Source: Pseudomonas bijieensis
GTDB taxonomy: Bacteria; Pseudomonadota; Gammaproteobacteria; Pseudomonadales; Pseudomonadaceae
Direction: 5' to 3'
DNA: 64,000 nucleotides
NCBI RefSeq assembly: GCF_013347965.1
Contig: NZ_CP048810.1
Span: forward strand, 2,914,001 to 2,978,000
Shown: piece by piece, positions 1 to 64,000 of the stretch
How the letters are laid out: every line of letters begins with the position of its first letter
Position numbering within the stretch: the first letter of the stretch is position 1
The notes under the pieces: generated by a model
The model's input: the letters and a program-made list of their open reading frames with translations, nothing else
What the model was told of the DNA's origin: nothing
The model's database searches: none
Program-made: the position numbers and the translations under genes

Positions 1-100
1 CCATGCCGGTCGTTTTGCTATAAGATAACCGCCATTTTGTGGGTGTCAGCCAGCCCCCCACACAAGCCTTGCGTTCATACTAAATATTCCCGGAGTTTCC
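1..100 (+). promoter_or_regulatory. Upstream region of dapE
   Basis: Non-coding leader before dapE. A TATAAGAT stretch near position 20 could be a -10 element, but no convincing -35 is seen. An imperfect hairpin (TTGTGGG at about 37 paired with CCCACACAA at about 58) lies downstream of it and could be the end of an upstream gene outside the window or a leader structure. CGGAG about 6 bases before the ATG at 101 is the ribosome binding site. Confidence 0.3.
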
Positions 101-1252
101 ATGACGGCCCACGCCGACCTCTCGCCGACCCTGCAACTCGCCTGCGACCTGATCCGCCGTCCGTCCGTGACGCCGGTGGATGCTGATTGCCAGAAACTGA
201 TGATGCAGCGCCTGGGTAATGCGGGTTTTGCGCTCGAGCCGATGCGCATCGAGGATGTGGATAACTTCTGGGCCAGCCATGGCAAGCATGACGGTCCGGT
301 GCTGTGCTTCGCCGGGCACACCGACGTGGTGCCGACCGGCCCGGTGCAGGCCTGGCAGCTCGACCCGTTCGACGCGGTCATCGATGAGCACGGCATGCTT
401 TGTGGCCGTGGCGCAGCGGACATGAAGGGCAGTCTGGCGGCGATGGTGGTGGCGGCCGAACGGTTCGTCGCCGACTATCCGGACCACAAGGGCTCGGTCA
501 CCTTCCTGATCACCAGCGATGAAGAAGGCCCGGCCCACCACGGCACCAAGGCCGTGGTCGAACGTCTCAAGGCCCGTCAGGAGCGGCTGGACTGGTGCAT
601 CGTCGGCGAGCCATCGAGCACCACCTTGGTGGGCGATGTGGTCAAGAACGGCCGGCGCGGTTCCCTCGGCGCGAAGCTGACCGTGCGTGGCAAGCAAGGC
701 CACGTGGCCTATCCACACCTGGCGAAGAACCCGATTCACCTGGCTGCCCCGGCGCTGGCTGAATTGGCCGCCGAGCATTGGGACCACGGCAACGACTTCT
801 TCCCGCCGACCAGTTTCCAGATCTCCAACCTCAACGCTGGCACCGGCGCGACCAACGTGATCCCCGGTGACCTGGTGGCGGTGTTCAACTTCCGTTTTTC
901 CACCGAGTCCACCGTCGAAGGCCTGCAACAGCGCGTCGCCGACATTCTCGACAAACATCAACTGGACTGGCACATCGACTGGGCGTTGTCCGGCCTGCCG
1001 TTCCTCACCGAACCGGGTGCATTGCTCGACGCGGTGTCGTCGAGCATCAAGGACGTCACCGGTCGCGAGACCCAGGCGTCTACCAGCGGCGGCACGTCCG
1101 ACGGTCGCTTCATCGCCACCATGGGCACGCAAGTGGTAGAGCTGGGGCCGGTCAACGCGACCATCCACCAGGTCAATGAACGAGTGCTGGCAGCCGATCT
1201 CGAGGTGCTGACCGAGATCTACTACAAGACGCTGATCAAGTTGCTCGCCTGA
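101..1252 (+). CDS. dapE: Succinyl-diaminopimelate desuccinylase DapE
   Basis: Cytoplasmic zinc hydrolase that splits N-succinyl-LL-diaminopimelate into succinate and LL-diaminopimelate, for lysine and peptidoglycan synthesis. The 383-residue length is normal for the family. Visible M20 metallopeptidase signatures are [11 protein letters not shown] (His73, Asp75), GRGAADMKG (metal-bridging Asp107), SDEEGP (Glu141/Glu142, general base and metal ligand) and a C-terminal NATIHQVNE with the last metal-binding His. The dimerisation lid domain lies between about residues 180 and 295. CGGAG precedes the ATG. Its stop shares one base with the start of rlmA, so the two genes are translationally coupled although their functions are unrelated. 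Confidence 0.96.
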
Positions 1253-2061
1253 TGCTCGCCTGCCCGATCTGCAGTGAGCCGCTGAACGCGGTGGACAACG
1301 GTGTGGTGTGCCCGGCCGGCCACCGCTTCGACCGCGCGCGGCAGGGTTACCTGAACCTGCTGCCGGTGCAGCACAAGAACAGCCGCGACCCCGGCGACAA
1401 CCAGGCGATGGTCGAAGCCCGTCGCGATTTTCTCAACGCAGGGCATTACGCCCCCGTCGCCCGGCGTCTGGCGGAACTGGCCGCCGAACGTGCGCCCGGA
1501 CGCTGGCTGGACATCGGCTGTGGCGAGGGCTACTACACCGCGCAAATCGCTGAAGCGTTACCCAATGCCGATGGTTATGCCCTGGACATCTCCCGAGAGG
1601 CGGTCAAGCGTGCCTGCAAACGCAACCCACAACTGACCTGGTTGATCGCCAGCATGGCCCGCGTGCCCTTGGCGGACGGCTGCTGTCAGTTCCTGGCCAG
1701 CGTGTTCAGCCCGCTGGACTGGCAGGAAGCCAAGCGTTTACTCAGTCCCGGTGGCGGCCTGATGAAAGTCGGCCCCACCGCCGGCCATCTGATGGAATTG
1801 CGCGAACGCCTGTACGACGAAGTTCGCCAGTACACCGATGACAAGCACCTGGCCCTGGTGCCTTCGGGCATGGCGCTCGATCACAGCGAAACCCTCGAAT
1901 TCAAGCTGACGCTCGACAGCGGCCAGGACCGCGCCAACCTGCTGGCCATGACGCCCCACGGCTGGCGTGCCAGTTCCGAACGCCGTGCCAGCGTGATCGA
2001 GCAGGCCGAGCCGTTCGAAGTCACGGTGTCGATGCGCTACGATTATTTCGTTCTTCAATAA
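1252..2061 (+). CDS. rlmA: 23S rRNA (guanine-N1)-methyltransferase RlmA
   Basis: SAM-dependent methyltransferase of the RlmA (RrmA) family, which methylates N1 of a guanine in domain II of 23S rRNA (G745 in E. coli). The N-terminus has the family zinc knuckle: Cys4, Cys7, Cys20 and His24 in CPICSEPL and CPAGHRF. The Rossmann motif WLDIGCGEGYYT at about residues 84-95 binds SAM. 269 residues is the usual size. The ATG overlaps the dapE stop (TGATG). The substrate position is inferred from the family; the E. coli-type enzyme is expected in Gram-negatives. Confidence 0.85.
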   Translation: MLACPICSEPLNAVDNGVVCPAGHRFDRARQGYLNLLPVQHKNSRDPGDNQAMVEARRDFLNAGHYAPVARRLAELAAERAPGRWLDIGCGEGYYTAQIAEALPNADGYALDISREAVKRACKRNPQLTWLIASMARVPLADGCCQFLASVFSPLDWQEAKRLLSPGGGLMKVGPTAGHLMELRERLYDEVRQYTDDKHLALVPSGMALDHSETLEFKLTLDSGQDRANLLAMTPHGWRASSERRASVIEQAEPFEVTVSMRYDYFVLQ

Positions 2062-2144
2062 CCCTTTTGTTTCCGGGCCCGGGCAACCGTCCGGGGCCAG
2101 TTAAATCCGCGAATGGATTTTTCAAGACCGCAGTGAGGACATCC

Positions 2145-2522
2145 ATGCGCCAACCCGATATCGAGATTTACCTCAAGGACGCCGACGTCGACCACAAGGC
2201 CATCGCCGCCTGGCTCGGCCAGGCCCTGGGCCCATGCAGCGAATGGGTACAGAAAGGCCAGACCTACAAGTGCAAGGCCGGCAGCATCCCGGTGACCTGG
2301 CTGCCCAAGGCCGTGGGCAAATGGAACAGCCTGTACCTGGAAAGTGACCAGACCCCGTGGGAAGACGACATCGCCTGCGCCCGCGCCGCCTTCGCCGCCC
2401 TGAATGTCGAAGTGCGCTGCGCGCCTGGGTCGTGGGTGGAAGAAGAAGGTGAAGAATCGGCGGATCGCTGGATTCGCATCAGCGCCGATGGGGAAGAAGA
2501 GATTACCTGGAAGACGGCGTAA
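2145..2522 (+). CDS. Conserved small acidic protein of unknown function
   Basis: 125 residues, soluble, no signal peptide or membrane segment. It is rich in Asp/Glu and Trp, with an acidic tail (EEEGEESADRW, then DGEEEITWK). A longer upstream reading frame exists, but GTGAGGAC sits directly before the ATG at 2145 (MRQPDIEIYL), which fits a ribosome binding site, so that start was chosen. I do not recognise a named domain. It follows rlmA by 83 bases on the same strand and is followed by a REP pair, so it may be the last gene of the dapE-rlmA transcript. Confidence 0.75.
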   Translation: MRQPDIEIYLKDADVDHKAIAAWLGQALGPCSEWVQKGQTYKCKAGSIPVTWLPKAVGKWNSLYLESDQTPWEDDIACARAAFAALNVEVRCAPGSWVEEEGEESADRWIRISADGEEEITWKTA

Positions 2523-2551
2523 CGCCCGTCTCAGCCTCAGCCTAGATCCAA

Positions 2552-2644
2552 CTGTGGGAGAGCGAGCCTGCTCGCGATAGTGGTGTGACAGTCGATTAGG
2601 TATCGCCCGATACACCGCTATCGCGAGCAGGCTCGCTCCCACAG
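2552..2644. repeat. REPIN (pair of inverted REP sequences, class A)
   Basis: CTGTGGGAG-AGCGAGCCTGCTCGCGATAG and its inverted copy CTATCGCGAGCAGGCTCGCTCCCACAG flank about 35 bases. The left copy has one extra base compared with the others in this window. It lies between two convergent genes (small acidic protein and cold-shock gene) and could fold in the transcripts of both. Confidence 0.85.
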
Positions 2645-2672
2645 TGGTCTTCATGGTGACTGCAAGGGCGGG

Positions 2673-2882
2673 TTACAACCCCACCACATCCTCAGCCTGC
2701 AAGCCCTTCTGCCCTTCCACAACCGCGTACTCGACCTGCTGGCCTTCGGTCAGTGAACGGTGGCCTTCGCCACGAATGGCGCGGTAATGCACGAACACAT
2801 CCGCGCCGCCTTCACGCTGGATGAAGCCGTAGCCCTTGGCGTCGTTGAACCACTTCACACTGCCGGTTTCCCGTGCTGCCAT
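2673..2882 (-). CDS. Cold-shock domain protein (Csp family)
   Basis: 69-residue single cold-shock domain that binds single-stranded RNA/DNA. RNP1 is KGYGFIQ (about residues 15-21) and RNP2 is VFVHY (about 28-32), followed by the conserved EGQ...GLQAEDV end. A start five codons upstream is possible, but GGGAG is spaced correctly only for the ATG at 2882 ([11 protein letters not shown]), giving the usual family length. The domain lacks the acidic/basic features that would allow a specific Csp name. It stands alone on the minus strand between two REP/intergenic stretches. Confidence 0.92.
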
Positions 2883-3117
2883 GATGCTCACTCCCATTTT
2901 TATTTTTTTAAGTCGGCTTTTCGAAGGAAAGCCGTACGAACGTTAGCTGCCGTCCAGCCGTCCAAAGGTGGCCGTGGCAGTCACTGGCCGAGTATATGAC
3001 ACACGTAAAAACTCTCAACTGACTTTACTTCGGTGCTTTTTTGCCGATTTTCGATGAATCCGGCACACTAGCCAGCCCGAGCAGCCGCTCGGTTTTATCC
3101 ACTCATGCAGAAGCCGT

Positions 3118-5616
3118 ATGACCCGCTCCCCGTTCCGCCGTCTTGTGTTTGGCACCCTGCGCCGACTGTTGTACCTCTGGGTTCGCTCCGAGACCATCAA
3201 CCAGTCGTCCTTCACCCTCAACCTCGACCGCAGTCGTCCGGTGTTCTACGTCCTGCAAGATCCTTCGCTCACCGACCTGGCGGTGCTCGACACCGAATGC
3301 ACCAAGGCTGGCCTGCCCCGTCCGGTGCTGCCAGTCTCGGTGGGTAACCTGCTGGAACCGGCGGCGTTTTTCTACCTGACGCCAGCACCGGACTGGATCG
3401 GGCGCCAGGACAAGCGCGGCGCGCCACCGACCCTGACGCGGCTGGTCAATGCCCTGACCCACAACGCCGCCGAAGATGCACAGATCATCCCGGTCAGCGT
3501 GTTCTGGGGACAGTCGCCCGACAGCGAATCGAGCCCCTGGAAGCTGTTGTTCGCCGACAGCTGGGCCGTCACCGGGCGTCTGCGCCGCCTGTTGAGCATC
3601 ATGATCCTGGGACGCAAGACCCGCGTGCAGTTCTCCGCGCCGATCCATCTGCGCGAACTGATCGAACACGACAAGGGCCACGAACGCACCGTGCGCATGG
3701 CCCAGCGGATCCTGCGGGTGCACTTCCGCAATTTGAAAGCAGCGGTCATCGGCCCGGACATTTCCCACCGCCGCAACCTGGTCAAGGGCCTGCTGAACCA
3801 GCCACTGGTCAAGCAGGCGATTGCCGAGGAAGCCGAGCGGGAAAAAATCTCCGCGGAAAAAGCCAAGGCCCAGGCCCTGCGCTACGGCAACGAGATCGCC
3901 TCGGACTACACCTACACCGCGATCCGGTTCCTGGAAGTGGTGCTGAGCTGGTTCTGGAACAAAATCTACGACGGCATCAAGGTCAACCACATCGAAGGCG
4001 TGCAGAACATCGCCCAGGGCCACGAAGTCATCTACGTGCCGTGCCACCGCAGTCACATCGACTACCTGCTGCTGTCGTATCTGCTGTTTCGCAACGGCCT
4101 GACCCCACCGCACATCGCCGCCGGCATCAACCTCAACATGCCGGTGATCGGCGGCCTGCTGCGCCGTGGCGGGGCGTTCTTCATGCGCCGCACCTTCAAG
4201 GGCAACCCGCTCTACACCGCCGTGTTCAACGAATACCTGCACACGCTGTTCACCAAAGGCTTCCCGGTGGAGTACTTCGTCGAGGGCGGTCGCTCGCGCA
4301 CCGGGCGCATGCTGCAACCCAAGACCGGCATGCTCGCCATCACCTTGCGCAGCTTCCTGCGCTCTTCGCGCATGCCCATCGTCTTCGTGCCGGTCTACAT
4401 CGGTTATGAGCGTGTACTCGAAGGCCGTACCTACCTGGGCGAATTGCGCGGGGCCAGCAAGAAAAAGGAATCGATCTTCGACATCTTCAAGGTCATCGGC
4501 GCCCTCAAGCAACGCTTCGGCCAGGTGGCGGTGAACTTCGGCGAACCGATCAAGCTGGCGGAATTCCTCGACGGTGAACATCCGGATTGGCGCCAACAGG
4601 AACTGGGCCCGCAATTCAAACCGGCCTGGCTCAACGCGACCACCCACCGCCTCGGCGAGCGCGTGGCCCGACATCTGAACGAGGCCGCGGCCATCAACCC
4701 GGTCAACCTCGTCGCCCTGGCGCTGCTGTCAACCAGTCGCCTAGCCCTGGACGACCGCGCCATGGCCCGGGTGTTGGACCTGTACCTGGCGCTGCTGCGA
4801 AAAGTCCCGTACTCGCCCCACACCACCCTGCCCGAAGGCGATGGCCAGGCGCTGATCGAGCACGTGAAGGGCATGGACCTGCTGTCGGAACAGAGTGATG
4901 CCCTGGGCAAGATTCTGTACCTGGACGAGCAGAACGCGGTACTGATGACCTACTACCGCAACAACGTGCTGCACATCTTCGCCCTGCCGGCGTTGCTGGC
5001 GAGTTTCTTCCAGAGCAGCTCGCGCATGAGCCGTGAACAGATCCTGCGCTACACCCATGCGCTGTACCCGTACCTGCAATCGGAGTTGTTCATTCGCTGG
5101 TCGCTGGAAGAACTGGATGGCGTGGTCGACCAGTGGCTCGAAGCGTTCGTCGAACAGGGCCTGCTGCGTTTCGAAAACGACCTGTACCTGCGTCCGGCGC
5201 CGAGCTCGCGGCACTTCGTGCTGCTGACCCTGCTGTCCAAAAGCATCGCCCAGACCTTGCAGCGCTTCTACATGACCGTCTCGCTACTGCTCAACAGCGG
5301 CCAGAACACCATCAGCGCCGAAGAACTGGAGGACCTCTGCACCGTCATGGCCCAGCGCCTGTCGATCCTGCATGGCCTGAACGCGCCGGAGTTCTTCGAC
5401 AAGAGCCTGTTCCGCCACTTCATCCAGACGATGCTGGACCTCGATGTGCTGCGCCGCGACGAAGCCGGCAAACTCAGCTACCACGAGCTGCTGGGCGAAC
5501 TGGCCGAAGGCGCGGCCAAGCGGGTGCTGCCGGCGGAAATTCGCCTGTCGATCCGCCAGGTGGCGCTGCATCGCAGTGAAGATGCGGCGGAGGTCGCCGC
5601 CAGTCCTGGCGTTTGA
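3118..5616 (+). CDS. plsB: Glycerol-3-phosphate 1-O-acyltransferase PlsB
   Basis: Membrane-associated enzyme that acylates the sn-1 position of glycerol-3-phosphate, the first step of phospholipid synthesis. 832 residues matches the long PlsB type. Acyltransferase block I is HRSHID (His310 and Asp315, the HX4D charge relay). Block II is [12 protein letters not shown]. Block III is [12 protein letters not shown] near residue 385 for glycerol-3-phosphate binding. Block IV follows at [11 protein letters not shown]. The start [12 protein letters not shown] lies 13 bases after another in-frame-unrelated ATG; the first residues match what I recall for Pseudomonas PlsB. It is monocistronic here. Confidence 0.96.
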
Positions 5617-5804
5617 AACTTTCCGATCACTCACCCAGAACCATGGAGCGGTTTCGGTGAGCTGATGGGGGCATCAAGGAACTTACTCCGACGCTGCGCA
5701 GCGGCTAAAGCGACGTCAAACGAAGAAAAGACCTACAGAGAACTTTGGAGCAGGCTTCTAGGATGAGGCCACGTCAATGTCGACGTACTGAAAAGGAATT
5801 CAGC

Positions 5805-6179
5805 ATGAATATCATCACGTTAACCATGCAACTGCCCGAAGGCCATCAACTTCCCGAAGCCGGCCGCACCGAAGTCAGTGTTCTAAATGCAGCCGGTGCG
5901 CAGATCAGCGTCAGCGGCGGCCAGGGCTCCAACGTGGCACCCAAGGAACCGGGGGCCCAGCAGCCTTGGCAATATCGCTTTCTTGTCGATTCCAAGACGA
6001 CGCGTGTAGGGGAAGAGCTCCTGGTAAAGGCACGAGTGTACCGAGCCGACACCGCTCTTTTTCTTGAGGCCGAACAGGCCTTCACCTGGGATGGCGGCAA
6101 TCAACACGTTGACATCCCCCTGAGCCTGGCGCCAGCATCGCTGGCTGAAACTGTTCAAGCGCCCGCGTTCGGCTCCTGA
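5805..6179 (+). CDS. Small protein resembling the YbaY/YscW-type beta domain, no signal peptide
   Basis: 124 residues starting at the ATG preceded by AAAAGGAA; a longer upstream frame has no ribosome site. There is no signal peptide or lipobox. The middle part (QPWQYRFLVDSKTTRVGEE then LLVKARVYRADTALFLEAE) follows the same pattern as the downstream lipoprotein (LPFHLSYDPAQVKPGHRYAVS then ARIEVDGQLMFITTE). I therefore infer that the two neighbours are distant paralogues, one cytoplasmic or unusually exported and one anchored. The function is unknown. It ends 93 bases before the lipoprotein gene. Confidence 0.7.
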   Translation: MNIITLTMQLPEGHQLPEAGRTEVSVLNAAGAQISVSGGQGSNVAPKEPGAQQPWQYRFLVDSKTTRVGEELLVKARVYRADTALFLEAEQAFTWDGGNQHVDIPLSLAPASLAETVQAPAFGS

Positions 6180-6222
6180 GCCGCAACGTTGCGAATGGGT
6201 GCTTGGACGCAAACCCGCTAAA

Positions 6223-6261
6223 TGCCCATTGACGCCTGTGTGTTGCTGGCGTCAATGGGCA
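6223..6261 (+). promoter_or_regulatory. Perfect 13-bp inverted repeat before the ybaY-like gene
   Basis: TGCCCATTGACGC (6223-6235) is exactly complementary to GCGTCAATGGGCA (6249-6261), with a 13-base loop. In RNA it would form a stable hairpin whose 3' arm ends only 11 bases before the ATG at 6273 and touches the likely ribosome site AAGG. There is no T run, so it is a poor intrinsic terminator. It could be an RNA control element, a DNA operator, or an mRNA-stabilising hairpin between two cotranscribed genes. Confidence 0.5.
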
Positions 6262-6272
6262 AGGTGCTTCCA

Positions 6273-6674
6273 ATGAAAAAAATAGCTCTGCTTGCATCCA
6301 TGGCGTTACTGGCCGCTTGCCAATCGGCAACGCCACCCTCCACCACCGCATCCCTGGATGGCGAAGTGTTCTACCTGCAACGCATCGCCCTGCCGCCCAA
6401 CGCTACCTTGAGCGTGAGCCTGCAGGACGTTTCCCTGGCCGATGCCCCCGCCGTGGTGCTCGATGAGCAGAGCGGCCCGATCAAAGGCCAGGTCCCGCTG
6501 CCGTTCCACCTCAGTTATGATCCCGCCCAGGTCAAGCCCGGCCATCGTTATGCCGTGAGCGCCCGCATCGAAGTGGACGGCCAGTTGATGTTCATCACTA
6601 CCGAACAGCACGCCGTACAACTCGATGGCAAGGATCCGCAGCCGTTGAAGGTCCGCGTCAACGCCGCACGCTGA
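6273..6674 (+). CDS. YbaY family lipoprotein
   Basis: 133 residues with a lipoprotein signal: MKKIALLASM then a hydrophobic core and lipobox LAAC (Cys16), so the mature protein should be lipid-anchored, with the sorting signal QS after Cys suggesting the outer membrane. The mature part is a single small beta domain of the YbaY/YscW (type III pilotin-like) family: conserved LPPNATLSVSLQDVS, then PFHLSYDP and VKPGHRYAVSARI. YbaY proteins are envelope proteins of unclear role. It is preceded by a perfect hairpin and followed after 33 bases by the DUF4197 gene, so a small envelope-protein operon is likely. Confidence 0.8.
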   Translation: MKKIALLASMALLAACQSATPPSTTASLDGEVFYLQRIALPPNATLSVSLQDVSLADAPAVVLDEQSGPIKGQVPLPFHLSYDPAQVKPGHRYAVSARIEVDGQLMFITTEQHAVQLDGKDPQPLKVRVNAAR

Positions 6675-6707
6675 TCGCTTTTTCCAAATTTCTTCAAGGA
6701 CGCCATC

Positions 6708-7397
6708 ATGCTTCGCTCTACCCTCCGTTTCACCGGCCTGTGCGCAGGCCTGTTGATCTGCGCCAATGCCATGGCCCTGTCCCTGGGCGACCTGTCGCAA
6801 AAAGACGCCGCGGGCGGCCTCAAGGATGCCTTGACCCAAGGCGCACAGGTTGCGGTCAAGCAACTGGGTACACCCGGCGGCTTCAGCAACAACCCGGATG
6901 TGAAGATCGAACTGCCAGGCAAGCTGGGCAAAGTCGCCAGCAAGATGAAAGCCTTCGGCATGGGAGACCAGGTCGATCAATTGGAAACCAGCATGAACCA
7001 GGCCGCCGAAGCCGCCGTGGTCCAGGCCCAGCCGATCCTGGTCAATGCCGTGAAGAACATGAGCGTGGACGATGCCAAGGGGATCTTGAGCGGCGGTAAC
7101 GACTCGGCGACGCAATACCTGAACAAGAGCAGTCGCGAACAGATCCGCGCCAAGTTCCTGCCCATCGTCAAGCAAGCCACCGACAAGGTCGGCCTGGCGC
7201 AGAAGTACAACGCCTTCGCCGGCCAGGCCGCGACCTTCGGCGTGCTCGACACCAAAAGCGCCAACATCGAAAACTACGTGACCGAGCAGGCGCTGGACGG
7301 ATTGTTTGAGATGATCGGCAAGCAGGAAGCCGCCATTCGCCAGAACCCGGCAGCTGCAGCGACCAGTTTGGCGAAGAAGGTTTTCGGTACGCTCTAG
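6708..7397 (+). CDS. DUF4197 domain exported protein
   Basis: 229 residues with a clear Sec signal peptide (MLRSTLRFTGLCAGLLI... cleavage after ANAMA, about residue 23). The mature protein is predicted helical and matches my recollection of the DUF4197 family: LSLGDLSQKDAAGGLKDALT at the mature N-terminus, KMKAFGMGDQVDQLE, SVDDAKGILSGG and the C-terminal ALDGLFEMIG...NP block. The function is unknown and it is probably periplasmic. TTCAAGGA precedes the ATG. It is the last gene before a REP pair and converges with the efflux operon. Confidence 0.85.
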   Translation: MLRSTLRFTGLCAGLLICANAMALSLGDLSQKDAAGGLKDALTQGAQVAVKQLGTPGGFSNNPDVKIELPGKLGKVASKMKAFGMGDQVDQLETSMNQAAEAAVVQAQPILVNAVKNMSVDDAKGILSGGNDSATQYLNKSSREQIRAKFLPIVKQATDKVGLAQKYNAFAGQAATFGVLDTKSANIENYVTEQALDGLFEMIGKQEAAIRQNPAAAATSLAKKVFGTL

Positions 7398-7415
7398 GAT
7401 TGCGCGCAAAACACC

Positions 7416-7505
7416 TGTGGGAGCGAGCCTGCTCGCGATTGCGGTATCAGCCATAGCATCTCTGTTGGCTGTTACATCGCTATCGCGAGCAGGCTCGCTC
7501 CCACA
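7416..7505. repeat. REPIN (class A)
   Basis: CTGTGGGAGCGAGCCTGCTCGCGATT and the inverted CTATCGCGAGCAGGCTCGCTCCCAC enclose about 35 bases. It sits between the convergent ends of the DUF4197 gene and mexK. Confidence 0.88.
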
Positions 7506-7533
7506 TTTGATCTTCAGTGTTATCCGAATCGCG

Positions 7534-10500
7534 TCAAGTCTTCTTGACCCTGAACCACGCCGCATACAACGCCGGCAGGAACAACAGCGTCAACGCCGTC
7601 GCCACGATCAAGCCCCCCATGATTGCCACGGCCATCGGCCCGAAGAATAGGCTGCGCGACAGCGGGATCATGGCCAGCACCGCCGCCAGCGCGGTGAGTA
7701 CGATCGGGCGGAAGCGGCGGACCGTCGCTTCGATGATCGCCTGCCAGGGCGACAGCCCCGCCTTGATGTCCTGTTCGATCTGGTCCACCAGGATCACCGA
7801 GTTGCGCATGATCATCCCCGACAGCGCGATAGTGCCGAGCATGGCGACGAAACCGAACGGCTGGCGGAACACCAGCAGGAACAGGGTGACGCCGATCAGC
7901 CCCAAGGGCGCGGTGAGAAACACCATGGCCGTGCGCGAGAAGCTGCGCAGCTGCAGCATCAGCAACGTCAACACCACCACGATGAACAGCGGCACACCGG
8001 CATTCACCGATTTCTGGCCGCGAGCCGAATCCTCTACTGTACCGCCCACCTCGAGCAAGTAACCGGACGGCAGTTCGGCACGAATCGGGTCCAGGGTCGG
8101 GAAGATCTGCTGCACCAGGGTCGCCGGTTGCTCCTTGCCATAGATATCGGCCCGTACGGTCACGCTCGGCAGACGGTTGCGGTGCCAGATCACCCCCTCT
8201 TCGAAACCGTATTCCAAGGTCGCGATCTGCGACAGGGCAACGCTCCTGCCGTTGTCGGTCGGCACCGCCAGGCTCGACAGCAATGACAATTCGGTGCGCT
8301 CATGCACCGTGCCGCGCAGCAGGATTTCGATCAGCTCATTGTCTTCGCGATACTGGCTGACGCTGGAGCCCGTGAGGGAGCTGCGCAGGAAACTCGCCAG
8401 ATTGGCGGTGCTGACACCCAGGGCCCGGGCACGGTCCTGGTCGACGTTCAGGTACACCACCTTGCTCGGCTCTTCCCAGTCCAGATGCACATTGGCCACG
8501 TAAGGGTTTTCTCGAACTTTCGTCGCCACTTTGCGTGCCAGGGCCCGGACCACTTCGATGTGTTCACCAGTAACGCGGAACTGCACCGGGTAGCCGACCG
8601 GCGGGCCGTTTTCCAGGCGTGTGACCCGCGAGCGCAGGGTCGGGAACTGTTCGTTCAGGGTAGTGATCAGCCAACTGCGCAACGGCTCGCGATCTTCGAT
8701 GGTCTTGGCCAGCACCACGAACTGGGCGAAGCTGGACGCTGGCAGTTGTTGATCCAGCGGCAGGTAGAAACGCGGTGAACCGGTGCCGACATAAGCCACG
8801 TAATTGTCGATGCCGGCGTGGTCCTTGAGCAGCGCTTCAAGGCGCTTGACCTGCTCGGCGGTGTTGCTCAGGGAGGCACCTTCCTGCAGTTTCAGGTCCA
8901 CCATCAACTCCAGCCGTCCCGACGCCGGGAAGAATTGCTGCGGCACGAAACGGAACAACACCACCGAGCCCACGAACAACAGCACGGTCAGGGTGAGGAC
9001 GGTTTTGCGACGACGCACGCACCACTCCACCATCCGCCGGACACGCTGATAAAACGGCGTGCCGTAAGGGTCGGTCTGGCCGTCAGCCGTGCCATGTTTG
9101 GCCGCGTGAATTTTCGCCAGGTCCGGCAGGAGTTTTTCCCCCAGGTACGGCACAAACACCACGGCAGCCACCCAGGACGCCAGCAATGCCAAGGTCACGA
9201 CCTGGAAAATCGAACGGGTGTACTCGCCGGTGCCCGATTGCGCGGTGGCGATCGGCAAGAACCCCGCCGCCGTGATCAACGTACCGGTGAGCATCGGGAA
9301 CGCCGTGCTGGTCCACGCAAAACTGGCGGCCTTGATCCGGTCGAAGCCCTGCTCCATCTTGATCGCCATCATCTCCACCGCGATGATCGCATCGTCCACC
9401 AGCAGCCCCAGCGCCAGTACCAGCGCGCCGAGGGAAATCTTGTGCAGGCCGATCCCCAGGTAATACATCGCCGCGAAGGTCATCGCCAGCACCAGCGGAA
9501 TCGCCAGGGCCACCACCATCCCGGTGCGCAGGCCCAGGGAGAAGAAGCTCACCAGCAATACAATCGTCAGCGCTTCCACCAGCACCTGGACGAACTCACC
9601 GACCCCGGTCTTCACCGCCGCCGGCTGGTCCGACACCTTGCGCAATTGCATGCCGGCCGGGAGCGTATCCTGGATACGGGCAAAATCGACCTCAAGGGCC
9701 TTGCCCAGGACCAGGATGTCACCACCGTCCTTCATCGCCACGGCCAGGCCGATGGCGTCTTCGCCCATGAAACGCATGCGTGGCGCCGGTGGGTCGTTGA
9801 AACCCCGGCGCACATCCGCCACATCACTGATACGGAACGTACGATCGGCGACCCGGATCGGGAAGTTGCGGATCTCTTCCACGCTCTGGAAATTCCCCGA
9901 AACCCGTAGCTGCAATCGCTCGCTGTCGGTTTCGAAGAAGCCCGCGGTCGATACCGCATTCTGCTCCTCCAGGGCCTGCTGTACCGCCGCCAAGGGCAGG
10001 CCAAGGGTCGCCAGCTTCACGTTCGACAGCTCGATCCAGATCTTCTCGTCCTGCAAACCGATCAGTTCGACCTTGCCCACGTCCTTGACCCGCTGCAGCT
10101 GGATCTGGATGCGATCGGCGTAGTCCTTGAGCACGGCGTAGTCGAAACCATCGCCGGTCAAGGCGTAGATATTGCCGAAGGTAGTCCCGAACTCATCGTT
10201 GAAAAATGGCCCCTGGATACCTGGCGGCAAGGTATGGCGGATGTCACTGATCTTCTTGCGGATCTGGTACCACAGCTCCGGGATCTGCGCCGAATGCAGG
10301 GAGTCGCGCGCCATGAAAGTCACTTGGGACTCCCCCGGCCGGGAGAACGAAACGATCCTTTCGTAATCGCCGGTTTCCATCAGCTTCTTTTCGATGCGCT
10401 CAGTGACCTGGCGCGAGACTTCCTCGGCCGTGGCGCCCGGCCAGTTGGTACGGATCACCATGGCCTTGAAAGTGAATGGCGGGTCTTCGCTCTGGCCGAG

Positions 10501-10599
10501 CTTGGTGTAGGAAAGCGCGCCAACGATGGCCAGCAACAGCATCAGGAACAGTACGATCTGGCGGTTGCGCAGCGCCCATTCGGAAAGATTGAAACCCAT
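7534..10599 (-). CDS. mexK: RND efflux pump inner-membrane protein, MexK-like
   Basis: 1021-residue HAE1-type RND proton antiporter. It has an N-terminal TM helix (NRQIVLFLMLLLAIVGALS), a first periplasmic porter loop, TM2-7 with the proton-relay pair in LALGLLVDDAIIAVEMM (TM4, about residues 395-410), a second large loop, and a C-terminal six-TM block ending LTLLFLPALYAAWF. Length, divergent TetR gene and partner adaptor all match P. aeruginosa MexJK (MexK 1025 residues), which exports triclosan and erythromycin with OpmH/OprM. Substrates here are inferred only. Six bases separate it from the upstream adaptor gene. No outer-membrane channel gene is linked, as in mexJK. Confidence 0.85.
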   Translation of the reverse strand: MGFNLSEWALRNRQIVLFLMLLLAIVGALSYTKLGQSEDPPFTFKAMVIRTNWPGATAEEVSRQVTERIEKKLMETGDYERIVSFSRPGESQVTFMARDSLHSAQIPELWYQIRKKISDIRHTLPPGIQGPFFNDEFGTTFGNIYALTGDGFDYAVLKDYADRIQIQLQRVKDVGKVELIGLQDEKIWIELSNVKLATLGLPLAAVQQALEEQNAVSTAGFFETDSERLQLRVSGNFQSVEEIRNFPIRVADRTFRISDVADVRRGFNDPPAPRMRFMGEDAIGLAVAMKDGGDILVLGKALEVDFARIQDTLPAGMQLRKVSDQPAAVKTGVGEFVQVLVEALTIVLLVSFFSLGLRTGMVVALAIPLVLAMTFAAMYYLGIGLHKISLGALVLALGLLVDDAIIAVEMMAIKMEQGFDRIKAASFAWTSTAFPMLTGTLITAAGFLPIATAQSGTGEYTRSIFQVVTLALLASWVAAVVFVPYLGEKLLPDLAKIHAAKHGTADGQTDPYGTPFYQRVRRMVEWCVRRRKTVLTLTVLLFVGSVVLFRFVPQQFFPASGRLELMVDLKLQEGASLSNTAEQVKRLEALLKDHAGIDNYVAYVGTGSPRFYLPLDQQLPASSFAQFVVLAKTIEDREPLRSWLITTLNEQFPTLRSRVTRLENGPPVGYPVQFRVTGEHIEVVRALARKVATKVRENPYVANVHLDWEEPSKVVYLNVDQDRARALGVSTANLASFLRSSLTGSSVSQYREDNELIEILLRGTVHERTELSLLSSLAVPTDNGRSVALSQIATLEYGFEEGVIWHRNRLPSVTVRADIYGKEQPATLVQQIFPTLDPIRAELPSGYLLEVGGTVEDSARGQKSVNAGVPLFIVVVLTLLMLQLRSFSRTAMVFLTAPLGLIGVTLFLLVFRQPFGFVAMLGTIALSGMIMRNSVILVDQIEQDIKAGLSPWQAIIEATVRRFRPIVLTALAAVLAMIPLSRSLFFGPMAVAIMGGLIVATALTLLFLPALYAAWFRVKKT

Positions 10600-10605
10600 C
10601 GTGGA

Positions 10606-11706
10606 TTACTCCTTCGCCGTCAGGTTGACCACGCGGTTGGAGCGATCCACCGGCCGCACCTGCTGGCCGTCGAGGAGCACATGCACGCCGGCCGCCACCA
10701 CCCAGTCGTCGGGGCTGAGGCCTTCAAGCACCGGAACGGTCTTTTCGCCGAAAGCGCCGACCCGGACCGGGACCTTTTTCAGCGTGTTGTCGGCGTTGAC
10801 GACCCAGACATAGGTCGCGCCATTTTCAGCCGTCAGGGCCGACAACGGCACCGACAGCGGCACCTTGTCGGCGGTCTGGATAAATACCCGGGCACTCTGG
10901 CCCAGCTCGGCCGGAACACTGCCGGCAGTGAAGGCCACCCGGGCGGCGAAGGTACGGGACCTGGGGTCGGCGGCCGGCGACAGTTCGCGAATGCGTCCGC
11001 TGAAACGCTGGTTGGGCTGGCTCCACAGTTCGACCGAAACCGGCTGGCCGATCTTGAACCGGCCAAACCCCTGTTCCGGGAGGCTGATCAACACTTCACG
11101 CTCGCCATCGGTGGCCAGGGTGAAGACGGTTTGCCCGGCCGACACCACCTGCCCAACCTCCACCGAACGCCGGGCGACCACGCCATCCTGGGGCGCACGC
11201 AGCACCGAATAACTGGCCTGGTTGTTGGCGACATCGAACTCGGCCTTGATCTGCTTGAGCCGCGCAGTGCCTGAGCGGTAAAGGTTTTCGGCGTTGTCGT
11301 ACTGGGAACGGCTGACCATCTGCCGCTCCATCAAGGTCTTGTAGCGATCACGCTCGGCGCGGACCAGGTTCAGGTTGGCCTCGGCGGCGGCGACCTGGGC
11401 ACGGGTCGCTTCCAGTTGCAGGCGCACATCCTCGGGATCGAGTTCGGCCAGCGGTTGATTGGCCTTGACCCGCTGCCCCTCTTCGACCAGCCGTCGGCTC
11501 ACCTTGCCGCCAATGCGAAAGGCCAGGTCGGGCTCGAATCGGGCCCGCACTTCGCCAGGGTAACTGTCCATCGCCTGGGCCGACGGCTCGGGCTTGACCA
11601 CCATGGCAGGGCGCACGGCGACGGGCACCGGCTCGTCATGACCGCACGCAGACAATAAAAAAGCCAGGGTGACTGGCACGGCGAGGGGCAGGGCATAGCG
11701 GAACAT
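10606..11706 (-). CDS. mexJ: RND efflux periplasmic adaptor lipoprotein, MexJ-like
   Basis: 366-residue membrane-fusion protein. The lipoprotein signal has lipobox LSAC (Cys21), so it is anchored in the inner membrane facing the periplasm. The lipoyl half-motifs are FRIGGKVSRRLVEEGQRVKA (about 67-86) and LRAPQDGVVARRSVEVGQVV (about 165-185). They flank a coiled-coil hairpin (TRAQVAAAEANLNLVRAERD). The beta-barrel and membrane-proximal domains follow. It bridges the pump to an outer-membrane channel encoded elsewhere. Size matches MexJ (367). Transcribed divergently from the TetR gene across 94 bases that hold a perfect operator-like palindrome. Confidence 0.87.
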   Translation of the reverse strand: MFRYALPLAVPVTLAFLLSACGHDEPVPVAVRPAMVVKPEPSAQAMDSYPGEVRARFEPDLAFRIGGKVSRRLVEEGQRVKANQPLAELDPEDVRLQLEATRAQVAAAEANLNLVRAERDRYKTLMERQMVSRSQYDNAENLYRSGTARLKQIKAEFDVANNQASYSVLRAPQDGVVARRSVEVGQVVSAGQTVFTLATDGEREVLISLPEQGFGRFKIGQPVSVELWSQPNQRFSGRIRELSPAADPRSRTFAARVAFTAGSVPAELGQSARVFIQTADKVPLSVPLSALTAENGATYVWVVNADNTLKKVPVRVGAFGEKTVPVLEGLSPDDWVVAAGVHVLLDGQQVRPVDRSNRVVNLTAKE

Positions 11707-11743
11707 GGCGAGTGACCTTTCGCTAATGGTGCTTGGAATAATT

Positions 11744-11757
11744 ATACTGACGAGTAT
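11744..11757. promoter_or_regulatory. Candidate TetR-family operator between mexJ and mexL
   Basis: ATACT-GACG-AGTAT is a perfect 5-bp inverted repeat with a 4-base spacer. It sits inside an AT-rich 60-base stretch in the 94-base divergent promoter region. A half-similar CAGTCCAGTAT follows at about 11779. MexL-type repressors bind this intergenic region in P. aeruginosa, so this palindrome is the best candidate; binding is inferred. Confidence 0.5.
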
Positions 11758-11800
11758 GTTATTAATAGCAAACTCACCAGTCCAGTATTAAAGCGAAGAA

Positions 11801-12436
11801 ATGTCGAACAATCTTTCCCCCCCCAGCGGCCCCGGTCGCCCGAAGGATCTGGCCAAGCGCCAGGCCATTCTCGACGCAGCGAAACGCCTGTTCGTGAGCA
11901 TGGGTTACGCCAGCACCAGCATGGACGCCGTCGCCACCGAGGCGGGGGTGTCGAAGCTGACCGTCTATAGCCACTTCACCGATAAGGAAACGCTGTTTTC
12001 CGCTGCCGTGATCGCCAAGTGCGAAGAACAGGTGCCGCCGCTGTTTTTCGAATGGCCGGACGGCGTTCTGATCGAACACGTGTTGCTGAACATTGCCCGT
12101 GGTTTTCACCAGCTCGTCAGCAGCGAGGAATCGGTGAACCTGCATCGGGTGATCATGGCCCTGGGTAGCCAGGATCCGAAACTCTCGGCGATTTTCTACG
12201 AAGCCGGCCCGCAGCGGATGCTCTCAGGCATGGAACGCCTGTTGACCAAGGTCAACCAGAGCGGCGCCCTGAGCATCGACAAACCGCGCAATGCCGCCGA
12301 GCATTTCTTCTGTCTGATCAAGGGCGCGGCGAACTTTCGCCTATTGTATGGCTGCGGCGCGCCACTGGAGCCTGAAGCGGCCGAGAGTCATGTACAGGAA
12401 GTGGTGGGGTTGTTTATGCGGGCTTATCGGCCTTAG
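11801..12436 (+). CDS. mexL: TetR-family repressor, MexL-like
   Basis: 211 residues. The N-terminal TetR DNA-binding domain runs from about residue 14 to 60: AKRQAILDAAKRLFVSMGYA, then the helix-turn-helix MDAVATEAGVSKLTVYSHF and DKETLF. The C-terminal part is a ligand-binding/dimer domain (helical, RVIMALGSQDPKLSAIFYEA). Size and divergent position relative to the pump genes match MexL (212 residues), a repressor of mexJK and of itself. CGAAGAA precedes the ATG weakly. The inducer is unknown. Confidence 0.83.
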   Translation: MSNNLSPPSGPGRPKDLAKRQAILDAAKRLFVSMGYASTSMDAVATEAGVSKLTVYSHFTDKETLFSAAVIAKCEEQVPPLFFEWPDGVLIEHVLLNIARGFHQLVSSEESVNLHRVIMALGSQDPKLSAIFYEAGPQRMLSGMERLLTKVNQSGALSIDKPRNAAEHFFCLIKGAANFRLLYGCGAPLEPEAAESHVQEVVGLFMRAYRP

Positions 12437-12472
12437 CTCGACCAATGGCCCTTCGCTAGCTGGAAGGGCCTC

Positions 12473-12565
12473 ATCGCGAGCAGGCTCGCTCCCACAGTTT
12501 GATCGAGAAGGCTCACAGAGTCTGTGTTCACCAGCGATTCCTGTGGGAGCGAGCCTGCTCGCGAT
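12473..12565. repeat. Pair of class A REPs in tail-to-tail order
   Basis: Left unit ATCGCGAGCAGGCTCGCTCCCACAG (12473-12497) and right unit CTGTGGGAGCGAGCCTGCTCGCGAT (12541-12565) are inverted, but in the opposite order from the other pairs: here the CCCACAG ends face each other. It lies between the convergent ends of mexL and rsmJ. Confidence 0.85.
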
Positions 12566-12580
12566 GCAGGCGCCGCGGTC

Positions 12581-13363
12581 TCAGGCCTTGAGCGCTTTCT
12601 TCGGGTAGATGTCGTAGCGACTGGACTTGCCATCGAGCCCATGGCTCGGCTTCGGCCCTTCGATGCACGGGGCCTTGCGCGGACGCTTGACCACCACCCG
12701 GTGAGTCGCCAGCGCCAGGGCCGCGGCGAGCAGCGCCGGGGCGTCCGGGTCATCGCCCACCAGGGGCCGGAACAGGCGCATTTCCTTCTTCACCAGGGCG
12801 GTTTTCTCACGATGGGGAAACATCGGGTCCAGGTAGATCACCTGGGGCGGTTCGCCTTCCCAGTTGCGCATCACTTCGATGGAGTTGCCCTGGAGCAAAC
12901 GCATGCGCGCCACGATCGGCGCCACGTCGAAGTCTTCCGCCCCACGGGCCAGGCCATCCTCCAGCAGGGCCCCGATCAGCGGTTGACGCTCGATCAGGCT
13001 CATTTCGCAGCCCAGGCTGGCCAGCACGAACGCGTCCTTGCCCAACCCGGCCGTGGCATCCAGCACCCGCGGGCGCACACCCTGGGCGACCCCGACGGCC
13101 TTGGCGATCATCTGACCACTGCCACCGCCGTACAACCGACGATGAGCCGCCCCGCCCTCGACGAAGTCCACCCGCACCGGTCCTGGCGCGTCCGGGCCCA
13201 GTTGCTGCAGTTGCAGGCCCTGCTCGCCGACCTGCAAGGCAAACTCGCCATCGTCCACCTGCAAAGGCAGGCCAAGCCGCTGCGCCCAACGCTCGGCCTG
13301 CGGCTGGAAGGCCGGGGCCAGGGCTTCGACATGGATGCGGCAGGCCACAGGTTGCTCACTCAT
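12581..13363 (-). CDS. rsmJ: 16S rRNA (guanine1516-N2)-methyltransferase RsmJ
   Basis: 260-residue SAM-dependent methyltransferase of the RsmJ (YhiQ, DUF548) family, which methylates N2 of G1516 in 16S rRNA. The SAM site is [20 protein letters not shown] (about 100-119). The substrate-base motif region is [20 protein letters not shown] (about 185-204), with the DPMFP signature typical of RsmJ. A longer frame extends upstream, but [15 protein letters not shown] at 13363 is the natural N-terminus of the family. The ribosome site is weak. It is divergent from the repeat-protein gene. Confidence 0.9.
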
Positions 13364-13455
13364 GAAAAACACGCTCAAAAAATTAATGATCGGCAAAAAT
13401 GGCCGATAACAAAGGTGAACGGCATTTTGCCAGAGCTGAGCGTCGACCGAGAAAA

Positions 13456-14076
13456 ATGTCAGACATTCAATCCACATCGATAGGCGTTATCTCCCCTTAC
13501 GGCGATTACAGCCTGCGTAACACCCAAGCGCTGAGCGGCGTCAGTCACCTGTGGCAGGACTTTTTTGCCCGGGCCCTGGCCGATCAACTGGGGGATAACG
13601 CACCGGCGCCTGGCAGCTACCAGCCAGTGGCCCTCGATGAGGCTGTTGAACCGACCCTCGGCGCTGAGCTGCTGGAGCACATCGTCAGCCAACGCACCTG
13701 CGAAGTGACCGAAACACCGGTCAAGCCGCCTGAGCCGTTGTTCCTGCCCATCGCCGAATTCGAACTCGACCTGCTGGACAAGCCCTTCCCGCCCTTCCCA
13801 GAGGAAGAAATCGCTGCCCAGCAAAAACAGCAGACCTTCGAGAGCAACTGGGTTCGCCCACTCGTCCTCGCCGCTGGCCAACCGCTGCCGGAACCCGGCC
13901 CGGCACCGCAACCGCGCCCATTGCACCTGCCGATTGCCGAGTTCGAACTCGACCTGCTGGACAAGCCGTTCCCGCCCTTCCCGGAAGAGGAATTGGTGGC
14001 GCAACAGAAGCAACTGGACTTCGACATCCGCTGGGCACGCCCGATCGTGCTGCAGAACCTGCGTATCGCCGCCTGA
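13456..14076 (+). CDS. Protein of unknown function with two 45-residue internal repeats
   Basis: 206 residues, no signal peptide or membrane helix. I do not recognise the family. The first 45 residues ([20 protein letters not shown], then [14 protein letters not shown]) look like a small folded or docking segment. Residues about 95-139 and 156-199 are near-identical repeats built as [20 protein letters not shown], then E(I/L)xAQQKQ and WxRPxVL, joined by a Pro-rich linker ([11 protein letters not shown]). The motif is acidic and aromatic, which suggests two binding modules for a partner. AAAAATG at 13456 lacks a strong ribosome site; the next upstream in-frame start is at 13399. Divergent from rsmJ and convergent with the extensin-like gene. 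Confidence 0.75.
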
Positions 14077-14089
14077 CCCGCTCAGGACA

Positions 14090-14788
14090 CTAGCGGCAGA
14101 TCCACCATGGACCCACATCCAGATGAAAATGGTTGCGGTGCGCCGCGTTGTAATCCGGACTCAAGACCACACTGAACATATCGCAGGCGCCATCGCGGGC
14201 CTGGCGTAGAAACCGTGCATCGGCATTGTCCTTGGGCCAGTCCCTGAGCACGCTGACCGTGCGGCCATCGGCCAGGCGAAACCCGGCGATGTCCAACGCA
14301 CTGGCGGTAGCATGCTGGCTGCGCGCGCCGCTCTCACGCCCGTACATGTTGCGGCAGGCGAAACTGCCCAGGTGATCGACCCGCGTCACTTTCTGCCCGT
14401 AGACCGCCATTGCCGCCGGCTGCAACCCATGGCGCTCGAACAGCGCGAACGCTACCGCCAACGGGCAACTGGCGAGGAAACTGCTGCTCAGCGCCACCTC
14501 ACCGCCCTGCACCCTCAGCACGTTGGTCAGCGGGCACGTCGAATTGGCGCCGCTGTCCGCCTGGCGAGCGGTGCGCAGCCCCGAGGTGGCGAGGGCCTGA
14601 TCGCACAGCTGCGGGTCGTTGCGCAGGGCCATGAGCTTGAAGCGGGTCAGCAGGTTGGGCGCGAGATTGACGTCCAGGGGCGCCCAGGGATTCCATTGCG
14701 GCGGCAGCGCCACCCAACCGCGCCATACCCCCAGCCCTGCGAAACCAACAATCAGTGCCACTACCGCAAGAGCTTTCCAAAACCGCAC
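14090..14788 (-). CDS. Extensin-like family protein, membrane-anchored
   Basis: 232 residues from a GTG start preceded by GAGGC; the upstream ATG of the open frame has no ribosome site and gives an unlikely basic N-terminus. One N-terminal membrane segment (ALAVVALIVGFAGLGVW) anchors it in the inner membrane with the bulk in the periplasm. The C-terminal half is the bacterial extensin-like domain (PF06904 type): SQHATASALDIAGFRLADG and a terminal RNHFHLDVGPWW. These His/Asp residues resemble the zinc site of LAS/M15 D,D-peptidases, so action on peptidoglycan is possible but not shown. It ends 16 bases before the PEP-mutase-family gene's stop-proximal neighbour and is transcribed after it. Confidence 0.8.
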   Translation of the reverse strand: MRFWKALAVVALIVGFAGLGVWRGWVALPPQWNPWAPLDVNLAPNLLTRFKLMALRNDPQLCDQALATSGLRTARQADSGANSTCPLTNVLRVQGGEVALSSSFLASCPLAVAFALFERHGLQPAAMAVYGQKVTRVDHLGSFACRNMYGRESGARSQHATASALDIAGFRLADGRTVSVLRDWPKDNADARFLRQARDGACDMFSVVLSPDYNAAHRNHFHLDVGPWWICR

Positions 14789-14804
14789 GACAATGCCTCG
14801 GGCA

Positions 14805-15626
14805 TCAACCCTTGAATAATTGATTGGCCTGCTTGAACGGCATCGAGCGGCGGGTGAAAGTGAACGTGCCCTGTTGCTGGATTTCCTCGGCGGCGCGGAA
14901 GAACTCACCATACGCGGCCAGGGCCAACGCCGATCCAACGCTGATGCGCTTGACGCCCAATTCGCTCAACTGCGCGACGGACAGGTCCAGCGCCCCGGAC
15001 ATCAGCACGTTCACCGGTTTCGGCGCCACGGCCCGCACCACCGCAAGTACTTGTTCGGCGCTGCTCAGCCCCGGGGCGTACAACACGTCGGCCCCCGCGT
15101 CCGCGAAGGCCTTCAGGCGGCCAATGGTGTCATCCAGGTCCGGATTGCCGTGCAGGAAGTTTTCCGCCCGGGCCGTCAGCAGGAAGGGATACGGCAAACC
15201 GCGTACGGCGTCGGCAGCGGCCTTGACCCGCGCCACGGCATGTTCGAAGCAATAGATCGGGCTGTCTTCGCGCCCCGTGGCATCCTCGATCGAACCACCC
15301 ACCGCACCGGCCTTCGCCGCACGGAGCAAGTTACGCGCACACTCCTCGGGCGCATCGGCAAAACCGTTCTCCAGATCGACGGCCACCGGCAGATCAGTAG
15401 CGGCCACAATCGCTCGCACGTTAGCCAATGTGTCATCCAGGCCCAGTGCACCATCGGGCCGTCCCAAGGAAAAGGCATGGCCGGCACTGGTGGTCGCCAG
15501 GGCTTCAAAGCCGAGGCTGGCCAGCATTTTGGCCGAACCGGCATCCCATGGGTTGGGAATGACAAAAGCCCCTTCGCGTTCGTGCAAGGCCTTGAACGCC
15601 TGGGCTCGACGGGTTTGCGCATCCAT
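14805..15626 (-). CDS. Isocitrate lyase/PEP mutase family enzyme
   Basis: 273 residues of the ICL/PEPM TIM-barrel superfamily, which make or break C-C or P-C bonds next to a carboxylate. Visible: FVIPNPWDAGSAKMLASLGF (about 20-40), ATTSAGHAFSLGRPDG, the metal/substrate segment VAVDLENGFADAPEE (about 80-94) and GGSIEDATG. The KKCGH catalytic loop of isocitrate lyase is absent, so it belongs to the oxaloacetate-decarboxylase or PEP-mutase-like group. The substrate cannot be told from sequence. CAGGAG lies before the ATG. It is followed closely by the extensin-like gene (17 bases), probably the same transcript. Confidence 0.82.
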   Translation of the reverse strand: MDAQTRRAQAFKALHEREGAFVIPNPWDAGSAKMLASLGFEALATTSAGHAFSLGRPDGALGLDDTLANVRAIVAATDLPVAVDLENGFADAPEECARNLLRAAKAGAVGGSIEDATGREDSPIYCFEHAVARVKAAADAVRGLPYPFLLTARAENFLHGNPDLDDTIGRLKAFADAGADVLYAPGLSSAEQVLAVVRAVAPKPVNVLMSGALDLSVAQLSELGVKRISVGSALALAAYGEFFRAAEEIQQQGTFTFTRRSMPFKQANQLFKG

Positions 15627-15657
15627 GAGTTCGCTCCTGAGCAGAGAGGAAGTGGCC

Positions 15658-16518
15658 TCAGAGCAAACCCAGTTGCTCGGCGGCGGGCTCTCTATATAGC
15701 TCAGGCAGGGCCGGCAAGCCAGGCAATCGACGCATCAATCGGCTGTGGAAGTGTTGCGCGAGCCGGGCCGCCAGCAGGTTGTCGGCGGTGTGCAGGAAAA
15801 TATAGGGCGTGCGCCCTTCTTCGATCCACCCGGCGATTTTTTCCACCCAGGGCGTCAGGAACGGCTCGTTGGCCTCCAGCACCGGATGGCCGATGAAGCG
15901 CACTTGCGGACATTGGGTGAACGCCGCAGGCCGGGGCGGTACCCGGGGCTTTTTCGATTGTGCGTGGAGCACGGCGGGATCGGGCGAAGTGCAACTGAAC
16001 AAGGCCCGGGGATCGAGGCAGATGCGTTCGACACCGCGATCGAGCAACAGGCGATTGAGACGTCGTTCGGCATCGCCCTTGGCGAAGAACTCATCATGAC
16101 GGACCTCCACGGCCAAGGGCTGCTGCAAGGCGTCGATGAACCCCGCCAGCTCCGGCAACCGATTCGGGGTAAAGGCCTTGGACAGTTGCAGCCAGTACGG
16201 CGAGACACGCTCGCCCAAAGGACTGAGCAGTTGCAGGAAGGTTTCGGTGGCCGTCAGGCGCTCACGCAAATCACCGTTGTGGCTGATGTCACCGGGAAAC
16301 TTGGCGGTGAAGCGAAAGTGCTCGGGCATGGTTTCTGCCCACCGCTGCACGACGGCCGCAGACGGGCTGGCGTAGAAGGTCGTATTGCCTTCCACGGCAT
16401 TGAACACTTGGCAATAGAGATTCAGGAAGTCGGTGCTTTTGGCGTCCTGGGGATAAAGATAATCGCGCCAGGCGTTTTCGCTCCAGGAGGGGCAGCCCAG
16501 GTAGTAAGGCAATACCAT
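15658..16518 (-). CDS. DUF72 domain protein (YecE family)
   Basis: 286 residues of the DUF72/YecE TIM-barrel family. Typical features are LGCPSWSENAWRDYLYP at the N-terminus, FNAVEGNTTFYASPS, FRFTAKFPGDISH and a C-terminal PYIFLHTADNLLAARLA. Function is unknown. The chosen ATG at 16518 (MVLPYYLGCPSW) overlaps the stop of the upstream small gene by one base (TGATG), so translation is coupled. The start 13 codons further upstream would overlap the neighbour more and has no ribosome site. Confidence 0.87.
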   Translation of the reverse strand: MVLPYYLGCPSWSENAWRDYLYPQDAKSTDFLNLYCQVFNAVEGNTTFYASPSAAVVQRWAETMPEHFRFTAKFPGDISHNGDLRERLTATETFLQLLSPLGERVSPYWLQLSKAFTPNRLPELAGFIDALQQPLAVEVRHDEFFAKGDAERRLNRLLLDRGVERICLDPRALFSCTSPDPAVLHAQSKKPRVPPRPAAFTQCPQVRFIGHPVLEANEPFLTPWVEKIAGWIEEGRTPYIFLHTADNLLAARLAQHFHSRLMRRLPGLPALPELYREPAAEQLGLL

Positions 16519-16826
16519 CAGATGTAGAGATCGAGTCCCAGCACTTCCATATCCCAATCGACGAAACCGGCGGTGCTCAGGTAGCTGGCCAGGGCCGTGG
16601 CGACACTGCGGCTCATCGCACGGTGATAAAGCATGTCTTGCTGACGGGCGGGAAGATTGCTCAGGCGTTGCGCGGAGGCTTTGGCGGCACGGGCGGCCAG
16701 TTGCTCTTCAGACGGAAACTCCAGTTCGCCATCGATATCATCGAAGGACTCCTGCTCAGCGATTTTGCCTGCACGAGGCTTGCGCTTGATGGGGTAGGAC
16801 TGGGATGAAACGCCGTCTATACGCAT
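16518..16826 (-). CDS. Small conserved protein coupled to the DUF72 gene
   Basis: 102 residues, soluble, strongly charged in the first half (KRKPRAGKIAEQESFDDID) and helical in the second (LSNLPARQQDMLYHRAMSRS). No known domain is recognised. It ends in DMEVLGLDLYI. The one-base stop/start overlap with the DUF72 gene indicates a two-gene operon and suggests related roles. Confidence 0.75.
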   Translation of the reverse strand: MRIDGVSSQSYPIKRKPRAGKIAEQESFDDIDGELEFPSEEQLAARAAKASAQRLSNLPARQQDMLYHRAMSRSVATALASYLSTAGFVDWDMEVLGLDLYI

Positions 16827-17195
16827 AACAGAATGCTCGGTATCAATGATGGCAATTTAGCGGCACTTTCGCAGCCGCGCAAATGCGCAAGTGATAACTA
16901 GAACACATAAAGCCTAAAAGGTTTAAAAACGGGCTGAAAAAGTGACGACTGGCAATATCAGGCGTGACTTTTGGGTGAGGAAATGACTTTTTAAGCGGAA
17001 TGATTTTGTTGGAGGGCGACTGACTTGGGGGCTGAGGGTGGGGAATGCCTTTGTGGCGAGGGGATTTATCCCCGCTGGGTGCGAAGCGCCCCCCCGACAT
17101 CTATGTGCCATGCACACATGGCGAGTGCTACGCACTCGAGCGGGGATAAATCCCCTCGCCACAGTGTGCTCACTTGAGAAATGGGGTGAGGTTTT
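16827..17195. other. 369-base intergenic region with one REP pair
   Basis: Holds the promoter of the small protein/DUF72 operon at its left end (AT-rich, about 16830-17000, no confident -35/-10) and a class B REP pair at 17052-17164. No open reading frame with a ribosome site was seen. Confidence 0.5.
17052..17164. repeat. REP pair, class B
   Basis: TGTGGCGAGGGGATTTATCC-CCGCTGGG and its inverted copy GCGGGGATAAATCCCCTCGCCACAG flank about 55 bases. This family differs from the GTGGGAGCGAGC units. It lies just after the 3' end of tsaB. Confidence 0.85.
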
Positions 17196-17873
17196 TTACC
17201 GCTCGGACTTGGGCGTTGCGACCTTGTCCCGCAGGTACACCGGTTGCGCATCGTCAGCCCGGATGGCTTCGCCACGCGCCCAGGCGAAGCGGGCCAGGGT
17301 TAGCAGGTCTTCGGCATGGGGCAGCATCGAGGCGTCCTGGCCGGTCAGGCTGACGGCAATCCGCTCGCCATAACCCCAACCGGTACCGGCGCCGAACCAG
17401 TCACCGTCGGCCCCGCTCGGCAAAGCCGCGGCTTCGGGTGGCAGTACTGCCTCAGCACCGACCAGGCGCATCTCACCGTCGGTTTCGCGATAGCAGCCCC
17501 AATACACCTCGTCCATGCGCGCATCGATGGCCGCCGCGACTTGGCGCGCTCCCTGTTCGCGCAAGGCACGCTGGGCCAGCACCGCCAGGTTCGACACCGG
17601 CAACACCGGCCGCTCCAACGCAAACGCCAGCCCCTGCACCACACCAATGGCGATGCGCACGCCGGTGAAAGCCCCCGGCCCGCGGCCAAAAGCAATCGCG
17701 TCCACGGCCTGCAAGGTCGTCCCGGCATCGCTGAGCAATTGCTGGATCATCGGCAACAGCTTCTGCGCGTGCAGGCGCGGGATCACCTCGTAATGGCTCG
17801 TGACCGTGCCGTCGTGCAGCAAGGCAACGGAGCAAGCTTCAGTCGCGGTGTCCAGGGCCAGCAAGGTACTCAT
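17196..17873 (-). CDS. tsaB: tRNA threonylcarbamoyladenosine biosynthesis protein TsaB
   Basis: 225-residue ASKHA-fold protein that partners TsaD (with TsaE) to place threonylcarbamoyl on A37 of ANN-decoding tRNAs. Signatures are LLALDTATEACSVALLHDG at the N-terminus, AIAFGRGPGAFTGVRIAIGV (about 62-81) and VLPVSNLAVLAQRA. TsaB lacks the metal-binding His pair of TsaD, as here. It is transcribed after adk on the minus strand, separated by a strong hairpin terminator, so it probably has its own promoter. Confidence 0.93.
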   Translation of the reverse strand: MSTLLALDTATEACSVALLHDGTVTSHYEVIPRLHAQKLLPMIQQLLSDAGTTLQAVDAIAFGRGPGAFTGVRIAIGVVQGLAFALERPVLPVSNLAVLAQRALREQGARQVAAAIDARMDEVYWGCYRETDGEMRLVGAEAVLPPEAAALPSGADGDWFGAGTGWGYGERIAVSLTGQDASMLPHAEDLLTLARFAWARGEAIRADDAQPVYLRDKVATPKSER

Positions 17874-17920
17874 CGATGTGTCCGTAAATCAGGTGGAAAA
17901 AAGTGCGCCAGTATAAACAA

Positions 17921-17944
17921 CTACGGCCCGCAAGCGGGCCGTAG
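17921..17944 (-). terminator. Intrinsic terminator after adk
   Basis: CTACGGCCCGC-AA-GCGGGCCGTAG is a perfect 11-bp stem with a two-base loop. On the minus strand it is followed by TTGTTTATAC. It is placed 23 bases after the adk stop. Confidence 0.8.
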
Positions 17945-17966
17945 TTAGTGCAACTGATCAGACTTT

Positions 17967-18713
<747 letters not shown>

Positions 18714-18860
18714 TCAAGATACACAGCAGGCCCGACCCACACAAGCCGCCGAAAGTCGGAGGAACCCGCGCCCGATACGACCTTCGGAGGGGGTAGCGAG
18801 AGTCGCAACCGGGCAACAAACTGTCGCCTGGCCGACCTGCTCCCTCCCCCACCGGACAAC

Positions 18861-18879
18861 GCCCGGGAACGCCGGGCGA
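18861..18879 (-). terminator. Possible terminator after ppc
   Basis: CGCCCGG-GAACG-CCGGGCG is a perfect 7-bp GC stem. It is 25 bases after the ppc stop on the minus strand, followed by only a weak TTGT stretch. The remaining 18615-18860 contains no feature I can support apart from the expected adk promoter. Confidence 0.45.
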
Positions 18880-18903
18880 GCCGTTTCGGTGCGCTGCCTA
18901 ACC

Positions 18904-21534
18904 TTAGCCGGTATTGCGCAAACCGGCGGCAATCCCCGCCACAGACACCAGCAACGCCTGTTCCACGGGGCTGCCCTGGGCCCCATCCTGTTGCCGCGAG
19001 CGTGCCAACAGTTCGGCTTGCAACAGGTGCAGCGGGTCAAGGTAGGTGTTGCGCAGGCGAATGAATTCCAGCGTGGCTGGGCTATGTGCCAGTAGTTGCG
19101 ACTGACCGGTCAACCCCAGGACCACGGAACAGGCCTGCGACAATAGGTCGCGTAAATGCGCACCCAAAGATAGGAGCCCCGGCTCCACCAGACGCTCGTC
19201 GTAGGAGCGGGCAATGTCGGCGTCAGCCTTGGCCAGCACCATCTCCAGCATATCGATGCGGGTACGGAAGAACGGCCATTGTTCGCGCATCTGCCCCAGC
19301 AACTCACCTTCGCCGCGCTCCAGAGCCTTGCTCAGCGCGGTTTCCCAGCCGAGCCAGGCCGGCAGCATCAGGCGGGTCTGGGTCCAGCCGAAGATCCACG
19401 GGATCGCCCGCAGGCTTTCGATACCGCCGGCGCGACGCTTGGCCGGACGGCTGCCCAGGGGCAGGCGCCCCAGTTCCTGCTCCGGCGTGGACTGGCGGAA
19501 GTACTCGACGAATTGCGGATTTTCCCGCACCACGGCGCGGTAGGCACTGACGCCGTCGGCCGCCAGTTCGTCCATCAGGTGTCGCCATTGGGGCGTGGGT
19601 GGCGGCGGTGGCAGCAGCGTCGCTTCAAGCACTGCGGCGAGATAAAGATTGAGGTTCTGTTCGGCGATGTCCGGCAGGCCGAATTTGAAACGAATCATTT
19701 CGCCTTGCTCAGTGGTGCGGAAACGCCCGGCCACCGAACCCGGTGGCTGGGACAGGATCGCGGCATGCGCCGGACCACCACCACGGCCCACGGTGCCGCC
19801 ACGACCGTGGAACAACAGCAGTTCGACTTGCTGCTCGCGGCAGATGTCCACCAGTCGTTCCTGGGCCCGATACTGCGCCCAGGCTGCCGCCGTGGTCCCG
19901 GCGTCCTTGGCCGAGTCGGAATAGCCGATCATCACTTCCTGAGGGCCTTGCAGCCGCGAGCGATAGCCGGGCAGCCGCAACAGGCGCTCGATCACCGGCC
20001 CGGCGTTATCCAGGTCGGCCAGGGTCTCGAACAACGGCACTACCCGCATCGGCCGCAACACACCGGCCTCCTTCAACAACAGCTGCACGGCGAGGACATC
20101 GGAAGCCGCGCCGGCCATGGAGATCACGTAGGAACCCAGGGACGCCGCCGGCGCCGCGGCCACTTCCCGGCACGTCGCCAACACTTCCGCGGTGTCGGCC
20201 GACGGCTTGAAATGGGCCGGCAGCAACGGACGCCGGTTGTTCAGCTCCTCCAGCAAGAAGCTGATGCGCTGCTCCTCGTTCCAATCTTCAAAGCGCCCCA
20301 GGCCCAGGTAGTCGGTTATTTCCGTCATGGCGGCGGTATGGCGTGTCGAGTCCTGGCGTACATCGAGGCGCACCAGGAACAAGCCGAACGTCACCGCCCG
20401 GCGCAGGCAATCGAGCAGTGGCCCATCGGCTATCACGCCCATGCCGCATTCGTGCAACGAGTGGTAGCACAGCTCCAGCGGGTCCAGCAGCTCGCGGTTG
20501 TGCTGCAACACGTCGGCGCCTGGCGGCGTGGCAACGGTCAGGGAGGCGTGGGCCCAGTTGCGGGTGGCGCGCAGGCGCTCACGCAGTTGCTTGAGCACGG
20601 CGCGATAAGGCTCGGCGCTGTCGCCAGCCTGGGCACGCAAGGCCTCGCTGGCGTGTTGCATCGACAGCTCGGCCGCCAGTTGATCGACGTCGCGCAGGTA
20701 CAGGTCCGCTGCCATCCAGCGCGCCAGCAACAGCACCTCGCGGGTCACGGCAGCGGTGACATTCGGGTTGCCGTCGCGGTCGCCGCCCATCCACGAGGCA
20801 AAGCGGATCGGCGCCGCCTCCAGTGGCAGGCGCAGCCCGGTGGCGGCATGCAGGGCCTGGTCGGCCTTGCGCAGGTAATTGGGAATGGCCTGCCACAGCG
20901 AATGCTCGATCACCGCGAACCCCCACTTGGCTTCATCCACCGGAGTCGGCCGGGTACGGCGGATTTCTTCGGTGTGCCAGGCTTCGGCGATCAATCGCTG
21001 CAGGCGCTCGTGGATCTGCGCGCGCTCGGCGCTGGTCAGGTCGCGGTGATCCTGGGCCGCCAATTGCGCAGCGATGGCGTCGTACTTCTGGATCAGCGTA
21101 CGGCGGGCCACTTCCGTCGGGTGAGCCGTGAGGACCAGTTCGATTTCCAGCCGCCCCAGTTGCCGGGCCAGGGCCTCGGCGCCATGGCCCTCGGCTCGCA
21201 ACCTTGCAAGCAGTTCGGGCAGCACCCGCGCCTCGAAGGGTTGCGGCTGTGACTCTTCGCGACGATGGATAAGTTGATATTGCTCAGCGATGTTGGCCAG
21301 GTTGAGAAACTGGTTGAACGCCCGCGCCACCGGCAGCAGTTCGTCCTCGCTCAACTGGTTGAGGCTGGCGCTGAGCTCGGCATCCACGGAACCGCGCCGG
21401 TCAGCCTTGGCGCCCTTGCGGATCTGCTCGATCTTGTCGAGAAACGTGTCCCCATACTGTTCGCGGATGGTATTGCCCAGCAGTTCGCCGAGCAGGTGGA
21501 CATCCTCGCGCAAGCGGGCATCGATATCGGTCAT
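18904..21534 (-). CDS. ppc: Phosphoenolpyruvate carboxylase
   Basis: 876-residue enzyme that adds bicarbonate to PEP to give oxaloacetate, refilling the TCA cycle. Catalytic His lies in [15 protein letters not shown] (about 130-145). Conserved are [16 protein letters not shown], the glycine loop [19 protein letters not shown] and [10 protein letters not shown]. The C-terminal [16 protein letters not shown] and the final AAGLRNTG match the family tail (allosteric site). Two ATGs are six bases apart; GGAG is correctly spaced for the second, 21534 ([11 protein letters not shown]). Monocistronic. Confidence 0.96.
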
Positions 21535-21714
21535 CAGCATTTCTCCAGCAAAAAAGTCCGGACAGCTCTTGCATTAGAGAGTGCCGATGCCCGTCGCTTA
21601 TGACAAGCGACGAAGGGACTTTAAACCTTACACAACGAAGCTAGTCTCATGAGTAAGCCACACAACGGCTTGTCACTCACCGCGCCTGCCACGAGCAGGC
21701 TGATTGAGGTCATC

Positions 21715-22059
21715 ATGAAAATTCGTGAACTTGCCCAGCATTGGGAAGAAAACGCCAAGGGCCGCCTGACCCAGACCGGCTACACGATCCATCTGGACGT
21801 GGAAGCCGCCGCACGGCTGGCGGCGATCTGCGATATGTACCCCAAGCGCCAGCCCGAAGAGCTGCTGGGCGAACTGATCGGGGCGGCGCTGGAAGAGCTG
21901 GAAGCAAGCTTCCCCTACATCAAGGGTTCGCAAGTCGTCGCCACCGATGAAGAAGGCGACCCGCTGTACGAAGACGTGGGCCCGACGCCACGGTTCCTCG
22001 CATTGTCCCGTCGGCATCTGCACGAACTTTCCTCGCAGAACGACAAATCCAAACACTGA
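21715..22059 (+). CDS. Conserved small protein of unknown function
   Basis: 114 residues, no signal peptide. ATTGAGGTCATC before the ATG at 21715 marks the start. It resembles a helical regulator-like protein: RELAQHWEENAKGRLTQTGY then HLDVEAAARLAAICDMYPKR and EELLGELIGAALEELEASFP. The LDVEAAARLAAICDMYP...EELLGELI block looks like a ribbon-helix-helix-type fold with an N-terminal strand, but this is inference. It is divergent from ppc. Homologues in other pseudomonads lie at the same place as I recall, sometimes under a doubtful pilus-related name. Confidence 0.78.
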   Translation: MKIRELAQHWEENAKGRLTQTGYTIHLDVEAAARLAAICDMYPKRQPEELLGELIGAALEELEASFPYIKGSQVVATDEEGDPLYEDVGPTPRFLALSRRHLHELSSQNDKSKH

Positions 22060-22200
22060 CTTCCTTCCCTTCAGGTTGCGATTTTGCGGCGCGGTGTCTC
22101 TTTCCATTGCGTCGCAATACCGCTGCGCGCCTGGAAAGTTCAGCTTTTCTGCCGCTGACCGATCAGTCAGTAATTCTTTTGGCGAATGGCCATCCTCGCT

Positions 22201-22228
22201 GAACTTTTGAAAAACGCCTCGGGTCACA
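22201..22228 (+). promoter_or_regulatory. AlgU (sigma-22/RpoE-like) promoter candidate for the lptF operon
   Basis: GAACTT at 22201-22206 is an exact -35 for AlgU; 17 bases later TCACA (22224-22228) agrees with TCtgA at three of five positions. It is about 115 bases before the lipoprotein gene at 22344. lptF of P. aeruginosa is known to be controlled by AlgU. A palindrome CTGAC-N6-GTCAG (22155-22170) lies just upstream and might bind a regulator. Confidence 0.5.
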
Positions 22229-22343
22229 CCGAGTAACCATACTGGAACGGTCGTTTAAATAAACGCGCCTTGGCGCCCGCGCCAACCCACACGTCACAGC
22301 TTCGGTCCCAGCATGGATTTGTAGTTTTTTCAGGAGTTTTCCA

Positions 22344-22757
22344 ATGGAGTTGAAGCCTATGAATACCTGCACTGCCAAACCCTCATCCACTGGCCTGCGC
22401 GGCCTGAAGTTGGCTGCCCTGGCTATCGGTAGCAGCTTCATCCTCGCCGGGTGTGCTGGCAATCCACCTTCGGAGCAGTACGCGGTGACCCAATCGGCGG
22501 TCAACAGCGCCGTCAGCGCCGGCGGTACCGAATTCGCCGCGGTGGAAATGAAATCGGCCCAGGACAAGCTCAAGCAGGCCGAGATCGCCATGCATGACAA
22601 GAACTACGCAGAAGCCAAGCGTCTGGCCGAACAGGCCGAGTGGGACGCCCGCGTCGCCGAGCGCAAGGCCCAGGCCGCCAAGGCCGAACAAGCCCTCAAG
22701 GACTCTCAGAAAGGGGTTCAGGAACTGCGTCAGGAAGGCATGAACAAGGTTCAGTAA
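22344..22757 (+). CDS. DUF4398-type lipoprotein upstream of lptF
   Basis: 137 residues. The N-terminus is a lipoprotein signal with lipobox LAGC (Cys34, in SSFILAGCAGNPPSEQ). The mature part is one long helical, Ala/Lys/Glu-rich coiled coil (MKSAQDKLKQAEIAMHDKNY, then AEAKRLAEQAEWDARVAERK), as in DUF4398 proteins. CAGGAG precedes the first ATG. It precedes lptF by 48 bases and probably shares its AlgU-like promoter. Its place before lptF is the same in P. aeruginosa. Probably an outer-membrane periplasm-facing protein; role unknown. Confidence 0.83.
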   Translation: MELKPMNTCTAKPSSTGLRGLKLAALAIGSSFILAGCAGNPPSEQYAVTQSAVNSAVSAGGTEFAAVEMKSAQDKLKQAEIAMHDKNYAEAKRLAEQAEWDARVAERKAQAAKAEQALKDSQKGVQELRQEGMNKVQ

Positions 22758-22805
22758 ACCGTTCACGCCACGACGTACTTCTCATTGATAAAAGGACGAC
22801 AGACT

Positions 22806-23597
22806 ATGATGCACAAACACTTGATGATGCCCGCCCTGCTCGCTGCCTGCGTAGCCCTGGCCGCTTGCTCCCACGACCCGAACGCGAACCTGGAACAGGC
22901 TCGCACCAACTACAACGGTCTGCAGGCTGACCCGGCGGCAACGAAAGTGGCCGCATTGGAAACCAAAGACGCCGCCGACTTCCTGGCCAAGGCCGACAAG
23001 GCCTACCTGGACAAGGAAGACGAAGCCAAGGTCGACCAGTTGGCCTACCTGACCAACCAACGCGTTGAAGTGGCCAAGCAGACCATCGCCCTGCGCAACG
23101 CCGAAGCCGAGCTGAAAAACGCCGGTGACGAACGCGCCCGTGCCCTGCTCGATGCGCGTAATGCGCAGATCAAGCAATTGCAGGACAGCCTGAACGCCAA
23201 GCAGACCGAACGCGGTACGCTGGTGACCTTCGGTGACGTGCTGTTCGCCACCAACAAGTCCGACCTGCGCGCCAGCGGCATGACGAATGTGAGCAAACTG
23301 GCGCAGTTCCTCCAGGAAAACCCGGACCGCAAGGTGATCATCGAAGGTTACACCGACAGCACCGGTTCGGATTCCTACAACCAGTCGCTGTCCGAACGCC
23401 GCGCCAGTTCCGTGCAACTCGCGCTGGTGAAAATGGGCGTCGATCCGGCCCGTATCGTGACCCAGGGTTACGGCAAGGAATTCCCGGTGGCTGACAACAC
23501 CAGTGTCTCGGGCCGTGCCATGAACCGTCGGGTGGAAGTGACCATTTCCAACGACAACCAGCCAGTGGCCCCGCGTTCGACCATGAGCGCCAACTGA
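22806..23597 (+). CDS. lptF: OmpA-family outer-membrane lipoprotein LptF
   Basis: 263 residues. Lipoprotein signal ends in lipobox LAAC (Cys near residue 22, LLAACVALAACSHD). A helical region follows (KDAADFLAKADKAYLDKEDE; AEAELKNAGDERARALLDAR). The C-terminal OmpA-like peptidoglycan-binding domain is at about 140-250: TLVTFGDVLFATNKSDLRAS, VIIEGYTDSTGS, YNQSLSERRASSV and GRAMNRRVEV, with Asp and Arg of the diaminopimelate site. AAGGACG sets the start at 22806. LptF helps envelope stability under oxidative and osmotic stress in P. aeruginosa. A strong terminator follows. Confidence 0.87.
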   Translation: MMHKHLMMPALLAACVALAACSHDPNANLEQARTNYNGLQADPAATKVAALETKDAADFLAKADKAYLDKEDEAKVDQLAYLTNQRVEVAKQTIALRNAEAELKNAGDERARALLDARNAQIKQLQDSLNAKQTERGTLVTFGDVLFATNKSDLRASGMTNVSKLAQFLQENPDRKVIIEGYTDSTGSDSYNQSLSERRASSVQLALVKMGVDPARIVTQGYGKEFPVADNTSVSGRAMNRRVEVTISNDNQPVAPRSTMSAN

Positions 23598-23612
23598 TCG
23601 GCTGAGTGCAAC

Positions 23613-23650
23613 AAAAAAGCCCCGCCTGAGTTAATCAGGCGGGGCTTTTT
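23613..23650 (+). terminator. Bidirectional intrinsic terminator after lptF
   Basis: AAAAAAGCCCCGCCTGA-GTTAA-TCAGGCGGGGCTTTTT: 11-bp GC-rich stem, A run before and T run after. It begins 15 bases after the lptF stop. Confidence 0.93.
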
Positions 23651-23686
23651 CATGCCCGCACACATTCTTCGAGCCAGCCATATTCC

Positions 23687-23777
23687 CTGTGGGAGCGAGC
23701 CTGCTCGCGATAGCGGTGGTTCAGTAAACACCTATACAGCTGACCTGCCGCCATCGCGAGCAGGCTCGCTCCCACAG
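23687..23777. repeat. REPIN (class A)
   Basis: CTGTGGGAGCGAGCCTGCTCGCGATAG and inverted CATCGCGAGCAGGCTCGCTCCCACAG around about 38 bases. It lies between the lptF terminator and the end of a minus-strand gene. Confidence 0.88.
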
Positions 23778-23786
23778 GGGGGTTGC

Positions 23787-24116
23787 TTATGGCTGCAATT
23801 TTTGTGGCGTCTCCTGCCCCATGCAACGCACCGCGCGCTTCTTCTCGTTGATCAGCACGCCGGTCAGGCCTTTCTGTTCGGTGTCGAACAACACCAGCAC
23901 GCCATCGATGCACTGGGCCACCTGCGGCGCCGGTTCCAGGGCGACTTTGTAGTCCTCGCCCGGCACGGTCTTGAGCATGGTGAATTCATTGAGCAGCAAC
24001 GCGTCCTCGGGTTTGGCGAAGTGCAGGTAGCCGTAGTACCAGAGCACCGCGACGGTGCCGAGGATGCTGCAGATACCGGTGATGATCAGGGGGATGGCGT
24101 TACGTTCTTCGCTCAT
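23787..24116 (-). CDS. Small inner-membrane protein of unknown function
   Basis: 109 residues: a short polar start (MSEERNAIP), one membrane helix (LIITGICSILGTVAVLWYYG, about 10-29) and a soluble periplasmic-looking domain with two Cys (APQVAQCIDGVLVLFD; KKRAVRCMGQE) that could form a disulphide. The start ATG overlaps the stop of the upstream hydrolase gene by four bases (ATGA), so the two are cotranslated. No family name recognised. Confidence 0.78.
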   Translation of the reverse strand: MSEERNAIPLIITGICSILGTVAVLWYYGYLHFAKPEDALLLNEFTMLKTVPGEDYKVALEPAPQVAQCIDGVLVLFDTEQKGLTGVLINEKKRAVRCMGQETPQKLQP

Positions 24117-25019
24117 TGCGGGCTCTCTGAAGATTCAACGGGTGATTTCGGATAATTCGGGACTTCGCCCAGGCGGCGCAGGCCGTCAAAGTGCTGGGGG
24201 TCGTCAAGGTAACGCAGCATCACTGTGCGCCAGACCGGGTCGGCGAATGTCTGCACATGTCCGCCGCGGGTCAGTTGCAGGACCCGCGGCGGCGGCGCAG
24301 CTTGATACAGACGGATGCCGTTGGAAAGAGGCACGATGGGATCATCCAGGCTGTGGTAGATCAATTTCGGTACGCCGGTCAATTGCGCAACGGAGGCAAT
24401 CGCGCTGTCACCGTCGGGCACCAGCCAGGACAGCGGCACCTGGAACGCCCAGGTCAGCCACGAAGTGCTCAGGGCGAAACGCCCGACGTCGCGATAGCTG
24501 GCCGGCACGCCATCGAGCACCAGGGCCTTGAGCTGCCGTTGGCGCTGGGGATGCTCGACCAGATAATGCACCGCCAGCGCGCCGCCCAGGCTCTGGCCGA
24601 GCAGTACCAGTGGCCTGCCTTGGACATCAGGAGATTGATCGAGCCATTTGAACGCGGCGTCGATGTCCTGATAAATCGCCGGCAGGCTCGGCTCGCCTTC
24701 GGACACGCCGTAACCACGGTAGTCGACCATCAACACCTGGTAACCACGCTCCGGCAACCACCAACTCCCACCCAGGTGCCAGGCCAGGTTGCCGCCATTG
24801 CCGTGCAGATGCAGCACCGTGCCCTTGACCTCCACGCCGGGTTTGACCGGCAGCCACCAACCACGCAGCTTGAGACCGTCGGCGGTGGTCAGGGTGACGT
24901 CGCGGTACTCTAGCCTGGCCCGCTCCGGGGTGAACGGCAGGCCGCGCTCGGGGGTAGAACAGCAGGGAGCTGCAACCGCTCAGGGCCAGCAGCAGGCAAA
25001 TGATGCCGAGGGTTCGCAT
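24113..25019 (-). pseudogene. Alpha/beta-hydrolase lipoprotein, frameshifted as sequenced
   Basis: The gene begins at ATG 25019 with a lipoprotein signal (GIICLLLALSGCSSLLFYP, lipobox LSGC) and continues in another frame as an alpha/beta hydrolase: oxyanion HLHGNGGNLAWHLGG, nucleophile elbow VLLGQSLGGALAVHY (catalytic Ser) and late acid/base region with YHSLDDPIVPLSNG and GGHVQTF (catalytic His). The two parts join if one G is removed from the GGGGG run at 24950-24954: the protein then reads FYPERGLPFTPERARLEYRD without a stop, giving about 301 residues. I cannot tell a real mutation from a base-call error. Its stop overlaps the next gene by four bases. Confidence 0.82.
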
Positions 25020-25060
25020 CCGGTGAAACCTCGCAAAATCAGAAGTTATAAACAGTCCCC

Positions 25061-25150
25061 CTGTGGGAGCGAGCCTGCTCGCGATAGCGGTCGGACATTC
25101 AACATCAATGTTGACTGGAACACCGCTATCGCGAGCAGGCTCGCTCCCAC
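25061..25150. repeat. REPIN (class A)
   Basis: CTGTGGGAGCGAGCCTGCTCGCGATAG and inverted CTATCGCGAGCAGGCTCGCTCCCAC. Between the start of the hydrolase gene and the end of the QEGLA-protein gene. Confidence 0.88.
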
Positions 25151-25174
25151 ATCTTTAACCGCATCGCATTGTGT

Positions 25175-26452
25175 TCAAAGGATGTTGGAATAATCCGCTT
25201 CGATCCGATCCAGGCTCAGGTGGTTCAGGAAGTTGGAGAAACACATCCAGGCCGACAGCGCGTTCATGTCGCGGAACTGCTCGGGCAGGTACTTGGGCGG
25301 CACGACCAGGCCTTCGTCCACCAGTTGCCGCAGGGTGCGCATGTCCTCAAGCGTGGTCTTGCCGCAGAACAGCAGCGGCACCTGTTCCAGCTTGCCCTTG
25401 CGCACGGCCAACTGAATGTAGTTGTAAACCATGATGAAGCCCTTGAGGTAGGACAAGTCTTTGGTAAATGGCAGGCCCGTCGGCACCGAGCCACGGAACA
25501 CCCGGCTGGCGTTACCGTAGCTTTCAGCCATTTCAAAGCCCTGCTCGCGGAAGAACTCGAAGATCTGCAGGAAATCGGCCCCCTCCTCCACCATATGAAT
25601 GGCGCGGGTGCGGTTGGTGAGTTTGCGCAGGCGACTGGGGTAGGAAGCGAAGGTGATGATTTCCATCAGGATCGCCAGGCCTTCCTGGGTCACGGTGGAT
25701 GAGGGCGGCCCCTTGGACAGGAAGGTGCAGATCGGTTGGTTCAGGCCGTTGAGGGTGGTGCCGACATGCACCAGCCCTTCGTGGACCTCCAGCGCCCGCA
25801 CGTCACGCTCGTTGAACATCGCATCGGTGCGGATCTTGATGTAGTCCGCCCCCGCCGCCGCATCGGCCACGATGCCATCGGACTCGAACACGCGGATGGT
25901 TTCCTCGGCTTCGCCGAACACCCGGTTGAGCCGGTGTTGCAGCAGGCTGACGGCGTCCTTGGCGGTGAGGATCTTCGGCTCGTCCTTCAGGTCGCCACGG
26001 CCATCGATGTTGTTCAGATAGTCGGACAGCATCAACCCCAGGTCTGCCAGGGTCGGGTCGCCGGCGTGGAACGCATCGGAAGCCGCACCGTACAGCTCCT
26101 GGGAAATCAGCCCGAAATCCTCGGTGCCGCGCGCTTCGAGCATGCGCACCACCATGCGGTATTCCTTGCACATGCGCCGCATGATCTGGCCGACCGGGTT
26201 GAACTGCCCGAGTTGGCGGGTGATGTCACGCTCGATGTTCTGGAACTCCAGCTTCACCTTGCTGGAATCGAAGGACAACGGCCGGTTGAGGTAATAGTCG
26301 CGGTCCACAGCGGGCATTTCCTTGCCCTTGGCCTTGAGGAATCCCTTACGGATGCTGTCATCCCATTTCACCGCGTCGAGAATGCGAATCGGCGTTTGCG
26401 CCAGCACAATGCGATCGGACAAGGTGCGTATCGTCTGCTGGTAATCGTCCAC
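25175..26452 (-). CDS. DUF1704/QEGLA-motif protein (putative metallo-carboxypeptidase fold)
   Basis: 425 residues starting at GTG (AGGAG six bases before). It carries HEGLVH at 224-229, which fits the unusual HExxxH zinc motif of the DUF1704 family, and QEGLA at 256-260, the motif that gives the bacterial group its name (flavohemoglobin expression-modulating QEGLA motif protein). The eukaryotic relatives (MATCAP) are tubulin tyrosine carboxypeptidases with this HExxxH site, so a peptidase activity is possible here; the bacterial substrate is unknown. No signal peptide, so cytoplasmic. The lipoprotein gene upstream ends 51 bases before. Confidence 0.83.
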   Translation of the reverse strand: MDDYQQTIRTLSDRIVLAQTPIRILDAVKWDDSIRKGFLKAKGKEMPAVDRDYYLNRPLSFDSSKVKLEFQNIERDITRQLGQFNPVGQIMRRMCKEYRMVVRMLEARGTEDFGLISQELYGAASDAFHAGDPTLADLGLMLSDYLNNIDGRGDLKDEPKILTAKDAVSLLQHRLNRVFGEAEETIRVFESDGIVADAAAGADYIKIRTDAMFNERDVRALEVHEGLVHVGTTLNGLNQPICTFLSKGPPSSTVTQEGLAILMEIITFASYPSRLRKLTNRTRAIHMVEEGADFLQIFEFFREQGFEMAESYGNASRVFRGSVPTGLPFTKDLSYLKGFIMVYNYIQLAVRKGKLEQVPLLFCGKTTLEDMRTLRQLVDEGLVVPPKYLPEQFRDMNALSAWMCFSNFLNHLSLDRIEADYSNIL

Positions 26453-26503
26453 CCGGAACTCCTGTGAAAAAACGTCCGCTTGTTGCTGTTATTGGGTTGT
26501 TGC

Positions 26504-27058
26504 TTATTGGGATTTGAGCAGCCGCTGGTAACGCACGGCCTCCGAGAACACATCGGAATTGGCCGGGTCGTCGAGGTAACTGAAGACCTTGTTCATGTCG
26601 CTGTCCACCAGCACGCCGTCGCCTTCTTCGCTCGGGCTCGGCTGGCCACTGAGGCGTTTCTGGTCGATGGCCTGGTTGATCTGCTCCAGGTCCAGGTTGT
26701 AGACCACCAGCTCCTGTTTATCGGTCAGTTCAAAACCGGCGATCACGAAATGCCCGCCATACCGTGCCGGCACCTTGGCCGACAGGTACCAGCGGCTGCC
26801 ATGACGGGAGACGGTCAGGGGAATCGCTTCGCGCTCCTGGGGCCTGGCCCGGAAGTAGCTGATGGCCTGGTAGCGGTGCTTGCCGACCTTCGTCAGCTCC
26901 AGGTTCAACGGTTCGCCCCAGGCATTGGTGCTGGTCCAGTGACCGAGCAGGCCCTTGGGCGCCGCTTCGCTCTCCGGCAACGGTGCCTTGAAGGACACCA
27001 GGCAGCCACTGAGCAACAGCAACGACACGGCCAGTACGGCGGCACGCCAGGCTTTCAT
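26504..27058 (-). CDS. Lipoprotein of unknown function
   Basis: 184 residues. Signal MKAWRAAVLAVSLLLL and lipobox LSGC (Cys19) predict a lipid anchor; the residues after Cys (LVS) give no inner-membrane Asp signal, so outer membrane is likely. The mature domain looks beta-rich (GHWTSTNAWGEPLNLELTKV; RWYLSAKVPARYGGHFVIAG) with a helical tail (DMNKVFSYLDDPANSDVFSE). No domain name recognised. It is 51 bases before the QEGLA gene and may share its transcript. Confidence 0.8.
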   Translation of the reverse strand: MKAWRAAVLAVSLLLLSGCLVSFKAPLPESEAAPKGLLGHWTSTNAWGEPLNLELTKVGKHRYQAISYFRARPQEREAIPLTVSRHGSRWYLSAKVPARYGGHFVIAGFELTDKQELVVYNLDLEQINQAIDQKRLSGQPSPSEEGDGVLVDSDMNKVFSYLDDPANSDVFSEAVRYQRLLKSQ

Positions 27059-27090
27059 TGGAACTCCCTATGGCACATGTTGCCTTGCCC

Positions 27091-27183
27091 TTGTGGCGAG
27101 GGAGCTTGCTCCCGCTTGAGTGCGCAGCACTCACAAAAAGGGGCCGCTGCGCAGCCCAGCGGGAGCAAGCTCCCTCGCCACAG
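27091..27183. repeat. REP pair, class B
   Basis: TTGTGGCGAGGGAGCTTGCT-CCCGCTTG and inverted AGCGGGAGCAAGCTCCCTCGCCACAG around about 40 bases that hold GAGTGCGCAGCACTC, itself a palindrome. Between a TetR gene's 3' end and the start of the lipoprotein gene. Confidence 0.85.
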
Positions 27184-27209
27184 GGACGGTGGTGGCCTCC
27201 ACAAAGGGA

Positions 27210-27926
27210 CTACACCGACGCCAGTACCAGGTGCATGTAGCGGGTCAGGATACCGAGCATATCTTCATCGGCTACCGGCTCGGCGCCATTGAGCAAGCCC
27301 TGATATTCCATCCGTCCGATAATCGCCGTCAACACTTTGGCATCCTGTTGCGGCTCGCGGGAGCCTAATACCTGGAAAAACTGACACGTGCCGTGCAGCA
27401 AAATCTGCTGGTGGGAACGCACCAACTCCGCCAGGCGCGGGTTGAGCAGCGCTTCCTGGCGAAAGGCCTGTTCGGCCATCAGGTACTCGCGGCGACTGTC
27501 CAGTTGGTGCTGTACATAGTCAGCGGTCATCCGGGCGATGTCGTCCGCCAGTTGCGAGCGTGATTGGGCGCTGCCGTCACCGTAGGCGACCATTTCCCGC
27601 AGCAGGCCTTCGTTGTTGGTCCACAGCTTGGCCATGAATGCCGCACTGCGTTCCACGTACTGGGCAAAGGTGTCGGTGAGCAGGTCATCGATGTCCTTGA
27701 AATAGTACGTGGTGGCCGACAGCGGCACGCCGGCTTCGGCAGCCACGGCGCGATGGCGTACGGCTCGCACGCCATCGCGCACCACAATGCGCATGGCCGC
27801 GTCGAGAATCTCCTGGCGACGCTGCTCACTGCCCTGTCGGCTGGCCTTGCGGCCCTGGTACTGAACACTTTCAGCGACAGCCGTGGCGACGCCCGCTGCA
27901 CCTTCTGAAGCCATTGCACGATTCAC
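27210..27926 (-). CDS. TetR-family transcriptional regulator
   Basis: 238 residues from a GTG (MNRAMASEG), chosen because AGGAAG is seven bases before it; an ATG four codons later (27914) is the alternative. The DNA-binding domain is at about 30-85: RRQEILDAAMRIVVRDGVRA, VRHRAVAAEAGVPLSATTYY and FKDIDDLLTDTF. The C-terminal ligand domain contains FFQVLGSREPQQDAKVLTAI. Target genes are unknown. It lies between lysS and the lipoprotein gene, the same neighbourhood as in P. aeruginosa as I recall. Confidence 0.87.
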   Translation of the reverse strand: MNRAMASEGAAGVATAVAESVQYQGRKASRQGSEQRRQEILDAAMRIVVRDGVRAVRHRAVAAEAGVPLSATTYYFKDIDDLLTDTFAQYVERSAAFMAKLWTNNEGLLREMVAYGDGSAQSRSQLADDIARMTADYVQHQLDSRREYLMAEQAFRQEALLNPRLAELVRSHQQILLHGTCQFFQVLGSREPQQDAKVLTAIIGRMEYQGLLNGAEPVADEDMLGILTRYMHLVLASV

Positions 27927-27987
27927 GACAGGTCTTCCTCTTTTTTTCAAAAGTAACCAATTGATACGTTTGTACCAGACAGGCAAT

Positions 27988-28015
27988 AAAAAGCCGCCCT
28001 TCCAGGCGGCTTTTT
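27988..28015 (-). terminator. Intrinsic terminator after lysS
   Basis: AAAAAGCCGCC-TTCCA-GGCGGCTTTTT (27988-28015): GC stem with runs on both sides. It starts 12 bases after the lysS stop on the minus strand and could also work in the other direction. Confidence 0.92.
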
Positions 28016-28026
28016 AGTTGAAACAC

Positions 28027-29529
28027 TTACGCTTGAGGCCGCATGTGCGGGAAGAGAATCACATCCCGGATCGACGGTGAGTTGGTCAACAACATCACCA
28101 GGCGATCGATGCCGATACCTTCACCAGCGGTCGGCGGCATGCCGTACTCCAGGGCACGCACGAAGTCGGCATCGTAGTGCATGGCTTCGTCGTCGCCGGC
28201 GTCCTTGTCGGCCACCTGGGCCATGAAGCGCTCGGCCTGGTCTTCGGCATCGTTGAGCTCGGAGTAGGCGTTGGCGATCTCGCGGCCACCGATGAACAGC
28301 TCGAAACGGTCGGTCACGCTAGGGTTCTCGTCGTTACGACGGGCCAGCGGCGACACTTCGAACGGGTACTGGGTGATGAAGTGCGGCTGTTCCAGCTTGT
28401 GCTCGACCAGCTCTTCGAAAATCATCACTTGCAGCTTGCCCAGGCCTTCGAAGCCGAGCACCTTGGCCCCGGCCTTCTTGGCGATGGCACGGGCCTTGTC
28501 GATGTCGTTCAGGTCAGCGGCGCTGATCTCGGGGTTGTACTTGAGGATCGAGTCGAACACCGAAAGGCGCACGAACGGTTCGCCGAAGTGGAACACCTTG
28601 TCGCCGTACGGCACGTCGGTGGTCCCGAGAACAAGCTGCGCCAGCTCGCGGAACAGCTCCTCGGTGAGGTCCATGTTGTCTTCGTAGTCGGCGTAGGCCT
28701 GGTAGAACTCGAGCATGGTGAACTCGGGGTTGTGCCGGGTCGAAACACCTTCGTTACGGAAGTTGCGGTTGATCTCGAAGACTTTCTCGAAGCCGCCGAC
28801 AACCAGGCGCTTGAGGTACAGCTCCGGCGCGATACGCAGGAACATTTCCATGTCCAGGGCGTTGTGGTGGGTCTCGAACGGCTTGGCCGCCGCGCCACCG
28901 GGGATGGTCTGCAGCATCGGCGTCTCGACTTCCAGGAAGTCGCGCTTCATCAGGAAGCTGCGGATGTGGGCGATGACTTGCGAGCGCACGCGGAACGTCT
29001 GGCGCACGTCTTCGTTGACGATCAGGTCGACGTAGCGCTGGCGATAGCGCTGCTCGGTGTCGGTCAGGCCGTGGTGCTTGTCCGGCAGTGGGCGCAGGGA
29101 CTTGGTCAGCAGGCGCACGCTGGTCATTTCGACGTACAGGTCACCCTTGCCGGAACGGGCCAGGGTACCTTCGGCGGCAATGATGTCACCCAGGTCCCAG
29201 GTCTTGACGGCGGCCAGGGTTTCTTCCGGCAGAGTCTTGCGGTTGACGTAGACCTGGATGCGCCCGGTCATGTCCTGGATCACCATGAACGAACCGCGAT
29301 TGAGCATGATGCGACCGGCCACCTTGACTGGAATCGCCGCCTCGGCCAGCTCTTCCTTGGTCTTGTCCGCGTACGTCTTCTGCAAGACGTCGCAGTAGGC
29401 GTCGCGGCGGAAGTCGTTGGGGAAGGCCTGGCCCTTGGCACGCTCGGCAGCAAGCTTTTCCTTGCGCAGGGCGATCAGGGAGTTTTCTTCCTGTTGCAGG
29501 GCTTGCGGGTCGAGTTCTAGGTCGCTCAT
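28027..29529 (-). CDS. lysS: Lysyl-tRNA synthetase (class II)
   Basis: 500 residues, the usual length. An N-terminal OB-fold anticodon domain (about 65-145, [20 protein letters not shown]) precedes the class II catalytic core. Motif 1 is [20 protein letters not shown], motif 2 is [20 protein letters not shown] and motif 3 is [15 protein letters not shown] near the C-terminus. It charges tRNA-Lys in the cytoplasm. It follows prfB with 110 bases between, as in many gammaproteobacteria where prfB-lysS form an operon. Confidence 0.97.
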
Positions 29530-29639
29530 GTCTTTAAGGATTCCATCACAGGTTCGTTGCCCCCGGCCCCGGGGCCGGAGTTTGCGGGCGAGCCGCGCTC
29601 CCTGGTGGAAGCGTGCCTGCCCGCCGCATGGGTGTCGCG

Positions 29640-30736
29640 TTACAGCCCTTGTTTGAGGCTGGCGATCAGGTATTCATCGATATCGCCGTCGAGCACCTTG
29701 TCGCAATCGCTGCGTTCGATGCTGGTACGCAGGTCCTTGATCCGCGAGGCATCGAGCACGTACGAACGGATCTGGTGACCCCAGCCGATATCCGACTTGG
29801 TGTCTTCCAGCGCCTGGGACGCCGCATTGCGCTTCTGCACTTCCTGCTCGTACAGGCGGGCCCGCAGCATCTTCATCGCGGTGTCTTTGTTGGCGTGCTG
29901 GGAACGCTCGTTCTGGCAGCTGACCACGGTGTTGGTCGGTACGTGGGTAATCCGTACGGCCGAGTCGGTGGTGTTAACGTGCTGGCCACCGGCCCCGGAG
30001 GAGCGGTAGGTATCGATGCGCAGGTCCGCCGGGTTGATCTCGATCTCGATGTTGTCATCGATTTCCGGCGAGACGAACACCGCCGAGAACGAGGTATGGC
30101 GACGGTTGCCAGAGTCGAACGGGCTCTTGCGCACCAGGCGGTGCACGCCGATCTCGGTACGCAGCCAGCCAAAGGCATATTCGCCCTTGATGTGCACGGT
30201 GGCGCCCTTGATCCCGGCGACTTCACCGGCCGACAGCTCCATGATGGTGGCGTCGAAACCGCGTTTGTCAGCCCAGCGCAGGTACATGCGCAGCAGGATG
30301 TTGGCCCAGTCCTGGGCCTCGGTGCCGCCGGAACCGGCCTGGATGTCCAGGTAGGCGTTGTTCATGTCCATCTCGCCGCTGAACATGCGACGGAATTCCA
30401 GCTTGGCGAGGTTCTCGTCAAGGCGTGTCAGCTCGGCGACGACATCGCCGACCGCACCTTCATCGTTCTCTTCGACAGCCATGTCCAGCAGGTCGCGGCA
30501 ATCGGCCAGGCCGCTGGACAGTTCATCCAGGGTCTCGACGATCTGCGCCAGCGCGGAACGCTCGCGGCCCAGTTCCTGGGCGTACGAAGGGTTGTTCCAG
30601 ACATTCGGATCTTCAAGCTCGCGATTGACTTCGGTCAGGCGCTCATGCTTTTTGATCGTAGTCAAAGATACCCCCGAATAGTTTCGGAGCGCTCGGACAG
30701 GTCCTTGATGGTGTTAAGGATCGGGTTGATTTCCAT
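29640..30736 (-). CDS. prfB: Peptide chain release factor 2, programmed +1 frameshift plus an extra base as sequenced
   Basis: RF2 ends translation at UGA and UAA. Frame zero starts at ATG 30736 ([20 protein letters not shown]), has the internal Shine-Dalgarno-like GGGGGTAT and reaches CTT-TGA at codon 25 (TGA at 30662-30664), the classic autoregulatory +1 site. After the shift the text reads DYDQKA and then stops, because a run of five A (minus strand; T 30649-30653) has one base too many. With four A it would read [13 protein letters not shown] and give 364 residues, the normal length. GGQ loop is [17 protein letters not shown]. Since prfB is essential the extra base is probably a sequencing error. 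Confidence 0.93.
30662..30677 (-). promoter_or_regulatory. prfB programmed frameshift element
   Basis: On the minus strand CGGGGGTATCTTTGAC: a GGGGG Shine-Dalgarno-like stretch three bases before the slippery CTT-TGA. High RF2 gives termination at the in-frame TGA and low RF2 gives the +1 shift. Confidence 0.9.
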
Positions 30737-31040
30737 GGCGGGCAGCACTCGTTGGCGAACTTTTGAAAGCCGGCGAGTATAACGTAATCAAGCGCCAGCG
30801 GCAGCCCGCCTGGCGGCTTTAGGGGCAATGAGCCTCAGGGGGACGCTGCACAATACCCCTGTGGCGAGGGGATTTATCCCCGCTGGGCTGCGAAGCAGCC
30901 CTAAAAACCCGACAACTCGGTGTGCCAGGCAAATTGAGTTGACTGTATTTGGGGTTGCTGCGCAGCCCAGCGGGGATAAATCCCCTCGCCACAATAACCC
31001 CCTCAGCCACAAAGGCGTCCCAGTCGACATCCAGGGTGAT
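30737..31040. other. 304-base region between prfB and wspR
   Basis: Contains the presumed prfB promoter next to 30737 (no clear -35/-10 identified) and a class B REP pair. No gene is supported here. Confidence 0.5.
30860..30993. repeat. REP pair, class B
   Basis: GTGGCGAGGGGATTTATCCCCGCTGGGCTGCG and inverted CGCAGCCCAGCGGGGATAAATCCCCTCGCCAC around about 70 bases. The longest pair of its class in the window, between wspR (3' end) and prfB (5' end). Confidence 0.87.
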
Positions 31041-32043
31041 CTATTCAACCCCCACCCGATTGCGCCCACTGTGCTTGGCCACGTACAGCCCCTTGTCCGC
31101 CGCCGAGATCAATTGCCGGCTATCGCTACCCTGCTGTGGGGTAAAGGTCGAGACGCCGATGCTGATAGTCAGGTTCTCGCCGCCGTCGGGCGTGGCGTGG
31201 GGGGATTTTCAGGGCGACGACGTTCTGGCGCAGTTTCTCGGCCATCAGCCGGGCGCCGCCAGGCGAGGTGCCGGGCAGTACCAAGGCAAACTCTTCGCCG
31301 CCGTAGCGGGCCGGCAAGTCGGACGGACGGCTGCACGCCTCGCGGATCGCCGTGGCGACCTTGCGCAAGGCCTCGTCGCCCTCCAGGTGACCGAAGTTGT
31401 CGTTGTAGGACTTGAAGTAATCCACGTCGATCATCAGCAGCGACAATTGACTCTGGTCGCGCATCGCCCTGCGCCATTCCAGCTCCAGGTACTCGTCGAA
31501 GTGCCGGCGATTGGACAGCCCGGTCAGGCCATCGGAGTTCATCAGGCGTTGCAGCACCAGGTTGGTGTCGAGCAGTTGCTGCTGGCTGACCCGCAGCGCG
31601 CGATAGGCCGCGTCGCGCTGCAACAGCATCATGTAGGAACGCGAGTGATAGCGGATGCGCGCCACCAGTTCGATGTTGTCCGGCAACTTGACCAGATAGT
31701 CGTTGGCCCCGGCGGCAAACGCCGCGCTCTTGACCAGCGGGTCCTCCTTGGTGGACAGGACGATGATCGGGATATCACGGGTGGCCGGATGGTTACGGTA
31801 CTCGCGCACCAGGCTCAGGCCATCGAGGCCAGGCATCACCAAATCCTGGAGAATCACCGTCGGCTTGATGCGAACCGCGTGGGCGATGGCCTGGTGCGGG
31901 TCGGCGCAGAAGTGGAAGTCGATGTTTTCTTCATTCGACAGCCCGCGCCGCACCGCTTCGCCGATCATCGCCTGGTCGTCGACGAGCAAGACCATGGCGG
32001 CGTTCTCATCGCGCTTGAATTCGTCGAGCTGCAGATCATTCAT
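31041..32043 (-). pseudogene. wspR: Diguanylate cyclase response regulator WspR, frameshifted near its end as sequenced
   Basis: Output of the Wsp surface-sensing pathway: phosphorylated by WspE it makes c-di-GMP and promotes biofilm and wrinkly-colony growth. The receiver domain has VDD at 21-23 and phospho-Asp67 ([14 protein letters not shown]). The GGDEF domain contains [18 protein letters not shown], the inhibitory RxxD site (RPSD) and the active GGEEF near residue 248. At about residue 280 a run of six G (31199-31204) shifts the frame and the reading ends early (305 residues, garbled tail). Removing one G restores [10 protein letters not shown] ... KGLYVAKHSGRNRVGVE, 333 residues, ending at 31041. 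Confidence 0.88.
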
Positions 32044-32088
32044 GGTGGCTTACCTGAATACGGCCTGGGGCAAAGCTGGCGGGGTTCT

Positions 32089-33099
32089 TCATGGGGTAAA
32101 AATCTCCAACAACCGTGGCGCGATAGCGTCCAGGGCAAGAATATGGGCGGCGGCGTCGATGGCGGCGGCCGCTTTGGGCATCCCGTACACCGCACTGCTG
32201 CGCTGGTCCTGGGCGATGGTCACATAGCCCTGCTGGCGCATGAGTTTAAGCCCTTGTGCACCATCACGGCCCATGCCAGTGAGCAATACGCCCACCGCGT
32301 CGCCACTCCAGTACTGGGCGACACTGTCGAAAAACACGTCGATGGAGGGCCGGTAGATCTCGTTCACCGGCTCGGCGGTGTAGGCCAGGGTGCCATCCTT
32401 CAACAAACGCAAATGATGGTTGGTCCCGGCCAGCAACACGGTACCGCTCTGCGGTGTCTCGCCGTGCCGGGCCAGGCGCACCGTATGGCCCGATACACTG
32501 CCCAGCCACTCGGCCATGCCTGCGGCGAACACCTCGTCCACATGCTGGACCAGCACGATGGCCGGGGCAAAGTCACGCGGCAGCGCCTTGAGCAGCACCT
32601 CCAGCGCCGCCGGCCCGCCCGCGGACGATCCGATGGCCACCAGGCTCTTGCGCGACACTGCCGCACGCTGCGGCGCTGGCGCGGGTCGTTCACGCTTGTT
32701 GCGCTCACCGATCAGCCAGCCGATGTTGGTGATCTTGCGCAGCAACGGCGCCGCCGCGTCCGCCGGGTTACCGACGCCCAGGGCCGGGGTATCGACCACA
32801 TCCAGCGCGCCATGGCCCATCGCCTCGAACACCCGGTGAACGTTCTGCTGGCTGTCACCAGTGACAATCACGATCGCACAGGGGCTGTCGGCCATGATCC
32901 GTCGGGTAGCCTCCACGCCATCCATGATCGGCATGAGCAAGTCCATCAGGATCAGGTCCGGGGTGTATTCGGCGCAGCGCTGCACCGCCTCGGCCCCGTT
33001 GGTGGCCACCCAGACCAGTTGATGCGCCGGCTCGAACGCCAGGGCGCGGCGCAGGGCCTCGACCGCCAGGGGCATGTCATTGACGATGGCGATCTTCAA
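32089..33099 (-). CDS. wspF: Chemotaxis-like methylesterase WspF
   Basis: 336-residue CheB homologue that removes methyl groups from WspA and dampens the Wsp signal; wspF loss causes the wrinkly-spreader phenotype in P. fluorescens. Receiver domain 1-120 has IVND near the start and phospho-Asp53 (LILMDLLMPIMDGVEATRR). The methylesterase domain (about 150-336) has the catalytic Ser in AIGSSAGGPAALEVLL, His in VLVQHVDEVF and Asp in LTGMGRDGAQGL. Reading frame is intact. It overlaps wspE by four bases. Confidence 0.95.
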   Translation of the reverse strand: MKIAIVNDMPLAVEALRRALAFEPAHQLVWVATNGAEAVQRCAEYTPDLILMDLLMPIMDGVEATRRIMADSPCAIVIVTGDSQQNVHRVFEAMGHGALDVVDTPALGVGNPADAAAPLLRKITNIGWLIGERNKRERPAPAPQRAAVSRKSLVAIGSSAGGPAALEVLLKALPRDFAPAIVLVQHVDEVFAAGMAEWLGSVSGHTVRLARHGETPQSGTVLLAGTNHHLRLLKDGTLAYTAEPVNEIYRPSIDVFFDSVAQYWSGDAVGVLLTGMGRDGAQGLKLMRQQGYVTIAQDQRSSAVYGMPKAAAAIDAAAHILALDAIAPRLLEIFTP

Positions 33100-35360
33100 G
33101 CGCGTGCCCCTCCGATCAATTCGACCACGGCGTCGAGCAAGGCGTCGTCATGGAAACTCGCCTTGGCCAGATAATAGTCGGCGCCAGCGTCCAGGCCACG
33201 GCGGCGATCTTCTTCGCGATCCTTGTAGGACACCACCATCACCGGTAACGATTGCAAACGGTTGTCACGCCGCAACAGCGACACCAACTCGATACCGTCC
33301 ATGCGCGGCATGTCGATGTCAGTGATCAGCAGATCGAAATCCTCCGAGCGCAAGGCGTTCCAGCCGTCCATGCCATCCACCGCCACGGCCACGTCGTAGC
33401 CGCGACCCCGCAACAACTTGCGCTGCAGCTCGCGCACGGTCAGGGAATCGTCCACCACCAGGATCCGCTTGCGCGGGGCCTGGGCCTGGTCCTGCCGGGC
33501 AATGCGTTCCAGGCGCCCGGTATCGAGCAACTTGTCCACCGAACGCAGCAGGTCTTCGACATCGACGATCAACACCACCGAGCCATCGTCGAGCAAGGCC
33601 CCGGAAGAAATGTCCTGGACCTTGCCCAGGCGTTCGTCCAAGGGCAAGACCACCAGGGTCCGCTCACCGATGAAGCGCTCCACCGCCACGCCGTAGATCG
33701 TCTCGCGCTCGCGGATCACCACGACCTTGAGGGTCTGGCCGTTGTTCTGCGTGGCCGGGCGATTGAGCAACTGGCTGGCGGCGACCAGCCCCACGTGCCG
33801 GCCTTCATGCCAGAAGTGCTGGCGGCCTTCGACCTGCACGATGTCTTCCGGCGCCAGGTCGCACATGCGTTCGATGTGGGCCAGGGGAAAGGCATACGCT
33901 TCATCGCCGACTTCCACCACCAGGCTGCGCACCACCGATAGCGTCAGCGGCACCTCGAGATGGAAACGACTGCCCTCGCCTGCCGCCTGCTCCAGCACCA
34001 CCGCGCCGCGCAACTGCCGGACCATGTGCTGGACGGCGTCCAGGCCGACGCCGCGCCCGGACACTTCGGTGACGGTGTCGCGCAGGCTGAACCCGGGCAG
34101 GAACAGGAAGGTCAGCAGCTCCTCTTCGCTCAGGCTGGCGGCGGTTTGCTCAGGAGAAAGACCGCGTTCGACGATGCTGCGGCGCACCCGCTCCAGGTCC
34201 ACCCCGGCGCCGTCGTCCGCCAGCTCCAACACCAGCAGACCGGCCTGATGAGAGGCGCGCAGGCGGATCAGGCCTTCGGCGGGCTTGCCGGCCAGCAGCC
34301 GTTGCTCCGGGGTTTCGATGCCATGGTCCACGGCGTTGCGCAACAAGTGGGTCAGCGGTGCTTCGAGCTTTTCCAGCACATCACGGTCGACCTGGGTTTT
34401 CTCGCCTTCAATCTCCAGGCGCACCTGTTTGCCCAGGCTGCGGCCCAGGTCACGGACCATTCGTGCCTGACCCGAAAGCACGTCGGCGAACGGCCGCATG
34501 CGACAGGCCAGTGCGGTGTCGTAGAGCACCTGCGCCCGCTGACTGGCCTGCCAGGCGAATTCATCCAGCTCGGCGGTTTTCTGCGCCAGCAACTGCTGGG
34601 TTTCGGCGAGCAAGCGGCGGGCATCGCCAAGGGCTTCCTGGGCTTGCAGGCTCAGGGGGTGAGCCTTGAGGTGCACGTTCAGCTCTTCAAGGGCGCGCAA
34701 GCCACTGCCTTGCTGGCGCTTGAGCCGTTGCAGCGTCGCCAGCCAGGGCTTGAGGCGCTGCGTCTCCACCAAGGACTTGCTCGACAGGTCGAGCAGACTG
34801 TTGAGGCGCTCAGCCGTGACCCGCAGGACCCGCTCGCCGCCTTCGGTGACCCGCTTGCGTTTCGGCGCCGGTTCCATTGCCTCGGGCGATGGCGCTTGCG
34901 ACAGCTCGACGCGTACCGGCTCGACTGGCGTCTCGATGATCGGTGGCGCCACCGCCGGGACCTGTGGCGCATTGGGATCGAGCAGACGCCCCATCAACGC
35001 CACGTAGGCATCGATGTCCGGGGCGCCGACGCTGTTGCCCGGGGTGGCGATGCGTGTCAGCAGGTCAGTGCCTTGCAGCAAGGCGTCGATATGTTCGGCG
35101 CCCAGCACCAGGCGCCGCTCCTGGGCGCTGACCAGGCAATCTTCCATCACATGGGCCACGCTGACCCCGGCGTCCACCCCGACAATACGCGCCGCGCCCT
35201 TGAGGGAATGCGCCGCACGCATGCACGATTCAAGATGATCGGCCTGGGTCGGATCGCGCTCCAGGGCCAGCAGGCCGGCGCTCAGCACCTGGACCTGGGC
35301 TTCGGCTTCCAGGCTGAACAGCTCCAGCAACGAGGTGTCGCGCATCTGATCGGGGGTCAT
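33096..35360 (-). CDS. wspE: Hybrid CheA-type histidine kinase WspE
   Basis: 754-residue kinase that phosphorylates WspR and WspF. The N-terminal HPt domain carries phospho-His51 (MRAAHSLKGAARIVG). After a Pro-rich linker comes the dimer/HATPase region (LTHLLRNAVDHGIETPEQR; ELADDGAGVDLERVRRS; GRGVGLDAVQHMVRQLRG), then a CheW-like domain. The C-terminal receiver has RILVVDDSLTVRE, phospho-Asp in LLITDIDMPRMDGIEL and Lys in VVSYKDREEDR. It overlaps wspD and wspF by four bases each, so the operon is tightly coupled. Confidence 0.96.
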   Translation of the reverse strand: MTPDQMRDTSLLELFSLEAEAQVQVLSAGLLALERDPTQADHLESCMRAAHSLKGAARIVGVDAGVSVAHVMEDCLVSAQERRLVLGAEHIDALLQGTDLLTRIATPGNSVGAPDIDAYVALMGRLLDPNAPQVPAVAPPIIETPVEPVRVELSQAPSPEAMEPAPKRKRVTEGGERVLRVTAERLNSLLDLSSKSLVETQRLKPWLATLQRLKRQQGSGLRALEELNVHLKAHPLSLQAQEALGDARRLLAETQQLLAQKTAELDEFAWQASQRAQVLYDTALACRMRPFADVLSGQARMVRDLGRSLGKQVRLEIEGEKTQVDRDVLEKLEAPLTHLLRNAVDHGIETPEQRLLAGKPAEGLIRLRASHQAGLLVLELADDGAGVDLERVRRSIVERGLSPEQTAASLSEEELLTFLFLPGFSLRDTVTEVSGRGVGLDAVQHMVRQLRGAVVLEQAAGEGSRFHLEVPLTLSVVRSLVVEVGDEAYAFPLAHIERMCDLAPEDIVQVEGRQHFWHEGRHVGLVAASQLLNRPATQNNGQTLKVVVIRERETIYGVAVERFIGERTLVVLPLDERLGKVQDISSGALLDDGSVVLIVDVEDLLRSVDKLLDTGRLERIARQDQAQAPRKRILVVDDSLTVRELQRKLLRGRGYDVAVAVDGMDGWNALRSEDFDLLITDIDMPRMDGIELVSLLRRDNRLQSLPVMVVSYKDREEDRRRGLDAGADYYLAKASFHDDALLDAVVELIGGARA

Positions 35361-36028
35361 GACAGGCTCCGGGCCACAGCGGACAGCAACTGTTCTTCAT
35401 CCAGCCAGCGCAGACTGCGGCCCTTATAGGGCAGCACGCCCCGGGTGTACTTGGCCGCCGATTGCGAAGCGCCCGCCAGGATGCGCTCATCGATGGCGTG
35501 GATGCCGTCCACCTCATCCACCGGCACCACCACTGGCCCGCCCTTGGCCGCGACAATCAACATGCGTGGCATCACCCGTGCGCCGGAAACTGCCGCCACG
35601 CCGGGTTCCAGGTCCAACAGTTCCACCAGCGACAAGCAAGCCACCAGCGCCCCGCGCACGTTCGCCACGCCCAGCAAGGCCCGTGAACGCTGGTGAGGCA
35701 AGGAATGGATCGGCTGCAACGGCGCCACTTCCACCAGGCTGCGCGTCGTCAGGCCCAGCCATTCCTCGCCGAGGCGGAACATCAGCAGCGAGCGCGTGAC
35801 AACATCGCTGTCTACCGGGGCAAGGGACAAATCCCGCTGATCGTGCGGCAAGGCATAACGGTCGAGCAGCCGGGTGGCGGCCGCCGAATACACTGAACAA
35901 TTACGGCAGTGGATATGCTCGGCCAACAACGGACAGGATTTGTCGCCATGCACACCGATGCGATTCCAGCAGTCGTCGATTGCCTGGGCATCGTCATGGG
36001 TGACGGTGTAAGAAGCCGAACCGCTCAT
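35357..36028 (-). CDS. wspD: CheW-like coupling protein WspD
   Basis: 223 residues. A Cys-rich N-terminal segment (CPLLAEHIHCRNCSVYSAAA) precedes a CheW domain (SLLMFRLGEEWLGLTTRSLV; VLPYKGRSLRWLDEEQLLSA). Together with WspB it couples receptor WspA to kinase WspE; in P. aeruginosa WspD is one of two CheW proteins and helps cluster the receptor. The N-terminal cysteines are typical of the Wsp member and absent from ordinary CheW. It overlaps wspC and wspE by four bases. Confidence 0.93.
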   Translation of the reverse strand: MSGSASYTVTHDDAQAIDDCWNRIGVHGDKSCPLLAEHIHCRNCSVYSAAATRLLDRYALPHDQRDLSLAPVDSDVVTRSLLMFRLGEEWLGLTTRSLVEVAPLQPIHSLPHQRSRALLGVANVRGALVACLSLVELLDLEPGVAAVSGARVMPRMLIVAAKGGPVVVPVDEVDGIHAIDERILAGASQSAAKYTRGVLPYKGRSLRWLDEEQLLSAVARSLS

Positions 36029-37290
36029 CGTTTGTGCTCACTGTCTGCCGTGCGCCCGCTGCGGGCGGCACGTTCCTGCAGTCGACGGGCTCCGGCCGCG
36101 TCTCCCTGGGAAGCCAGCAGCGCCGCCAGATGCACCAGGGCCTCGGCGTGTTGCGGTTCAAGATAAAGCGCCTTGCGATAAAAACCCTGGGCTTCCAGCG
36201 CGCTGCCGGCCATGTCGCTGAGCAGGCCCAACCAATAGAACACCTGGGCGTTTGGCGCGTGGCTGCGCAAGTATTCTTCGCAAGTCGCACGGGCCTCGGC
36301 GCTTTTGCCGCCGTTGGCCAGGGCGGCGATATTGGCCAGCAAGGTCGCGGCATCGCTGCCTTTGGGCTCGGCAATCGGCGTCACGCTCGCCGCAAACGGT
36401 CGCGGCCGAATCACCGGCGGGACAACGCGCGACGGTGGCTGCCGAACCGGCAACGGGGTCGACATCAACGCCGGCACTGGCTGTGGCTCGGGAGCCCCCT
36501 GGCGGCTGAAAGCGAACGATTGAGCAATCCCGATCGAGCGCATGCCCAGTCGCCCCAGCAAGCTGCCTTCGGCAGGGCCGATAAACAGCACGCCGTCCTG
36601 ATGGGTCAGGCGCTTGAGTACCTCGAACACTTGCTGTTGGGTCGGCTGGTCGAAATAGATCAGCAGGTTGCGACAGAACACAAAATCGTAAGGTGCCTCG
36701 TTCACCAGCAGGGCCGGATCCAGCAGGTTGCCCACTTGCAAGCGCACCTGTTCACGCACCCGTTCGCTGAGGCGGTAGCCCTCGTCTTCGGCGTCGAAAT
36801 ACCGCTCGCGAAAACCCAGCTCCGCACCACGAAAGGAATTCCTGCCGTAACGTGCCTCCTTGGCCCGCGCCACCGACAGCGGGCTGACGTCCAGGCCGTC
36901 CACCTTGAACTGATGTGGCCCCAGGCCGGCGTCGAGCAAGGCCATGGCAATAGAGTAAGGCTCTTCACCGGTGGAGCACGGCAAGCTGAGAATGCGCAGG
37001 GCCCGCAGGTGCTTGATCTCGGCCAGGCGCTTGACGGCCAGCCTGGCGAGGGTCGCGAAGGATTCGGGATAGCGGAAGAACCAGGTCTCCGGAACGATCA
37101 CTGCTTCGATCAGCGCCTGCTGCTCCGGGGCCGAATGCTGCAGGCCCTGCCAATATTCATCGGCGGTACGCCCGGGCACGGCAATGATGCGCTGGCGCAC
37201 GGCCCGCTCAATGATCGCGGTGCCGACGGAGGTCACATCCAGGCCGATGCGCTCCTTGAGAAAATCGAAAAACCGCTGGTCGTTGTTCAT
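36025..37290 (-). CDS. wspC: CheR-type methyltransferase with TPR tail WspC
   Basis: 421 residues. The CheR domain spans about 1-275: VTSVGTAIIERAVRQRIIAV, then WFFRYPESFATLA, the SAM-binding LRILSLPCSTGEEPYSIAMA and CRNLLIYFDQPTQQQVFEV. A low-complexity Pro/Arg linker follows. TPR repeats run from about 315 to 410 (VFYWLGLLSDMAGSALEAQG; LEPQHAEALVHLAALLASQG). It methylates WspA glutamates and so sets signal sensitivity. Four-base overlaps with wspB and wspD. Confidence 0.95.
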   Translation of the reverse strand: MNNDQRFFDFLKERIGLDVTSVGTAIIERAVRQRIIAVPGRTADEYWQGLQHSAPEQQALIEAVIVPETWFFRYPESFATLARLAVKRLAEIKHLRALRILSLPCSTGEEPYSIAMALLDAGLGPHQFKVDGLDVSPLSVARAKEARYGRNSFRGAELGFRERYFDAEDEGYRLSERVREQVRLQVGNLLDPALLVNEAPYDFVFCRNLLIYFDQPTQQQVFEVLKRLTHQDGVLFIGPAEGSLLGRLGMRSIGIAQSFAFSRQGAPEPQPVPALMSTPLPVRQPPSRVVPPVIRPRPFAASVTPIAEPKGSDAATLLANIAALANGGKSAEARATCEEYLRSHAPNAQVFYWLGLLSDMAGSALEAQGFYRKALYLEPQHAEALVHLAALLASQGDAAGARRLQERAARSGRTADSEHKR

Positions 37291-37823
37291 GGCAGAGCCT
37301 CGAGGTCATCGAGGTTCAGCGGCGACGCAGGAAACAGCAGCCCACGCACTGACTCATCGAGCAGGTCATTGACCCGTACCCATTGCAACAACCCATGGGC
37401 ATCTTCGCGGACCGGACCGAGGTACGGCGCCTGCCGATTGTCCAGGCCGTAGGGTTTGAAATCGGTCGGGTCACAGCGCACGGTGTCGGTCGCCTGTTCC
37501 AGGATCAGGCCCAACACCTGTTCCGTTTGTTGTGCGTCGCACTGATAGCGCACCAGCACCAGTCGCGTGCTGGTCCTGGCCTCGGCACTCTGGCCAAAGG
37601 TCAGGGCGCACAGGTCGATCACCGGCACCACCGTCCCGCGCCAGGCAAACACCCCCGCCACCCAGGACGGCGCCCGGGCGATCGGCTTGAGGGGCAGGCG
37701 CGGCAGCACTTCCACCACATCGATGGCCTGCAGGGCATAACGCTCGCTGCCGATGCGGAACTCCAGGAACAACGTCTGGCGGGCCGTCGGTGCGGCACCA
37801 CGCCGGGTCTCGAACTCGCCCAT
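37287..37823 (-). CDS. wspB: CheW-like coupling protein WspB
   Basis: 178 residues, one CheW domain: FLEFRIGSERYALQAIDVVE, then LPLKPIARAPSWVAGVFAWR and GTVVPVIDLCALTFG. It links WspA to WspE. Its ATG shares one base with the wspA stop (TGATG) and its end overlaps wspC by four bases. No N-terminal cysteine segment, unlike WspD. Confidence 0.93.
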   Translation of the reverse strand: MGEFETRRGAAPTARQTLFLEFRIGSERYALQAIDVVEVLPRLPLKPIARAPSWVAGVFAWRGTVVPVIDLCALTFGQSAEARTSTRLVLVRYQCDAQQTEQVLGLILEQATDTVRCDPTDFKPYGLDNRQAPYLGPVREDAHGLLQWVRVNDLLDESVRGLLFPASPLNLDDLEALP

Positions 37824-39445
37824 CAGACTTTGAAACGCGAGACGCCGCTGCGCAGCCCCACGGCGACCTGGCTCAGCTCGTCGATGGCGGAACTGGCCTG
37901 GCGCAGGGACTCCACGGTCTGGCTGCTGGCATCGCCCAGTTGCACCAGGGCGTGGTTGATCTGCTCAGCCCCCGTGGCCTGGGCCTGCATGCCCTCGTTG
38001 ACCATCAACACCCGCGGCGCCAAGGCCTGGACCTGATGGATGATCTGCGACAGTTGCTCGCCGACCTGCTGCACTTCGGCCATGCCCCGGCGCACTTCTT
38101 CGGAGAACTTGTCCATGCCCATCACGCCGGCCGATACAGCGGACTGGATCTCGCGCACCATCTGCTCGATGTCATAGGTCGCCACGGCGGTCTGGTCGGC
38201 CAAGCGTCGGACTTCAGTCGCCACCACGGCGAAACCGCGACCGTACTCACCGGCCTTCTCGGCCTCGATGGCCGCGTTGAGGGACAGCAGGTTGGTCTGG
38301 TCGGCCACTTTGACGATGGTCACCACCACCTGGTTGATGTTGCCCGCCTTCTCGTTGAGGATCGCCAACTTGGCGTTCACCAGGTCGGCGGCGCCCATCA
38401 CCGAATGCATGGTTTCTTCCATGCGCGCCAAGCCTTGCTGGCCGGAACCGGCGGCCACCGAGGCCTGGTCGGCGGCGGTGGAGACTTCGGTCATGGTGCG
38501 CACCAGGTCGCGAGAGGTGGCGGCGATTTCCCGGGACGTCGCGCCGATCTCGGTGGTGGTCGCGGCGGTTTCGGTGGCCGTGGCCTGTTGCTGGCGCGAG
38601 GTGGCGGCGATCTCGGTGACCGAGGTGGTGACCTGCACCGACGAGCGTTGGGCCTGGGACACCAGTGAGGTCAGCTCGGCCATCATGTCGTTGAAGCCGG
38701 TTTCCACGGCACCGAATTCGTCTTTGCGCGCCAGGTTCAAGCGCCCGCTCAGGTCACCGCTGCGCATGATCTCGAGGATTTCCACAATACGGTTCATTGG
38801 CGCCATGATCGCGCGCATCAGCAACAGGCCACACAGTACAGCGATAATCAGCGCGACCAGGAACGACAGGCCCATGGCGACCTTGGCCGCCGTCACCGCA
38901 TCACCGATGGTCTGGGTGGCGTCTTCCGCCAGTTCACGATTGCGCTCGATAATGTGATTCAGATGCCCGCGACCGCCGATCCATGCCGGCGTCAGCTCTT
39001 TATCCAGCGCCAGCCGGGCACCTTCGTAGTCCTTGCGCTGGTACAAGTCCAGGACCTTTGCCATGGCCTGGTTGAATGCCAGGTGATTGGCCTCGAACTC
39101 ATCGAAAGAGGCCTGGTCGGCGGGGTTCTGGATCAGCTTTTGATAGTTCTGTATTTCTTCGCGCAGGTGCTGCTCGAAGCCCTGGTAGCGGGCCTTGTCC
39201 TCGGCGGTGATTTCCCGGTTCCCCGAGAGACCGACAATTTGCTGGGTCAAGACGTAGCTGTCGACCCAGCCACCGCGAATCATGGAACTGTAATACACCC
39301 CCGGCACCGCATCGGCCCGCACCTTTTCTTCACTGTCCTGGATCTTCAACAACCGTGAATAAGAGACCACCACCATCAGCAACATAATGGCGATGATCAC
39401 CGCAAAACTCGCCAGGATGCGTTGGCGCAATGTCCAATTCTTCAC
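37823..39445 (-). CDS. wspA: Methyl-accepting chemotaxis protein WspA
   Basis: 540-residue receptor that senses surface contact and activates WspE. The start is GTG (MKNWTLRQRILASFAV) because CGAGG is about 8 bases upstream; the ATG 19 codons earlier lacks a ribosome site. TM1 is LRQRILASFAVIIAIMLLMV, a four-helix periplasmic domain lies at about 35-185, TM2 (MGLSFLVALIIAVLCGLLLM) is followed by HAMP. The signalling tip is EKAGEYGRGFAVVATEVRRL ADQT-like near residue 395. It is first in the wspABCDEFR operon; no clear promoter motif was seen in the 39446-39573 upstream gap. Confidence 0.95.
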   Translation of the reverse strand: MKNWTLRQRILASFAVIIAIMLLMVVVSYSRLLKIQDSEEKVRADAVPGVYYSSMIRGGWVDSYVLTQQIVGLSGNREITAEDKARYQGFEQHLREEIQNYQKLIQNPADQASFDEFEANHLAFNQAMAKVLDLYQRKDYEGARLALDKELTPAWIGGRGHLNHIIERNRELAEDATQTIGDAVTAAKVAMGLSFLVALIIAVLCGLLLMRAIMAPMNRIVEILEIMRSGDLSGRLNLARKDEFGAVETGFNDMMAELTSLVSQAQRSSVQVTTSVTEIAATSRQQQATATETAATTTEIGATSREIAATSRDLVRTMTEVSTAADQASVAAGSGQQGLARMEETMHSVMGAADLVNAKLAILNEKAGNINQVVVTIVKVADQTNLLSLNAAIEAEKAGEYGRGFAVVATEVRRLADQTAVATYDIEQMVREIQSAVSAGVMGMDKFSEEVRRGMAEVQQVGEQLSQIIHQVQALAPRVLMVNEGMQAQATGAEQINHALVQLGDASSQTVESLRQASSAIDELSQVAVGLRSGVSRFKV

Positions 39446-39573
39446 AGTAAAACCTCGGGCACTTGAAAATGCTGGGGAGTATAGCCGAGGGCGGCGTCGC
39501 ATCTGTATGGCGCTGTGGGGTGATTTTGGCGAGGCCGAAGCTCACCGTTTTCTCAAAATGAGCAATGCCCCCT

Positions 39574-39663
39574 TGTGGGAGCGAGCTTGCTCGCGATAGC
39601 GGTGTATCAGCCAATGATGCTGTGACTGACCAGGCGCCATCGCGAGCAGGCTCGCTCCCACAG
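39574..39663. repeat. REPIN (class A)
   Basis: TGTGGGAGCGAGCTTGCTCGCGATAG and inverted ATCGCGAGCAGGCTCGCTCCCACAG (the arms differ by one or two bases). It lies between the wspA promoter region and the 3' end of the DUF533 gene. Confidence 0.87.
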
Positions 39664-39683
39664 GGAATAGCGTTGGGGCTGTT

Positions 39684-40394
39684 CTATACGGTCGCCTGGC
39701 GCACCTGTTTCTCCAGTTCCACCTTCAACCCCGGTTCCAGCTTGAGTTGGCGCGCCAGTTCATCGAGGTAGGACTTCTCCATGAAGTTTTCCTCGTCCAC
39801 CAGCATCACGCTGGCGATGTACATTTCCGCGGCCATTTCCGGGGTGCTGGCGGCGCGGGCGACGTCGGTGGGGTCCAGGGGCTTGTTGAGTTCGGCGTGC
39901 AGCCAGTGTTGCAGTTCCTGGTCGTTGTTGAGCTTGGTGAACTCACCTTCGATCAACTGCCGCTCACGTTCGTCCACATGGCCGTCGGCCTTGGCCGCCG
40001 CCACCAGCGCCTTGAGGATCGCCTGGCTGTGCTGTTCGACCTGCGCCGGCGGAACGCGGTCGAGGGTCTGCGGTTCGGTTTTCGGTGCGCTGCCCTGCTG
40101 GGCCTGCCAGTTGCCGTAAGCCTTGTAGGCGATCACGCCCAAGGCCGCCAGGCCACCATAGGCCAGGGCCTTGCCGCCGAAGTTGCGGGCTTTCTTGTTG
40201 CCCAGCAACAGGCCCATGGCCCCGGCGGCCAATGCCCCGCCGCCCGCACCGGAAAGCATTCCGCCCAGGTTGCCGGAGCCGCCGAGCAATCCGCCCAGGC
40301 CGCCGGACGATTTGCCCTGGGAGCCGCCCGCCTTGTTCTGCAACATTTCCTGGCCGGACTTGAGAAGCTGATCGAGCAATCCACGAGTGTTCAT
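39684..40394 (-). CDS. DUF533/TerB-like inner-membrane protein (YebE family)
   Basis: 236 residues. A Gly/Ser-rich N-terminus (GGSQGKSSGGLGGLLGGSGN) leads into a hydrophobic stretch (MGLLLGNK...LAYGGLAALGVIAYKAYG, about 60-95) and a C-terminal TerB-like helical domain (LKALVAAAKADGHVDEREROmitted-type acidic helices, then EMAAEMYIASVMLVDEENFM). The conserved ADGHVDERER turn is a metal-binding-like loop in TerB proteins. The function is unknown; E. coli YebE is an envelope-stress gene. No partner is linked. Confidence 0.85.
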   Translation of the reverse strand: MNTRGLLDQLLKSGQEMLQNKAGGSQGKSSGGLGGLLGGSGNLGGMLSGAGGGALAAGAMGLLLGNKKARNFGGKALAYGGLAALGVIAYKAYGNWQAQQGSAPKTEPQTLDRVPPAQVEQHSQAILKALVAAAKADGHVDERERQLIEGEFTKLNNDQELQHWLHAELNKPLDPTDVARAASTPEMAAEMYIASVMLVDEENFMEKSYLDELARQLKLEPGLKVELEKQVRQATV

Positions 40395-40569
40395 TTGCTG
40401 CCTCCACGCATTCGGAGTAACCGGATCATTAAGGCCATCAGCCTAGATCGAAAGTGCCCCGCCGCCCTCGGAGAGATTGCTTCGAGATGTTGCCTGTCGA
40501 CTCGCTACCCATTGAAAAAAACGATATACACTGCAGATCATCGATAAAACCGCTCAGCGGGTAATCCCC

Positions 40570-41484
40570 ATGATGACGTTGCGTCAGATTCGCCATTTCA
40601 TCGCCGTGGCCGAAACCGGCTCCATCTCTGCCGCTGCGCAAACGGCCTTCATTTCCCAGTCGACCTTGACCCTGGCCATCCAGCAATTGGAGCAGGAGAT
40701 CGGCGTCAACCTGTTCAATCGCCACGCCAAGGGCATGACCCTGACGCACCAGGGCCACCAATTCCTGCGCCAGGCCCACTTGATCCTGGCCACCGTCGAC
40801 AACGCCAAGCGCAGCCTGCAACAAAGCACCGACCAGGTTGCCGGCCGAGTCACCATCGGCGTCACCAGCCTGGTCGCCGGGTATTACCTGGCGGACCTGC
40901 TGACCCGTTTCCAGCGCGCCTATCCCAACGTGGAAATCCGCGTCATGGAGGACGAGCGGCCCTACATCGAGCATCTGCTGGTCAGCGGCGAAATCGATGT
41001 CGGGGTGCTGATCCTGTCCAACCTGGAAGACCGCCACGCCTTGCAGACCGAAGTCCTGACCCATTCGCCCCATCGCTTGTGGCTGCCGGCGCAGCATCCG
41101 CTGCTGGAACACGACAGCATCAACCTGGCCGACGTCGCCCGCGAACCGCTGATCCAGTTGAACGTCGATGAAATGGACCGCAACGCCCAGCGCCTGTGGC
41201 GCGGTGCCGGCCTGCAACCGAAGGTCACCCTGCGCACCGCCTCGACCGAAGCGGTGCGCAGCCTGGTGGCGGCGGGATTGGGCGTGTCGATCCAGCCGGA
41301 CATGACGTACCGCCCATGGTCGCTGGAAGGCGACATCATCGAAGCGCGACCGATTGCCGACCTCAACCAGACCCTCGACGTCGGCCTGGCCTGGCGCCGG
41401 GGCACGGCGCGACCGGCGTCGGTCGACCCGTTCCTGGCCGTCGCCCGGGAACAGCCCCATGGCGGACGCAAGCCATCTATTTAA
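40570..41484 (+). CDS. LysR-family transcriptional regulator
   Basis: 304 residues. N-terminal winged helix: MTLRQIRHFIAVAETGSISA then AAQTAFISQSTLTLAIQQLE and VNLFNRHAKGMTLTHQGHQF. The C-terminal half is a periplasmic-binding-fold effector domain (VTIGVTSLVAGYYLADLL; PLIQLNVDEMDRNAQRLWRG). It is transcribed towards the aldehyde dehydrogenase and polyamine-transport genes and probably controls them, but this is inference from position. Two ATGs lie side by side at 40570 and 40573; the ribosome site is weak. Confidence 0.9.
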   Translation: MMTLRQIRHFIAVAETGSISAAAQTAFISQSTLTLAIQQLEQEIGVNLFNRHAKGMTLTHQGHQFLRQAHLILATVDNAKRSLQQSTDQVAGRVTIGVTSLVAGYYLADLLTRFQRAYPNVEIRVMEDERPYIEHLLVSGEIDVGVLILSNLEDRHALQTEVLTHSPHRLWLPAQHPLLEHDSINLADVAREPLIQLNVDEMDRNAQRLWRGAGLQPKVTLRTASTEAVRSLVAAGLGVSIQPDMTYRPWSLEGDIIEARPIADLNQTLDVGLAWRRGTARPASVDPFLAVAREQPHGGRKPSI

Positions 41485-41561
41485 TCGAACGAAGCCTTGA
41501 GTATTTCGAATTTGTCGGCCTTGAGGCTGAGCACTAGTCTTGCTGCATCACCACATTCCAT

Positions 41562-41590
41562 TGTGGGAGTGAGCAGGCTCGCTCCCACAG
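41562..41590. repeat. Short degenerate class A REP
   Basis: TGTGGGAGTGAGCAGGCTCGCTCCCACAG: one unit folding on itself, with a shortened centre compared with the paired copies. It lies 32 bases before the aldehyde dehydrogenase start. Confidence 0.7.
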
Positions 41591-41621
41591 GTTCTTTGTT
41601 TCCACTGAGACCTATAAAAAA

Positions 41622-43079
41622 ATGGCAGGCACGCAAACCCCGTTATGCACCGCGTTGCTGATAGACGGGGAACTCGCTCCTGGTGAGGGCATTGTCGAGC
41701 CGATCCTCAACCCGGCCACCGGCGAAGTGTTGGCTCACATCGCCGAGGCCAGCACCGAGCAGGTCGAAGCCGCGATTCTCGCCGCCTATCACGCCTTCGA
41801 TGGCTGGTCGCGGACCACGCCACAACAGCGTTCGAACCTGCTGCTGGAGATTGCCAGTGCCATCGAGAAAAACGCCGATGAGCTGGCCCGCCTCGAATCC
41901 CTGAACTGCGGCAAGCCACTGCACCTGGCGCGCCAGGATGACCTGAGCGCCACGGTGGATGTATTTCGTTTCTTCGCTGGTGCCGTGCGCTGCCAGACCG
42001 GCCAGCTCAGCGGCGAATACCTGCCCGGCTACACCAGCATGGTGCGCCGCGACCCAATCGGTGTAGTGGCGTCCATTGCGCCATGGAATTACCCGATCAT
42101 GATGGCCGCGTGGAAAATCGCCCCGGCCCTGGCCGCCGGCAATACGCTGGTGTTCAAGCCCTCGGAACACACGCCGCTGTCGATCCTGGCCTTGGCCCCA
42201 ACGCTGGCCGAGATCCTGCCACGGGGCGTGATCAACATCGTCTGCGGGGGTGGCGAAGGTGTGGGCAGCCATCTGGTCAGCCATCCGAAAGTACGCATGG
42301 TCTCGCTGACCGGCGATATCGTCACCGGGCAGAAGATCCTCCAGGCGGCGGCGAAAACCCTCAAGCGCACGCACTTGGAGCTCGGAGGCAAGGCGCCGGT
42401 GATCGTGTGCAACGACGCCGACCTCCAGGCGGTGGTCGAAGGCGTGCGTACCTACGGTTATTACAACGCCGGGCAGGATTGCACCGCGGCGTGCCGGATT
42501 TACGCCCAAGGGGCGATTCATGACCGGCTGGTGGCCGAACTCGGCGCGGCAGTCAGCAGCCTGCGCTTTGCCGGCAAGCGCGATGCCGACAATGAAATCG
42601 GCCCGCTGATCAGCACCCGCCAGCGCGACCGGGTTGCCAGTTTTGTCGAGCGCGCCCTCGGCCAGCCGCACATCGAACGCATCACTGGCGCGGCGGTGCA
42701 TTCCGGTGCCGGTTTCTATTACCAGCCCACGCTGCTGGCCGGCTGCAAGCAAAGCGATGAAATCGTCCAGCGCGAGGTGTTCGGCCCGGTGGTCACCGTG
42801 ACCCGCTTCGACGAACTCAGCCAGGCGGTGGACTGGGCCAACGATTCCGAATACGGCCTGGCATCCTCGGTATGGACCCAGAACCTGGACAAGGCCATGC
42901 AGGTAGCGGCGCGGCTGCAATACGGCTGCACCTGGATCAACAGCCACTTCATGCTGGTCAGCGAAATGCCCCACGGCGGCCTGAAACGGTCCGGTTATGG
43001 CAAAGACCTGTCCAGCGATTCGCTCCAGGACTACAGCGTGGTGCGCCACATCATGGCCCGCCACGGCCAGCATCTGTAG
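41622..43079 (+). CDS. Aldehyde dehydrogenase (gamma-aminobutyraldehyde dehydrogenase-like)
   Basis: 485-residue NAD(P)-dependent aldehyde dehydrogenase. Catalytic Cys287 is in [15 protein letters not shown] and the general base Glu in [13 protein letters not shown] (about residue 254). The N-binding segment is [20 protein letters not shown]. The DCTAACR context is typical of PatD/YdcW enzymes that oxidise 4-aminobutyraldehyde from putrescine to GABA. A second, clearly related copy (patD) ends the same cluster. No good ribosome site precedes the ATG (A-rich CTATAAAAAAATG), so expression may be weak or the start may be elsewhere. Confidence 0.87.
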
Positions 43080-43169
43080 ATAACAGCACTACTCTAATAA
43101 CAGGCCTTCAATGGCGCTTCACCCCGTTGAAACACTGCCCCGACCATAATTAAAGCAAGAGGGATTTCC

Positions 43170-44321
43170 ATGTACGCGCACAAGACCGTATTGCTCAGTG
43201 CAATCACCACGGCGCTGCTGACCAGCGTCAGCCTCCAGGCCGCCGAACCGCTCAAGGCCATCGGCGCCGGCGAGGGCCAACTGGATATCGTCGCCTGGCC
43301 GGGTTACATCGAACGCGGCGAAAGCGACAAGGCCTACGACTGGGTGACCGGTTTCGAGAAGGAAACCGGCTGCAAGGTCAATGTGAAAACCGCCGCGACG
43401 TCCGACGAAATGGTCAGCCTGATGACCAAGGGCGGCTACGACCTGGTCACCGCGTCGGGCGACGCCTCGCTGCGGCTGATTGCCGGCAAGCGCGTGCAAC
43501 CGATCAACACCGCGCTGATCGCCAACTGGAAAAACCTCGACCCGCGCCTCAAGGATGCGCCGTGGTACGTGGTCAACCAGCAGACCTACGGAACCCCGTA
43601 TCAGTGGGGCCCGAACGTGTTGATGTACAACACCGAAGTATTCAAGCAGGCGCCCACCAGTTGGGGCGTGCTGTTCAACACCCAGAACCTGCCCGACGGC
43701 AAGCCGAACAAGGGACGCGTGCAAGCCTACGATGGCCCGATCTACATCGCCGACGCGGCGCTGTACCTCAAGACCGCCAAGCCTGAGCTGGGCATCAAGG
43801 ACCCCTACCAACTCGACGAAGCGCAGTACAAGGCCGTGCTGGAATTGTTGCGGGCCCAGCAACCGTTGATCCATCGCTACTGGCACGACACCACCGTGCA
43901 GATGAGCGATTTCAAGAACGAAGGCGTGGTGGCGTCCGGCGCCTGGCCGTATCAGGTCAACGGCCTGATGAACGAAAAACAACCGATCGCCTCGACCATT
44001 CCAAAAGAAGGTGCCACCGGTTGGGCCGACACCACGATGCTGCACGCCGAGGCCAAGCACCCCAACTGCGCGTACAAATGGATGGACTGGTCGCTGCAAC
44101 CGAAAGTCCAGGGTGACGTGGCCGCATGGTTCGGCTCGTTGCCAGCGGTACCGGCGGCGTGCAAGGGCAGCGAACTGCTCGGTGCCGAAGGCTGCAAGAC
44201 CAACGGCTTCGACCAGTTCGACAAGATCGCCTTCTGGAAAACCCCGCAGGCCGAGGGCGGCAAGTTCGTGCCGTACAGCCGCTGGACCCAGGACTACATT
44301 GCGATCATGGGTGGGCGGTAA
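43170..44321 (+). CDS. Polyamine-type ABC transporter substrate-binding protein (YdcS-like)
   Basis: 383 residues with a Sec signal (MYAHKTVLLSAITTALLTSV, cleavage after LQA). The mature protein follows the spermidine/putrescine PotD/YdcS family: GEGQLDIVAWPGYIERGESD, then WVTGFEKETGCKVNVKTAAT and YDLVTASGDASLRLIAGKRV, and later GPNVLMYNTEVFKQAP. It delivers the substrate to the permeases YdcUV in the periplasm. It is the first gene of a ydcSTUVW-like set; the order equals that of E. coli. The GAGGG ribosome site is before the ATG. Confidence 0.88.
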   Translation: MYAHKTVLLSAITTALLTSVSLQAAEPLKAIGAGEGQLDIVAWPGYIERGESDKAYDWVTGFEKETGCKVNVKTAATSDEMVSLMTKGGYDLVTASGDASLRLIAGKRVQPINTALIANWKNLDPRLKDAPWYVVNQQTYGTPYQWGPNVLMYNTEVFKQAPTSWGVLFNTQNLPDGKPNKGRVQAYDGPIYIADAALYLKTAKPELGIKDPYQLDEAQYKAVLELLRAQQPLIHRYWHDTTVQMSDFKNEGVVASGAWPYQVNGLMNEKQPIASTIPKEGATGWADTTMLHAEAKHPNCAYKWMDWSLQPKVQGDVAAWFGSLPAVPAACKGSELLGAEGCKTNGFDQFDKIAFWKTPQAEGGKFVPYSRWTQDYIAIMGGR

Positions 44322-44356
44322 GCCTCAGTCGGCTTAGGAAACTGAACACCGCTCTT

Positions 44357-44446
44357 GTGTGGGAGCAAGGCTTGCCCGCGATGAAGATGATGCGGTCTTT
44401 CGGGGAACCGAGGTGCCTGTATCGCGAGCAAGCTTTGCTCCCACAG
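44357..44446. repeat. REP pair, class A variant, inside the transport operon
   Basis: TGTGGGAGCAAGGCTTGCCCGCGATG and inverted TATCGCGAGCAAGCTTTGCTCCCACAG; both arms have an extra base in the centre (AAGGCTTGC / GCAAGCTTTGC). It lies between the ydcS-like and ydcT-like genes and could stop or stabilise the transcript so that the binding protein is made in excess. Confidence 0.75.
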
Positions 44447-44522
44447 CGCTGTTCCCACAGGTCCAGTGTCCGGCCCACCACCAACAATCCAACGGAAGTC
44501 GCGCTTTTTGGAGCCCCGCACC

Positions 44523-45560
44523 ATGACGCTTGCAGTCCAATTCACCCAGGTATCCCGTCAGTTTGGCGAAGTGAAGGCCGTTGACCGGGTTTCCATCGAC
44601 ATTCAGGACGGCGAGTTCTTTTCCATGCTGGGCCCCTCCGGCTCGGGCAAGACCACCTGCCTGCGCTTGATCGCCGGGTTCGAACAACCCAGTGCCGGCT
44701 CGATCCGCATCCACGGCGAAGAAGCCGCCGGACTCCCGCCCTATCAACGGGACGTCAACACGGTGTTCCAGGATTACGCGCTTTTCCCGCACATGAATGT
44801 GCGCGACAACGTCGCCTACGGCTTGAAAGTCAAAGGCGTCGCCAAGGCCGAGCGCATCAAGCGCGCCGACGAAGCACTGGAGATGGTGGCCCTGGACGGT
44901 TATGGCGAACGCAAACCCGTGCAACTCTCCGGCGGCCAGCGTCAACGCGTGGCCCTCGCCCGTGCACTGGTCAATCGCCCGCGGGTGTTGCTGCTGGACG
45001 AACCCTTGGGCGCCTTGGACCTGAAGCTGCGCGAGCAGATGCAAGGCGAGTTGAAGAAACTGCAACGCCAGCTGGGCATCACCTTCATTTTCGTCACCCA
45101 CGACCAGACCGAAGCCTTGTCGATGTCCGATCGCGTGGCAGTGTTCAACAAGGGCCGGATCGAACAGGTCGACACGCCGCGCAACCTGTACATGAAACCG
45201 GCGACCACCTTCGTCGCCGAGTTCGTCGGTACTTCCAATGTGATTCGCGGCGAACTGGCCCGGGAACTGAGCGGTTATCCACAGCCGTTCTCGATCCGTC
45301 CGGAACACGTGCGCTTCGCCGAAGGTCCGTTGGCCGCCCATGAAATCGAAGTCCACGGCCTGCTGCACGACATCCAGTACCAGGGCAGCGCCACGCGCTA
45401 CGAGTTGAAACTTGCCAACGGCCAGACCCTGAACCTCAGCCAGGCCAACACCCAGTGGCTCGACAACACCGCCCAGCACCAGACTGGCCAGCCCCTCAGC
45501 GTACGCTGGGCGCGGGAGGCGATGGTCGTGCTGCATGACACTGTCGGCGGTGAGGTGTGA
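44523..45560 (+). CDS. ABC transporter ATP-binding protein (YdcT/PotA-like)
   Basis: 345 residues. Walker A GPSGSGKTTCLRLIAG (about 37-52), Q-loop NTVFQDYALFPHM, signature LSGGQRQRVALARALVNRP and Walker B LLLDEPLGALD are present; H-loop is FVTHDQTEALSMSDR. The C-terminal 110 residues form the TOBE regulatory domain. It powers the YdcUV permeases. GGAG nine bases before the ATG at 44523 sets the start; an upstream frame extends into the REP and is not used. Confidence 0.9.
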   Translation: MTLAVQFTQVSRQFGEVKAVDRVSIDIQDGEFFSMLGPSGSGKTTCLRLIAGFEQPSAGSIRIHGEEAAGLPPYQRDVNTVFQDYALFPHMNVRDNVAYGLKVKGVAKAERIKRADEALEMVALDGYGERKPVQLSGGQRQRVALARALVNRPRVLLLDEPLGALDLKLREQMQGELKKLQRQLGITFIFVTHDQTEALSMSDRVAVFNKGRIEQVDTPRNLYMKPATTFVAEFVGTSNVIRGELARELSGYPQPFSIRPEHVRFAEGPLAAHEIEVHGLLHDIQYQGSATRYELKLANGQTLNLSQANTQWLDNTAQHQTGQPLSVRWAREAMVVLHDTVGGEV

Positions 45561-45561
45561 G

Positions 45562-46509
45562 ATGAACACCCTGACCATCAACCAAACGCCTGCGTCCGGT
45601 TCACCGTTGCGGCGTTTTTCCAACCTGCTGTATCGGCGGCCCAACCTGTACCTGTCGATGTTGCTGGTGCCGCCGCTGATCTGGTTCGGCGCGATCTACC
45701 TGGGCTCGCTGCTGACCTTGCTGTGGCAGGGCTTCTACACCTTCGATGACTTCACCATGGCGGTCACCCCCGACCTGACCCTGGCGAATTTCACCGCACT
45801 GTTCCAGCCCTCGAACTTCGACATCATCCTGCGCACCTTGAGCATGGCCATTGTCGTGTCCATCGCCAGCGCCATCGTCGCGTTCCCGATTGCCTACTAC
45901 ATGGCGCGCTACACCAGCGGCAAGACCAAGGCGTTTTTCTACATCGCAGTGATGTTGCCAATGTGGGCCAGCTACATCGTCAAGGCCTATGCCTGGACGC
46001 TGCTGCTGGCCAAGGGTGGCGTAGCGCAGTGGTTCGTCCAGCACCTGGGGCTGGAACCGCTGTTGCAGTTCGTACTGGGGATCCCCGGAGTGGGCGGTAG
46101 CACCTTGTCCACCTCACACCTGGGACGTTTCCTGGTGTTCGTCTACATCTGGCTGCCGTTCATGATCCTGCCGATCCAGGCCTCACTGGAGCGCCTGCCG
46201 CCATCGCTGCTGCAAGCCTCGGCGGACCTGGGCGCCAGACCACGCCAGACGTTCATGCAGGTGATCTTGCCGCTGTCGATCCCGGGCATTGCCGCCGGCT
46301 CGATCTTCACCTTCTCGCTGACCCTGGGGGATTTCATCGTGCCGCAACTGGTGGGCCCGCCGGGCTACTTCGTCGGCAGCATGGTCTACGCCCAGCAAGG
46401 CGCCATCGGCAACATGCCCATGGCTGCAGCGTTCACGCTGGTACCCATCGTGCTGATTGCCATCTACCTGTCTATCGTCAAGCGCCTGGGGGCTTTCGAT
46501 GCACTCTGA
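45562..46509 (+). CDS. ABC transporter permease (YdcU/PotB-like)
   Basis: 315-residue inner-membrane permease with six TM helices: [20 protein letters not shown] is the first, then a central block with [40 protein letters not shown] and the EAA-type loop ([20 protein letters not shown]), and a last pair. The start ATG is two bases after the stop of the ATPase gene, and its end overlaps the next permease by 11 bases. Together they form the channel. Confidence 0.9.
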
Positions 46510-47308
46510 AAAATCCTCCTGGGGCCTGAAGATCGCCGCGTGGGGCGGGCTGGTGTTCCTGCATTTCCCGATCCTGATCATCTTCCTCTACGCCTTCAAC
46601 ACCGAGGACGCAGCCTTCAGCTTTCCGCCCAAGGGCCTGACCCTGAAGTGGTTCAGCGTCGCCTTCGCGCGCCCGGATGTGCTCGAAGCTATCAAGCTGT
46701 CGTTGCAGATCGCGGCCATCGCCACGCTCATCGCCATGGTGCTCGGTACGCTGGCCTCGGCAGCGCTGTACCGCCGGGATTTCTTCGGCAAGCAGGGCAT
46801 TTCGCTGATGCTGATCCTGCCGATTGCCCTGCCAGGGATCATCACCGGCATTGCCCTGTTGGCGACCTTCAAGACCCTGGGCATCGAACCGGGCATGTTC
46901 ACCATCATCGTCGGCCACGCGACCTTTTGCGTGGTGATCGTCTACAACAACGTCATCGCCCGCCTGCGCCGCACCTCCCACAGCCTGATCGAAGCCTCGA
47001 TGGACCTGGGCGCCGACGGTTGGCAAACCTTCCGCTACATCATCCTGCCCAACCTCGGCTCGGCACTGCTGGCCGGAGGGATGCTGGCGTTTGCGCTGTC
47101 GTTCGACGAAATCATCGTTACCACCTTCACCGCCGGCCACGAACGCACGCTGCCGCTGTGGCTGCTCAACCAGCTCAGCCGCCCCCGCGACGTGCCGGTG
47201 ACCAACGTGGTGGCGATGCTGGTGATGATCGTGACGATGCTACCGATACTCGGCGCTTATTACCTGACCCGCGGGGGTGAGAGCGTGGCGGGGAGTGGCG
47301 GGAAATGA
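46499..47308 (+). CDS. ABC transporter permease (YdcV/PotC-like)
   Basis: 269 residues, six TM helices ([20 protein letters not shown] first; [19 protein letters not shown] next) and an EAA loop [20 protein letters not shown] facing the ATPase. It pairs with the upstream permease; the start overlaps it by 11 bases. The C-terminal residues after the last helix ([16 protein letters not shown]) are short and cytoplasmic. The TGA is followed by a REP pair. Confidence 0.9.
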
Positions 47309-47334
47309 ATCTGATACTAACGATGACCACCCAA

Positions 47335-47407
47335 TGTGGGAGCGAGCCTGCTCGCGATGGCGTTTCTGATGGCGCCAAAAGCTTCGCGAGCAGGCTCGCT
47401 CCCACAG
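47335..47407. repeat. REPIN (class A)
   Basis: TGTGGGAGCGAGCCTGCTCGCGATGG and inverted TTCGCGAGCAGGCTCGCTCCCACAG with a short centre of about 22 bases. Between the YdcV-like permease and patD, so it separates the transporter from the enzyme. Confidence 0.87.
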
Positions 47408-47435
47408 AAAAACGGCGACAGACGAGGATATGCAC

Positions 47436-48860
47436 ATGCAAACCAAACTGCTGATCAACGGCCACTTGGTAAACGGCGAAGGCCCCGGCCAGGCTGTGTT
47501 CAACCCCGCGCTGGGGCGGGTGCTGGTGGAAATCAACGAAGCCAGCGAAGCCCAGGTCGATGCCGCCGTGCGCGCCGCCGACACCGCCTTCGAGTCTTGG
47601 TCGCAAGTGTCGCCCAAGGACCGCTCCCTGCTCCTGCTCAAACTGGCCGATGCCATCGAAGCCCACGGCGAAGAACTGGCCAAGCTCGAATCGGACAATT
47701 GCGGTAAACCCTTGAGCGCCGCTCTGAACGACGAGATCCCGGCGATCGCCGACGTGTTCCGCTTCTTTGCCGGCGCCAGCCGCTGCATGAACGGCTCGGC
47801 GGGCGGCGAATACCTGCCGGGGCACACCTCGATGATCCGCCGCGACCCGGTGGGGGTCATCGCCTCCATCGCGCCATGGAACTACCCGTTGATGATGGTT
47901 GCCTGGAAAATCGCCCCGGCCCTGGCCGCTGGTAATACCGTGGTGCTCAAGCCATCGGAACAGACCCCGCTGACCGCGTTGCGCCTGGCGGAACTGGCGT
48001 CGGAAATTTTTCCAGCGGGTGTGCTCAACGTGGTGTTCGGTCGTGGGCAAACCGTCGGCCAGCCGCTGGTGACTCATCCGAAAGTGCGCATGGTGTCGCT
48101 GACCGGCTCCATCGCCACCGGTTCGAACATCATTTCCAGCACCGCCGACAGCGTCAAGCGCACGCACATGGAACTGGGCGGCAAGGCCCCGGTGATCATT
48201 TTCGACGACGCCGACATCGACGCGGCGGTGGAAGGCATCCGCACCTTCGGGTTCTACAACGCCGGCCAGGATTGCACGGCCGCATGCCGCATCTATGCCC
48301 AGCAAGGCATCTACGACCGCTTCGTCGAGAAGCTCGGCGCCGCGGTGGGCAGTATCAAGTACGGCCTGCAAACCGCGCCAGACACCGAGATGGGCCCGCT
48401 GATCACCGCCCAGCACCGCGACCGCGTCGCCGGCTTCGTCGAACGCGCCATCGCCCAGCCGCATATCCGCCTGGTCACCGGCGGCAAGGCCGTGGACGGC
48501 AACGGGTTCTTCTTCGAACCAACGGTGCTGGCCGACGCGCAGCAGGATGACGAAATCGTCCGCCGCGAAGTCTTCGGGCCGGTGGTGTCCGTCACGCCGT
48601 TCCTCGACGAAGCGCAAGTGCTGGCCTGGGCCAACGATTCGGACTACGGCCTGGCTTCATCGGTGTGGACCGCCGACGTCGGCCGCGCCCATCGCCTGTC
48701 GGCACGCCTGCAATACGGCTGCACCTGGGTCAACACGCACTTCATGCTCGTCAGCGAAATGCCCCATGGCGGTCAGAAACGTTCCGGCTATGGCAAGGAC
48801 ATGTCCATGTATGGGCTGGAGGATTACACGGTGGTGCGGCATGTGATGTTCAAGCATTGA
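47436..48860 (+). CDS. patD: Gamma-aminobutyraldehyde dehydrogenase (PatD/YdcW-like)
   Basis: 474 residues. It oxidises 4-aminobutyraldehyde to GABA in putrescine breakdown. Catalytic Cys280 in [15 protein letters not shown], Glu in [13 protein letters not shown] (about 247), and the N-binding [20 protein letters not shown] are all present. The second ATG (47436) is preferred because AGGA lies at proper distance only from it. It closes the ydcSTUVW order known from E. coli and is paralogous to the dehydrogenase at 41622. The name is given on homology plus context, not activity. Confidence 0.82.
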
Positions 48861-48922
48861 AGCCAAGACAACGTTAGCAACACATGCTCGCCGGTTGACG
48901 GAAATCCTGGCAGGACCTAGGG

Positions 48923-48939
48923 TGTCTACAACGTATACA
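48923..48939. promoter_or_regulatory. Candidate toxin-antitoxin operator
   Basis: TGTCTAC-AAC-GTATACA: inverted repeat with six of seven matches, 15 bases before the antitoxin start. Ribbon-helix-helix antitoxins normally bind such palindromes with the toxin to repress their own operon. The overlap with the promoter is inferred. Confidence 0.5.
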
Positions 48940-48954
48940 GCTTGGAGATTAGCC

Positions 48955-49206
48955 ATGGCCTCGCCCGTTTTGTCCTTTCGTGTGGAAGAAGGTCTGGCCC
49001 AACAGCTGGATTTGCTGGCTGCCGCCACCGACCGCGACCGTCAATATCACCTCAAGCGTGCACTGGTTCGATATGTAGAGGCCGAGTCCTGGCATCTGCA
49101 AGCCATCAGCGAAGGCATAGCAGACGCCGATGCTGGAAATCTGACCGATCTGGATGCCGTGAAGGCTAAGTGGGCAAAACGTGCCGAGCATCGTACTGAC
49201 CGATAA
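48955..49206 (+). CDS. Ribbon-helix-helix antitoxin (ParD/RelB/CopG-like)
   Basis: 83 residues. The N-terminal ribbon-helix-helix has PVLSFRVEEGLAQQLDLLAA then ATDRDRQYHLKRALVRYVEA (about 3-45), typical of CopG-type antitoxins. The C-terminal part (IADADAGNLTDLDAVKAKWA) would wrap the toxin. TTGGAGATTAGCC before the ATG (GGAG about 8 bases upstream) sets the start. It overlaps the toxin gene by 26 bases. Confidence 0.85.
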   Translation: MASPVLSFRVEEGLAQQLDLLAAATDRDRQYHLKRALVRYVEAESWHLQAISEGIADADAGNLTDLDAVKAKWAKRAEHRTDR

Positions 49207-49480
49207 AGCACAGAGTGACCTCGACTCGATTCATGAACATTACCAAAGCGCTATCGGCACGCAAGGCGCTGACGATGTCATCATCGCCATCCTGGAGACG
49301 CTGCGACAATTGCAGCGTTTTCCCGGTTCAGGCCGTCCTTCAGTCGTTCCCGATATTCGAGAGCTGGTGCTGACACGCTATCCATTCGTTGCGCCTTACC
49401 GACTCGTACAGGGGCAATTGCAAATCCTGCGGATATTGCACCAGTGCAGCGAACGGCCCCAGGATTGGTCGATGGAGTAA
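49181..49480 (+). CDS. RelE/ParE-family toxin
   Basis: 99 residues from a GTG inside the end of the antitoxin gene (26-base overlap). RelE/ParE fold: TDKAQSDLDSIHEHY, LRQLQRFPGSGRPSVVPDIR and the C-terminal TRYPFVAPYRLVQGQLQILR with the conserved Arg and YR of the family. Whether it cuts mRNA (RelE) or blocks gyrase (ParE) cannot be said; the SGRPSVVPDIRELVLTRYPF pattern is more like ParE. The next 32 bases lead to a minus-strand small gene. Confidence 0.85.
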   Translation: MPSIVLTDKAQSDLDSIHEHYQSAIGTQGADDVIIAILETLRQLQRFPGSGRPSVVPDIRELVLTRYPFVAPYRLVQGQLQILRILHQCSERPQDWSME

Positions 49481-49525
49481 CTTTGGCCGGTGCTCTCCTG
49501 GCCCGGCCATCATCACCGCGCTTGA

Positions 49526-49711
49526 TCAGAATCTGGAAACACTGCGCATCGCATCCACCAGGTAACGCATGGCGATGCGGTCGTTTTCCGACAGTTCCCG
49601 ATAGCGCTCCACCAGCCTTAACTCTTCCAGGCTGAGCCGTCGTGTCCTGCGTCCATTGGTCAGGCCTGGAAAGATCCCCAGCATTTCGGTAATGCCCTGT
49701 ATTTTTGTCAT
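49526..49711 (-). CDS. Small basic protein of unknown function
   Basis: 61 residues: MTKIQGITEMLGIFPGLTNG then RRTRRLSLEELRLVERYREL, ending in SENDRIAMRYLVDAMRSVSR. AAGAAGGAC seven bases before the ATG is a strong ribosome site, so it is probably real. The LSLEELRLVERYRELSENDR segment resembles the tail of phage-type repressors and may bind protein or DNA. No named domain is recognised. It points towards the toxin-antitoxin pair and may be part of the same accessory segment. Confidence 0.6.
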   Translation of the reverse strand: MTKIQGITEMLGIFPGLTNGRRTRRLSLEELRLVERYRELSENDRIAMRYLVDAMRSVSRF

Positions 49712-50072
49712 GAACTGTCCTTCTTTACGTCGAGTTGACCTGATAGCGCCGTCTGAATCCGGGTTGAATCGTCTATCACGCTAAAGAATAGGGAGGATTC
49801 AAAGCGTGAAAAGGGAGTTTTAGAGTAATTAGTCAAAAAAAGTTGGAATCGACATAAAAAAAGAAATAACTGTAAGAAAATTTGACCAAGCCACGCTTTC
49901 CCTTTCTCTCCAAGCCTGCATTTCCCCTATGATTTTGCGCCTCGGTGAACCGATCCAGCTCTCAGGCATCTGTTCTAACGTTCGTCGCGTTTGGCCAAAG
50001 GCATGTCCGAACTCCTTTACCAATCTCTGTTGCCAGGATCGGCTCGGGATTGTTTCGAGAAAGGTTGTATTT
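49712..50072. other. 361-base AT-rich region upstream of opgD
   Basis: The part from about 49790 to 49890 is far richer in A/T than the rest of the window, with runs such as CAAAAAAAGTTGG and CATAAAAAAAGAAATAA. It contains the upstream region of opgD and of the small protein at 49711. No terminator or confident promoter was found. One minus-strand frame crosses it but has no ribosome site. Confidence 0.5.
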
Positions 50073-51698
50073 ATGCACCGCAGGAATCTGCTCAAGGCCT
50101 CCATGGCTTTCGCCGCCTACACTGGGCTATCGGCCTCCGGGCTCATGGCCGCCCGCGCCTGGGCCGCCGATCAGACTGCCGACGGCGAAGCCCGTCCCTT
50201 CGATTTCAACGGTTTGAAGGATCAGGCCCGGCGGCTGGCCGAGAGCCGCTACGTCGACACCAAGCAAGTCCTGCCACCGACCCTGGCCCAAATGTCGCCG
50301 CTGCAGTTCAACGCCATCCGTTATGACGCCAATCATTCGCTGTGGAATGAGCTGGACGGGCAACTGGACGCACAATTCTTCCACGTCGGCATGGGTTTCA
50401 AGCAGCCGGTGCGCATGTACAGCGTCGACCCGAAGACGCGTATGGCCCGTGAGGTGCACTTTCGTCCGGAACTGTTCAACTATGAGAAAACCACGGTCAA
50501 CACCTCGCAGTTGACGGGTGACCTGGGCTTCGCCGGCTTCCGCGTCTTCAAGGCGCCGGAACTGGACCGGCACGACATCGTTTCTTTCCTGGGGGCCAGC
50601 TATTTCCGCGCCGTGGACGCCAGCGGCCAGTACGGGCTGTCGGCACGCGGCCTGGCCATTGACACCTATGCCAAGAAGCGTGAGGAATTCCCGGACTTCA
50701 CCAAGTTCTGGTTCGAAACCCCGGAGAAGAACAGCACCCGGTTCGTGGTCTACGCCCTGCTCGACTCCCCCAGCGCCACCGGTGCCTATCGGTTTGATAT
50801 CGATTGCCAGCCGACCCGGGTGGTGATGGAGATCGACGCGCACATCAATGCCCGTACCGCCATCGAGCAACTGGGCATTGCGCCCATGACCAGCATGTTC
50901 AGCTGCGGCACCGTCGAGCGGCGCATGTGCGACACCATCCATCCGCAAATCCACGATTCCGACCGGCTGGCCATGTGGCGCGGCAACGGCGAGTGGGTCT
51001 GCCGCCCGTTGAACAACCCCGCCAACCTGCAGTTCAATGCCTACGCCGACAAGGACCCGAAAGGCTTCGGCCTGGTGCAGACCGACCATGACTTTGCCAG
51101 CTACCAGGACACCGTAGACTGGTACAGCAAGCGCCCGAGCCTGTGGGTCGAGCCTACGACGGCCTGGGGCGAAGGCTCGGTTGACCTGCTGGAAATTCCT
51201 ACCACCGGCGAAACCCTGGATAACATCGTTGCGTTCTGGACACCGAAAAAACCGGTGGCTGCCGGCGACTCGCTGAACTATGGCTACAAGCTCTACTGGA
51301 GCGCGCTGCCACCCGTGAGCACGGACCTGGCCCACGTCGACGCCACCCGCTCAGGCATGGGCGGTTTCATCGAGGGCTGGGCGCCGGGCGAGCATTACCC
51401 GACCGTCTGGGCCCGTCGCTTTGCCGTGGACTTCAGCGGCGGCGGCCTCGACCAATTGCCGCCGGGCACCGGCATCGAACCGGTGGTGACCTGCTCCCAC
51501 GGCGAGGTGAAGGACTTCAACGTGCTGGTGCTGGATGCGATCAAGGGCTACCGCATCACCTTCGACTGGTACCCGACCGACGACCGTGTGGACCCGGTGC
51601 AGATGCGCCTGTTCATTCGCACCAAGGACCGGACCTTGAGCGAGACCTGGTTGTACCAGTACTTCCCGCCGGCACCGGATAAGCGCAAGTATCCCTGA
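50073..51698 (+). CDS. opgD: Periplasmic glucan biosynthesis protein D (OpgD)
   Basis: 541 residues. The N-terminus has a twin-arginine signal ([18 protein letters not shown] then [11 protein letters not shown]), so it is exported folded to the periplasm. It belongs to the OpgG/OpgD (MdoG) family, which shape osmoregulated periplasmic glucans: [20 protein letters not shown], then [33 protein letters not shown], a Pro/Trp-rich [20 protein letters not shown] and the Ig-like tail ending AFDW...TWLYQYF. The ATG at 50073 is preceded by AAAGG; the longer upstream frame lacks a signal. Confidence 0.93.
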
Positions 51699-51723
51699 GC
51701 CCTGCTGCGTCAGGAATGACGCC

Positions 51724-51818
51724 TTCGCGAGCAAGCCCGCTCCCACATTGAGCCTTGTTGTGAACGCTATCCGCGCCACACAACAGATCCACTGAGGGAG
51801 CGAGCCTGCTCGCGATGA
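51724..51818. repeat. Two class A REPs, tail-to-tail
   Basis: Left TTCGCGAGCAAGCCCGCTCCCACA (51724-51747) and right GAGGGAGCGAGCCTGCTCGCGATGAG (51794-51819) are inverted with their CCCAC ends facing. The left arm is a divergent variant. Downstream of opgD. Confidence 0.75.
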
Positions 51819-51852
51819 GGCCGGTACAAGCACCAATTTTTTTCAAACAAAC

Positions 51853-51885
51853 AAAAAGCCCCGGCCAATGACGACCGGGGCTTTT
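51853..51885. terminator. Bidirectional terminator between opgD and the OYE gene
   Basis: AAAAAGCCCCGG-CCAATGACGA-CCGGGGCTTTT: seven-base GC stem with A and T runs. It lies between two convergent genes and ends both. Confidence 0.9.
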
Positions 51886-51900
51886 GGTTTTACCAAGCAC

Positions 51901-53007
51901 TCAATCCCGCAAATCCGACTCATGGATCGGCTGGTCCCGATGCGTGGCCCGCTGGTACTGCGCCGGCCATGTAGCCTTGCGTCCACCCAAGTCATCATCG
52001 GCATGCAGGGCCCAGTACGGATCGCGCAACAATTCCCGGGCGAGGAAAATGATGTCGGCCTGGCAGGTGCGCAGGATGTGTTCGGCCTGGGCCGGTTCGG
52101 TAATCATGCCGACAGTGCCAGTGGCGATTTCCGACTCCTTGCGTACCCGTTCGGCAAAGCGTGTCTGGTAGCCCGGGCCGGTGGGAATTTCCGCATTCGC
52201 GGCGGTGCCGCCCGATGACACATCGATCAAGTCCACTCCCAGGGCCCTGAAGCGTCGCGCCAGCTCCACGGTTTCATCCGGGTTCCAACCGTCCTCGACC
52301 CAGTCGGTGGCGGAGACGCGCACGAACACCGGCAACTCTTCAGGCCATACGGCCCGCACCGCCTCGGTCACTTGCAACACCAGGCGGATGCGGTTCTCGA
52401 ACGAGCCGCCGTATTGATCGCGTCGCTGATTGCTCAAGGGCGACAGGAATTGATGCAGCAGATAGCCATGGGCCGCGTGGACTTCGACCACTTTGAATCC
52501 GGCCGTCAGGCTGCGTTTTGCCGCGTCCACGAACGCCTGGACAATACCGGCGATCTGTCCTTCATCCAGTTGGACGGGCTGAGTGTGCTGCGGGTCGAAG
52601 GCAATCGGCGACGGACCGACCGGCACCCAGCCGCCATCCTCCGGTTTTACGCTGCCATGCTTGCCCAGCCAGGGTCGCCAGGTGCTGGCCTTGCGCCCGG
52701 CGTGGGCCAGTTGAATGCCTGGCACAGCCCCTTGGGCGGTGATGAAGCGGGTGATGCGTTGCAGGGGTTCGATCTGTTCATCGTTCCACAAGCCCAGGTC
52801 CTGGGCTGTGATGCGGCCATCAGCGGTGACAGCGGTGGCCTCGGTAAACACCAGGCCTGCCCCGCCCACGGCGCGACTGCCCAGGTGCACCAAGTGCCAG
52901 TCGTTGGCCAGGCCATCGGCGCTCGAATACTGGCACATCGGCGACACCGCGATGCGATTGGGTAAGGTCAATTGGCGAAGGGTATAGGGTTCCAGCAGCA
53001 GACTCAT
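51901..53007 (-). CDS. NADH:flavin oxidoreductase, Old Yellow Enzyme family
   Basis: 368-residue FMN enzyme of the YqjM/XenA subgroup that reduces activated C=C bonds and some nitro compounds. Visible: LPNRIAVSPMCQYSSADGLA near the start (Cys of the YqjM type), PGIQLAHAGRKAS, the HAAHGYLLHQFLSPLSNQRR barrel segment, and QYGGSFENRIRLVLQV. The Cys in MCQYS tunes the flavin in this subgroup. Substrate unknown. No operon partner. Confidence 0.87.
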   Translation of the reverse strand: MSLLLEPYTLRQLTLPNRIAVSPMCQYSSADGLANDWHLVHLGSRAVGGAGLVFTEATAVTADGRITAQDLGLWNDEQIEPLQRITRFITAQGAVPGIQLAHAGRKASTWRPWLGKHGSVKPEDGGWVPVGPSPIAFDPQHTQPVQLDEGQIAGIVQAFVDAAKRSLTAGFKVVEVHAAHGYLLHQFLSPLSNQRRDQYGGSFENRIRLVLQVTEAVRAVWPEELPVFVRVSATDWVEDGWNPDETVELARRFRALGVDLIDVSSGGTAANAEIPTGPGYQTRFAERVRKESEIATGTVGMITEPAQAEHILRTCQADIIFLARELLRDPYWALHADDDLGGRKATWPAQYQRATHRDQPIHESDLRD

Positions 53008-53195
53008 GGGGCACCTCTCGAATCAGTGGGCAGGCTCCAGGGTTCTGTTTGAAAAGTCGACGAGTGACAAAAGGTGCAACAACCCGCCCCCGCGGGCAAA
53101 GAAAATCGACAAGACGTCACAAGGGCTATCAAGCAGTGCTTAGAGCCTAGTCGACAACCCGGGATCAGGGTGGGTTCAGAATTAAAAACCGACAG

Positions 53196-53226
53196 TGTGG
53201 CGAGGGGATTCATCCCCTCGCCACAG
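53196..53226. repeat. Single class B REP
   Basis: TGTGGCGAGGGGATTCATCC-CCTCGCCACAGG: one compact unit with no partner, just after the 3' end of recJ. The middle is shorter than in the other class B copies. Confidence 0.72.
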
Positions 53227-53259
53227 GAAAACATTCCCGCAGTAACTAACGGCTTGAGC

Positions 53260-54969
53260 CTACCGCGGCTCGATATGGGCAATCATCAACTGCACCGTTT
53301 CCTGGCCGCGGAACTCGTTGAGGTCGAGCTTATAGGCCAGTTCCACCCAGCGCACGGTGGGGTTCGGCCAGATCTCGCGGTCGATGCCGAAGGCGATGCC
53401 ATCAAGCTTCACCGAACCGCATTCGCTCTTGAGCACCACCTTCAGGTGCCGCTCGCCCACCACCCGCTGTTCGACCAACTGGAACACGCCGTGGAACATC
53501 GGCTCCGGGAAATGCTGGCCCCAGGGCCCGGCGTGACGCAGCGCCCGGGCCAGTTCCAAGTGGAATTCCTCCACCGCCAGGGTGCCGTCCGACAACAGCC
53601 GACCGGTCAGGTCTTCTTCGCGCAATTGCCGGCGCACTTCCGCGTCAAACGCCTCGGCGAACAATGGGAAATTCGCTTCCGGCAGCGTCAGCCCCGCCGC
53701 CATGGCGTGACCGCCGTACTTGCTGATCAGGGTCGGATGCTGCGCCGCCACCACACTCAGCGCATCGCGGATGTGAAAGCCCGGCACCGAGCGGCCCGAG
53801 CCCTTGAGCAGACCGTCGCCGGCATCGGCAAAGGCGATGGTCGGGCGGAAATAGCGCTCTTTCATCCGCGAGGCAAGGATACCGATCACGCCCTGGTGCC
53901 ACTGCGGATCGAACAGGCACAAGCCGAATGGCATCGACTCCACCGGCAGGTCCTTGAGCTGGGCCAGGGCTTCGCGCTGCATGCCCTGCTCGATGGATTT
54001 GCGGTCCTGGTTCATGCCGTCCAGTTGCGCCGCCATCTCCCGCGCCAGGGCGGCATCGTTGGTGAGCAGGCACTCGATACCCAGGCTCATGTCGTCCAGG
54101 CGCCCCGCCGCATTCAGACGCGGACCGAGGATAAACCCGAGGTCCGTGGAGGTAATGCGCGAATGGTCACGCTTGGCCACTTCGAGAATGGCCTTGATCC
54201 CGGGACGGGCACGCCCAGCACGAATCCGCTCCAGGCCCTGGTGCACCAGAATGCGATTATTGGCGTCCAGGGGCACCACGTCAGCCACGCTGCCCAGGGC
54301 CACCAGGTCCAACAGCTCACCAATGTTCGGCTGGGGTTTGCTGGTGTACCAACCCAGGCTGCGCAGACGGGCACGCAACGCCATCAGCACGTAAAAAATA
54401 ACCCCGACACCCGCCAGCGCCTTGCTCGGGAATTCGCAGCCCGGCTGGTTCGGATTGACGATCGCATCGGCCAGCGGCAGTTCGAGGCCCGGCAAGTGGT
54501 GGTCGGTGACCAGCACCTTGAGCCCCGCCGCTTTCGCCGCCGCCACACCTTCCACGCTGGAAATGCCGTTGTCCACGGTGATCAGCAACTGCGGCTCGCG
54601 AGTCAGCGCGACTTCGACGATTTCCGGGGTCAGCCCGTAGCCGTATTCGAAGCGGTTGGGCACCAGATAGTCGACATGGGCCGCGCCGAGCAGACGCAGC
54701 CCCAGCATGCCGACGGTGCTGGCGGTCGCGCCATCGGCATCGAAGTCACCGACGATCAGGATGCGCTGGCGTTCTTCCAGCGCCGTCACCAGCAGATCCA
54801 CCGCGGCGTCGATCCCCTTGAGCTGCTGATAAGGAATCAAGCGCGCCAGGCTCTTGTCCAGTTCAGCCTCGGACTGCACGCCACGCGCTGCGTACAGGCG
54901 GGTCAACAGCGGCGGCAGGTCACCGAGAAATGGCAGGGTGTCGGGTAACTGGCGGGGTTCTATGCGCAT
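53260..54969 (-). CDS. recJ: Single-stranded-DNA exonuclease RecJ
   Basis: 569 residues. 5'-3' exonuclease for recombination, base-excision and mismatch repair. DHH-family motifs: ILIVGDFDADGATASTVGML (motif I, Asp cluster), VTDHHLPGLE (the DHH motif), and the DHHA1 motif SKYGGHAMAAGLTLPE near residue 420. The C-terminal OB-like region binds DNA. The ATG at 54969 (MRIEPRQLPD) gives the normal length. It is on the minus strand, separated from yaeQ by a class B REP pair; no other partner is close. Confidence 0.95.
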   Translation of the reverse strand: MRIEPRQLPDTLPFLGDLPPLLTRLYAARGVQSEAELDKSLARLIPYQQLKGIDAAVDLLVTALEERQRILIVGDFDADGATASTVGMLGLRLLGAAHVDYLVPNRFEYGYGLTPEIVEVALTREPQLLITVDNGISSVEGVAAAKAAGLKVLVTDHHLPGLELPLADAIVNPNQPGCEFPSKALAGVGVIFYVLMALRARLRSLGWYTSKPQPNIGELLDLVALGSVADVVPLDANNRILVHQGLERIRAGRARPGIKAILEVAKRDHSRITSTDLGFILGPRLNAAGRLDDMSLGIECLLTNDAALAREMAAQLDGMNQDRKSIEQGMQREALAQLKDLPVESMPFGLCLFDPQWHQGVIGILASRMKERYFRPTIAFADAGDGLLKGSGRSVPGFHIRDALSVVAAQHPTLISKYGGHAMAAGLTLPEANFPLFAEAFDAEVRRQLREEDLTGRLLSDGTLAVEEFHLELARALRHAGPWGQHFPEPMFHGVFQLVEQRVVGERHLKVVLKSECGSVKLDGIAFGIDREIWPNPTVRWVELAYKLDLNEFRGQETVQLMIAHIEPR

Positions 54970-55008
54970 GGGGGAACGGACATTTCTCTATTTTTTGGAA
55001 TCCTGGAC

Positions 55009-55099
55009 TGTGGCGAGGGAGCTTGCTCCCGCTGGGCTGCGTAGCGGCCCCCTTTTGTGGGTGCTGCGCACCCAAGCGGGAGCAAGCTCCCTCGCCACA
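55009..55099. repeat. REP pair, class B
   Basis: CTGTGGCGAGGGAGCTTGCTC-CCGCTGGG and inverted AAGCGGGAGCAAGCTCCCTCGCCAC around about 35 bases. Between recJ and yaeQ. Confidence 0.85.
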
Positions 55100-55128
55100 A
55101 TGAGTTCACTCAATACCGGGTCAATGGC

Positions 55129-55671
55129 TCAACCACGCTCGCCCAGCAGCCATTGCAGTTGGACTTCATGCTGACCACGGTCGTCGGTCACGAAAATCGT
55201 ACCCTCACTGATCATCACGTCCCACTTGATCACGCGAGGCATGTCCTGGGCCAGGGTTTCCAGCACTTCCTGAGGCACGGCGGCGATGTTGACGTTCTTC
55301 AGGTTTTTGACGGCCGGGATCACCTTGCCTTCCCACACTCGCAGGCTGCCGTAGGCCAGCAGGCTGGTACGCTCGGTGCGACGCGAACACCAGGTCAGGC
55401 GATCGGCGTCAGGCTGGCCGACTTCGATCCAGTGCAAAACACGGTCATCCAGGCTTTTTTCCCACAGCGCGGGTTCATCGACGTCTGACAGACCACGACC
55501 AAACGCCAGCAGCTCGTTGTACCAGAACGCGTAGGCCAACAGGCGCACGGTCATGCGCTCTTCGGTCTCCGAAGGATGGCGGGCGATGGTCTGCTTCACA
55601 TTCTCATACACATTGCGGTCGAGATCAGTGAGGTTCAGTTCAAACTTATAAGTCGTGGACGGCTGGGCCAT
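55129..55671 (-). CDS. yaeQ: YaeQ family protein
   Basis: 180 residues, PD-(D/E)XK-like fold family of unclear role (linked to RfaH-type effects in E. coli). Conserved KFELNLTDLDRNVYENVKQT at the start, ERMTVRLLAYAFWYNELLAF, RVLHWIEVGQPDADRLTWCS, and LQWLLGERG at the end. The long frame upstream of 55671 is not coding. The ribosome site is weak (AAGAAG). It is divergent from the CoA-transferase gene. Confidence 0.9.
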   Translation of the reverse strand: MAQPSTTYKFELNLTDLDRNVYENVKQTIARHPSETEERMTVRLLAYAFWYNELLAFGRGLSDVDEPALWEKSLDDRVLHWIEVGQPDADRLTWCSRRTERTSLLAYGSLRVWEGKVIPAVKNLKNVNIAAVPQEVLETLAQDMPRVIKWDVMISEGTIFVTDDRGQHEVQLQWLLGERG

Positions 55672-55818
55672 GAACGGGCTTCTTGATACGAAGAAAGGCG
55701 GCAAGTCTAACCGATGACGCGGGCAATCCACGAATTGCCGACCATCAACCTGCGGCGACCGGTCTTGGCCTATGATAAAACGCTCTATTCGTTCTGCCTT
55801 TGTCCTACAGGATCTGTC

Positions 55819-57018
55819 ATGTCGCTTACTGCCAAACCCCTTGCCGGCGTCAAAGTCGTCGAACTCGGCACCTTGATCGCCGGGCCCTTCGCCTCGCGCA
55901 TCTGCGGCGAATTCGGTGCCGAGATCATCAAGGTCGAATCGCCCGATGGCGGTGATCCGCTGCGCAAGTGGCGCAAGCTGTACGAGGGCACCTCGCTGTG
56001 GTGGTTCGTCCAGGCACGCAACAAGAAGTCCCTGACCTTGAACCTCAAACACCCCGAAGGCCTGGCGATCCTGAAAAAACTGCTCGGCGAAGCCGACATC
56101 CTGATCGAGAATTTCCGCCCCGGGGTGTTGGAAAAGCTCGGCCTGGGCTGGGATGTCCTGCATGCACTGAACCCGAAACTGGTGATGGTGCGGCTTTCGG
56201 GCTTCGGCCAGACCGGGCCGATGAAAGATCAGCCAGGATTTGGCGCGGTGGGCGAATCCATGGGCGGCCTGCGCTACATCACCGGCTTCGAGGATCGCCC
56301 GCCCGTGCGCACCGGGATTTCCATCGGCGACTCCATCGCCGCCCTCTGGGGCGTGATTGGCGCATTGATGGCCCTGCGTCACCGCGAGATCAACGGCGGA
56401 ACCGGGCAAGTGGTGGACGTAGCCTTGTACGAGGCAATTTTCGCCATGATGGAAAGCATGGTGCCGGAATTCGACGTGTTCGGATTCATCCGCGAACGCA
56501 CCGGCAACATCATGCCCGGCATCACCCCCTCGTCCATCCACACCAGCGCCGACGGCAAGCACGTGCAAATTGGCGCCAATGGCGACGCGATCTTCAAGCG
56601 TTTCATGCAAATCATCGGCCGCGACGACTTGGCCAACGACCCGCAACTGGCCAGCAATGATGGCCGTGACGAGCGCCGTGATGAGCTGTACGGGGTCATC
56701 GATCGCTGGGTCAACTCACTGCCGCTCGATACTGTCATCGACCAATTGAACCAGGCCGAGGTCCCGGCCAGCCGGATCTTCAGTGCCGAGGATATGTTCA
56801 GCGACCCGCAATTCCTGGCCCGTGAAATGTTCCTGCAGGCCAAGCTGCCGGACGGCAAGGCGTTCAAGATGCCGGGAATCGTACCGAAGCTTTCCGACAC
56901 CCCGGGTACTTCCGAATGGGTCGGGCCAGCGCTGGGGGAGCACAACGCCCAGGTGCTCGGCGAGCTGGGCTACGACGCGCAGCAGATCGCCAAGCTGCGC
57001 AGCGACGGCGCCATTTGA
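55819..57018 (+). CDS. CaiB/BaiF family CoA-transferase
   Basis: 399 residues, class III CoA-transferase. Catalytic Asp171 in RTGISIGDSIAALWG fits the Asp of formyl-CoA transferase. N-terminal AGVKVVELGTLIAGPFASRI and GEFGAEIIKVESPDGGDPLR are typical, as is the GFGQTGPMKDQPGFGAVGES loop and the late KAFKMPGIVPKLSDTPGTSE. It moves CoA between carboxylic acids; substrate unknown. Start at 55819 with AGGA seven bases before; the longer frame upstream lacks support. It stands alone between yaeQ and a REP pair. Confidence 0.88.
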   Translation: MSLTAKPLAGVKVVELGTLIAGPFASRICGEFGAEIIKVESPDGGDPLRKWRKLYEGTSLWWFVQARNKKSLTLNLKHPEGLAILKKLLGEADILIENFRPGVLEKLGLGWDVLHALNPKLVMVRLSGFGQTGPMKDQPGFGAVGESMGGLRYITGFEDRPPVRTGISIGDSIAALWGVIGALMALRHREINGGTGQVVDVALYEAIFAMMESMVPEFDVFGFIRERTGNIMPGITPSSIHTSADGKHVQIGANGDAIFKRFMQIIGRDDLANDPQLASNDGRDERRDELYGVIDRWVNSLPLDTVIDQLNQAEVPASRIFSAEDMFSDPQFLAREMFLQAKLPDGKAFKMPGIVPKLSDTPGTSEWVGPALGEHNAQVLGELGYDAQQIAKLRSDGAI

Positions 57019-57353
57019 CGCGCCATGCTGCGAGCGAAAACCGGCGGTCCACTGAAAATCAACTGTGGGAGCGAGCTTGCTCGCGATAGCGTCGGTTCAG
57101 CCGACTTGATGTTGACTGGCACACCGCAATCGCGAGCAAGCTCGCTCCCACAAAGACTCCAGCACCTGCCCCAACACGCTAAAACGTAAACGCCAGGCAA
57201 AAAGAAACCCCGAGAAGTGGGGAGACAACTCGGGGTTAAACGTGACCATTCAAGGTCCGTACAACAAGCGACAAGCACCGGAGCACAATGCTCGCTCTTG
57301 TTGGTAAAGAGTCTGACTCATTAGGCAGTAGGAAGGTTCCCACAAAATCCCGG
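57019..57353. other. 335-base convergent region with REP pair and RNA-like folds
   Basis: Holds a class A REP pair (57063-57152), then AACCCCGAG-N14-CTCGGGGTT (57206-57237) and CAACAAG (57262-57268) paired with CTTGTTG (57297-57303) enclosing GAGCA-CAA-TGCTC. No open frame with a ribosome site. The stems lack T runs and may end either the CoA-transferase or the DUF3509 transcript, or belong to a small RNA. Confidence 0.45.
57063..57152. repeat. REPIN (class A)
   Basis: CTGTGGGAGCGAGCTTGCTCGCGATAG and inverted AATCGCGAGCAAGCTCGCTCCCACA around about 36 bases, directly after the CoA-transferase stop. Confidence 0.88.
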
Positions 57354-57641
57354 TCAATTCGCCGCGCCCATGACCTTGTCGCGCGCCAGATTACGCAGCG
57401 CCGCAATCACACAAGGCTCCAGGCGGCCCTCGGCAATCAGCACATCGCGATGCAGGCCATCGACCACATCCGTCAACTGACGCTTGTCGGTCAATTGGGC
57501 CTGATTGAACACTCGCTCGACCATAATGGCCCCGGAGGCATTCTTCAGCGTCACCAGGCATTCGCCCTTGGCGCCGGAGGGAGTCAGCGTGACCTGATAC
57601 GGGCTCAAAGCCTCACCCAGCAATAGGCTGATACTTTCCAT
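57354..57641 (-). CDS. Small conserved protein, DUF3509-like
   Basis: 95 residues: MESISLLLGEALSPYQVTLT, then PSGAKGECLVTLKNASGAIM and RLEPCVIAALRNLARDKVMG. The size and the pattern (ISLLL..ALSPY, LTLTP..GAKG, VDGLHRD) fit the Pseudomonas-specific DUF3509 group as I remember it. AAGGGTGAG before the ATG at 57641 marks the start; the reading frame upstream of it is not translated. Function unknown. It is the next gene after the kinase-less sensor on the same strand, 184 bases away. Confidence 0.65.
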   Translation of the reverse strand: MESISLLLGEALSPYQVTLTPSGAKGECLVTLKNASGAIMVERVFNQAQLTDKRQLTDVVDGLHRDVLIAEGRLEPCVIAALRNLARDKVMGAAN

Positions 57642-57825
57642 TCGCTCACCCTTCAATAGTCCGAAAACAACTGCATGTTCACAGTAAGTGACCGTGGGCC
57701 GCAGCAGAAAGTTCGTCAGCGCACCGAACCGGCACGCCTTCAACCTGTTCAACCGAGCATGCGCGTCCAATATGACAGGCAAACAACAGCTTTCTCTAGC
57801 AGCCTTTGCGTGGTGACGGTCGGCA

Positions 57826-59196
57826 TCAAGCCATGAACCTGTCGCAACGGCGCAAACGCCGCCCGACATCGGACCAGCCCCCCAGGATGCCGCGCAATTG
57901 CCCATCGGCCCCATAGAAAGGCACCGACCAATGATAGATTTCCCGCAATTGGCCGCTGAACATCAATTGCCGGTCGAAGAACCGAGACTGGCCAGTGCGC
58001 AATTGCTCCATCACCTCCCCATGCAGCAACTGCGCAGTGGCTGGCGGGAATGCTGCCGAATCCGTCAGCCGCGTGCCCCGAAGCTTTTCGAAGCGGGTCG
58101 CAAACTGGTCCTCGTAGCTTTTGTTGCACATGATCAGGCGCCCCTCCAGATCACGGATGAAAATCGGGTCGGGAATGGCATCCATCAAGGCCCGCTGGAG
58201 CATCAACTGGTCCTTGAGAACCGCTTCGGCCTTGAGGCGTTGATCGATCTGAATCTGCAGGCGGCGGTTCCACAGCAGGGACAAGAGGCCAAAGACCACG
58301 ACCACGGTCACACACCAGTAACCCCATCGAGACAGCCGCTCCCAGATCGATGGCGCCTGGACCGGCGTAATGCCGGCCATCCACTTGGTGCGCAGCGCGC
58401 GCATGTCCTCGGCCGGAAAAGCTTCCAAGGCTTTATTCAAGATGCTCAACAGCGCGGACAGGTCCTGGCGTACCGCCAGGTAGTCCGGTTCCCACTTGCC
58501 CTCGAGGCCGCTGCCTACCTGCAATTGCCCGGCTGGATAGAGATGCACCCCGGTTTCATTTTCGATGGTGGCATAGGCTTCCCGGCTCTCTACCAGCGCC
58601 CGCGCCTCACCATAGGTCTTGGTCGTGCGCAATTTGATCGCCGGGTAATCGCGCCTGATTTCCGCTTCCAATGCATGCCGTGCCGGCAATGCCAGGACCT
58701 TCCCTTCAAGCTGCTCCAGCGAATGAAGAGACGATTCCCCGTCACGGCCGACGAATACCCAGCCGGAACCGCCGAATGCATGACTGAAACTCAGAAAATC
58801 CCTACGTTCTTCATTCATCGCCAGCAGGGTCGTCATGTCGGCCTCGCCATTCTCCAGCATCGTCAGCAACTCGCCGGGGGAGAACGACTCCCGATGCACG
58901 AACTCAAGGCCGGTCATTTGCGCGATGCGCTGGAGAATGTCGTGGTTCAGTCCGTTCCACTGCCCCTGTTCATTCTTGAACAGGTACAACGGAAACTGCA
59001 TCGTCGCCACGATGACCCTGGGGTTCTCCTTGATCCACTTCAATTCCTGCGCATCCAGCATCAGGCGCTCGCCAGGATTGAACGGCGGCGTTTCGAAAGC
59101 CGCCAACTGCGCCGCGTTCCCCCCCTGCGCCGAGTACATCAGCGCCAGGCCCATTACCCAGCCCAAGGCGGGCTTGCCTTTGATAAAAAACGACAT
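57826..59196 (-). CDS. Periplasmic-binding/PAS sensor protein lacking a kinase domain
   Basis: 456 residues with the N-terminal half of a BvgS-type sensor. It has a signal peptide (KGKPALGWVMGLALMYSAQG), a periplasmic solute-binding (SBP3) domain at about 50-275 (VIVATMQFPLYLFKNEQGQW; FLSFSHAFGGSGWVFVGRDG), one TM helix at 291-309 (WGYWCVTVVVVFGLLSLLW) and a PAS domain at 330-445 (AIPDPIFIRDLEGRLIMCNK). Family members continue into histidine kinase and receiver domains; here the frame ends at WSDVGRRLRRCDRFMA and no other frame encodes a kinase before the next gene. The start was set at the second ATG (59196) because AGGA is seven bases before it. Confidence 0.8.
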   Translation of the reverse strand: MSFFIKGKPALGWVMGLALMYSAQGGNAAQLAAFETPPFNPGERLMLDAQELKWIKENPRVIVATMQFPLYLFKNEQGQWNGLNHDILQRIAQMTGLEFVHRESFSPGELLTMLENGEADMTTLLAMNEERRDFLSFSHAFGGSGWVFVGRDGESSLHSLEQLEGKVLALPARHALEAEIRRDYPAIKLRTTKTYGEARALVESREAYATIENETGVHLYPAGQLQVGSGLEGKWEPDYLAVRQDLSALLSILNKALEAFPAEDMRALRTKWMAGITPVQAPSIWERLSRWGYWCVTVVVVFGLLSLLWNRRLQIQIDQRLKAEAVLKDQLMLQRALMDAIPDPIFIRDLEGRLIMCNKSYEDQFATRFEKLRGTRLTDSAAFPPATAQLLHGEVMEQLRTGQSRFFDRQLMFSGQLREIYHWSVPFYGADGQLRGILGGWSDVGRRLRRCDRFMA

Positions 59197-59270
59197 CTGC
59201 ATTTCCTTCGAGATGACTCGCCCGTTCCTCCAAGGGCGAAACCCGACCAGTTTGGCATGCAGAAACAAGA

Positions 59271-59292
59271 AAGCCCGTCAGGAGACGGGCTT
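59271..59292 (-). terminator. Intrinsic terminator after thrC
   Basis: AAGCCCGTC-AGGA-GACGGGCTT: perfect nine-base stem. On the minus strand it is followed by TCTTGTTTCT, T-rich. It is 24 bases after the thrC stop. Confidence 0.85.
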
Positions 59293-59315
59293 CAAAATGT
59301 GACAGATTTACGCGG

Positions 59316-60725
59316 TCAGAGCGGCTTGCCGCGGTTGCCATGCTGGCTGACAAAGGCCTGCACGGCCTTCAAGTCGTTAGGCAACACGGTGCAACGCTCA
59401 TCTCGTTCAAACAAATCAGAAAGATGCGCAGGTAGTTCGAGCGCTTTTCCTACACCTGCTTTCTCCACCGCTTCCGGGAACTTGACCGGGTGAGCCGTGC
59501 CCAGGATTACCATCGGGATGTCCAGGCTGCGACGGCACTCCCGGGCGGCCCTGACGCCGATGGCCGTGTGCGGATCGAGCAGTTCACCGCTCTGACCGAA
59601 CACCTCGGCGATGGTTTCGCAGGTCTGTTCATCGTCCACGGCCAGGGAATCGAACAGCTTGCGGGCTTCGGTCCAGCGCTCAGGCTCGACGCTGAAACCA
59701 CCACCCTGGCGGAAGCTGTCCATCAGGCCGGCAATGGCCGCACCATTGCGACCGTGCAGGTCGAACAGCAGGCGCTCGAAGTTCGACGACACCATGATGT
59801 CCATCGAAGGCGACAGCGTGGCGTGCAGGGTTTCCTTGACGTACTGGTTGCCGCTCATGAAGCGGTGCAGGATGTCGTTGCGGTTGGTGGCGACGATCAA
59901 TTGATTGATCGGCAGGCCCATGTTGCGCGCCAGGTAGCCGGCGAAGATATCGCCGAAGTTGCCGGTCGGCACCGAGAACGACACCGAGCGGGCCGGGCCG
60001 CCCAATTGCAGGGCCGCGTGGAAGTAATAAACGATCTGGGCCATGATCCGCGCCCAGTTGATCGAGTTCACCGCCACCAACCGCGTGCCCTTGAGGAAGC
60101 TCTGGTCGGCGAAACTGGCCTTGACCATTTCCTGGCAGTCATCGAAGTTGCCTTCGATGGCGATGTTGTGGATGTTATCGCCAAAAATCGTCGTCATCTG
60201 CCGACGCTGCACTTCCGAGACCCGGTTGTGCGGGTGCAGGATGAAAATGTCGACGTTCTCGCAATGCTTGCAGCCTTCGATGGCCGCCGAGCCGGTGTCG
60301 CCAGAGGTGGCACCGACGATCACCACACGCTCGCCACGCTTTTGCAGCACGTAGTCCAGCAGGCGACCGAGCAATTGCAGAGCGAAGTCCTTGAACGCCA
60401 GGGTCGGGCCGTGGAACAGCTCCATGACCCATTCGTTACCGTTGAGCTGACGCAGCGGCGCGATGGCGTTGTGGGAAAAGACGCCATAGGTCTCTTCCAG
60501 GATCTTTTTGAAATCGGCGTCCGGGATGCTGCCGGTGACGAACGGGCGCATGACCCGGAACGCCAGCTCGTGATACGGCAGGCCGGCCCAGGAAGCGATT
60601 TCTTCCTGGGTGAAACGCGGCAGGTTTTCCGGCACATAGAGACCGCCGTCCGTGGCCAGGCCGGCCAGGAGGACATCTTCGAAATTCAGGGCCGGTGCCT
60701 GGCCGCGGGTGCTGATATAGCGCAT
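59316..60725 (-). CDS. thrC: Threonine synthase
   Basis: 469-residue PLP enzyme, O-phosphohomoserine to threonine. The N-terminus MRYISTRGQAPALNFEDVLL and the PLP lysine in LFHGPTLAFKDFALQLLGRL (about 113) are typical of the long bacterial form. Other marks are VIVGATSGDTGSAAIEGCKH, VSFSVPTGNFGDIFAGYLAR and IVATNRNDILHRFMS. It follows hom by 105 bases in the same direction, so a hom-thrC operon is likely; the upstream codons before 60725 are not part of the gene. Confidence 0.96.
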   Translation of the reverse strand: MRYISTRGQAPALNFEDVLLAGLATDGGLYVPENLPRFTQEEIASWAGLPYHELAFRVMRPFVTGSIPDADFKKILEETYGVFSHNAIAPLRQLNGNEWVMELFHGPTLAFKDFALQLLGRLLDYVLQKRGERVVIVGATSGDTGSAAIEGCKHCENVDIFILHPHNRVSEVQRRQMTTIFGDNIHNIAIEGNFDDCQEMVKASFADQSFLKGTRLVAVNSINWARIMAQIVYYFHAALQLGGPARSVSFSVPTGNFGDIFAGYLARNMGLPINQLIVATNRNDILHRFMSGNQYVKETLHATLSPSMDIMVSSNFERLLFDLHGRNGAAIAGLMDSFRQGGGFSVEPERWTEARKLFDSLAVDDEQTCETIAEVFGQSGELLDPHTAIGVRAARECRRSLDIPMVILGTAHPVKFPEAVEKAGVGKALELPAHLSDLFERDERCTVLPNDLKAVQAFVSQHGNRGKPL

Positions 60726-60830
60726 GGGGCAAACCTTCGGTTTGGGCTTCAAGCGTTGAAGTTGCAAGCTACACATCAAAGGCACGTTTGCCTTCGTTCG
60801 CGGCCTGCAACTTATCCGCTTGCCGCTAAA

Positions 60831-62135
60831 TTAATTCAAATGTTCAACGCGGATACGGACCACCGGGCCAACGACCCCCTGGAGCGCTTCCAGCGCCGCA
60901 ATCGCATCGTTGATGCGCTGCTCGACCACACGGTGGGTCAGCAGGATCATCGGCACCAGGCCGTCGTGTTCCTCGACTTCCTTCTGCATGATCGACTCGA
61001 TGTTGATGCCGCGTTCCGAGAGGATACTCGCCACTTGGGCCAGCACGCCCGGATGGTCCTTGGCCTGGATGCGCAGGTAGTAGGAGCTTTCGCACGCTTC
61101 GATCGGAAGAATCGGGTGAGCCGACAGCGAGTCTGGCTGGAAGGCCAGGTGCGGCACACGGTTTTCCGGGTCCGAAGTCATGGCGCGAACCACGTCCACC
61201 AGGTCGGCAATCACCGAAGAGGCCGTCGGTTCCATGCCCGCACCAGCGCCGTAGAACAACGTCGAGCCGGAGGCATCACCGTTGACCATCACCGCGTTCA
61301 TCACGCCGTTGACGTTGGCGATCAGGCGATCGGCCGGGATCAAGGTCGGGTGCACACGCAGCTCGATGCCGTTGGCGGTGCTGCGCGCCACGCCCAGGTG
61401 CTTGATGCGATAGCCCAGGGCTTCGGCGTAGTTCACGTCAGCGGTGGTCAGCTTGGTAATGCCTTCGGTGTACGCCTTGTCGAACTGCAATGGAATGCCA
61501 AACGCAATGGAGGCCAGGATCGTCAGCTTGTGCGCTGCGTCGATGCCTTCCACGTCGAATGTCGGATCCGCCTCGGCGTAGCCCAGGGCCTGAGCTTCGG
61601 CTAGCACATCCTCAAAGGTGCGACCCTTTTCGCGCATCTCGGTGAGGATGAAGTTGCCGGTGCCGTTGATGATCCCCGCGACCCAGTTGATACGGTTGGC
61701 CGACAGGCCTTCGCGGATCGCCTTGATCACCGGGATGCCACCGGCCACGGCGGCTTCGAAAGCCACGATCACGCCCTTCTCCCGGGCCTTGGCGAAAATT
61801 TCATTACCGTGAACAGCGATAAGCGCCTTGTTCGCGGTGACCACATGCTTGCCATTCTCGATGGCCTTGAGTACCAACTCGCGGGCAACGGTATAGCCGC
61901 CCACCAGCTCTATGACGATGTCGATCTCAGGGTTCGTGGCCACTTCGAAGACATCGTTGGTAATCGCAATACCGGTCGTCTGGAACTGAGGCTTTGGCGT
62001 GCGCATGGCAATTTGTGCCACTTCGATCCCACGCCCGGCACGACGAGCAATTTCCTCGGCGTTGCGCTGAAGTACGTTGAAGGTGCCGCCACCGACGGTA
62101 CCTAACCCACAGATGCCTACTTTGACCGGATTCAC
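60831..62135 (-). CDS. hom: Homoserine dehydrogenase
   Basis: 434 residues from a GTG start with GGGAG seven bases before it. It reduces aspartate semialdehyde to homoserine, the branch point to threonine and methionine. N-terminal NAD(P) motif VKVGICGLGTVGGGTFNV, catalytic/substrate block KALIAVHGNEIFAKAREKG, the Lys/Asp region ANRINWVAGIINGTGNFILT and FDVEGIDAAHKLTILASIAF. The last 90 residues are an ACT domain (YLRIQAKDHPGVLAQVASIL), the threonine feedback site. Precedes thrC. Confidence 0.95.
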   Translation of the reverse strand: MNPVKVGICGLGTVGGGTFNVLQRNAEEIARRAGRGIEVAQIAMRTPKPQFQTTGIAITNDVFEVATNPEIDIVIELVGGYTVARELVLKAIENGKHVVTANKALIAVHGNEIFAKAREKGVIVAFEAAVAGGIPVIKAIREGLSANRINWVAGIINGTGNFILTEMREKGRTFEDVLAEAQALGYAEADPTFDVEGIDAAHKLTILASIAFGIPLQFDKAYTEGITKLTTADVNYAEALGYRIKHLGVARSTANGIELRVHPTLIPADRLIANVNGVMNAVMVNGDASGSTLFYGAGAGMEPTASSVIADLVDVVRAMTSDPENRVPHLAFQPDSLSAHPILPIEACESSYYLRIQAKDHPGVLAQVASILSERGINIESIMQKEVEEHDGLVPMILLTHRVVEQRINDAIAALEALQGVVGPVVRIRVEHLN

Positions 62136-62267
62136 TCTTGACTCCCCATGAAACGGCCGACGCAAGGTCGGCCGTGAAATACAGCCGCGCAGCAACGCGA
62201 CTTTTTGTTTAACGGCCCGACGAAGGTTTTCGCCGAGCCGTGATCTTCAGAAGCGAATCGCCCATGA

Positions 62268-62999
62268 TCATTTCGCGCCCAACGCCAGTTTGGCGACTTG
62301 TGGCGCCGGCTGGTAGCCCGGAATCACCTGGCCGTCGGCCAAAACGATGGCCGGCGTACCGTTCACGCCAATGGACTGGCCCAAGGCGAACTGCTTGGAG
62401 ACCGGGTTCTCGCACTTGGCGGCCTTGATTTCCTTGCCATCGACCATCTTGTCCATTGCCGCTTTCTTGTCCTTGGAGCACCAGACCGCCTGCAACTGCT
62501 CATCGCCCGGCGAGCCCAGGCCCTGACGCGGGAACGCGACATAGCGCACTTCGATGCCGCGCTTGTTCAGCTCGGGCACTTCGGCGTGCAGTTTGTGGCA
62601 ATACGGGCAGGTGGTGTCAGTGAACACCGTGATGTGGGACTTGGTTTCGCCAATCGCCGGATAAACCACGGTTTCTGCGACTGGAATGCCGTTGATCAAC
62701 TTGGAAATGCCCTGGCGCTCGGTCATTTCGGTGAGATTGACCGGCTTGCCGTCCTTGAGCTCGAACAGGTTGCCCTGGACGATGTACTGACCGTCGGCGC
62801 TGGCGTAGAGCACGCGGCTGCCCTTGAGCTTGACCTCATACAGGCCGGCCATGGGGCTGGCCGAAATGGTTTCGATCGGCACTTCGAGCTGAAGGTTTTC
62901 CAGGCTCTTGCGGATAGCCTTGTCGGCCGCGTCGTCGGCGATGGCAAAGGTACTGGCCAACGCAATGGCGGCGGCGGTGAACATCTGGATCAAACGCAT
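62268..62999 (-). CDS. dsbC: Thiol:disulfide interchange protein DsbC
   Basis: 243 residues with Sec signal (MRLIQMFTAAAIALASTFAI, cleavage after ADD-near residue 20). Periplasmic disulfide isomerase: N-terminal dimer domain (IRKSLENLQLEVPIETISAS), then thioredoxin domain with active site DTTCPYCHKLHAEV (CXXC). The C-terminal GVNGTPAIVLADGQVIPGYQ carries the cis-Pro. CAGGAG sets the start at 62999. It sits between hom and xerD, an order also known from other pseudomonads. Confidence 0.93.
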   Translation of the reverse strand: MRLIQMFTAAAIALASTFAIADDAADKAIRKSLENLQLEVPIETISASPMAGLYEVKLKGSRVLYASADGQYIVQGNLFELKDGKPVNLTEMTERQGISKLINGIPVAETVVYPAIGETKSHITVFTDTTCPYCHKLHAEVPELNKRGIEVRYVAFPRQGLGSPGDEQLQAVWCSKDKKAAMDKMVDGKEIKAAKCENPVSKQFALGQSIGVNGTPAIVLADGQVIPGYQPAPQVAKLALGAK

Positions 63000-63146
63000 G
63001 GGGACTCCTGAGGCGAACAAATGAGACGGGAAACGCCGACCCGCAGATTCGGGTTCCAACCGCCCACTGTGCAAACCGACAAAGCCTACCACATAAGGCT
63101 CGCGTGACCGAATGCCGCTGACGCAAGACATTGGTGGCGGCTTTTC

Positions 63147-63251
63147 CGTGGGAGCGGGCGTGTGAGAACAAGGCTTGCCCTCGATGGCCGCGCCGCGGTG
63201 CAACAACGGAGCCGCGTTATCGTTCATCGCGGGCAAGCCTTGCTCCCACAG
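63147..63251. repeat. REP pair, class A variant
   Basis: CGTGGGAGCGGGCGTGTGAG with the following AACAAGGCTTGCCCTCGATG (left, with an insertion-like disruption) and inverted ATCGCGGGCAAGCCTTGCTCCCACAG (right, clean). The left arm has picked up extra bases (GCGGGCGTGTGAGAACAAGG). Between dsbC and xerD. Confidence 0.65.
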
Positions 63252-63261
63252 GGGATTTTAT

Positions 63262-64000
63262 TCAGCCACGCGGGTGATGCCTGGCATGCAGATCCTGCAA
63301 CCGCGCCCGGGCAACGTGAGTGTAGATCTGGGTGGTGGACAGGTCGCTATGGCCGAGCAACATCTGCACCACTCGCAGGTCGGCGCCGTGGTTGAGCAGG
63401 TGCGTGGCGAAGGCGTGGCGCAAGGTGTGAGGCGAAAGGGATTTGTTGATCCCGGCCACCTTGGCCTGGTGCTTGATACGGTGCCAGAAGGTCTGACGGG
63501 TCATCTGCTCGCCGCGCAGGCTGGGAAACAGCACGTCGCTGGGACGCCCACCCAGCAATTCATGGCGGGCATCGCGCATGTAGCGCTCGACCCAGACAAT
63601 CGCTTCCTCCCCCATCGGCACCAGGCGTTCCTTGCTACCTTTGCCCATCACCCGCAGCACACCCTGGCGCAAATTGACCTGCTCCAGCGTCAAGCTGATC
63701 AACTCGGTGACACGCAGGCCGCAGGCATACAGGACTTCCAACATGGCCCGGTCGCGCTGACCGATGGCTTCGCTGAGGTCGGGCGCCGCCAGCAACGCTT
63801 CCACATCGGCTTCCGACAGGGATTTGGGCAACGGGCGCCCCAATTGCGGCATTTCCACGCGCAAGGTCGGGTCCACCGCAATCAGCTTTTCCCGCAGCAA
63901 GTAGCGATAAAACCCACGCAAACCGGAGAGAAACCGCGCGGTCGAGCGTGGTTTGTAGTCCTGCTCCAGGCGCCAGGCCAAGTGATCGAGGATCAACTCC
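63262..64000 (-). CDS. xerD: Tyrosine recombinase XerD (5' end outside the window)
   Basis: The window covers the C-terminal 245 or so residues of a recombinase that resolves chromosome dimers at dif with XerC. All catalytic residues are visible: Arg in ACGLRVTELISLTL, Lys in RVMGKGSKERLVPMG, HxLRH in SPHTLRHAFATHLLNHGADL, the second His in LLGHSDLSTTQIYTHV and the nucleophile Tyr just after in QIYTHV. The frame continues beyond 64000 with no start codon in the window. Stop TAA-type codon at 63262. It lies upstream of dsbC in the same direction, so it may be the first gene of xerD-dsbC. Confidence 0.93.
   Translation of the reverse strand, partial: ELILDHLAWRLEQDYKPRSTARFLSGLRGFYRYLLREKLIAVDPTLRVEMPQLGRPLPKSLSEADVEALLAAPDLSEAIGQRDRAMLEVLYACGLRVTELISLTLEQVNLRQGVLRVMGKGSKERLVPMGEEAIVWVERYMRDARHELLGGRPSDVLFPSLRGEQMTRQTFWHRIKHQAKVAGINKSLSPHTLRHAFATHLLNHGADLRVVQMLLGHSDLSTTQIYTHVARARLQDLHARHHPRG

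Follow-up and report, generated by a model that had tools for sequence, protein, structure and literature searches.

Single-base homopolymer expansions in a hydrolase gene, prfB, and wspR of Pseudomonas bijieensis as very probable consensus errors of the assembly

Residual errors in homopolymer length are usual in bacterial assemblies made from long reads only, where they frameshift genes, according to the parts of PMC8812927 drawn on here. For P. syringae, the portion of PMC12007338 used describes long-read assemblies with more deletions than insertions. Real changes in run length are described as well: Table 1 of PMC13245932, of which an incomplete text is cited here, gives 14 isolates of evolved P. 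fluorescens with rsmA G6 to G7. One of the genes considered below, prfB, which encodes the release factor RF2, has a programmed +1 frameshift site composed of GGGGG, CUU, and UGA (parts of PMC12421855 and PMC13245932). In the same parts of PMC12421855, some release-factor pseudogenes are regarded as possible sequencing errors, a question that is left open there too.

The window analyzed here is a stretch of 64,000 nucleotides of the P. bijieensis contig NZ_CP048810.1 (positions 2,914,001 to 2,978,000), taken from a single-contig genome of 6.73 Mb that is 99.99% complete. The initial annotation had placed three frame-breaking homopolymers at 24950-24954, 30649-30653, and 31199-31204. A script check of the coordinates finds them there, and reading of the open reading frames confirms that a hydrolase lipoprotein gene, prfB, and wspR are each split into two frames by their own run. 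The features are as follows, G010 and G279 being two relatives used for comparison.

24113..25019, minus strand: alpha/beta-hydrolase lipoprotein gene, in two frames (ATG frame from 25019; 240-aa frame at 24113-24835); hydrolase families are matched in the G010 homologue
24950..24954, plus strand: G5 run, frame break of the hydrolase gene, one base longer than in G010 and G279
29640..30736, minus strand: prfB (RF2), with the zero frame at 30736-30662 and the RF2 body at 29640-30665 in the third frame; TIGR00020
30662..30675, minus strand: programmed +1 shift site of prfB, intact (GGGGG, TATCTT, UGA), with a UUG codon overlapping the UGA
30649..30653, plus strand: T5 run (A5 in the gene), frame break of prfB, one base longer than in 139/139 matches
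31044..32043, minus strand: wspR, encoding a response regulator with a GGDEF domain, split over two frames; its GGDEF match ends at profile position 120 of 161
31199..31204, plus strand: G6 run, frame break of wspR, one base longer than in G010 and G279

These breaks resemble the residual homopolymer indels of long-read assemblies, with one-base errors in short runs and frames broken at many places in one genome. Comparison with close Pseudomonas genomes, as the initial annotation had proposed, finds the relatives' runs mostly one base shorter at all three sites. The protein lengths that it had expected after deletion of one base (about 301, 364, and 333 residues) are indeed those of the families, as detailed below.

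In prfB, the shift site (GGGGG, CUU, UGA) is intact, as in the known programmed +1 frameshift, and the zero frame of 24 codons closes at the programmed UGA. Located 9-13 bases past this UGA, the extra base, unlike the shift itself, forms no part of the mechanism and is not compensated by it. The +1 frame past the UGA has only 6 open codons in the window, and the RF2 body of 341 codons, which scores 487.7 bits against the TIGR00020 prfB profile (cut-off 370), lies in the third frame. In all 24 genus genomes and all five order-level genomes examined, by contrast, the programmed shift leads into an open RF2 frame of 340 codons, which in the genus follows the 24 codons of the zero frame and gives the expected length. 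From the coordinates of the matches listed, prfB is exactly one base shorter than in the window in 139 of 139 match rows, representing 138 other genus genomes. A local alignment around the run gives the same difference in 111 of 112 rows (some genomes contributing more than one row, as also in the local alignments of the other two genes), the one equal row being divergent. We searched the genome for a second RF2 and found none, the sole other match having 39% identity and presumably being RF1.

In the hydrolase gene, which measures 907 bases in the window vs 906 in G010, the ATG at 25019 that begins the signal peptide is out of register with the catalytic frame of 240 aa (24113-24835), the split falling shortly past the signal peptide. 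Local alignment of the run yields 57 rows, with 47 one base shorter, one equal, one one base longer, and eight that do not cover the site.

The wspR open reading frame at 31126-32043 encodes 305 aa and departs from the family frame after about residue 281, the last 55 residues being in another frame, so that the end of the GGDEF domain is lost (profile positions 2-120 of 161 matched). The usual length of WspR is 333 aa, found in 116 of 120 listed homologues, the others having 290, 290, 311, and 334 aa. In the local alignment of 62 rows, 43 are one base shorter, 13 are two bases longer, which gives the same frame, four have other lengths, and two are uncovered; the normal frame is thus present in 56 rows. 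All 29 genus loci that were fetched have the one-shorter, normal frame over 437 bases. Two of the 120 listed WspR, P0002 and P0003 (on contigs of 6.56 and 6.61 Mb), lose the frame where the window does, and their protein sequences suggest one base fewer rather than one more; the site may be prone to mutation or to error.

Two other features of the window were noted. The spacer between prfB and wspR holds a repeat at 30855-31011 with inverted arms, REPIN-like by eye, for which this genome contains at least 79 other match rows, many places being entered on both strands. An open reading frame at 57826-59268, sensor-like by eye (480 aa), ends early without a kinase part, and its G010 counterpart is about as short.

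The breaks extend beyond the window. We aligned 1.024 Mb around it with 1.04 Mb of G010 (697 kb aligned, 88% identity) and scanned for uncompensated frame changes within G010 genes, requiring protein conservation on both sides. This returned 27 entries, of which 17 were kept by hand and 10 dropped; prfB, which the programmed shift hides from the scan, was added by hand, for a total of 18. These 18 gene-internal breaks, specific to this genome, consist of 17 one-base gains and one two-base gain. All of the extra bases fall within homopolymers of 4-7 bases or immediately next to them, although at some sites a substitution relative to G010 blurs the exact position, and at -151441 (window coordinates, here and below) the base is possibly beside the run. 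At each of the 18 sites, the run-length difference from G010 and from G279 breaks a conserved frame, the pattern taken here as the mark of an assembly error. The mirror scan for changes specific to G010 gave 10 entries with two homopolymer expansions, both in one gene. The excess of 18 kept breaks over two in G010 upholds the initial reading of the three runs as homopolymer errors in the assembly, for which the initial annotation had relied on prfB as an essential gene.

The gene with the two G010 expansions lies opposite about -421.2 and -420.8 kb and has two T runs one base longer than here; it is either a pseudogene or contains assembly errors of G010. The other mirror entries were set aside: some are complex or close to a gene end, 254079 is included in the count for this genome, and -246691 is a difference outside runs. 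Outside the window, at about 258.4-260.7 kb (region L248), three neighboring genes together carry four extra-base breaks in 2.3 kb; their G010 homologues match a PepSY/flavodoxin reductase, PhoD, and a fructose PTS IIBC.

A stricter whole-gene scan gave 42 frame changes, 19 of them coding-like, including 14 of the 18. Its other five were rejected: -458847 (a T-run +1 flanked by few codons on one side), -97274, 67983, and 232074 (longer or multi-gap), and 416162, where clustered gaps add up to a net -1 amid good two-sided conservation, with no run contraction. Taken as a single-base loss, 416162 counts against a one-sided pattern of gains. Nevertheless, none of the net single-base losses raised (four of the 27 in the first scan, one in the stricter scan) is a clean run contraction that breaks a gene. 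Those dropped from the 27 are 39458 and -273661, near gene ends, 40396, with several gaps, and -107615, which offsets -107653 (+1) 38 bases away. Also dropped were -230122 and 226519 (+1, but no run expansion with good two-sided conservation), 3075 (an 11-base insertion at a gene start), -98780 (near a gene start), and 196352 (a multi-gap cluster). On re-reading, -98780 and 196352, which are excluded from the 18, resemble further one-base expansions, in genes that look by eye like a cold-shock protein and HPr. An earlier indel scan had flagged 28 G010 genes, mostly through gene-edge effects, and was superseded by the scans with two-sided conservation. The tblastn split test also flagged the adk (about 18.6 kb) and dsbC (63.05 kb) regions of the window, which were dropped because the frame change occurs upstream of the family-matching portion of the protein.

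One of the breaks lies in tilS, at a T run of six that lies 33.8 kb ahead of the window, at about 2,880,222 in the genome. By tblastn, the PP-loop part and the remainder of tilS are in different frames in this genome, the identity of the gene being taken from its G010 homologue. A search of the genome for a spare tilS found no full-strength match, the only other family match scoring 62.7 bits vs a cut-off of 93.6. Both prfB and tilS are tabulated as essential for Enterobacteriaceae in the part of PMC11481867 used here, which suggests that they are probably essential in this species as well. Across the roughly 1 Mb of the 6.73 Mb that was examined (697 kb aligned), breaks occur regardless of gene function, prfB and tilS included. 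That two probably essential genes are broken alike is the strongest argument for error.

The rate of 18 breaks in 697 kb corresponds to 25.8 per Mb and, by extrapolation, to about 174 genome-wide. The sites are also clustered: four gaps between neighbors are below 1 kb vs 0.41 expected (P 0.0004, 20,000 simulations), and six are below 7 kb vs 1.95 expected (P 0.005). When only one event per gene is counted, two gaps are below 1 kb vs 0.33 expected (P 0.04), which weakens the case for error. Such clusters would be in keeping with locally reduced read depth or quality.

The extra bases are absent from the second relative, G279 (92% identical to this genome over 368 kb, in stretches picked around the known sites), at all 18 kept sites. 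At three of them the total length difference is not -1, owing to the two-base gain at -747 and to other gaps near -360799 and 258855. Within these stretches, we then counted private changes in runs of at least 4 bases that are clean in all three genomes (n=798). This genome has 11 longer runs (ten +1, one +2) and two shorter (both -1), G010 has eight longer (six +1, one +2, one +4) and five shorter (all -1), and G279 has three of each. Only six of the 18 sites enter this count; at the others, a relative has a substitution within the run or the run is not clean. Among the clean non-coding runs, the private changes are six longer and one shorter in this genome, five and four in G010, and three and three in G279, where one of the six expansions is the hydrolase site, classed as non-coding by mistake owing to its broken frame. 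Run 59239, shorter than in both relatives, lies upstream of a likely gene start. The three-way count agrees in direction with the frame-break scan, with a modest, smaller excess, and this smaller excess counts against the error reading. So does the direction of the changes: in the parts of PMC12007338 used here, deletions outnumber insertions in P. syringae long-read assemblies, whereas the kept breaks here are all insertions, a nearly insertion-only pattern that is unusual for such errors.

Real mutations would have to account for the same data. The wspR break, and perhaps those in other dispensable genes, might be true slippage mutations from culture or nature, with prfB and tilS as errors. 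The departure of P0002 and P0003 from the frame at the same place agrees with this, as do the real one-base G-run expansions documented for P. fluorescens SBW25 in the cited part of PMC13245932, and the wspR break, viewed by itself, could be a real mutation. The likeness to the rsmA expansions in that text, however, ends with the one-base growth of short G runs, since rsmA G6 to G7 was selected in single clones and in a dispensable gene, while here many genes, including two that are probably essential, are changed together. Changes of one uniform kind strike prfB and tilS too, the normal wspR frame is found in 29/29 fetched genus loci, and the genomes of P0002 and P0003, known from protein sequences alone, may be mis-called as well, so that we consider true slippage in wspR unlikely. 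It is more doubtful still that the prfB insertion is real and that RF2 starts at the UUG overlapping the internal UGA, thereby bypassing the programmed shift. The frame opened by the insertion does run for 341 codons, and the spacing of 5 bases in GGGGG-TATCT-TTG would suit a Shine-Dalgarno start. GGGGG would then be a true Shine-Dalgarno sequence, the frameshift would have been replaced in this lineage, and an unregulated RF2 lacking its first 24 residues would be made, a scenario to which we give very little credence. Against it, the insertion occurs in 0/139 prfB matches (138 other genus genomes), the product would lack those 24 residues, the other breaks would be left unexplained, and the viable prfB changes in the part of PMC13245932 used involve losses ahead of the UGA rather than gains behind it.

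The many run changes seen across the aligned 697 kb could also be expected of a true mutator strain that has accumulated run expansions. Yet both mutS and mutL are intact, matching almost the entire length of their profiles without internal stops, so that a classical mutator is not indicated; probably essential genes are struck, and gene-internal run contractions are hardly seen. We regard a mutator as extremely improbable. The tilS break, the clustering, and the intact mutS and mutL further bear out the initial reading of assembly errors. We hold with high confidence that the three extra bases are consensus errors, of base calling or assembly, in which short homopolymers were counted one base too long. 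From the assembly, rather than from inspection of the reads, we infer that sequencing, not mutation, produced the extra bases. The three errors would be part of a larger set of over-calls in this single-contig assembly.

As biology, the broken frames are very probably not a real feature of the organism. In the living strain, the hydrolase, prfB, and wspR are most probably intact, and RF2 would be made via the usual programmed +1 frameshift. With about 26 breaks per Mb aligned, an annotation pipeline would call many intact genes pseudogenes, probably essential ones among them, and claims of gene loss from this assembly are not to be trusted without the reads.
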